Shown: in pieces, positions 1 through 30,758 of the stretch | How the letters are laid out: the number at the start of each line of letters is the position of its first letter | How positions within the stretch are numbered: the first letter of the stretch is position 1 | DNA from: Cyanobacteria bacterium UBA11153 | GTDB taxonomy: Bacteria > Cyanobacteriota > Cyanobacteriia > Cyanobacteriales > Coleofasciculaceae | Assembly: GCA_003511885.1 (NCBI GenBank) | Contig: DOIX01000043.1 | Coordinates: forward strand, 49,617 to 80,374 | Direction: 5' to 3' | Length of the DNA stretch: 30,758 nucleotides | Program-made: the position numbers and the translations under genes | The notes under the pieces: generated by a model | Told to the model about the DNA's origin: nothing | Database searches by the model: none | What the model saw: the letters and a program-made list of their open reading frames with translations, nothing else

Positions 1-53
1 AAGGTTTCCGACTTATACAGCAAACCCTATTTAATCTAGCTTCATAGGTACAT

Positions 54-86
54 AGAAACCCAGTTTCTTTGAGAAACCTCGTTTCT
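54..86. repeat. GAAACC/GGTTTC palindromic intergenic repeat
   Basis: Two nearly identical 15-base palindromes, AGAAACCCAGTTTCT (54-68) and AGAAACCTCGTTTCT (72-86), sit three bases apart. Such AGAAACC-GTTTCT units recur between genes in Oscillatoria-type cyanobacteria (from memory, not searched). No gene is seen in bases 1-240. Confidence 0.5.
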
Positions 87-153
87 GAGGTATACTTTAT
101 AAAGCTGTAATCTGCTATATATAAGCTGCTACGCATTTAATTTGTATATCCCC

Positions 154-181
154 ACACCCTACACCCTAAACCCTACACCCC
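154..181. repeat. ACACCCT heptanucleotide repeat, four units
   Basis: Four consecutive heptamers read ACACCCT, ACACCCT, AAACCCT and ACACCCC. This is one of several heptamer arrays in the window and resembles the short tandemly repeated repetitive (STRR) sequences of filamentous cyanobacteria. It lies downstream of the acyltransferase-like gene. Confidence 0.6.
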
Positions 182-240
182 TTTTAATAAATTTACTATC
201 CAATTTAGATGCGCCGCAGCTTACTAATCCACTTTTCATC

Positions 241-1662
241 TCAAGTGCGTAAAAATAATTTCAGCTTCGTCAACAAACTAGCTACCGCAGCCACAATCAA
301 AGTATAAAAAACGCCTCTGATAAATCCCATCACCGGAGTAGAAGTAAAGTCAATAATTTTACTTTCCCAATCATTTAACCTTAAAATAGGCCAAATTAAA
401 TTAGCAAAGCCCATGTATCCAATCATCGGATTCATCCCATTATCAATCAAAAGTGCCATCCAGCTTCTTTTTTGCCAAACATCAATTATAATGGTGAATG
501 CAATTAACAAAAGAATCGCCATCCCTGTCGTGACAAAGAAATAACTATAGGTAGCCGAATCTTTTTTAATTCCACCCTGATATGGTTCAAATAGCAAACC
601 AAGAAATAACCAAAAAATTCCCCATTTATAAAGCTGACTTAGCAATTTTTCCGCGCCATTGCCGGGATTCTTAAATAACGTCAAACCCGATAGCCCTAAA
701 ACCGCCGTAAATAAAGTCGTTTGCCATACCCATCTCCCCTGCAAGCCAATCAGAAGGATTAAATTTATCGCAAAACTCAATAAAACTATCAAATAAAAGT
801 TTCGCGCTTGCCAATTTCCATAACTTTCATCTTTTCTATCAGGCAACTCCAGCCACGAGCAAATTAAATCGCCAACAATCGTACCGGGAATGGCAATAAA
901 CAAATACTTTAAATAATCGAATTGGAAAATCCAGGGTACAGGTGATTGATTCCACAGCCATTTAATCCAACCGTCATCATTTGAGGATAAGCCTATAGCC
1001 AGTAATAAACCCAAAAATCCCAGTCTCAACCACAAGTTTGAGCGAGTAAATAACCAAATGATTGCACCAAAAAAAGCTACATTTGCCAAGACAACTAAAA
1101 TAATATCGCTGCGCTTCAAATCAAAGCCAATCCCTTTCACATATTGCCAGTTAGCAATAATAATAATACCTAAAGTCCAAGCCGCCAGTGTCAGAGATTT
1201 TCGCAACCAAGGCAGGATAGAATTTGGCAACCGCACATACATAAAAAAGATAATAAAAAATCCCGCAAAAGCCATCCACCAAGTTTGGGATGTGGGAGTA
1301 GGATTGAGAGTAAATGGGCGAAGATGTTGTAAAATTATCGCAAAACTGCCCAATAAAAAAAATCGTATTAATATAGATACTATAATTTTTTTTAGATCCC
1401 AACCCCGGGCAATTTTCCCCGATAAAGCGAGAGGGATAGCTGCCCCCATCGCAAATAAAAATAAGGGAAATACTAAATCAACCCAAGTTAATCCCGGCAG
1501 ATTTCCATTAAACTTATGTGTAGGTGGTGGAAGCTGGGCATGATACATCCATGGGGGTAATATTTTGTAGGCAATAGTACCTGATAATACCATCGTTAAA
1601 ACAGCAAATCCGCGCAGGGCATCTAGGGCATCAGCGCGTTTGGATAAATTAGGTGATGTCAT
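241..1662 (-). CDS. DUF5009 / HGSNAT-like multipass membrane acyltransferase
   Basis: A 473-residue polytopic inner-membrane protein. The N-terminal stretch with RADALDALRGFAVLTMVLSG (about residues 9-28) matches the opening of the DUF5009 and heparan-alpha-glucosaminide N-acetyltransferase-like family, where an R-x-x-x-LD-x-LRG motif precedes the first membrane helix. A second signature, WVDLVFPLFLFAMGAAIPLAL, follows near residues 60-80. About ten further hydrophobic segments fill the rest. Family members are thought to move acyl groups across the membrane onto sugars; the substrate here is unknown. The start is the ATG just before the LDALRG block; no good Shine-Dalgarno site precedes it. 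It lies 260 bases downstream of a polysaccharide deacetylase on the same strand, which fits a glycan-modification role but does not prove an operon. Confidence 0.8.
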   Translation of the reverse strand: MTSPNLSKRADALDALRGFAVLTMVLSGTIAYKILPPWMYHAQLPPPTHKFNGNLPGLTWVDLVFPLFLFAMGAAIPLALSGKIARGWDLKKIIVSILIRFFLLGSFAIILQHLRPFTLNPTPTSQTWWMAFAGFFIIFFMYVRLPNSILPWLRKSLTLAAWTLGIIIIANWQYVKGIGFDLKRSDIILVVLANVAFFGAIIWLFTRSNLWLRLGFLGLLLAIGLSSNDDGWIKWLWNQSPVPWIFQFDYLKYLFIAIPGTIVGDLICSWLELPDRKDESYGNWQARNFYLIVLLSFAINLILLIGLQGRWVWQTTLFTAVLGLSGLTLFKNPGNGAEKLLSQLYKWGIFWLFLGLLFEPYQGGIKKDSATYSYFFVTTGMAILLLIAFTIIIDVWQKRSWMALLIDNGMNPMIGYMGFANLIWPILRLNDWESKIIDFTSTPVMGFIRGVFYTLIVAAVASLLTKLKLFLRT

Positions 1663-1921
1663 GGGTTATTTTTACTGAGAATTTTCGACTTGGGAATCGA
1701 TAGTGGATTATATCATGCCTGGTTATATCAAACTTGTATATCAGACAAAATTAATCTCGGTGAGATTAAGAAATATCAAGATTTTTCGATGAAATTGGCT
1801 TCGCCATTGCCCCAGGCAATCCCATTATTCAATATACACAAATATTGAGATTAGCCCCAAAAAATCAAACAACTATCACCCTGAATTTCAAGGAAATTTT
1901 ACCTAAAAACTGCTGTCAGAT

Positions 1922-2827
1922 TTACCACCATCTTCCAGATGCTAGCTTAATTAAATTTTTCACTGATTTTTTCATATTCACTGTCAGGCGGGGGATGCGA
2001 TACTTATTTCTATTCCACCCTATTTTCAACGTGCGACTATTATATAAGTAGCCGGATGTATAGTATTTAGCAATATATTTTTCCACTCGCTTATCTGTCG
2101 CACCAAATGGATAAGCAATATGGGAAGCAACACTGCGAGTTTTATCCAAACCATCAGTACATTTTCTTAAGCGTTTTTGATCTTCATATAATTCCTTTTC
2201 TAAGTTTTCATCGCCAAGCTGTGTTAAGTTATTATGATGGAGTCCATGGGATTGAATATCATAAAAACCTTTCCTTAATCCTTGATTCAATTCTTTGCAG
2301 GTAGCATGGTAAAGATGGGAACCTCTATCCCCCATAAATCCAGCATTGACAAATAAAACCACTTTAGCTTTTTTGCCATATTTATCTTCCAGATTTTCTA
2401 ATATAGGGAGTAACTGAGTATAGACACTTTCATAGCCATCATCAAAGGTAATCATTACTTTCTTTTGCTTTTTATGTTGGGGCGGGATTGGCTGGGGAGG
2501 ATTGGCTAAAAAGTAGTCATAAAGCTCCTGAGTAGAGAGAAACCAATAGTCTTGGCGGACTAAATATTCTAAGAATTCTGCCAAGTCTTGTTTAGGATAA
2601 GAAGCAATCAGATTTTTGTCCTGAGAGTGTCTGGCTTGGGAGGGTTGAATATCGATGATATCGTGAAAGCCAAATATAGGAATTTTATCTATGAATACCA
2701 CCAAAATTATCTGCTTCAAAACTAGAGTGATGACGAATGACACTAAAAAAGTAACAATGATTCTTTGGCGATATTTAAAAATACGTCGCCATACTTCACC
2801 AATACCAATTCGCATAAAATAAATCAT
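1922..2827 (-). CDS. Membrane-anchored polysaccharide deacetylase (NodB family)
   Basis: A 301-residue carbohydrate esterase 4-type protein. An N-terminal uncleaved hydrophobic anchor spans about residues 22-46, so the catalytic domain should face the periplasm. NodB motifs are visible: TFDDGY at 127-132 (catalytic Asp and metal-binding Asp), the His pair of SHGLHH with H194 and H198, and AYPFG at 238-242. These enzymes remove N- or O-acetyl groups from cell-wall or capsular polysaccharide. The first ATG (2827) abuts its only purine-rich AAGG, so translation may begin at the internal ATG at 2815, giving 297 residues. The gene begins only 3 bases after the stop of the upstream acetyltransferase gene, so the two are very likely co-transcribed. 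Confidence 0.88.
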   Translation of the reverse strand: MIYFMRIGIGEVWRRIFKYRQRIIVTFLVSFVITLVLKQIILVVFIDKIPIFGFHDIIDIQPSQARHSQDKNLIASYPKQDLAEFLEYLVRQDYWFLSTQELYDYFLANPPQPIPPQHKKQKKVMITFDDGYESVYTQLLPILENLEDKYGKKAKVVLFVNAGFMGDRGSHLYHATCKELNQGLRKGFYDIQSHGLHHNNLTQLGDENLEKELYEDQKRLRKCTDGLDKTRSVASHIAYPFGATDKRVEKYIAKYYTSGYLYNSRTLKIGWNRNKYRIPRLTVNMKKSVKNLIKLASGRWW

Positions 2828-2830
2828 CCT

Positions 2831-3463
2831 TCATTTAGCGTCGCGGAGTGCCGAAATATCGCCTTCCATAATTTTATCGATATTTCGGGTAATTTTCTCA
2901 ATTTCCCAATCCCACCATTTTATTTCCAGGAGTTGGGCTATAACTGAGTCGCTGAATCTTTGCTTAATTATACGTGCCGGATTACCACCTGCGATCGCAA
3001 AATCTGGGATATCGCTAGTTACCACTGATTTGGCGGCAATAATCGCCCCATGTCCAATTTTCACTCCCGGCATAATTACCGACTCGTAGCCCAGCCACAC
3101 ATCGTTACCGATAATAGTGTCGCCTTTACTAGGTAAATTCATTATCTTATCCATGGCTTTATCCCAACCATGCCCAAAAATGGGAAAGGGATAAGTGGAA
3201 ATCCCATCGAGTTTGTGGTTAGCACCGCTCATGATAAATTTAACATTGGTTGCGATAGAGCAAAACTTGCCAATAATCAATTTATCGTCGCCAAAGTTAT
3301 ACAGGACATTCCTTTCAAATCCTTCTGGCTCAATCGGATCGTCATAATAAGTATAATCACCAATGGTAATATTTGGGGCTTTGACGACATTTTTGATAAA
3401 GCAAACTCGTTGATGTGCTGCGATGGGATAAGTTTGGTTTGGATTGGGGCTAGAGTTTTCCAT
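2831..3463 (-). CDS. CatB/Vat-type xenobiotic O-acetyltransferase (left-handed beta-helix)
   Basis: A 210-residue hexapeptide-repeat acyltransferase. The isoleucine-rich hexapeptide pattern (IIGKFCSIATNVKFIMSG, then IIGNDVWLGYESVIMPGVKI) marks a left-handed beta-helix. GANH with H83 matches the catalytic histidine position of Vat and CatB acetyltransferases. WWDW near residues 183-186 is the usual C-terminal helix signature. Family members acetylate chloramphenicol, streptogramin A or, in many chromosomal cases, surface sugars with acetyl-CoA. Next to a polysaccharide deacetylase, a sugar substrate is more likely than a drug. It is the first gene of the pair; the ATG at 3463 is chosen because the conserved region starts shortly after. 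Confidence 0.88.
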   Translation of the reverse strand: MENSSPNPNQTYPIAAHQRVCFIKNVVKAPNITIGDYTYYDDPIEPEGFERNVLYNFGDDKLIIGKFCSIATNVKFIMSGANHKLDGISTYPFPIFGHGWDKAMDKIMNLPSKGDTIIGNDVWLGYESVIMPGVKIGHGAIIAAKSVVTSDIPDFAIAGGNPARIIKQRFSDSVIAQLLEIKWWDWEIEKITRNIDKIMEGDISALRDAK

Positions 3464-3512
3464 TTTACTATATAAGAGGTTATAGCTTATAGCTTATAGT
3501 AAATATTTACTT

Positions 3513-3631
3513 TATAGCAACTGCTCCATCATCGGCATCAATAACATCATGAATAGAAGCTCCAAGTCTTCCCGAGTAAACGCTTTCATTACCATCAAAT
3601 AACTGTCAATTGTCAAATGTCAACTGCTATA
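3513..3631 (-). mobile_element. MITE-like palindromic repeat, copy 1 (left of GST gene)
   Basis: About 119 bases bounded by imperfect terminal inverted repeats, TATAGCAACTG on the left and CAACTGCTATA on the right. A second copy lies inverted at 4391-4519. Both contain the blocks ATCAATAACRTCATGAA and a run of GTCAACT-like heptamers. On the minus strand, 3599-3507 is open for 30 codons ending in TAA, with the peptide block HDVID that is also present in the other copy. No transposase is present, so any mobility would need one supplied from elsewhere. Confidence 0.45.
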
Positions 3632-3726
3632 GTGGATTATGCCCTAGGAAAAGAATAACGAACCTGGGGATAGATTTTTTTAGTCATATTAGGGATTATT
3701 ATTAATAAAGTTACTTTTTTTTGATC

Positions 3727-4395
3727 ATGCTGCTACTCCAATTCAGTACCTCACACTATTGCCGCAAAGCCCGATTAGCTTTAGGTTACAAACAAATTCC
3801 CTACCAAATAAAAAACCTCACCCCCGGCTTACATATTTTAAAAATAAAACCCCTAACCGGATTAACCACACTACCAGTTTTATTGCCCCAACTGCCGGGA
3901 TATCCTCAAGCGATTGGCGATTCCAGTCAAATTTTTAAATTCCTCGAAAAATATCAACCTCAACCACCATTATTCCTACCCGATGAATCGCAACAACAAG
4001 AAGCCTTGATAATAGAAGATTGGTTAGATGAAAGCATTGGCACAGCAACTCGCTTTGTTTATTATAACTTTCGTGCAGGTGAAGGAAAACAAATAGATCC
4101 TTCATTTTCTAGCCAATTAATAATTCAGGTAGTAAGATCCCAATATGGAATAAACCAAGCCGCAGTAGAATTAGCCACCGAGCGACTAAAACTAGCACTA
4201 GAGGTATTAAAATACCGATGGCAAGATCGAGCTTACCTGATTTGCGATCGCATCAGCGTTGCCGATTTAGCCGCAGCAGCCTTACTTAGTCCCCTCGTAC
4301 TCATTCCCCAATACCGACAAGACTATCCTTGGCTACTGGAAAGGATCGCAGAAATCCATAAAATATGTAGCGAAACCTTACCACCAGGATTATAG
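3727..4395 (+). CDS. Glutathione S-transferase family protein
   Basis: A 222-residue soluble protein with GST architecture. The N-terminal thioredoxin-like domain opens with LLLQFSTSHYCRKARLAL, where the S-x-x-C-type segment is the glutathione-site position. LPVLL and GDSSQIFKFLE correspond to the cis-Pro loop and the glutathione-gamma-Glu binding segment. The all-helical C-terminal domain includes the N-capping-type block ISVADLAAAALLSP. The substrate is unknown. The ATG at 3727 is preferred over an in-frame TTG two codons earlier; neither has a strong ribosome binding site. The stop codon TAG (4393-4395) lies within the terminal repeat of the MITE-like element at 4391-4519, so the last codons may have been set by insertion. 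Confidence 0.85.
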   Translation: MLLLQFSTSHYCRKARLALGYKQIPYQIKNLTPGLHILKIKPLTGLTTLPVLLPQLPGYPQAIGDSSQIFKFLEKYQPQPPLFLPDESQQQEALIIEDWLDESIGTATRFVYYNFRAGEGKQIDPSFSSQLIIQVVRSQYGINQAAVELATERLKLALEVLKYRWQDRAYLICDRISVADLAAAALLSPLVLIPQYRQDYPWLLERIAEIHKICSETLPPGL

Positions 4396-4519
4396 CAGTT
4401 GACAGTTGACATTTGACAGTTGATAGTTATTTGATGAACATCAAACCCCATATCAAGCAAGGCTTCTGGGCTATCTTCATGACGTTATTGATGTCTTAAC
4501 CGATATAGCCGTTGCTATA
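4391..4519 (+). mobile_element. MITE-like palindromic repeat, copy 2 (right of GST gene)
   Basis: Inverted partner of the element at 3513-3631. It begins with TATAGCAGTTG and ends with GTTGCTATA. GTTGACAGTTGACATTTGACAG-type heptamers are followed by a 30-codon open stretch (4430-4522) encoding YQARLLGYLHDVIDVL, which aligns without gaps to the minus-strand peptide of copy 1. The element overlaps the GST stop codon. Confidence 0.45.
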
Positions 4520-4652
4520 TAAGGTAATGGTACAGCGGATGCCCAAGAGAGGAATGGCTAATTAGCAATTACCAATTAGCCATTTTCTATTCCCCACTCC
4601 CTATTAATACACCATACTGTTAAATGATTAATGTTTATACCGGAGGTAATTT

Positions 4653-5312
4653 GTGGTTATTGCAGCAACCCAACCTAATACCGAAGCTGAATTAACAATA
4701 GGAGAAAAACGAGTTGTAATTCGTGGATTGTCTTGGGCAGGATACCTACAAATTTTAGATGCTTTACCCCAATCGCGTGGTTCAAGATTAACCTACGATG
4801 ATGGAGTATTAGAAATCCCTATGCCATTAGAAGATCGTGAATTTTATAGATGTTTGATTGAATGCTTTATTCGGACACTGATTGAACTAATGGGAATGCG
4901 GATTAAAACAATAGGCTCCACCACCATAAAGTATCCTCAATTAAAAAAAGGTGCTGAACCTGACAATGCTTATTATATTAAAAATCACCCCTTGGTCAAA
5001 GGTCGTAATGTTGATTTTACCAAAGATCCGCCGCCGGATTTAGTTGTCGAAGTAAACATTACCCATACAGACATTGATAAACACCAATTCTATGGTACCC
5101 TTGGAGTATCAGAATTTTGGCGATTTAATGGAAAAATCTGGCGCATTTACCAACTGCAAGAAAATCTATACGTTGAAGTTGAAACTAGTCCCACCTTTCC
5201 TACCGTACCCAAAGAACGTTTATATAGTTTTCTTGAAGAAGCAAAAGAAGATGAAATTGAAGCAATCCAATCCCTACGAAATTGGTGGCACAAACAATCC
5301 CATACTCTCTAA
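4653..5312 (+). CDS. Uma2 family (DUF820) putative restriction endonuclease-fold protein
   Basis: A 219-residue member of the Uma2 family, which is greatly expanded in cyanobacteria and has a PD-(D/E)XK nuclease-like fold; the biological role is unknown. Visible signatures are RLTYDDGVLEIPMPL (about 46-60), the acidic EPDNAYYI (about 106-113), PPPDLVVEVNIT with the Asp and Glu of the core (about 127-138), and VSEFWRF. Translation starts at GTG with a good GGAGGT eight or so bases upstream. The length is normal for the family and the frame is intact, unlike the second copy at 16745-17347. It stands alone and probably has its own promoter. Confidence 0.88.
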   Translation: MVIAATQPNTEAELTIGEKRVVIRGLSWAGYLQILDALPQSRGSRLTYDDGVLEIPMPLEDREFYRCLIECFIRTLIELMGMRIKTIGSTTIKYPQLKKGAEPDNAYYIKNHPLVKGRNVDFTKDPPPDLVVEVNITHTDIDKHQFYGTLGVSEFWRFNGKIWRIYQLQENLYVEVETSPTFPTVPKERLYSFLEEAKEDEIEAIQSLRNWWHKQSHTL

Positions 5313-5428
5313 ACATCATAAAATCTCACTCTCAAAAAACATCGGGACATCTCTGGATTACAAAAAAGTCCCATCTCTCCCACCAACCAATGGCATTAAA
5401 ACTCAACAAAAAACTAGAAAATAAACCC

Positions 5429-5719
5429 ATGAATCCCAGAATCTTTTTCACCATTTCCCTGTCAATCGGTTTAACAATACCCAAACCAGCCTTAAGTTTA
5501 CCACCACCAGAAGACACCCCAGAAGAAATATTAAGAACAGAAATAATTTTAGAAGCGCGATCGCCAATTGATGGTAAACCATTAACAGCAGCCGAATATG
5601 CCCAAATTGAAGCCAAACTAGCACAACGCTCCACACCACCAGGAATCGTGCCAGAAATTCAGCATACTATCTTTCTCTTGCGTATCCTTAAGCTAATTCG
5701 TACCATTACTCCATTGTAA
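5429..5719 (+). CDS. Small predicted secreted protein of unknown function
   Basis: A 96-residue protein from the ATG at 5429. It opens with a plausible signal peptide (MNPRIFFTISLSIGLTIPKP, then ALS), followed by a Pro/Glu-rich segment and an acidic helix with SPIDGKPLTAAEYAQIEAKL (about residues 48-67), a pattern that recurs in small exported proteins of filamentous cyanobacteria. It ends in a basic hydrophobic tail, RILKLIRTITPL. An upstream in-frame start would add 49 residues overlapping the Uma2 gene's end and is less likely. Its last 15 codons lie in the first copy of a 123-base tandem duplication, so the gene's end is repeated downstream. Function unknown. Confidence 0.6.
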   Translation: MNPRIFFTISLSIGLTIPKPALSLPPPEDTPEEILRTEIILEARSPIDGKPLTAAEYAQIEAKLAQRSTPPGIVPEIQHTIFLLRILKLIRTITPL

Positions 5720-5919
5720 AAGAGAAAATCATGCTGCATATTAATAAAATACTGTCTGCTATCAACTGTCAACTGTCAACTGTCAACTGTCAACTGTCTC
5801 TTGCGTATCCTTAAGCTCATTCGTACCATTACTCCATTATAAAAGAGGAAACCATGCTGCATATTAATAAAATACTGTCTGCTATCAACTGTCAACTATC
5901 AACTGTCAACTATCAACTG
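5674..5919. repeat. 123-bp tandem direct duplication with GTCAACT heptamers
   Basis: Copy 1 is 5674-5796 and copy 2 is 5797-5919, exactly 123 bases apart. Each carries the last codons of the small secreted protein gene, its stop, an AAGAGRAAACCATGCTGC-like stretch and an array of GTCAACT heptamers. The copies differ at a few positions (for example TTGTAA versus TTATAA at the stop). Since 123 is a multiple of three, the duplication keeps frame, but the stop in copy 1 prevents translation of copy 2. Confidence 0.9.
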
Positions 5920-5988
5920 TCAACTAAACTCCAACTTCAGAGATAATATTAAAACAGCGTAAGCATTGAGAGATAAGGGAGTTGTAGA

Positions 5989-7215
5989 GTGAATCGAAAT
6001 AAACCGACAATAACAGCACAACAAATGGAGAAAAAGGACTTTTCCTGGAGATTTTGGTTCACTTTACCACTTTACCCCTACAGCGAGCGGCGTACCATCC
6101 GCCAAGAAGTTGTCAGGGATACCGTCTGGACTTTTGACCAACTTCAGGGCATCTTATACGTCATCGTCCCCATTCGCATGACTGTGGTGAAGTTGGCAGA
6201 AGGAGGGTTACTAGTTTATGCCCCTGTTGCTCCAACCAGGGAATGTATCCAACTTGTAAATGAATTAGTAGCAGAGCATGGGGATGTAAAATATATTATT
6301 TTACCCACCATATCGGGATTAGAACATAAAATATTTATTGGTCCGTTTGCTCGATATTTTCCTCAATCCCAGGTATTTATCACCCCCAATCAGTGGAGTT
6401 TTCCCTTAAATTTACCCCTATCTTGGCTAGGTTTACCAGAAAAACGGACTCAAATATTGCCAGAAGATAGCAGTAAAGCACCTTTTGGGGAAGAGTTTGA
6501 ATATGCTATTCTCAGCCCAATTAATTTGGGGCTAGGTTGGTTTGGAGAAGTAGCATTTTTCCATAAGAGATCGCAAACTCTCTTAGTCACAGATACAATA
6601 GTTTCCATCCCCGAAAATCCACCACCAATTCTTCTCTTAGATCCCTATCCCTTGCTATTCCATGCCAGGGACAATGCCTTTGAAATCCTAGCAGATACTC
6701 ACACCAATCGTCGTAAAGGATGGCAGCGTATTTCCCTATTTGCTATGTACTTTCGCCCCAGCGTTTTAGCAGATATTAAATGGGGTGAAGTATTAAAAAA
6801 TGCACTAAAAGCACCGGATCGTTCCCGCAAAGCATATTTTGGTTTATTTCCCTTCCAATGGCAACCAAACTGGCAACAATCTTTCGAGCGATTGCGAGGT
6901 AATGGTAGATTACTCGTTGCACCAGTTTTACAAACTCTGATTCTCAATCGCGCACCCCACCAAACTATTACCTGGGCGAATCGAGTTGCCAGTTGGGACT
7001 TTCATCGGATTATTCCCTGTCATTTCGATGCCCCAATTACCGTACAACCCTATCAATTTCGCCACGCCTTTACCTTCTTAGAAAAGCAACCAGATTTCGG
7101 CTTATTTAGTAGTAGCAGTTATCCTTTGCCAGGAGAAGACTTTCAGCTCATGATGGAAATTGATACCGCTTTGAATAAGACTCGACTTGTACCACCTGCC
7201 CAAAACAAGATTTAG
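5989..7215 (+). CDS. DUF4336 domain protein (metallo-beta-lactamase-like fold)
   Basis: A 408-residue soluble protein resembling DUF4336 proteins of cyanobacteria and plastids. DUF4336 is related to the metallo-beta-lactamase fold: GGLLVYAPVAPT (about 73-84), VKYIILPTISGLEHKIFIGPF (about 99-119) and TLLVTDTIV correspond to the strand-loop units that normally carry metal ligands. Only part of the usual HxHxDH ligand set is visible, so activity is uncertain. Translation starts at GTG, with AAGGGAG about eight bases upstream. The next gene, an AraC regulator, begins 8 bases after its stop, so they should share a transcript. Function unknown; the family assignment is fairly secure. Confidence 0.78.
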   Translation: MNRNKPTITAQQMEKKDFSWRFWFTLPLYPYSERRTIRQEVVRDTVWTFDQLQGILYVIVPIRMTVVKLAEGGLLVYAPVAPTRECIQLVNELVAEHGDVKYIILPTISGLEHKIFIGPFARYFPQSQVFITPNQWSFPLNLPLSWLGLPEKRTQILPEDSSKAPFGEEFEYAILSPINLGLGWFGEVAFFHKRSQTLLVTDTIVSIPENPPPILLLDPYPLLFHARDNAFEILADTHTNRRKGWQRISLFAMYFRPSVLADIKWGEVLKNALKAPDRSRKAYFGLFPFQWQPNWQQSFERLRGNGRLLVAPVLQTLILNRAPHQTITWANRVASWDFHRIIPCHFDAPITVQPYQFRHAFTFLEKQPDFGLFSSSSYPLPGEDFQLMMEIDTALNKTRLVPPAQNKI

Positions 7216-7223
7216 GAATAAAT

Positions 7224-8150
7224 ATGGGATGGAATCTAAATATAGAAATTACCGAGCCGGAGCAATACCTCCAGCAAATGCCAACCATCGGTAAACATAT
7301 AGTCTATTCAAAAGAGTATCGCATTCAATGGCAACTAGCTAGATTAAATAATTTTGACCTACTTAGTGTCAAATGGGAAGCGGGAAGTACTTATACAGAG
7401 GGATATACTCCCCCAGGAAAAATTGTTTTTACATTTTTTGAGGGCAATCATCTCTTTAAAGTTGGCTCCAGAGAAATTCTCATTAACGAGGGACATCTCT
7501 GTATTGGAGACAAAGGAATTGAACATGTACGCATCAAGCACGCACCATCCTATAATGCCTTATCTATTTATCTAGATGAATCTCGCTATTTAACAGAGCT
7601 GAGTAAATATCTAGATAAGCCAATGGAACATCTAAAATTAGTCCAAACCTTGGATCGTACCAGCCTCTACGGTAGCTCATTGTATCAAATGGTAGTTACC
7701 CTGTGGAACTTGATTGAAATTAACGGACATCCAATTGCAATCGCAAATCTGGAAATAGCGATTTTTTCCACTTTAGTCCAAGGACCATTTTACATCAGTT
7801 CCCCCAACCCAGTCACAAATATTTCCGAAGTTTCCATCTCCCGTGTACGCGAAGCCGCTGACTACATCCGCGCCAATCAGAAAAAAAATCTCACCATTCC
7901 AGATATTGCTCAAGCCATGGGCTGTAGTAGTCGTTCATTACAAGCAGCCTTTGCCCGCCATTATGGTTACTCACCCCATCAATTTTTACGGACATGTAGA
8001 CTGGAATCAGCTCATATTGAATTGCTTAATGGCAAGAAAACCATCACAGAAATTGCTCTCGAATATGGTTTTTCCAATCCAGGGCGTTTTGCCAAATACT
8101 TTCAAGAACACTTTGGCAAAAAACCTTCGGACATTTTCCGCAAGAAATAA
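7224..8150 (+). CDS. AraC family transcriptional regulator
   Basis: A 308-residue regulator. The C-terminal hundred residues form the double helix-turn-helix DNA-binding domain: LTIPDIAQAMGCSSRSLQAA is the first HTH, and ITEIALEYGFSNPGRFAKYF with the family signature GFSNPGRFAKYFQEHFGKKP is the second. The N-terminal half has the beta-rich look of an AraC sensor domain (YTPPGKIVFTFFEG, YNALSIYLDES). The ligand is unknown. It lies 8 bases downstream of the DUF4336 gene and 69 bases upstream of the CHRD gene, all on one strand, so it may regulate this small cluster. Confidence 0.92.
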   Translation: MGWNLNIEITEPEQYLQQMPTIGKHIVYSKEYRIQWQLARLNNFDLLSVKWEAGSTYTEGYTPPGKIVFTFFEGNHLFKVGSREILINEGHLCIGDKGIEHVRIKHAPSYNALSIYLDESRYLTELSKYLDKPMEHLKLVQTLDRTSLYGSSLYQMVVTLWNLIEINGHPIAIANLEIAIFSTLVQGPFYISSPNPVTNISEVSISRVREAADYIRANQKKNLTIPDIAQAMGCSSRSLQAAFARHYGYSPHQFLRTCRLESAHIELLNGKKTITEIALEYGFSNPGRFAKYFQEHFGKKPSDIFRKK

Positions 8151-8219
8151 TTCGCAATTGGGATAGCATCCTCAGCGAGCCAGCGATTATCGTGGAAGAA
8201 AACGATCTGGTACTATTCA

Positions 8220-8828
8220 ATGAGAAGAACTATTGGCTTATTCATTAGCCTCTTATTCGCACTGACGACTCTCTTTGCATCCATAGCTACAGCCCAGGAA
8301 CATTCATTCGGAAACAAATCATTTAATCAATACGAAGGTTACTTACATCCTACCCAAGAGCCAGGTCCAGCATTTGAGTCTCCAGCCCAAGGTTATGGCA
8401 TCCTCCGCGTCCCCCGCAATCTCAGCTCCGCTACGATTGATGTTAATATAGTCGGTGTTAATTTGGCTGATATCACCGCCTTTCATATCCATTGCGGTTC
8501 TCCAGGTGTCCTCGGTCCGATTATCGTTAACTTTGGTCAGTTTGGTGACTTAAAAAACACGATCAAAAATGGTCGCTTATCTGTTTCAATTACTAACGAA
8601 AATCTCACCTTTATCAAACAACCTCCACCACCACCTTCTCTCTCTGGTGGATTCAAATTACCTTTACCGGAAGGTTGTCCTAGCGAACTCAATCTTCCCG
8701 GGCAAGTAAATACGATCGCAGGTTTGGATGCTTTAGCCAGAAAAGGTGTGCTTTACTTTAATCTTCACACCAAAGAACATGAATTCTTTGGCGAAATGCG
8801 AGGTCAAATCTATCCCGCAGCCGGATAA
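8220..8828 (+). CDS. Secreted CHRD domain protein
   Basis: A 202-residue exported protein. A signal peptide (MRRTIGLFISLLFALTTLFA, cleavage probably after ATAQ or nearby) precedes a single CHRD domain. Domain signatures are ITAFHIHCGSPGVLGPIIVN (about residues 82-101) and the terminal LYFNLHTKEHEFFGEMRGQI, which match the H-I-H-x-G and Y-x-N-x-H-T-x-x-x-x-GE-x-RG-Q-I motifs of chordin-repeat proteins. CHRD proteins are secreted or surface-bound; the bacterial role is not defined. The insert between the two motifs holds a poly-Pro run and one Cys, which could pair with the Cys of the first motif. It is the last gene of the DUF4336-AraC-CHRD cluster. Confidence 0.88.
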   Translation: MRRTIGLFISLLFALTTLFASIATAQEHSFGNKSFNQYEGYLHPTQEPGPAFESPAQGYGILRVPRNLSSATIDVNIVGVNLADITAFHIHCGSPGVLGPIIVNFGQFGDLKNTIKNGRLSVSITNENLTFIKQPPPPPSLSGGFKLPLPEGCPSELNLPGQVNTIAGLDALARKGVLYFNLHTKEHEFFGEMRGQIYPAAG

Positions 8829-8980
8829 CTTGGTAATTTGAAATTTTGCCTTATCGGGCAGGGGGACAGGAGGCAGAGAAAAGGATTGGGGATGGTTTAT
8901 CTTTTTCAAGAATGTACAGTTTAAATACTCCCGCAGCTTATAAACTGTCAACTGTCCACTGCTATCAAAACATCAAAGAA

Positions 8981-9360
8981 GCTGAGAGCCACCGTCTTTT
9001 AAGCGGTGGACGAAAACGAGTAACGGGTTAAAACCCGTCGTGTTAACTCTGAAAAGTGCTAAAATTAGAGAACCCATCGCTCTCTTTGACGAACCATGCA
9101 GGATATCCATAACTGGACTCCGAGAGCAGAAACGTAGCCGCAAGGTTGGCGATGAGGAGGCTCTGGGACGCATCCTGGAGGGTAAATTAAATTGCCTGCG
9201 GAGGCAACCTGACGGGGACGGGTAACCGTCTAGTTAAGAGTCAAAGAAGCAGGAAGAAAAGTGGAGAGGCGCGTCTATGACTAGCGTCACCCTTCGCTAT
9301 CATACCGCCTCTTATTAACTTCTTAAGCGCTCCCCCAGCTTATAGCTGGGGGAGTACGTC
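8981..9360 (+). ncRNA. Orphan HEARO/omegaRNA-like structured RNA element (ISC/IS200-605-type remnant)
   Basis: About 380 bases with no convincing ORF and unusually dense secondary structure. Hairpins seen: CCACCG/CGGTGG (8989-9009), ACGGGTT/AACCCGT (9023-9038), TTGCCT-GCGG-AGGCAA (9192-9207), GACGG-GTAA-CCGTC (9217-9230), a long-range AGAGGCG/CGCCTCT pair (9265-9312) and an 11-bp terminal hairpin CTCCCCCAGCT/AGCTGGGGGAG (9330-9354). The order of motifs GCCGCAAGG, GGACGCATCCTGG, then a GNRA-like-capped hairpin followed by TAGTTAAG resembles HEARO, the guide RNA of IscB nucleases as I remember it. The right end (strong hairpin, then TACGTCAAG, no T-run) resembles IS200/IS605 right ends. No IscB or TnpB gene follows, so this would be a nuclease-less derivative. 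A decayed tnpB 3' end or another structured RNA are alternatives. Confidence 0.55.
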
Positions 9361-9648
9361 AAGTCAAATATAGGGGACTTTCTGGCAAGAGAGTGTCTCA
9401 GAATAGGTCAGAAATTTCCTCTGTGATGGCAGCAGCCGGAGAACGAATACCTCCGGCAAGTTACGGGCACGCAAGGTATCGGACAGCGTGCTTAACTTTA
9501 GATTGCTTTTATATGCCAAAATTCTCGATCTGTGTTAAACTGGTTCCAGATGATTGAATTCGGTTGTACAGTTTGTTTTTATTCATATCCCAAATTACAG
9601 ACCTCTCCGGATCTAAATCTCTACACCATTCGATTCTGGAGATATTCT
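9361..9648 (+). promoter_or_regulatory. Long 5' leader of the RNA-binding protein gene, with two hairpins
   Basis: About 290 bases upstream of the rbp start hold two clean stems, CCGGAG/CTCCGG (9436-9456) and GCACGC/GCGTGC (9467-9491), then an AT-rich stretch. Cold-regulated rbp genes of cyanobacteria are known to have long regulatory leaders. Part of this could instead be flank of the adjacent element. An in-frame ATG at 9532 would add 39 non-RRM residues and is rejected as the start. Confidence 0.4.
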
Positions 9649-9954
9649 ATGTCAATTTACGTCGGCAACCTTTCTTATGAGGTTGGAGAAGAGGACCTCA
9701 AGCAAGTATTTGCAGAATATGGTTCTGTCAAAAGCGTTCAATTACCCATCGACCGGGAAACTGGACGGGTAAGAGGCTTTGGCTTTGTCGAAATGTCCTC
9801 AGAAACAGAGGAAGGAGCAGCAATTGAGGCTCTTGACGGTGCTGAGTGGATGGGACGCAGCTTAAAAGTTAACAAAGCGAAACCCAAACCAGAAGGCGGT
9901 GGCGGTCGCCGTGGCGGTAATAGTGGCGGATACGGCGGCGGTCGCCGCTACTAA
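9649..9954 (+). CDS. rbp: Single-RRM glycine-rich RNA-binding protein (Rbp family)
   Basis: A 101-residue protein with one RNA recognition motif. RNP2 is IYVGNL (residues 3-8) and RNP1 is RGFGFVEM (42-49), with the usual aromatic residues for RNA stacking. A short Gly/Arg-rich tail (GGGGRRGGNSGGYGGGRRY) follows, as in cold-inducible cyanobacterial Rbp proteins. These act in the cytoplasm in RNA stability and localisation, and many are induced by cold. The ATG at 9649 has GGAG seven bases upstream and starts exactly at the conserved N-terminus. The next gene is rpsU; an rbp-rpsU neighbourhood is described for Anabaena. Two hairpins, one a terminator, separate the genes here. Confidence 0.93.
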   Translation: MSIYVGNLSYEVGEEDLKQVFAEYGSVKSVQLPIDRETGRVRGFGFVEMSSETEEGAAIEALDGAEWMGRSLKVNKAKPKPEGGGGRRGGNSGGYGGGRRY

Positions 9955-9993
9955 GGTTTATACTCTCAACGGTGAAGACCTAAATTCTCATAT

Positions 9994-10017
9994 CAATTCG
10001 CTCCAGCGAGCGAATTG
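9994..10017 (+). terminator. Perfect hairpin downstream of rbp
   Basis: CAATTCGCTC and GAGCGAATTG form a perfect 10-bp stem around a CAGC loop. There is no U-run after it, so it may be an mRNA 3' stabiliser or a processing site rather than a terminator. The true terminator is 30 bases further on. Confidence 0.55.
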
Positions 10018-10046
10018 AAAACCAAAAATTTAACTCTAAAGTCTTC

Positions 10047-10074
10047 AGGGCAGAGTTTAGATCTGCCCTTTTTT
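10047..10074 (+). terminator. Rho-independent terminator of rbp
   Basis: AGGGCAGA pairs with TCTGCCCT around a 7-base loop and is followed by six Ts. This is a textbook intrinsic terminator and separates rbp from rpsU. Confidence 0.9.
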
Positions 10075-10167
10075 GCCAAAAAATTGGTATAGAGTTTTCA
10101 AACTGGATAACAGTTATCAGCTCCAATAGTTAGCTAAACATTTAACCAGTTAATGTTAATAATTTAG

Positions 10168-10173
10168 TATAAT
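10168..10173 (+). promoter_or_regulatory. Candidate -10 element of rpsU
   Basis: TATAAT lies 53 bases before the rpsU start and after the rbp terminator. No clear -35 box is present at the usual spacing, so the promoter call is tentative. Confidence 0.4.
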
Positions 10174-10225
10174 AATTGCAGAATGCCCAAGCTCTCTGTC
10201 TTTATTAAAGGTATTATGTAACGCA

Positions 10226-10414
10226 ATGACACAAATAATTGTCGGTCAAAATGAAGGAATTGAGTCAGCTTTACGTCGGTTTAAGCGAGAAGTTTCCAAG
10301 GCGGGGATTTTCCCAGATTTAAAGAAGAATCGCCACTTTGAAACACCCGTGCAAAAACGCAAGCGTAAAGAGATGGCTATGCACAAGCAGCGGAAGAGAG
10401 GTTTCCGTATTTAA
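10226..10414 (+). CDS. rpsU: 30S ribosomal protein S21
   Basis: A 62-residue, very basic protein with the bS21 pattern: [30 protein letters not shown] followed by a Lys/Arg-rich C-terminal helix (VQKRKRKEM and KQRKRGF). bS21 binds the 30S platform near the anti-Shine-Dalgarno region and helps initiation. The length is normal. Translation starts at ATG 10226, at the conserved N-terminus. It follows rbp with an intervening terminator and probably its own promoter, and may be cold-regulated together with it. Confidence 0.95.
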
Positions 10415-10415
10415 A

Positions 10416-10508
10416 GAAGGGATGGGGAATGGGGAGTGAGGAATGGTGAAGAGGGAGTGGGGAGTGGTGAATGTTAATTAGCAATTAGCAATTAGCAACT
10501 AACAACGA
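10416..10508. repeat. Degenerate heptamer arrays (GGGGAGT and TTAGCAA types)
   Basis: Between the convergent rpsU and DUF697 genes, a run of GGGGAAT/GGGGAGT/GAGGAAT-like heptamers (10422-10468) is followed by ATTAGCA/ATTAGCA units (10475-10500). They fill the gap, and no terminator hairpin could be seen. Confidence 0.6.
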
Positions 10509-10522
10509 GCCATTAGATCAAA

Positions 10523-11836
10523 TTAACCTTTACTTCCCTTAAACCTTTCTTTTGCTACCTGAAACGCCTCTGCCATCACAGCCTGAATTTTCTGCGAATC
10601 AGGTTTCTTACCTCCCATTAAATCGCCAAAATAAACGCAAGCGGCTTCACCTAAAGACCAAGTATAAGCGGCTGCCCAAGATGCAGCAATGACACTGCCT
10701 AAACCAGGGATAAATTTAACTAATTCTCTGCCAATAGCTTGGGCGAGAAAACCACCTGCGATCGCGCTTACTATACCTCCTGCTTGCGATGGTGTCAATA
10801 TTTGCCCGTAAAGTTTCCCCAAGAGCGTCACCATCGATACTTGTAAGGCAGTTAATACAGGCATTGTAGCAAAGGGGAGGGGTACAGCAGAGATAGTGGC
10901 TGCCATGACGGAAAAGGCTAACATATAACGCCGCCCTACATCTCGGTAAATGTTACCAATTTGGCTAGTAGCTTCTTTATCCAATAACTGATAAATGGCA
11001 CGGGATTCAGCTTCTGGAAGTAAATCGGCTAAAGAATCTCTCAGGGCTTCTAAGCCATAAAATACTGGGGTATAACCATCCTCTTCTAAAGTAAAATCGA
11101 TGAGGATAGATTTATTATATAGTCCAGTAAAATTTTCTTCAATTACAGTAAATCCTCGCTTAATTTCCGCCAAATCTGGTGGATATTCAGGATGATTATC
11201 TAGAGTAGGAGGATAAATTTCATGGAGACAAGTAACTGAGAGCAGACAGGGAATATTTGGATATTTTTGACGTAACTCCTGAACAATTTGTTTAAGGGTA
11301 TCGGTAGCGAAATCAGTAATTTTGACAGTTAAAATTAAGACTCTGGCGCTAGTAGATTCTGCCAAACTGCTAACCAATTCTTGAATAATCGTTTGAGTAT
11401 CTTGCTTGACATCACCCAATCCCACTGTATCTGTAAAAATTAATAAGGGTAATTCGTTAGCCGGATAAGCATAACGTTGGGTATGTTGGGTATGGGGACG
11501 AAATCCTTGTCCGATAATTTCGGCAGAAACTCCTGTCAATCCTCGCACAATTGAACTTTTTCCGGATTGGGGTTTGCCAATTAAAATTGCTTCTGTGGTA
11601 GGTAATTCGGCACGAACTTTTGCTAAAATTTCGGCAATTTCAGCTTCGCTGACGTTAAACCAGCCGACAATAATTTGGGAGAATTTTTCCACAGGTAAGA
11701 TTTGAGTGAATTTGGCGGTAGTATTTTGCCAAATACCCGCAATCCGGTTTTTCCAGGTATGATTAGTTTCTGCTGTTTTTGCTTTATCAGTTGGTTGAGA
11801 TTCTGGTAATGGTGAGTTATTATTTGGTTGAGTCAT
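10523..11836 (-). CDS. GTPase with C-terminal DUF697 membrane domain
   Basis: A 437-residue protein. After a polar N-terminus, an Era/dynamin-like G domain starts with the P-loop GKPQSGKS (87-94), has a switch region GFRPHTQHTQ, and a G3 motif DTVG (136-139) in IFTDTVGLGD. The canonical NKxD G4 motif is not seen; TCLHE stands in its place, so nucleotide specificity is uncertain. The last ~140 residues are hydrophobic helices rich in Ala, Gly and Pro, typical of DUF697 (as in YcjF and Era-like fusions), ending in a Lys-rich tail. Cyanobacteria carry several such genes; their role is thought to be membrane-associated but is not established. It lies 110 bases downstream of the next gene on the same strand. 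Confidence 0.82.
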   Translation of the reverse strand: MTQPNNNSPLPESQPTDKAKTAETNHTWKNRIAGIWQNTTAKFTQILPVEKFSQIIVGWFNVSEAEIAEILAKVRAELPTTEAILIGKPQSGKSSIVRGLTGVSAEIIGQGFRPHTQHTQRYAYPANELPLLIFTDTVGLGDVKQDTQTIIQELVSSLAESTSARVLILTVKITDFATDTLKQIVQELRQKYPNIPCLLSVTCLHEIYPPTLDNHPEYPPDLAEIKRGFTVIEENFTGLYNKSILIDFTLEEDGYTPVFYGLEALRDSLADLLPEAESRAIYQLLDKEATSQIGNIYRDVGRRYMLAFSVMAATISAVPLPFATMPVLTALQVSMVTLLGKLYGQILTPSQAGGIVSAIAGGFLAQAIGRELVKFIPGLGSVIAASWAAAYTWSLGEAACVYFGDLMGGKKPDSQKIQAVMAEAFQVAKERFKGSKG

Positions 11837-11945
11837 AGAATTAAAATTTAGGTTTAGAGGCTATTTATCCATAAATTAAGCTTCCAGGTTATGATGTCCT
11901 TAAACGCTAAAACCAATTCACAGTAAGTATTTGACTTTTGCTATC

Positions 11946-12545
11946 CTATTTGTCAGATTTATCAAAATTATCTGTATCGGTAATTTCCGCCATCATATCG
12001 TTTTTATATCTGGCATTTTTCAGCCTAAATGTTTTTGATAAATATTGGGATAAAATTCGATCCATTGTCTCCTTATGATCTAAAGGAATCTGCCAACTGC
12101 GCTTTGAGCAAAAAGGAATCCGTTGTTTCATCCAAACCGTTAACGTATTGCCTTTGTTACCCTGCCACTTGTACAAAGCAATTTCCTTCCATTCAACTAA
12201 GCCAAATCGAAAATAAATGCCATTTTCCCGAATTTCCAGTTTACTCAATCCCGCCCAGAAAAAATAAATAACGGTAGACCAATAGGAGATTGCCATATAA
12301 AAATAATAAGCAATTTTCTCATCTCCCAGGGCTGATAAATAGAAAAAATTAGTCGTGGGGACAATCGCCAGAATCAAAAGAATTGTCCCCGTGACTAACA
12401 TAATCTTATGTTCCGAAGGGACACCCAAATTCCACAGGAGGGCACCTGCCTGTTTTTTACGTCGAGGTTCTGTAATAATGTATGTCCAGGCAATTGCTGC
12501 GAATATCGCAAATAAACCGAGTAATGCCCTCTCTGCCCAAACCAT
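11946..12545 (-). CDS. Small membrane protein of unknown function (DUF5673-like)
   Basis: A 199-residue protein. Hydrophobic segments lie near residues 4-24, 48-68 and 82-97, the last followed by a cytoplasm-like domain with LEIRENGIYFRFGLVEWKEI (about 102-121) and the block YKWQGNKGNTLTVWM. The pattern of two or three membrane helices plus a basic PH-like strand region resembles DUF5673 proteins; this family match is from memory. It begins 13 bases after the stop of purH on the same strand, so it is probably read from the purH transcript, though a functional link is unknown. Confidence 0.6.
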   Translation of the reverse strand: MVWAERALLGLFAIFAAIAWTYIITEPRRKKQAGALLWNLGVPSEHKIMLVTGTILLILAIVPTTNFFYLSALGDEKIAYYFYMAISYWSTVIYFFWAGLSKLEIRENGIYFRFGLVEWKEIALYKWQGNKGNTLTVWMKQRIPFCSKRSWQIPLDHKETMDRILSQYLSKTFRLKNARYKNDMMAEITDTDNFDKSDK

Positions 12546-12558
12546 ATTTTCCCTTCTC

Positions 12559-14127
12559 TTAATGCAAAAAGTGACGGATGCCAGTCAACACCATAACTAA
12601 CCCTAACTCATTTGCGGCTTGAATGGAATCTTTATCTCGCATACTGCCCCCTGGTTGTACAATAGCTGTAATTCCGGCGGCAGCGGCTGTCCTTACAGAG
12701 TCGTCAAAGGGAAAGAAGCCATCACTAGCGAGACTCGCACCGTTGGCTTTTTCTCCAGCTTCTTCGAGAGCTATTTTAACGGAGCCGACGCGATTCATTT
12801 GACCTGCGCCAATGCCTAGCGTGGTGCGATCGCAAGTGACTACAATAGCATTGGACTTGACGTGCTTGCATACCTGCCAAGCAAATAATAATTCTGCTAA
12901 TTCGTCTGGCGTTGGTTGTTTTTCCGTGACTACTTGCCAGTTATCCGGAGATTCTACAATATCATCGGCCCCTTGGACTAATAATCCTCCAGCGATAACT
13001 TTGACTGTTTCAGTTGCACCTGCTTTTAAGTCTGGTAACAGTAAAACTCGGAGATTAGATTTAGCAGCAATGATTTCTTGGGCATCGGCTTCGCAGTCAG
13101 GTGCGACGATACATTCTAAAAAGGTTTTGGTTAATTCTGTGGCTGTGGCTGCGTCGATGGGTTGATTGAGGGCGACAATCCCGCCAAATGCTGATACTGA
13201 GTCAGCGTTGAAGGCTTTTTGATAGGCTTCTGATAGGGTAGTTCCGAGGGCTACGCCACAGGGATTATTATGTTTGATAATGACGGCGGCTGGGTTATCG
13301 GTAAATTCGGCAATAATTTGTCTGGCTGCTTCTAAATCTACTAGGTTGTTGTAACTTAATTCTTTGCCTTGAAGTTTGGTTGCGGCTGCCCATCCTGTGG
13401 GAATATTACCTGTTTGATACCAGGATGCGGGTTGATGGGGATTTTCGCCGTAGCGTAGAGTTTGTATTTGTGTGCCGGAGAGGATGAATTGAGGAGCGGA
13501 TGTAGTATCGATATTTTTTCCACTTTCTACTTCCCTCTCCCTACTTCCCAATAAATAAGTTGCGATCGCGCTATCGTAAGCGGCAGTATGGGAAAATGCT
13601 TCGATAGCGCAGGCTTGACGGAATTCTAGACTAGGTGAATTTCCTTCTTGCCGTAGTTGGGTGAGATAGGCTTCGTATTGATTGGGATTGCACAATACTG
13701 TGAGATGAGGATAATTTTTGGCACTAGCCCTTAGCATAGCCGGCCCGCCGATATCGATTTGTTCGATCGCTTCTGCTAAGGTAACCTTGGGTTTTGCGAT
13801 CGTCTCTTCAAAAGGATAGAGGTTTACGACTACTAAATCGATAGGGCGAATCAGGTTATTTTCCATGTCGGCTATATCCTGTGGGATATCCCGCCGCGCG
13901 AGAATTCCGCCGTGAATGCGAGGATGGAGGGTTTTGACTCTGCCTCCGAGAATTTCTGGATGTCCGGTATAATCTGACACCTTAGTTACAGGTAAGCCAG
14001 CCGCTTGCAAGGCTTTTGCTGTCCCGCCACTGCTGATTAAATCAAACTGGAACTCTTCTACCAGTTTACGTGCTAATTCGATGATTCCGGTTTTATCCGA
14101 TACACTCAGTAGTGCTAGACGCGCCAT
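12559..14127 (-). CDS. purH: Bifunctional AICAR formyltransferase / IMP cyclohydrolase
   Basis: A 522-residue cytoplasmic enzyme for the last two steps of purine synthesis: AICAR plus 10-formyl-THF to FAICAR, then ring closure to IMP. The N-terminal MGS-fold cyclohydrolase domain (about 1-195) begins LALLSVSDKTGI and contains LISSGGTAKAL and RVKTLHPRIHGGIL. The C-terminal formyltransferase domain contains LRYGENPHQ (224-232), GKELSYNNLVD and the catalytic KHNNPCG (285-291, Lys285-His286), ending DKDSIQAANELGLVMVLTGI. The length matches full-length PurH and no key motif is missing. The following membrane-protein gene is 13 bases away. Confidence 0.97.
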   Translation of the reverse strand: MARLALLSVSDKTGIIELARKLVEEFQFDLISSGGTAKALQAAGLPVTKVSDYTGHPEILGGRVKTLHPRIHGGILARRDIPQDIADMENNLIRPIDLVVVNLYPFEETIAKPKVTLAEAIEQIDIGGPAMLRASAKNYPHLTVLCNPNQYEAYLTQLRQEGNSPSLEFRQACAIEAFSHTAAYDSAIATYLLGSREREVESGKNIDTTSAPQFILSGTQIQTLRYGENPHQPASWYQTGNIPTGWAAATKLQGKELSYNNLVDLEAARQIIAEFTDNPAAVIIKHNNPCGVALGTTLSEAYQKAFNADSVSAFGGIVALNQPIDAATATELTKTFLECIVAPDCEADAQEIIAAKSNLRVLLLPDLKAGATETVKVIAGGLLVQGADDIVESPDNWQVVTEKQPTPDELAELLFAWQVCKHVKSNAIVVTCDRTTLGIGAGQMNRVGSVKIALEEAGEKANGASLASDGFFPFDDSVRTAAAAGITAIVQPGGSMRDKDSIQAANELGLVMVLTGIRHFLH

Positions 14128-14239
14128 GAATTTATTCCTCTCTCCAATTGGGAAAGTCTATCGCTATATTTATGTTTTTGTATATTACACTCCATTGGCT
14201 ACCAGAACTCGAACGATTACTCCTAGCAGCCAGAAGGAT

Positions 14240-14360
14240 GACTATTTAACCGGGCGTTGCCAGTTAGGGCTGACTGAATGAAAAAGTCGGATCGTGAGGG
14301 CGGGGAACTCAAGAGCAACAGGCAAGGGTTTTCATACTGCTTTAACCCGACGAGCGATCG
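14240..14360. other. GC-richer structured block between purH and pckA, unassigned
   Basis: The 704-base gap between divergent purH and pckA holds a block that is less AT-rich than its surroundings and can fold (CAGT/ACTG around 14258-14273, and TTGCC with GGCAA). A 76-residue minus-strand frame over it (14223-14453) does not look like a protein I know. It may be an RNA gene, a mobile-element remnant or chance. The rest of the gap holds a CRISPR relic and the pckA promoter region. Confidence 0.2.
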
Positions 14361-14497
14361 AAAAATGCCAGGATTTTGAGATGAAAGAAAGCTAATAATG
14401 CCACTTTTGGGTTGAAAAAAAACGGTAAAATCATTCTCTGGTAAGTGTTCCAATTTAACCTATTTTCTTATCCCCTTCTCCCATCAAACAGATTATA

Positions 14498-14606
14498 GTT
14501 TAAATATGCTCAAATCCCTTTGAGGGATTGAAACGAATCTATCAAAGACGAAAGAATTATTTACAATGCGGAGAAACAGACTAAAATCCATTTTAAGGAT
14601 TGAATC
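14498..14606 (+). CRISPR. Degenerate one-spacer CRISPR remnant, no cas genes
   Basis: The 37-base segment 14498-14534 begins GTTTAAAT and ends in the palindrome AATCCCT-TTG-AGGGATT followed by GAAAC, the layout of a standard cyanobacterial CRISPR repeat. A second 37-base segment (14570-14606) matches it at 26 positions, including AAATCC, TTT and GGATTGAA. The 35-base interval 14535-14569 has the length of a spacer, giving a 72-base period. The second copy has the decay expected of a trailer-end repeat. No cas gene is in the window, so this is an orphan relic or a chance palindrome. Confidence 0.5.
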
Positions 14607-14772
14607 TATGCAATATTTGCATATAAACCATTTGAGTGAAGCTGAAACATACTAACTAAGTTCCCTACTCCCCATTAGCTATAAGCCCAATTTATCAATA
14701 CAGGTACGGGAGAGCCATTAATACTAAGAAATTATTAATTTTCCCAAACATTAGCCGATTTTTGATAAAACA

Positions 14773-14798
14773 GATACAAATATTCTCTTATTTGTATC
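14773..14798 (+). promoter_or_regulatory. Perfect 10-bp inverted repeat upstream of pckA (candidate operator)
   Basis: GATACAAATA and TATTTGTATC are separated by TTCTCT, 33 bases before the pckA start. The symmetry and position fit a dimeric regulator site or an mRNA hairpin just ahead of the ribosome binding site (AAAGGAGGGA at 14817-14826). The regulator is unknown. Confidence 0.5.
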
Positions 14799-14831
14799 AC
14801 TGTTAACCTTTTTAGCAAAGGAGGGACTGGG

Positions 14832-16499
14832 ATGAATCAACAGAATTATGCAGTAGAGTCTCAACGGAGAAACCTACACCAGGCACATCAAACCTCTTCA
14901 CCAGTACATGAACAGATAGAGAGACATAGTTACACCCTGGGGTCTTTGGGTATGAAAAACCTAGGGATGGTGTATCATAATCTGTCAGTCCCTCAGCTCA
15001 TTGAAAAAGCGGTAGCTCGTGGAGAAGGTGTTTTCGCAGATAATGGTGCGCTTTGTGTCAAAACTGGCAAATATACTGGACGTTCACCTAGTGATAAATT
15101 TATTGTGGATGAACCAAGCATCCATGATGAAGTGGATTGGAATCGGGTTAATGTACCCCTGACACAGGAGAAATTTGACCAACTTTACAGGCGGATGCTG
15201 GCTTATGTACAGGGTAGAGACTTGTTTATCTTTGACGGTTATGTGGGAGCCGATCCTCAATACCGCCTTAGTGTCAGAGTAATTAATCAGCTAGCTTGCC
15301 AAAATTTATTTGCCCATCAAATATTCATCCGACCAACAGAAGAAGAACTACAAACACATGAGCCGGAATTAACAATTATCGCTGTTCCTGGTTTACAGGG
15401 CGATCCAGACTTAGATGGCATCAACAGTGAAGCTTTTATTGTCATCAGTTTTGAGAAAAGGATCGTCTTAATTGGTGGTTCTCATTATGCAGGTGAAATC
15501 AAAAAATCTGCCTTCTCCTTCATGAACTACCTGATGACTAAGCAGGGCGTTTTGCCCATGCACTGTGCTGCCAATATGGATGATGATGGTAACACAGCTT
15601 TATTTTTTGGACTTTCTGGTACTGGGAAAACTAGCTTATCTGCTGACACCACCCGTCATTTAATTGGGGATGATGAACATGGTTGGTCAGATCGTGGCGT
15701 ATTCAATTTTGAAGGAGGATGTTATGCGAAAACGCTGCACCTCTCCCACGAAAACGAACCGCAAATCTGGGAAGCGATTCACTTTGGAGCAGTGCTAGAA
15801 AACGTGATTCTGGATGAAGAAACGCGAGAGCCAGATTATGATGATGAAAGTTTAACTCAGAATACCAGGGTTGCCTATCCGGTGGAATATATCCCCAATT
15901 GCGCGATCCCTGGTATTGGCAGTCATCCGAAAACGGTTATTTTCTTAACAGCAGATGCTTTTGGAGTCTTGCCACCGATTGCCAAACTGACCAATAGTCA
16001 AGCAATCTATCACTTTATATCTGGCTACACCAGTAAACTTGCAGGTACAGAAAGAGGAATTACTGAGCCGCAAGCAACTTTCTCTTGCTGTTTTGGTAAA
16101 CCTTTCTTACCCCTCTGTGCAGATGTCTATGGTGAGATGTTGTATGAAAGGCTAGTTAAGCACAACGTTGATGTCTATTTAGTCAATACTGGTTGGACAG
16201 GCGGTTCTTACGGTGTGGGGAAACGGATTGCGATTCAAGACAGTCGGGCGATGGTAGCAGCAGCGCTTAATGGTGAGTTAAATCGGGTGCGATTCTATCC
16301 CGATCCTATCTTCAAAATCTTAGTCCCGGAAGCAGTTCCTGGAGTAGATAGTGACATTTTAGATCCTCGGAAGACTTGGAGCGATTCAGAGGCTTATGAA
16401 CAACAAGCTCAGGCTCTAGCCAAGAAGTTTGTGGCAAACTTCCAGCAGTTTAACAATGTTTCTCAGGAAATTAAGCAAGCTGGACCTTCCTTGGATTAA
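14832..16499 (+). CDS. pckA: ATP-dependent phosphoenolpyruvate carboxykinase
   Basis: A 555-residue enzyme that interconverts oxaloacetate plus ATP with PEP, CO2 and ADP. Signatures are RSPSDKF (84-90, substrate site), YAGEIKKS (219-226), the P-loop GLSGTGKTS (260-268), the kinase-2 motif LIGDDEHGW (277-285) and [10 protein letters not shown] (291-300), all characteristic of the ATP-using rather than GTP-using class. About 30 N-terminal residues precede the conserved core, slightly longer than the E. coli enzyme. A strong ribosome binding site, AAAGGAGGGA, precedes the ATG. Most cyanobacteria rely on PEP carboxylase, and only part of the phylum has pckA, so gluconeogenic or anaplerotic CO2 metabolism may be more flexible here. 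The gene is single, with its own palindromic upstream site and terminator. Confidence 0.97.
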
Positions 16500-16560
16500 T
16501 TTGATAAGTTAACTTCATCCTCCATCTGCCAGGTGGATTTAGCGTCAAGTCTAAACCTTA

Positions 16561-16629
16561 CAAAGAGAGTCGCTGAAAGCCCTGTGTCTTTAGACGAGGG
16601 ATGAAAGCGCTTTGCAGACTAAAGTCTGC
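16561..16629. repeat. Palindromic interspersed repeat downstream of pckA
   Basis: Two adjacent palindromes: CCCTGTGTC-TTTA-GACGAGGG (about 16580-16600, imperfect) and GCAGAC-TAAA-GTCTGC (16614-16629, perfect 6-bp stem). GCAGACTAAAGTCTGC-type units are a common intergenic repeat in Oscillatoria-like genomes (from memory) and resemble the ends of IS200/IS605-type elements. Confidence 0.5.
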
Positions 16630-16666
16630 CTTCCAGTTTTTTATTAATTCAGGCAACGCTAGCCGG

Positions 16667-16698
16667 ATCCGTTCTTGCTAATCAGGAACGGATTTTAA
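16667..16698 (+). terminator. Terminator of pckA
   Basis: ATCCGTTCTTG pairs with CAGGAACGGAT (11 bp with one G-U) around a 5-base loop and is followed by TTTAATT. It lies 170 bases after the pckA stop, with no other gene in between on that strand. Confidence 0.75.
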
Positions 16699-16744
16699 TT
16701 CTTGGGCTAATTCTACATCCATCCTTAACATACTGGACTACTAA

Positions 16745-17347
16745 CTAAGGTACAGCGAAGGGAAATTTTCTCCCATCTGAACGATAAATTTCCAGGTTGT
16801 TTTCTGTTAATTCAAACCTGATTCCTAACAGAGGGCTTACCCAACCATTAAGTTCCTCAATTGGTTCTAACCATTCTCCGGAACGGACAAAACCTGTTAA
16901 TTCAATCCTGTCTGGATCGTAAATGTAATATTCCTGGACACCATACCGTTGATAAAACAACAGTTTTTTAAACATTTCCAGATGGCGGTTGCCAGGAGAG
17001 AGAATTTCAAATACCACTTGTGGGGCGATATTCTCTTCCAGCCATTGTTTGTAAGATCCCCGTTTTCCTTTGGGTCGTCCCAATGCTACTATTACGTCTG
17101 GGGCTTGCCGAATTTTATTATTACCTTCGACAGGATACCATAGTAAATCTCCTGCGATGAATACATCAGCCACAGGAGCAAATAAAATTTATAAGTTTTC
17201 TTTGATTAGTACAATCCATTTATACTGTTCGGTATTATCTGCAATGGGTTGTCCGTCACTGTCAGGATAGATGATTTCTGGAGTGGTTGGAGTTTCTGTA
17301 ATTGTTGGAGTTTCTGGAGTGGTTAGAGGAGAAAGTTGCTGTACCAT
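16745..17347 (-). pseudogene. Uma2 family gene with one premature stop codon
   Basis: The full frame runs from ATG at 17347 (MVQQLSPLTTPETPTITETP, a Thr/Pro-rich leader, then IYPDSDGQPIADNTEQYKWI) to the stop at 16745: 200 codons, the normal size of this Uma2 subfamily. Codon 53 is TAA (17191-17189), giving ENL-stop-ILFAPVADVFIAGDLLWYP; a GAA-to-TAA change would explain it, since related proteins read ENLE/Q there. No frameshift is present. Downstream the domain is intact: APDVIVALGRP, PQVVFEILSPGNR (core Glu) and YGVQEYYIYDPD. A shorter 142-residue product could start at the GTG at 17173, but it would lack the N-terminal part of the fold. Most likely a recent pseudogene; a sequencing error is the main alternative. 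Confidence 0.85.
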
Positions 17348-17422
17348 AACTTTCTATGTTTGGTGAGGTGTAAACTGTTATGATAATTATAGACTCTTAT
17401 TTAGGAAAAATCCCGGAGAAAA

Positions 17423-18301
17423 ATGACAACGATCGCTGATTATCGAGATTGCTCTACTGCTGGAGTACGAGAATTGGATTTGCAATTGATTGCCGAGATG
17501 AATCGTTTGCAACCAGGTGTCTTATCTGGTTTTGACAATAGCTTAATTGTCTTGGGACCTGGGGCACATGACTCGCTGCAAACTGCGGCAGCGAAAGCAT
17601 TGCAGCGGGCAGTAGCCAAACGAGGCGTTAAACTTCAGATTAACTCAGCTTACCGAACTATTGCTCAACAGTTTGTATTGCGAAATCACTTTGAAAATGG
17701 TAGGTGTGGTATTCCCGCCGCTGCCGATGTGGGGAAAAGCAATCATAATGGGGCACTGGCAATTGACATCGAAGATTATGGAGGATGGCGATCTTATTTA
17801 GAAAGTGAAGGATGGGATTGGATTGGATCTTTTGATGCGGTACATTTTGATTATCGAGGCAGCGGTACTATTGACATTCGTTCCCTATCTGTCAAAGCTT
17901 TTCAGTCATTATGGAATCTCAATAATCCTGAAGATAAAATAGCAGAAGATGGGAGCTGGGGACCAGCAACTAGAGCAAGATTAATGAAAACACCAGTAAC
18001 AGGATTTGCAAAAACTTACGTTTCTGGATCGAACATAGCAACTGGTTATTCGACTAAAAATCCTGATAGTAACGATTCTATTAATATTAAATTTGATACG
18101 ATGAGGGAAGGTGCAAAAGGCGAACAAGTTAAGCGTTTGCAAGAAGCTTTAAAGGCTCGTGGTTTTGCGATCGCAGTTGATGGGATTTTTGGCTCAAATA
18201 CTACGGCGGCAGTTAAGGCTTTTCAAAACCAAGCTGGAATTGGTGTTGATGGTGTGGTAGGTGTTATGACTTTAGAAGCCCTGGGATTAGTCAGTCAATA
18301 A
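17423..18301 (+). CDS. M15-type D,D-peptidase domain with peptidoglycan-binding domain
   Basis: A 292-residue protein. The N-terminal ~150 residues match M15 (VanY/D-Ala-D-Ala carboxypeptidase-like) metallopeptidases: INSAYRT (73-79), the zinc motif SNHNGALAID with H108 and D115 in the HxxxxxxD spacing, and FDAVHFDY with H141 as third ligand and D138 near the usual catalytic acid. A degenerate PG-binding segment (about 154-188, VKAFQSLWNL..DGSWGPATRARL) and a full PG_binding_1 domain (about 232-288, LQEALKARGF..VDGIFGSNTTAAVKAFQ) follow. It should cut or bind peptidoglycan stem peptides. No signal peptide is visible at the N-terminus, which is odd for a wall enzyme; export may be non-classical, or it may act like a phage endolysin. 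Confidence 0.85.
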   Translation: MTTIADYRDCSTAGVRELDLQLIAEMNRLQPGVLSGFDNSLIVLGPGAHDSLQTAAAKALQRAVAKRGVKLQINSAYRTIAQQFVLRNHFENGRCGIPAAADVGKSNHNGALAIDIEDYGGWRSYLESEGWDWIGSFDAVHFDYRGSGTIDIRSLSVKAFQSLWNLNNPEDKIAEDGSWGPATRARLMKTPVTGFAKTYVSGSNIATGYSTKNPDSNDSINIKFDTMREGAKGEQVKRLQEALKARGFAIAVDGIFGSNTTAAVKAFQNQAGIGVDGVVGVMTLEALGLVSQ

Positions 18302-18393
18302 TGATACGAATTGGCTCTGGTAATTCTGTCACTACCCCACGCCCACTCAAATGACCTGAGTTCAGAGTTCGGAGGAGAGGAGGAGAGGTGTAT

Positions 18394-18413
18394 GCGCTTC
18401 GCGCTTCGCGCTT
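18394..18413. repeat. GCGCTTC heptamer repeat
   Basis: GCGCTTC, GCGCTTC and GCGCTT follow one another. This is another 7-base tandem array, between convergent genes. Confidence 0.6.
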
Positions 18414-18559
18414 GCCAACGGTGTTTTCCCTTGACTTTTTTCATGATAATTACCAAAATTGGGATCGTAAGATCGATTTCTTACCTAAGAGATTTGATCT
18501 TAAAATAAGGATAAGTCAAAAATAGCCTTTTTTTCAGCAAGTTTAAAATTAATCCCTAT

Positions 18560-19867
18560 TTATTGCTGAATTCTTTCTGAGTCGCCGAGAATCCCGGCGG
18601 GTTGACTGATATCAGGATTAAAAGTAGGTAAATTACCCCATTGTTGAGTTAATTTGCTTAAAATTTCATCTTGCTGGGCGCGAAACTTGGGAATATCATT
18701 ACCGCGATTAATAATGGCAAACCAAACCAAACCGCGATCGCGAGTTGGTATCGCTCCGGCTAAAGCGCTTACCTCGCGCAGGGTTCCAGTTTTCATGGCT
18801 GTGCCTAGTGGCATTTTTCTCCCGTGCATCGTGCCATTTTTATCTCTTCCCGATAGAGGAAAAACATCGGCAATATTTAGTTGAAATGGCTCTAAATATT
18901 TGTTAATGGCAATTAACATAGTCGTAGCGGCATGGGGAGAAATTTTATTTTCCATACCTAAGCCGGAGGTATTAATTAGTTGAATTTCTGTAGGAGAAAT
19001 ACCAGTAGATTTAATTACTTCTTCAACTACCACCGATGCGCCACCGAGAGATTTTCCCAACATCTCAGCCATATCATTGCTACTGTGAATATTCATTTCC
19101 CGCAAAATTTGCGTCATGCGCGGGGATTGGTGGCGTAATAAGAAATAGGCATTAGGAGGAGGAGTTGAGGCTAATTTTACCGTACCTGCGATCGCAATTT
19201 GAGGTTTGGGGGTTCCTTTTGCCATTGTCGCATGTTTAAAAGTAAACCCTCGCGACCAAGTTTTAGCATTAATCCCTTGTCTAAAAAATGCACCAGCCAT
19301 CGCCGGATTCTTTTGGAAATTCATATAGAAATCGCCTACTATAATTAAGCTACCAGTCACTTGGCGAATTCCTAACTGACTGAGACTATTCCCTACAGCG
19401 ATTCCTTCTTCCCAAACAAATAAAGGATCGCCACTTCCTATAATTACCAAATCTCCCTGCAATACTCCATTATTTATCGCTCCTGTCGCACTAATTATTG
19501 TTTCAAACTGATAATCTGGTCCCCATTTATTTAAGGAAGCTAAACTTGTAGCAATTTTAGTAAGAGAAGCCGCAGGCAGGGCAACTGTTCCCTGATTTTC
19601 CGCTAGTAAATTTAATCCTGATGAAGTTTGGATCCAGATACCTTGATTAGCTGGTATTCCCCCTGTTGTTTGCCAAATTTTCAAGTATTGGTGCATTACT
19701 GCTTCAGCCACCGGATCTGGTTTAGGCAAAGTAAATAAGGCCGCATTTTGCCAATTTATCAGTTGAGCCGTTTGTGGTTTTGTCGCTGTTCTTCCTACTA
19801 AATTTAATAGAATAGCAGCTACACTATAGATAAATAATCCAGTAATAATCCGTCGTATCATCACCAT
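18560..19867 (-). CDS. dacB: D-alanyl-D-alanine carboxypeptidase, S13 (PBP4/DacB) family
   Basis: A 435-residue low-molecular-weight penicillin-binding protein. An N-terminal hydrophobic segment (about residues 5-24) acts as signal or anchor, placing the enzyme in the periplasm. The three active-site motifs are present in order: SLTK (Ser101, Lys104), SSN (262-264) and KTG (359-361). These hydrolyse the terminal D-Ala of peptidoglycan stem peptides or cross-bridges. The S13 insert between motifs one and two (GDLVIIGSGDPLF through the GTVKLASTPPP region) is present, but the protein is somewhat shorter than E. coli DacB. It lies upstream of, and on the same strand as, no other wall gene, but is convergent with the M15 peptidase next door, so two peptidoglycan enzymes are clustered. 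The gene symbol follows family membership. Confidence 0.9.
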   Translation of the reverse strand: MVMIRRIITGLFIYSVAAILLNLVGRTATKPQTAQLINWQNAALFTLPKPDPVAEAVMHQYLKIWQTTGGIPANQGIWIQTSSGLNLLAENQGTVALPAASLTKIATSLASLNKWGPDYQFETIISATGAINNGVLQGDLVIIGSGDPLFVWEEGIAVGNSLSQLGIRQVTGSLIIVGDFYMNFQKNPAMAGAFFRQGINAKTWSRGFTFKHATMAKGTPKPQIAIAGTVKLASTPPPNAYFLLRHQSPRMTQILREMNIHSSNDMAEMLGKSLGGASVVVEEVIKSTGISPTEIQLINTSGLGMENKISPHAATTMLIAINKYLEPFQLNIADVFPLSGRDKNGTMHGRKMPLGTAMKTGTLREVSALAGAIPTRDRGLVWFAIINRGNDIPKFRAQQDEILSKLTQQWGNLPTFNPDISQPAGILGDSERIQQ

Positions 19868-19879
19868 GAGCTAATCCCT

Positions 19880-19942
19880 GATAACAGTCAACAACTGTCA
19901 AGTTTCAATTGTCAACTGTCAGATGTCAACTGTCAACTGCTA
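19880..19942. repeat. GTCAACT heptamer array
   Basis: A run of GTCAACA, ACTGTCA and GTCAACT-like heptamers ends in CAACTGCTATA, the same end sequence as the MITE-like copy at 3513-3631. It lies between the dacB-like and Rieske genes. Confidence 0.6.
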
Positions 19943-19947
19943 TATCT

Positions 19948-20394
19948 TTAAATTTTGCTTCCTTTTACCAGAATCGAGTCTCCCTCCAACTTTGCCTCAT
20001 ATATTGGTAAGGGTTTTTTAGCAGGTCCTTGCACGACTTTACCATCAATAGCAAATTTAGAATCATGACAGGGACAAACAAACTCCTTTTGCTCCGCCTT
20101 CCATGCTACAATACAGCCTGCATGAGGGCAACTAGGATTAACAGCCGCGATCGCACCTTGGGAATCCTGATTCCGGACAACTAGTACCGCACCCCCAGGA
20201 AATTCCTTATCTAAGATTTGACCATTTTTATCTAAATCTGCTACTTTTCCAACTGATTTAAACCCAGCAGAATTAACAGGATGAGATGGAGATTCTGTTT
20301 TCGGCTCTTTCGGCGAACAAGCTACCAGTGCCACTGGCAAATAAGTAGCAATTCCACCCACACCCATCCACGTTAAAAATTCTCGACGATCCAT
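19948..20394 (-). CDS. Rieske [2Fe-2S] protein with Tat signal and lipobox
   Basis: A 148-residue exported iron-sulfur protein. The N-terminus DRREFLTWMG is a twin-arginine-like signal followed by a hydrophobic core and a lipobox, LVAC (Cys26), so a Tat-exported lipoprotein is likely. The Rieske motifs are CPHAGC (C89, H91, C94) and CPCHDSKF (C107, C109, H110): C89, H91, C107 and H110 would bind the cluster and C94-C109 would form the disulfide. The protein is shorter than PetC of the cytochrome b6f complex, and the anchor is different, so it is probably not the core b6f subunit but a stand-alone periplasmic or thylakoid-lumen electron carrier. The partner is unknown. Confidence 0.88.
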   Translation of the reverse strand: MDRREFLTWMGVGGIATYLPVALVACSPKEPKTESPSHPVNSAGFKSVGKVADLDKNGQILDKEFPGGAVLVVRNQDSQGAIAAVNPSCPHAGCIVAWKAEQKEFVCPCHDSKFAIDGKVVQGPAKKPLPIYEAKLEGDSILVKGSKI

Positions 20395-20398
20395 AATA

Positions 20399-20466
20399 TT
20401 GTTAGTTGTTAGTTGTTAGTTGTTAGTTGTTGGTTGTTAGTTGTTGGTTGTTGGTTGTTGGTTGTT
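20399..20466. repeat. TTAGTTG/TTGGTTG heptamer array
   Basis: About nine consecutive heptamers of the form GTTAGTT or GTTGGTT lie just upstream of the Rieske gene start, within its likely promoter region. The array is longer and more regular than the other heptamer arrays in the window. Confidence 0.8.
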
Positions 20467-20484
20467 TTTTTTTGAAAATTCTCC

Positions 20485-21552
20485 CTATTCCCCATTCCCT
20501 ATCATTATATCCGCTGTTCCACTTCCCTTTTCCAGCAAAATAGAAAAAAAACTCTTAATACAGCTAGCCAAAGGCACAGCGACTATCAAGCCCAGCAATC
20601 CAGCCAAATGCGCTCCCACTATCAGAGAAAATAACACCCAGACAGGATTGAGTCCAGTAAAGCCCCCCAAAAGGCGAGGTGCAACTCCATTTTCGATTGC
20701 CTGTTCAATAATAGTAGCAACAATCACGACTCTCACCCCAAGCCAGATACTTTTGAGCGCTGTCAGGAAGCTAAGAATGGCAATACTCAAAGCGCAGCCA
20801 AAGGGAATTAAAGTCATGATGCCCACTCCCAAACCAAACAACAAACCAAAAGGAACCTGTAAAATTAAAAATGCCACTGTCATCGAGATTCCCATGACTG
20901 AGGCTAGCGTAGCTTGTCCCACAAAATAATTATGAAAGTTTTGCCGTAGCGCTTCTCTTAGCGTAGAAGAATAGGTGGATGGTATCCACTGAAAAATTCC
21001 GTCCCATACTTTCTCAGAATGGAGGACTAAATAGAAAGTTAAAACCAAAGTTAGAACAAGATTCAAAACACTACCAACCGTACCCACTACCCAATGAACA
21101 ACCTCCCCAATTAGAGTTTGCAATTGTTGAGCAATTCTATCGGCAATTTGGGTCGTTAAACCACTAATATCTATTGGTAATTTACGGACAAGCGCCCATT
21201 CATTCAAGTAAGTAAGTTGTTGCCTACCTGACTCGATCCAACTTGGTAAAAATTCAGTTAGATCCGTTAATTGTTTGATTAAGACTGGGACAATTGTGAT
21301 TGCCAATATAGTTAAAACTAAAAAAGTAATTAAAAAAACCAAGAAGATAGCGAAATTACGCCTCATGCCACACCGATTGAAAAATTTAACGGGGTAATCC
21401 AAAACAAATGCCAATAAATTAGCTGTAATAAAAATAGTGATGGGCGATTTAAAATACTCAAAAGCTAGGACGAATAGCCACCCATTCAAAAAAAGTAAAG
21501 GGTATAAGAATCCCATCACTAACCAACGGGGCAGTTTATCTGTTAATTTCAT
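20485..21552 (-). CDS. AI-2E (PerM/TqsA) family transporter
   Basis: A 355-residue polytopic inner-membrane protein with the family layout: two to three N-terminal helices (LVMGFLYPLLFLNGWLFVLA, then ITANLLAFVLDYPV), a helix with FLITFLVLTILAITIVPVLI, an amphipathic middle domain (LTEFLPSWIESGRQQL to LQTLIGEV), and a C-terminal block of four to five helices including FGLLFGLGVGIMTLIPFGCA and the signature GLNPVWVLFSLIVGAHLAGLLGLIVAVPLA. Members export quorum signals, Na+ or unknown solutes, so the substrate cannot be assigned. The divergent gene at 21721 is a decayed esterase; the 168-base space between them holds both promoters. Confidence 0.9.
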   Translation of the reverse strand: MKLTDKLPRWLVMGFLYPLLFLNGWLFVLAFEYFKSPITIFITANLLAFVLDYPVKFFNRCGMRRNFAIFLVFLITFLVLTILAITIVPVLIKQLTDLTEFLPSWIESGRQQLTYLNEWALVRKLPIDISGLTTQIADRIAQQLQTLIGEVVHWVVGTVGSVLNLVLTLVLTFYLVLHSEKVWDGIFQWIPSTYSSTLREALRQNFHNYFVGQATLASVMGISMTVAFLILQVPFGLLFGLGVGIMTLIPFGCALSIAILSFLTALKSIWLGVRVVIVATIIEQAIENGVAPRLLGGFTGLNPVWVLFSLIVGAHLAGLLGLIVAVPLASCIKSFFSILLEKGSGTADIMIGNGE

Positions 21553-21720
21553 CAGATGAGCAGAGGTAAATCGGTAGAACTTGTGCTAGATATTAATTAA
21601 GGATAAAGCCAAAACATCAATTTTGCATCTCAGATTAAACCCCTTATATGAATTTAATTGTTTTGTATGACATCGATGTGACAGAACAATGGCATTAAGG
21701 TGGATAATCAAAGGAGGCAA

Positions 21721-22659
21721 ATGATGAAGGCTAACAAGTTTTGGGCTATCGCAACTATCGGGATAGTCACGCTTTTAGCCGGGGCTGGTTACTGGTATGT
21801 GTTTTTATTCTCGGTGCCCCTCAGCTAGATGCCCCTACAACCAAGGTTGGAGATAGCCGACTTACCTTTAGTGAAAACTTTTCACAGCAAGGCGATGGGG
21901 GAAGTCCGACAATATGGTCTAATCCTTCCTCCAGACTACAATCAAAACCCCAAAAAACGCCATCCTGTAATTTTCTTACTCCATGGAGGGCATGATAATG
22001 CTCGTGCTTGGGTGGACAAAATTGGTATATTACCCGTAGTCGATGGACTCTATCGAAGTGGAAAACTACCCCCATCAATTATAATTACCCCTGATGGTAA
22101 CAATAAACGAGGTTCGAGTCCTTTATGAGACCCTGATTATTATGATGGACTTTATGGTAATGTTGGTACTCTCATCGGATCTGAGCTTCCCAATCTTGTA
22201 AAATCCCGTTATCGAACATTAAAATCGCCTTAGTTTTGGGCAATGGGTGGCTTATCTTCTGGAGGTTGGGGCGCTTTCAATATTGGATTACGTCACTTGG
22301 ATAACTTCAATATTTTCTTTAGCCACATTGGTTATTTTACAGATGAAAGCGGAGCTGAAAATAGCCCTCAAGAGATTGTCAAAAAGCTATCACTAACACA
22401 GCGCCAGTCTTTGCGGATTTACCTTGATGCTGGTAAAGATGACTTGATGACCCAAGAATTTATTAATTTTACTAGAAAATTCCATCAAACTTTAAATCAA
22501 TTGGGAATACAAAATGTATTTTATATCTTTCCAGGTGGTCACGGTTTGTCTGGAGCTAATTAGGGCTGGAATTATGACCAAAAACACGTAGCTGATTCAT
22601 TGATTTATGTAGGGAAACAGTTCAAATACGGATTGGTAAAATTAGGAAAAATAAATTGA
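21721..22659 (+). pseudogene. Esterase-D-like alpha/beta hydrolase with four in-frame stops
   Basis: One reading frame of 312 codons from ATG 21721 (ribosome binding site AAGGAGG) to TGA 22657-22659 encodes a whole exported esterase. It has a signal or anchor (WAIATIGIVTLLAGAGYWYV), an oxyanion segment VIFLLHGGHDNARAW, the nucleophile elbow GGLSSGG (Ser179), the acid region YLDAGKDD and the catalytic His segment FPGGHGLSGAN. It is interrupted by TAG at codon 36 (21826), TGA at codon 136 (22126), TAG at codon 171 (22231) and TAG at codon 281 (22561). There is no frameshift or deletion. Each stop can arise by one transition from CAG or TGG, and SPL-W-DPDYYDG is the expected sequence at the second. 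The product would be unable to form the enzyme unless stops are read through. Confidence 0.9.
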
Positions 22660-22695
22660 AAAAATACTCAAATAGTTGGGCAAATGGACAGGATA

Positions 22696-25107
22696 TTATC
22701 GAGATAAAGAACCTAGCCTAAAGAGAATACTAAAAGTATCGTTTTTGAGATCCAATTGATTGCCAAAGGGATCTAGACCATAATCGTATACATCTCTACT
22801 CCACCCTACAATAAGTAAAGGACTATTCCGATCCTGACTAAATTTATATTCGGCAGTAAGTCCGTAGCTTAACTGACTATTAGTAGGAGATAAATAAGCA
22901 CTAATTCTGCCTTGTAAACCTAATCGAAGCGAAGCATCTATTCCTAAAGCAGTGTTAATTGAATTAGGTAAAATACTATCAAAATATTGTGTTAATCCAA
23001 GAGAGAAATCACCTAAGTTAGCTCTAGCACCCACAGAAAAAAAGTTATCACTTGGCTTATTCAGTGGGTCAGTATTTTGGACAAAAGAATAACGAAAACC
23101 AGTAAATAAAATAATATTAGAATTGTTACTAATATCCAAGCGATGGGAAAGATTACCCTGGACGCGGCTGTAGTAATCTCGGTCAGGGTTGAGGTAGCCG
23201 ACACCACTAATATTAAATGTCCAGTTGTTAGCACTACGAGTGTAATCACCTCCTATATATGCTTTCATAGGTGATGAGGCAACGATCCCACCATAATACC
23301 GGAAAACTTGATTCGTATTCGTAATATTACCACTTAAACTAATATGGGGATAGTAGCTAGTCTCTTCAGTTATTTTATCAGTGATTAAAAAATTGACATT
23401 ACGAGTGAAAAAGCTTAAATAAATTTGAGTATAAAAGTTTCTTAAGCTATTTGAATTAGTTTCTACACCGTTCGTATTAGAAACAAAACCAAGATTTTCA
23501 TTTTGACCTCCCTCACCACCAGCTAGTATTAAAGGCTGTTCCGGACCAGTTGGTTGATAGGCAAATTCCAGGGAACGCGATCGCTCAATAACTGGCGAAA
23601 ACCCAATCCAGATATTGTTAAAACGAGCAGAGGGTAAAGTATTTTTACCCTCTGTAGTAGGTTGAGCATGGTTAGCCATACCGATACCTGCTTGATAAAC
23701 CGTCCAGCTATTTCCTGGCAACCAAGTATTATTGGCAGCATTAAATAAGTTACGGTTAATATTAGTATTAACTGGATTAGTACTACCCTCTAATTGAGGA
23801 TTCGCATCAGGGAGAAATTCGCTAGCTAGCGCTACCGCAGTATTGAGTAAGGTATTACCATCGTTTAAAAGTAAACCAGTACCGCGAATTGTCCGACCAA
23901 TAACAGCTTGTGTATCATTCGCTTTCAGGATTTGCCTTACTCTCGAAAAACTTAACAGATAATCCCTCTGGCTATCTTCAGTCCTAGTAATTGTCGATTG
24001 ATTAGTTTCACTGTTACCAGGGATAGAACCGAGATTAGGAAAATATAAATCTAACCCAACAACTTGCCCATTAGCACCAACATTTTGAAAGCCAGGTTTA
24101 GCTAAAATTGCTACAGTCTCTGGAGATACCGGACTACCCATATTACCCAACTGTTCAATACGAGTTGGTACTAAAAATTGCGGATCAATAGCATTGCGAT
24201 CCGTCACTAAACTTGGGGTAAAAGTACATTGAGAGTTGGGTACTGTTACCCGATTAGTGTTACCTAAGCAGGAACCAGTGAAGGTCATTTGCATGGTCAT
24301 TCCCTGCATAGTTTCAGGATTAGCTTGAGTTAGTTTTACCTCATTTTCAGTTCTCACTGTTTGCAGTTGTAAATAACTGCCTCTTTGATCGGAGGTAAAA
24401 ATATTATCTTTAGATAAACTTTGCTCAACCTGAGAACTAATTCTGTAGGTCGCATTAATACTATAATTGCGATCGGGATTCTCTCCCAAGGAGTAGCTAT
24501 TAATTTGTTGTTGAGTTAAATGATTAATCATTCTACCATTGAGAGCAATAGTAGTTATGAAAGGGTGAAGTTTTTGATCTGAAATAATTTTAGGTGGGCT
24601 AATATAATTAAAGTTGACTGCTAGTTCCTGGTTGTTACCTCTTGCTTCTCCTGAATTTCCGGGTTGATTAAGTTGGGAAACTAGTGGATAATTAGGTAGA
24701 GTATTGTCGCCATCTTCTCTTGCCACACAAGTAGGATCTTTATTAGATGATAATGCTTGGGTATTAGGGTTTAGATTAGTTTCTAAATCGGCGACATTGG
24801 TAAATGTTTCTCCCTCTGGTTCTGGCAATTCACAATCTGGTATGATATGATTGGGTATAGCCTGGGGTAAAGGTTGAGATGAAAAACGATTATAAGTGGT
24901 TAAACTAGAATTTCCTGGGTATTCTTGTCTATTCGTCAGATCCTCATTAATCGGTCTTGACCCTATCTTTCCAGATAGATCTTCCTCTTTTAGCTGGCTT
25001 GATGGGGAATTTCCTGTGATGATTTGAGCGCTAACTGTGGAAATTTTAGCAAAACTATTAGATCCTAAAATAATAAATAATGATAAAATTAAATTCCAAA
25101 TTTTCAT
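22696..25107 (-). CDS. Large secreted protein, putative outer-membrane beta-barrel, unknown function
   Basis: An 803-residue protein that I do not recognise. A clear signal peptide (MKIWNLILSLFIILGSNSFA, cleavage near VSA) is followed by an Asn/Gln/Thr-rich, presumably disordered region to about residue 150. A central region has one Cys pair in SCLGN..SQCTF and helices around YLLSFSRVRQIL. The last ~250 residues show alternating hydrophobic and polar strands (IYLSFFTRNVNFLI, SYYPHISLSGNIT, IILFTGFRYSFVQN, FSLGLTQYF, LSYGLTAEYKF, TFSILFRLG), as expected for a beta-barrel ending at the C-terminus. It lies downstream of, and on the same strand as, a small secreted Ala/Gly-rich protein, separated by a strong hairpin, suggesting export or anchoring of that protein. 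The function is inference. Confidence 0.6.
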   Translation of the reverse strand: MKIWNLILSLFIILGSNSFAKISTVSAQIITGNSPSSQLKEEDLSGKIGSRPINEDLTNRQEYPGNSSLTTYNRFSSQPLPQAIPNHIIPDCELPEPEGETFTNVADLETNLNPNTQALSSNKDPTCVAREDGDNTLPNYPLVSQLNQPGNSGEARGNNQELAVNFNYISPPKIISDQKLHPFITTIALNGRMINHLTQQQINSYSLGENPDRNYSINATYRISSQVEQSLSKDNIFTSDQRGSYLQLQTVRTENEVKLTQANPETMQGMTMQMTFTGSCLGNTNRVTVPNSQCTFTPSLVTDRNAIDPQFLVPTRIEQLGNMGSPVSPETVAILAKPGFQNVGANGQVVGLDLYFPNLGSIPGNSETNQSTITRTEDSQRDYLLSFSRVRQILKANDTQAVIGRTIRGTGLLLNDGNTLLNTAVALASEFLPDANPQLEGSTNPVNTNINRNLFNAANNTWLPGNSWTVYQAGIGMANHAQPTTEGKNTLPSARFNNIWIGFSPVIERSRSLEFAYQPTGPEQPLILAGGEGGQNENLGFVSNTNGVETNSNSLRNFYTQIYLSFFTRNVNFLITDKITEETSYYPHISLSGNITNTNQVFRYYGGIVASSPMKAYIGGDYTRSANNWTFNISGVGYLNPDRDYYSRVQGNLSHRLDISNNSNIILFTGFRYSFVQNTDPLNKPSDNFFSVGARANLGDFSLGLTQYFDSILPNSINTALGIDASLRLGLQGRISAYLSPTNSQLSYGLTAEYKFSQDRNSPLLIVGWSRDVYDYGLDPFGNQLDLKNDTFSILFRLGSLSR

Positions 25108-25154
25108 GACTATCTAAAATGATTTAATTATTTGAATAGCCAATAATTTTGATA

Positions 25155-25208
25155 AAAAATAAGGGTAAAAATAGGTAGTCTATTTGTTTCGCCTACCTAT
25201 TTTCACCC
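25155..25208 (-). terminator. Strong hairpin plus T-run between the two secreted-protein genes
   Basis: The arms 25163-25178 and 25193-25208 pair over 15 bp with one mismatch and a 14-base loop. On the minus strand the stem is followed by TTATTTTTTATC. It sits right after the small gene and 56 bases before the large one, so it should end most transcripts while letting some read through. Confidence 0.75.
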
Positions 25209-25233
25209 AGTCAGCTAAGTCGTGAATAAAGGA

Positions 25234-25638
25234 TTATTTTGCGTCAACAACTGGGCTGGTTCCGTCTGCATTGATGTTGAATGTATCAATAGTCATGCTG
25301 TTACCTTGTGCAGTAGCTCTTGCACTATCTTCAGCAATATTGCTGATGTAAACCTGCTTAGTTGCATCCATGGTGATAACACCACCTGTACCAGCAGCAA
25401 AGGCTTCTAGTGAGGTAGCCGCAGCACCAGTTTGGTTAACTGCACCAGCGTAGGCTGTATCCTTACCAACCGCAGCAGATACGGCTACATCAGTTACATT
25501 CCCAGTAGCATCTACATCGAAGGAGGCTGAACCAGCAACACCACCAACACCTATACCAGCAAAAGCATTAGAAGCAAAACCTAAACCGCTAGCAGCAATG
25601 GTAATAACAGAAACCAAAACTTTAGACTTGAAATTCAT
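25234..25638 (-). CDS. Small secreted Ala/Gly/Val-rich protein, unknown function
   Basis: A 134-residue exported protein. A signal peptide (MNFKSKVLVSVITIAASGLG..SNAFA, cleavage after AFA near residue 27) leads to a mature chain of about 107 residues very rich in Ala, Gly, Val, Thr, Ser and Asp, with no Cys or Trp. Short beta-prone units alternate (ASFDVDATGNVTDVAVSAAV, KQVYISNIAEDSARATAQGN), giving the look of a structural or fibre-forming surface protein; no family is recognised. The ribosome binding site GAGGAAAG is good. A 12-base palindrome and direct repeats lie upstream. The following hairpin and large beta-barrel-like gene suggest a high-expression subunit with a low-expression export partner. 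Confidence 0.6.
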   Translation of the reverse strand: MNFKSKVLVSVITIAASGLGFASNAFAGIGVGGVAGSASFDVDATGNVTDVAVSAAVGKDTAYAGAVNQTGAAATSLEAFAAGTGGVITMDATKQVYISNIAEDSARATAQGNSMTIDTFNINADGTSPVVDAK

Positions 25639-25676
25639 TTGTCTTTCCTCAAGAGAACGTTAACTTTTTTTTCTTA

Positions 25677-25688
25677 CCTGATATCAGG
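25677..25688 (-). promoter_or_regulatory. Perfect 12-base palindrome upstream of the small secreted-protein gene
   Basis: CCTGATATCAGG is self-complementary and lies 39 bases upstream of the start codon at 25638. The position suits a regulator binding site, but no regulator is identified. Confidence 0.35.
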
Positions 25689-25713
25689 ATATTCTAGAAA
25701 AACAATAATATTC

Positions 25714-25775
25714 ATCGGTAAATACACGGATTTTTAAAGTTGACTTTATATTTGGATATTTATCAGTAAATACAC
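25714..25775. promoter_or_regulatory. Direct repeat ATCRGTAAATACAC, two copies 48 bases apart
   Basis: ATCGGTAAATACAC (25714-25727) and ATCAGTAAATACAC (25762-25775) differ at one base. They sit 76-138 bases upstream of the secreted-protein gene, where an upstream activator would bind. The surrounding 25,640-26,555 stretch is AT-rich and holds no intact gene. Confidence 0.4.
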
Positions 25776-26126
25776 TTAGTAAAAATCCCAAGCATTTAAC
25801 ATTTTGTCAATTTTATTGAAATACAAAAACAAGCATAAATGTATTAGATTTATTTTCATGTATTTCTATTTTAAAATAGTACTAAACAAGAATAGTTTTT
25901 AAACTCAATAAAAACCTGAAATCATTTCTAGGAAAGAAATATAAGTCGATTGCCCAAAAAATATTTTCTTTATTTACAGGAACTAAATCATCATTATGAT
26001 ATCTATTGATTAAAACCAAAATACTACTTTGGTACAATAAATTTATCCGAAACATTATGTCATTTTACGGAAGATGAAAGGAATACTATCTTAAAATCCA
26101 GAACTGGGTATGTCGTAATATTTTTG

Positions 26127-26181
26127 GTAAAAATACCTGGTCTATAAAGATCCTATCTATGTAAAAATACCAGCTCTATAA
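26127..26181. repeat. 34-base-period direct repeat GTAAAAATACC..TCTATAA
   Basis: The 21-base units at 26127-26147 and 26161-26181 match at 19 positions. They lie in the gene-poor gap between the secreted-protein gene and the LPG-synthase-type gene. Their purpose is unknown. Confidence 0.6.
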
Positions 26182-26215
26182 TTTTAGGTACTTCAGAGAA
26201 AATTTTTCCCAATTG

Positions 26216-26359
26216 TCAAACACCCAACAGGCAAGATGCGGAAATAGAAGCATGACAACCAATGGGCGAAATTGCCAGTTTTTCCGCTAGCCTTAAAGAT
26301 ATGTCATCAATCCTGACGGGATTGCGAATGTCGGCTCTGCCATAAACAAGAGTGATAAG
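26216..26359 (-). pseudogene. Decayed coding fragment, family not recognised
   Basis: On the minus strand an open stretch ends in TGA at 26216 and encodes VYGRADIRNPVRIDDISLRL followed by AEKLAISPIGCHASISASCL. A second frame over 26282-26425 reads LKALAGRNPLQYALGDFNNF, suggesting a frameshifted gene end. The amino-acid composition is protein-like, unlike the AT-rich flanks. No start codon, family or partner could be assigned. Confidence 0.25.
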
Positions 26360-26612
26360 TTAAAGTTATTGAAATCACCCAAGGCATACTGGAGAGGATT
26401 TCTCCCTGCCAATGCTTTTAACAACTAAATAAAATGATTCAATATACGGTATAATTTATCATGCAAATAATTGGACAATTATTAAGGATTGACAAGAGAA
26501 AACTAACTTAGTAATTAGTCACGCTCTGGGTAACAGTAGAATCTAAAAAATATTCATGGTATATTTTAGATTCTTTTGTTTCACTCCCCACTCCCCACTC
26601 CTCACTCCATAT

Positions 26613-27557
26613 ATGGGAAAAAAGCTCCTTCATAACTTCAGTTCATTATTTGGCTTACTGCTACTTGGTTTCTCAGTTTTTGCGATCGCGCACGAACTGC
26701 GACAATATAGCTACCAAGATATACTAAATAGTTTCAAAGCCATACCCAAGAGCCAATTGCTTTGGGCAATGGGGTTAACTGGATTAGGTTATCTAGCGCT
26801 AAGTGGCTATGATATGCTAGCTTTGCACTATGTCAATCATCGCCTCAGCTTACGCAGAATTGTATTTGCCAATTTTATTAGTAATGCCTTTAGCAATTCC
26901 ATCGGCTTGGCTTTCTTGACGAGCAGCGCTATTCATTATCGATTTTACTCGGTTTGGGGAGTACCGACAATTGCGATCGCAGTTGTGATTGCTTTTGTCA
27001 ATTTGAGTTTCTGTTTGGGACTTTTTGCTTTAGGAGGGATAATGTTTATTGTCGCACCTTTAGAAATTCCCCCTCTACTCAATTTACCATGGCTTTCAGT
27101 ACGTCCCATCGGTTTTATTTTCCTAATTGTAACCGTTGCCTACTTGCTCAGTAGTATTTTAATCCGGAAACCTGTCAAATTCCGCGATCGCGAATTTCGT
27201 TTTCCCTCTTTTAGGTTAGCCTTTCTCCTGATTTTAGTGTCTTGCGTGGAATGGGCTTTAGCAGCTAGCGTTATCTACACCCTTCTCCCCTCAACCGCTG
27301 ACTTATCCTATTTTAAATTTTTGAGCATCTACTTATTAGGTATGGGCGCAGGTGTAATTAGTAATGTACCTGGAGGGTTGGGCGTATTTGAAACAATTGT
27401 TCTATTTTTCCTCTCCCCTTACATTTCAGGAGCAGCCGTTTTTGGCTCTTTACTCGCCTACCGATGCGTTTACTACTTCCTGCCCCTTTTCCTGGCTATT
27501 GCCTTACTAGGAGCTTACGAGATAAAAATGCGATCGCGCTACAAATCAAAAGACTAA
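26613..27557 (+). CDS. LPG-synthase/UPF0104-type multipass membrane protein
   Basis: A 314-residue inner-membrane protein resembling the transmembrane (flippase) domain of lysylphosphatidylglycerol synthase MprF, without a catalytic transferase domain. About eight helices are visible, with the family signature VISNVPGGLGVFE at 248-260 and ANFISNAFSNSIG (86-98) in the first half. Such proteins move or modify lipids across the membrane; the substrate is unknown. The ATG at 26613 is chosen because the upstream ATG at 26556 would have its extra residues encoded by a CACTCCCC heptamer array (26583-26609). No strong ribosome binding site precedes either. The 3' end abuts a truncated higB on the opposite strand. 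Confidence 0.82.
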   Translation: MGKKLLHNFSSLFGLLLLGFSVFAIAHELRQYSYQDILNSFKAIPKSQLLWAMGLTGLGYLALSGYDMLALHYVNHRLSLRRIVFANFISNAFSNSIGLAFLTSSAIHYRFYSVWGVPTIAIAVVIAFVNLSFCLGLFALGGIMFIVAPLEIPPLLNLPWLSVRPIGFIFLIVTVAYLLSSILIRKPVKFRDREFRFPSFRLAFLLILVSCVEWALAASVIYTLLPSTADLSYFKFLSIYLLGMGAGVISNVPGGLGVFETIVLFFLSPYISGAAVFGSLLAYRCVYYFLPLFLAIALLGAYEIKMRSRYKSKD

Positions 27558-27720
27558 GAATTGTCAACCTCCTTTCCACGATAGGAAAAACAGAGCGTAA
27601 CTCGTCAAAATTATTAAATTCTACAGAGTTCATCAGTTTAAACCAACGAATCAGCGCCGCCTCACTGTCAGGATATCTTTGCCAAAACTGACGTAGTGTT
27701 TTCCGGGAAATAATGTGCAT
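27558..27720 (-). pseudogene. higB: Truncated HigB-type toxin gene, no antitoxin
   Basis: The first ~46 residues (MHIISRKTLRQFW, YPDSEAALIRWFKLM, FNNFDELRSVF) are a clear match to HigB/RelE-type mRNA interferases, normally about 95 residues. After SVFP the frame diverges (PIVERRLTILSLLI) and runs on into the antisense 3' end of the LPG-synthase-type gene, stopping at 27496. A GKEVDN-like peptide in another frame just after SVF hints at a frameshift before the truncation. The beta-sheet with the catalytic C-terminal residues (the NIGGNKYRL and later part in relatives) is absent, as is the higA antitoxin gene that would follow. The toxin should be inactive. Confidence 0.8.
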
Positions 27721-27760
27721 AATTCGTTGGCTTTATTTAGATGGGAATATTTTCAATCCA

Positions 27761-28177
27761 TCAAATCAGATAATTCTTCACCTTCTTTAAACTCTCCCAA
27801 TCAGGTTTTCTTCTCAATCCATCCTCAATACTTTCCGTCAACTCATCTTTAATTTCCCGTTCCATCGACATCATTTGTTTAATAATATCAATATGTTTGC
27901 GGACACCAGTTTGACGAGTTTCCAACATCGCCAGGACCAAATTTACCCGTCCTTGTGGAGCAGTAGGATCCAACTTAACGCCCTTCTGCGCTACTTTATA
28001 GGCTCGCTCTGCTTGATTATCCAGCAAATAGAGCCATGCCAAACAACTCCAGGCAGCAGCAATTTTCGGGGAGCGATCGCAAATTTCTTGAAACACCGGA
28101 ATTAGTGTATCCGGTCCTTCACCAGCTTTATAGCGTTCCAGTCCTGTATCGAAAAGAGAAGCAGCAGAATCAATCAT
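27761..28177 (-). CDS. Short TPR-repeat protein
   Basis: A 138-residue soluble protein of helical hairpins. A TPR-like unit is visible in AAAWSCLAWLYLLDNQAERA followed by YKVAQKGVKLDPTAPQGRVN (about residues 40-79), with the Trp-Leu-Gly/Ala-Tyr-Ala-Pro pattern of tetratricopeptide repeats, flanked by N- and C-terminal helices. It should mediate protein-protein contacts. It lies directly downstream of sufA on the same strand, an order seen in other cyanobacteria (from memory), so a role in iron-sulfur or redox assembly is possible but unproven. Confidence 0.75.
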   Translation of the reverse strand: MIDSAASLFDTGLERYKAGEGPDTLIPVFQEICDRSPKIAAAWSCLAWLYLLDNQAERAYKVAQKGVKLDPTAPQGRVNLVLAMLETRQTGVRKHIDIIKQMMSMEREIKDELTESIEDGLRRKPDWESLKKVKNYLI

Positions 28178-28186
28178 ATCAAACTA

Positions 28187-28232
28187 GGGAGTAAGGAATA
28201 GGGAATAGGGAATAGGGAATGGGAAGTTTTGA
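28187..28232. repeat. AGGGAAT heptamer array
   Basis: Five or so AGGGAAT/AGGAATA units lie between sufA and the TPR gene. The same motif family occurs at 10416-10508 and, on the other strand, at 26583-26609. Confidence 0.75.
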
Positions 28233-28287
28233 GCAATGAGTTTCTCCCTATTCCCTTGGTAATTAGCCATGAGCCATTTTCGTCAAA

Positions 28288-28644
28288 TTAGACACTAAAA
28301 GACTTACCACAGCCACAACTTTGACTAGCATTAGGGTTAGTAAATTGAAAACCACCGCCAATCATAGCATTGCTGTAATCCAGGACTAAACCGTAGAGAT
28401 ACAGTAAGCTTTTAGGATCGCAAATAATTTTGAAACCATCATAGTCAAAGATTTCATCATTATCCCGCACTTGAGAAGGTTCCTCAAAATCCATCATATA
28501 AGACATACCAGAACAACCCCCTTGACGGACACCAACCCTTAAAAAGAGATCTTTTCCTTGTTGGTTCCGCAGTGCCAAAATATGCTGAAGAGCTTGTTCC
28601 GTCAGTTGGATTCCTCTTTGTTTAGTTTCAGTTGCTTGTGTCAT
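28288..28644 (-). CDS. sufA: A-type iron-sulfur cluster assembly/carrier protein (SufA/IscA family)
   Basis: A 118-residue cytoplasmic carrier that receives Fe-S clusters and passes them to target proteins. The three conserved cysteines are present: C44 in [12 protein letters not shown] and C110 and C112 in SCGCGKSF. The remaining sequence ([62 protein letters not shown]) closely follows the cyanobacterial SufA/IscA type. The length is typical. The start is ATG at 28644. A TPR gene follows 110 bases downstream. Cyanobacteria often have both IscA and SufA; the symbol is the more likely of the two. Confidence 0.9.
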
Positions 28645-28701
28645 AGATAGCTGTTAACTCCTATTTCCTGAATAAGATGCTTAGTGCAACACAAAACTTA
28701 C

Positions 28702-28890
28702 TCAAAATGCGCGTAGTTTTTTAACTCGCTGACTTTGACGTTTGCTTCCTGCTTCTACCAAGGGAGTCACTCCCAACTTGTCCGCAGGCGTTAATTCCGA
28801 CCTTGCCCGTCGTACTCTACCGTCAGGGAAGCTCTCTCCCCACTCACAGATCCAGTTTACCTGGCTCGTTCCAAGATGCAGTTTCCCAAA
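28702..28890 (-). pseudogene. Remnant of a basic C-terminal domain, possibly IS transposase-derived
   Basis: In the 385-base gap between divergent sufA and the next gene, the minus strand is open for 62 codons to TGA at 28702 with no ATG start. It encodes WICEWGESFPDGRVRRARSE, then LTPADKLGVTPLVEAGSKRQ and a Lys/Arg-rich tail. The composition and the P-x-x-AGSKRQ-like ending recall C-termini of IS200/IS605-type TnpB proteins, but the zinc-finger part is missing and the match is weak. Apart from this fragment and two promoters, nothing else is seen in the gap. Confidence 0.35.
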
Positions 28891-29029
28891 CTACCTAGAT
28901 TTTCTTATCATAGTCATAACGGGGAAAAGAAAGAGCAGCCTGGAAGCTAATGAGGTTTAATGGGAGTATTCGATCAAGCGTCATCGCTCGACCAGCCAAT
29001 AATTTTTCCACTCTTTCGCCACCTATTCT

Positions 29030-30739
29030 ATGTCAGCTCTGAATCGCAATACTTGTCGTCGGCTCAAAAAACTACAACAGATTCCTAGTGTCTGGGAAGG
29101 CGATCGCCGTCCTCTGTTAGGCTTTGGGGAGGATGAGGAGGATTCTGATGGGAGTAGCGAATGTATCCTGTGGGTGGATGGTTCAGAAGGAATCGTGCGG
29201 GCGATGGATGTCGTACCACAAGAAATGGGACCTGAAGCCACGGTTCGTACCCTTTTGCGCTCCATGGAACATCCCCAAAGTCCGGCGAGGCCAGCACGAC
29301 CTGCCAAAATTGTGGTTAGAGATCGAGAACTTCAGTTTTTCTTGCGGGGAGTCCTGCAAGAGTTGGAAATTACGATTGATTACGTTCCAGAGTTGCCTCT
29401 AATTGATGAGTTGTTTCGAGGGTTTGAGGAGGTGGCGCTTCTCAGACAGCCTAAACTTCCTCCCCAGTATGCCGATATTCTGATTGCCAAAGCTTATGAT
29501 ATTTGGCAGATTGAACCTTGGGAGTCCCTCGCGGATCATCAGATTCTTGCGATTGAATTAAATAGATGGGATACAGAAACACTCTATGTCTCAGTGATGG
29601 GAATGCTGGGGATGGAGTATGGAGTACTCCTATATCGCTCTATTGATTCCCTCAAGCGGTTTCGGGCATCAGTCTTGGCGCAGGAATCATTGGCGGCGAT
29701 GGAACAAGCATTTTTAGCACAAGATTGCTTGTTTATCACTTATGGCAGGGCAGATGAAAATTCAGATCGCGTGGATTCAGACTCCGAGGACATGGATTTG
29801 GCGGATCTCCCAATTTCTGCGATCGCACCTAACTTTGGAACTGTCCATCCTCTTGAAGGAATGCGACCTTTTCTGTATGAAGAAGAAGCCCTGGTTATTT
29901 ACATTGCTCTGGAGAGTTTGCATCGGTTTTTCCGCACTTGTTACCGACAGTTGGCAGATGATACTCTCCCAGATATTAGCAAACGTTACCGCATCCCAGT
30001 TCCTTTGGAACCAGAGTTAAAACCCACAGTATCGGTTAAATCAGATCGATTGGAACCAGAGTCTAAATCCACCATATCCGTGAAAGTCACCACCCTGCCA
30101 GAATTGTCCGCAGAGTTATTGGAGATGGTGGAAATGGCAGAACAAGAGGATCTAGATGATGAGGATGAGGATGAAGATGATTTTGAGGAAATGTCACCGC
30201 CGTTACGAGATGACTTGGTGCCAAAAGATGCTTTCCTTAGTTTGGGGATGATTACTTGGGAAATGGTGGAATCCTTAAGATCCGGCGTTGATTTCTATCA
30301 GTCTATAGATGTTCAAGCAACTGGAGAAGGGTTGCCAGTAGTCTTGATTCAAACCACTCGCCCTAAAGCTAAATCTCTAATCGAACAGCTCAAAATAGCA
30401 GGTGGGATTAAATGTATTGGCTTTAATCCAGGAGAAGATCCCTCAATTGGCGATCGCTACGATTTGGGTATTCTCCAAACTGAAGATAGTAGTTTGTATT
30501 TATTCGGGGAGTTTCCGGAAGCAGATCCTACCCATATTGCAGCTCGCAAGAAGTGGGATCAACGCTGTAAAAAGAACAAGGGATATTGCGCCTTAATCGT
30601 TGCCAAGGGGCTGACGGGAGCATCTCGCGGCAATCCCCAGCCTAATGACATGATGGCGATGTTTGAAGCGCGATCGATCTCAACTAAGGAATTAGGGCTG
30701 GGACTCCTTCAGCTTATGCCAGTTTTTGACCTGGAATAG
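29030..30739 (+). CDS. Cyanobacterial protein of unknown function (DUF7309/DUF6930-like)
   Basis: A 569-residue acidic, soluble protein without signal peptide or membrane helices. The N-terminal half (about 20-290) contains ECILWVDGSEGIVRAMDVVP, KIVVRDRELQFFLRGVLQEL and ILAIELNRWDTETLYVSVMG, patterns of strands and helices that I associate with cyanobacterial DUF6930- and DUF7309-type proteins; these names are from memory. A linker with an acidic run (EDLDDEDEDEDDFEEM, about 377-392) follows. The C-terminal ~170 residues form a second domain with TTRPKAKSLIEQLKIAGGIK and DRYDLGILQTEDSSLYLFGE. It is the last gene of the window, divergent from sufA, and may have its own promoter. No catalytic motif is evident. 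Confidence 0.6.
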   Translation: MSALNRNTCRRLKKLQQIPSVWEGDRRPLLGFGEDEEDSDGSSECILWVDGSEGIVRAMDVVPQEMGPEATVRTLLRSMEHPQSPARPARPAKIVVRDRELQFFLRGVLQELEITIDYVPELPLIDELFRGFEEVALLRQPKLPPQYADILIAKAYDIWQIEPWESLADHQILAIELNRWDTETLYVSVMGMLGMEYGVLLYRSIDSLKRFRASVLAQESLAAMEQAFLAQDCLFITYGRADENSDRVDSDSEDMDLADLPISAIAPNFGTVHPLEGMRPFLYEEEALVIYIALESLHRFFRTCYRQLADDTLPDISKRYRIPVPLEPELKPTVSVKSDRLEPESKSTISVKVTTLPELSAELLEMVEMAEQEDLDDEDEDEDDFEEMSPPLRDDLVPKDAFLSLGMITWEMVESLRSGVDFYQSIDVQATGEGLPVVLIQTTRPKAKSLIEQLKIAGGIKCIGFNPGEDPSIGDRYDLGILQTEDSSLYLFGEFPEADPTHIAARKKWDQRCKKNKGYCALIVAKGLTGASRGNPQPNDMMAMFEARSISTKELGLGLLQLMPVFDLE

Positions 30740-30758
30740 GGACTAGGGGCTAGGGGCT

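Follow-up and report, generated by a model that had tools for sequence, protein, structure and literature searches.

A stretch of 30,758 nucleotides from the genome of Cyanobacteria bacterium UBA11153 (the window) contains, at 8967-9362 of the forward strand, a transposon-like element of 396 bases which, judged by sequence comparison, is a tnpB-less IS200/IS605-type element containing the TnpB guide-RNA region. We assign it to this type because of its ends, its homology to the 3' end of tnpB and a 28-residue remnant of tnpB coding sequence. The reading that we favour, and regard as rather probable, is that of a non-autonomous element whose standalone guide RNA would be transcribed, would bind TnpB supplied in trans and would direct its cleavage.

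Anatomy of the element and its homology to tnpB

An earlier note on this DNA had described a non-coding, guide-RNA-like block at 8981..9360. The block is real, the motifs quoted for it and its right-end hairpin are present in the sequence, and the list of open reading frames holds none of at least 80 amino acids within 8981-9360, but the feature is longer, covering 8967-9362 and preceded by a motif at 8962-8966. The folding energy computed for 8981-9360 is -147.5 kcal/mol (z -6.18), and none of 100 dinucleotide shuffles folded as well.

The element, all parts of which are given on the forward strand, follows directly after CTATC (8962..8966) and ends in TACGTCAA. Related elements carry CTAYC before their left ends, and by analogy CTATC may be named the target, or TAM. 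The left end (8967..9056) contains two hairpins, GCCACCG..CGGTGG(A) and ACGGGTT..AACCCGT, and has matches in other copies and beside a tnpA gene of the same genome (C339). It is followed by TGC-TAAAAT (9057..9065), an extended -10-like box of the putative standalone RNA, then by a 5' RNA domain of tnpB-less copies (9080..9158; the match to covariance model R1 spans 9080-9188 and scores 100.8 bits) and by a core in common with the 3' end of tnpB, corresponding to the TnpB reRNA/omegaRNA region (9159..9260; model R2, 102.0 bits). The tnpB coding-end remnant at 9194..9277 matches TnpB residues 393-420 with 82% identity (L164:1536-1619). The right end (9304..9362), recognized from its sequence and from matches in other copies, includes the hairpin 9330-9354, composed of CTCCCCCAGC-TTATA-GCTGGGGGAG and followed by TACGTCAA.

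The guide had previously been placed 5' of the scaffold, an orientation that has to be reversed. Since the 3' part of the block corresponds by homology to the tnpB 3' end together with the right end, the putative guide lies 3' of the right end, from 9363, and according to the excerpted text of PMC8612924 the guide of ISDra2 is likewise DNA 3' of the right end. By analogy with the ISDra2 reRNA, we take the 16 nucleotides of flanking DNA at 9363..9378, GTCAAATATAGGGGAC, as the candidate guide.

The next gene on the forward strand, about 290 bases downstream of the element, encodes an RRM protein (rbp, 9649-9954, RRM_1). The window copy lacks 5 bases from the 5' strand of one helix, and two of the four pairs of its first hairpin are broken; because of this damage to its helices, this copy may be inactive or decaying.

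Further copies of the block, on which the earlier note had made its reading depend, exist in the same genome and in other cyanobacterial genomes. Searching the genome with 8940-9380 gave at least 46 matches, itself included, with 40 of the 383 candidates scored. The best-shared part, 9164-9273, sits at the 3' end of tnpB genes with 84-89% DNA identity, and the edges of the block match the left and right ends of the same tnpB elements. The possibility that the block is the 3' end of a decayed tnpB, which had been named as a refutation, therefore holds in part: the block does include such an end, but it is more than decayed tnpB. As a full explanation simple tnpB decay is rejected, yet it fits several fragments and C288, an apparent plain deletion derivative in which zinc-ribbon residues are still encoded. 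Other tnpB-less copies have in common a 5' segment, GGATATCCATAACTGGACTCC..GCAGAAACGTAGCC, which cannot be recognized as tnpB.

All six tnpB-bearing elements examined have CTAYC in front of the left end, and their right ends show GTCAA; the same holds for most of 21 tnpB-less elements, the left-end search pattern having been picked from sequences already seen. Among the tnpB-less elements the left end was not found for L146, L148, L151 and L276; in the same survey the left end of G001:C602 is doubtful, the right end of L279 is lost and C242 was not parsed. The element has the features of non-autonomous IS200/IS605 elements, namely two ends with subterminal hairpins, no transposase gene and dispersed copies, together with two of those of TnpB reRNA/omegaRNA, namely a sequence homologous to both the tnpB 3' end and the right end, and conservation of RNA structure in that region.

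The genome also encodes candidate partners without interruption. At C32 it holds a TnpB frame without a stop that carries the same RNA core and OrfB_IS605, TNB and HTH domains, and whose product is related to the solved TnpB chains 8bf8 and 8h1j (E 4e-32). An intact Y1 TnpA (PF01797) is encoded at C339, so that a TnpA with matching ends is present in the same genome: the inverted left end beside it is identical to that of the window at 93% over 29 bases and at 71% over 75 bases. Across the nine genomes with the orphan RNA, a same-family TnpB without an in-frame stop was found in seven among the loci examined, the one in G126 being only 60% identical; G422 and G423 had no uninterrupted same-family TnpB among the loci examined.

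The 5' domain, its distribution and the promoter-like box

We described the RNA by two covariance models, R1 for the 5' domain (built from 10 sequences, the window included) and R2 for the core, which also includes the window. In the genome of the window R2 has 18 matches and R1 has 15, four of which exceed 95 bits (the window, C266, C231 and C242). When stricter filters were applied to 386 genomes of the phylum, R1 matched nine at E<=0.001, and it exceeded 40 bits in four of the 386 (G000, G092, G126 and G315); with so few genomes matched, the RNA is evidently rare.

R2 matched in eight of nine chosen genomes, and 30 loci obtained from its 53 matches there, together with the 18 from the genome of the window, make up 48 core loci. 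Twelve of these 48 score above 50 bits with R1, and none of the twelve encodes this TnpB beyond a 42-residue C-terminal stub; one of them, L214, also has an OrfB on the opposite strand (31% identical). Conversely, R1 does not rise above 38 bits at any of the 14 loci where the TnpB match spans at least 400 residues, ten of which are free of in-frame stops. The remaining 22 loci consist either of fragments of tnpB or of other kinds of tnpB-less element. When L145, L146 and L151 are included, nine cyanobacterial genomes hold 15 known copies of the 5' domain, and besides these there is a remnant in G315.

An exact-pattern scan of a collection of genomes from 84,980 species returned eight loci, seven of them cyanobacterial (Brasilonema, Scytonema, Limnofasciculus, UBA11370 and an unclassified MAG), and these seven match both models or carry the RNA. 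The eighth, L147 from a Woeseiaceae MAG, was rejected as a chance match (R1 8.5 bits, E 0.91, no R2 match).

Five complete-looking tnpB-less elements (L273, L274, L276, L277 and L278) have the core together with other 5' sequences, to which R1 gives 25-32 bits, which indicates that a 5' domain of the R1 type is not obligatory. They come from the genomes that hold L145, L148 and L151 (G420, G421 and G423), and are possibly further families of standalone TnpB guide RNAs; 5' modules may have been exchanged between elements. At least two alternative 5' sequences can be distinguished, one in L273, L277 and L278 and one in L274 and L276, with similar ends.

A box resembling TATAAT with at most one mismatch lies 35-42 bases upstream of a GATATCC anchor in 13 of the 15 copies, in a search window that was chosen after the result of a first test had been seen; in 1000 dinucleotide shuffles the number of such copies averaged 0.70 and was at most 5. 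Six windows of equal width further upstream contained the box in 0, 0, 0, 0, 1 and 1 copies. The first test, whose search window missed some copies, had given 8 of 13 (shuffle mean 1.55, maximum 8), and in a thinned set the box was present in nine of ten copies, two of them from G423. The TGC-TAAAAT box of the window at 9057-9065 was not flagged by a general sigma-70 scan.

Conservation of RNA structure

The alignments from which pairing was counted differ in composition. A7 comprises the 14 near-full-length tnpB loci and the broken L240, and A6 comprises 17 tnpB-less loci, twelve with the R1 domain and five with other 5' sequences, excluding L145, L146, L151, L275 and tnpB fragments. A long insertion kept L151 from being used in A2 and A3, and A4 was made without L145, L146 and L151; A5 includes all three. 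A1 contains a shortened L145 row and had no other use.

Alignments A5-A7 were fitted to the models, so that their counts lean towards structure, and their rows are related by descent; read in this light, the 15 tnpB-bearing rows have 99.4% paired cells in the core, with 10 pairs and 27 cells changed on both sides, and none of 500 shuffles reached any of the measures. RNA structure is therefore maintained within the coding end of tnpB. In the 17 tnpB-less rows the core has 96.5% paired cells, with 9 pairs and 43 cells changed on both sides; the five measures were reached by 0, 1, 0, 1 and 0 of 500 shuffles, and slid controls were far lower. An unfitted MAFFT alignment (A2) has double-sided changes in 9 of 42 predicted pairs.

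Support for the 5' domain is weaker, with 93.7% paired cells, 7 pairs (reached by 5 of 500 shuffles) and 22 cells (0 of 500) changed on both sides, and with further pair types that 39 of 500 shuffles reached. A hand-made structure of this domain with two local hairpins gave 90.9%, 8 pairs (10 of 500) and 28 cells (0 of 500), and 140 of 500 shuffles matched its further pair types. Two Brasilonema copies (L145:3045-3350 and L146:1845-2176) carry a large extra hairpin insertion inside one core helix, which suggests that the RNA tolerates long insertions in that helix.

Proposed function, alternatives and comparison with known systems

The sequence of events that we propose starts with the loss of tnpB from an element that would have kept both ends and the TnpB reRNA/omegaRNA core, with a dedicated 5' RNA domain attached to the core and preceded by a promoter-like box of its own. 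The element would be mobilized by a TnpA whose gene lies elsewhere. Its transcript would run through the right end into the flank and load into a TnpB encoded elsewhere, which would then cleave the empty donor site, composed of CTATC and the flank, with GTCAAATATAGGGGAC (9363-9378) as guide, and repair after cleavage would restore the element. The 3' flanks differ among copies, which fits site-specific guides, since these require different flanks. The best candidate for an empty site came from joining the flanks of the window element and comparing them with G001, a genome of the same genus: TATC is added in the right place, but 318 of 2000 random left flanks gave an equal gain. For the G092 copy, the two flanks are found at separate places in related genomes. 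We give about even chances to the broader proposal that such elements form a cyanobacterial class parasitizing TnpB, consisting of ends and a self-promoted guide RNA with an exchangeable 5' domain, which the TnpB and TnpA of other elements guard and move.

An account that we find rather unlikely treats the element as an inert ends-only element of the PATE or MITE kind, in which the DNA hairpins alone are of use, in mobilization by TnpA, and the RNA-like interior is functionless left-over tnpB. It has a precedent in a PATE-like element of Halanaerobium that joins a left-end hairpin to the final 58 nt of tnpB and a right end, as described in the excerpted part of PMC7290912, and it is in keeping with C288 as a plain deletion derivative and with the damaged helices of the window copy. 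However, a common 5' domain that is not tnpB would be unexpected of inert remnants, as would a box present in nearly all copies and covariation of the core in copies without tnpB.

We consider it improbable that the element is a standalone regulatory RNA built from parts of a TnpB guide RNA, whether a decoy titrating TnpB or an RNA adopted by the host, for example as the leader of rbp, a role the earlier note had raised. The box and 5' domain of its own, and a position shortly upstream of the RRM protein gene, would suit such an RNA, but the retention of both transposon ends and the variation of the 3' flanks are better explained by mobile, self-targeting elements, and in G001 the adjacent 20 bases of the region upstream of rbp, where the contig ends, do not contain the element.

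The identification as an orphan HEARO, the omegaRNA of IscB, is almost certainly wrong: the genome is rich in HEARO and a HEARO-iscB pair follows about 360 bases after the end of one orphan copy (C242), but the block itself resembles tnpB and has no match to the HEARO model (RF02033), and HEARO identity was ruled out on these two grounds. No RF02033 match reaches the gathering score (83 bits) anywhere in the window, and the family is absent among the eight Rfam matches at E<=10 on 8800-9550. The genome itself served as positive control, with 26 RF02033 matches, 15 of them over the cut-off, none of which coincides with the block; four HEARO sequences from it that were compared are unlike the block. 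Six near-complete IscB N-terminal domains were found among nine PF14239 matches in the genome, and just downstream of the block there is no iscB reading frame, the next gene on the forward strand being that of the RRM protein. What survives of the original proposal is its spirit, a guide-RNA-like block without a nuclease gene that would need a nuclease from elsewhere, but the family is that of TnpB and not of IscB. With 26 matches set beside six such domains, many HEARO copies of this genome may themselves be orphans.

Other known RNA families were also rejected as candidates, since no Rfam 15 family reaches its gathering score over the block and the sole gathering match in the window is the CRISPR repeat at 14498. 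This is a single CRISPR-DR5 repeat (RF01318, 14498-14534, 47.1 bits) between two genes, and it is solitary, with no second copy of at least 20 bases in 14130-14830. Elsewhere in the window, two reading frames within 21829-22563 (21829-22128 and 22243-22563) look by eye like pieces of one esterase-like gene, possibly interrupted.

If the favoured reading of a trans-acting TnpB guide is true, TnpB guide RNAs are separable from tnpB mRNA and can spread as independent parasites. The element would then provide a natural trans-acting TnpB guide, a possible step from cis-encoded transposon guides to separate guide RNAs, and a naturally occurring guide scaffold that stands alone and has its own promoter. 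A testable function would also follow for tnpB-less insertion-sequence derivatives, which are usually considered debris.

Standalone, trans-acting copies of IscB omegaRNA have reportedly been described (Altae-Tran, 2021). The window RNA is like HEARO and these copies in being guide-RNA-like, in the absence of a nuclease gene and in its presumed action in trans; it differs in belonging to another family, with another nuclease and with a guide expected at the 3' side, whereas the HEARO guide is 5'. In ISDra2, as the excerpted text of PMC8612924 has it, the TnpB-bound reRNA matches the tnpB 3' end and the right end, its last ~16 nt come from the flank and constitute the guide, next to a TAM, and a role of TnpB in restoring the element at the donor joint has been proposed. 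The window element shares with that system, to the extent covered by the same excerpt (PMC8612924), an RNA region over the tnpB 3' end and the right end, a left-end motif and a guide expected from the 3' flank; compared with the reRNA described there, the window RNA is not part of a tnpB mRNA, comes without a tnpB gene, and has an additional 5' domain of some 80 nt as well as a promoter-like box of its own. With the PATE-like element, as far as the excerpt of PMC7290912 describes it, the window element has in common a left-end hairpin, the last tnpB bases, a complete right end and the lack of a transposase, and it differs in its conserved non-tnpB 5' RNA domain, promoter-like box and covarying RNA. 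Among the titles and abstract beginnings returned by searches of an open-licence collection, none concerned a TnpB guide RNA that stands alone and has its own promoter. IS605 elements reduced to their ends and the 3' end of tnpB are already described, in the excerpted part of PMC7290912; what appears to be new is a guide RNA of the TnpB type that has become separate from tnpB and has a promoter-like box of its own, a dedicated 5' domain and selection on its structure.
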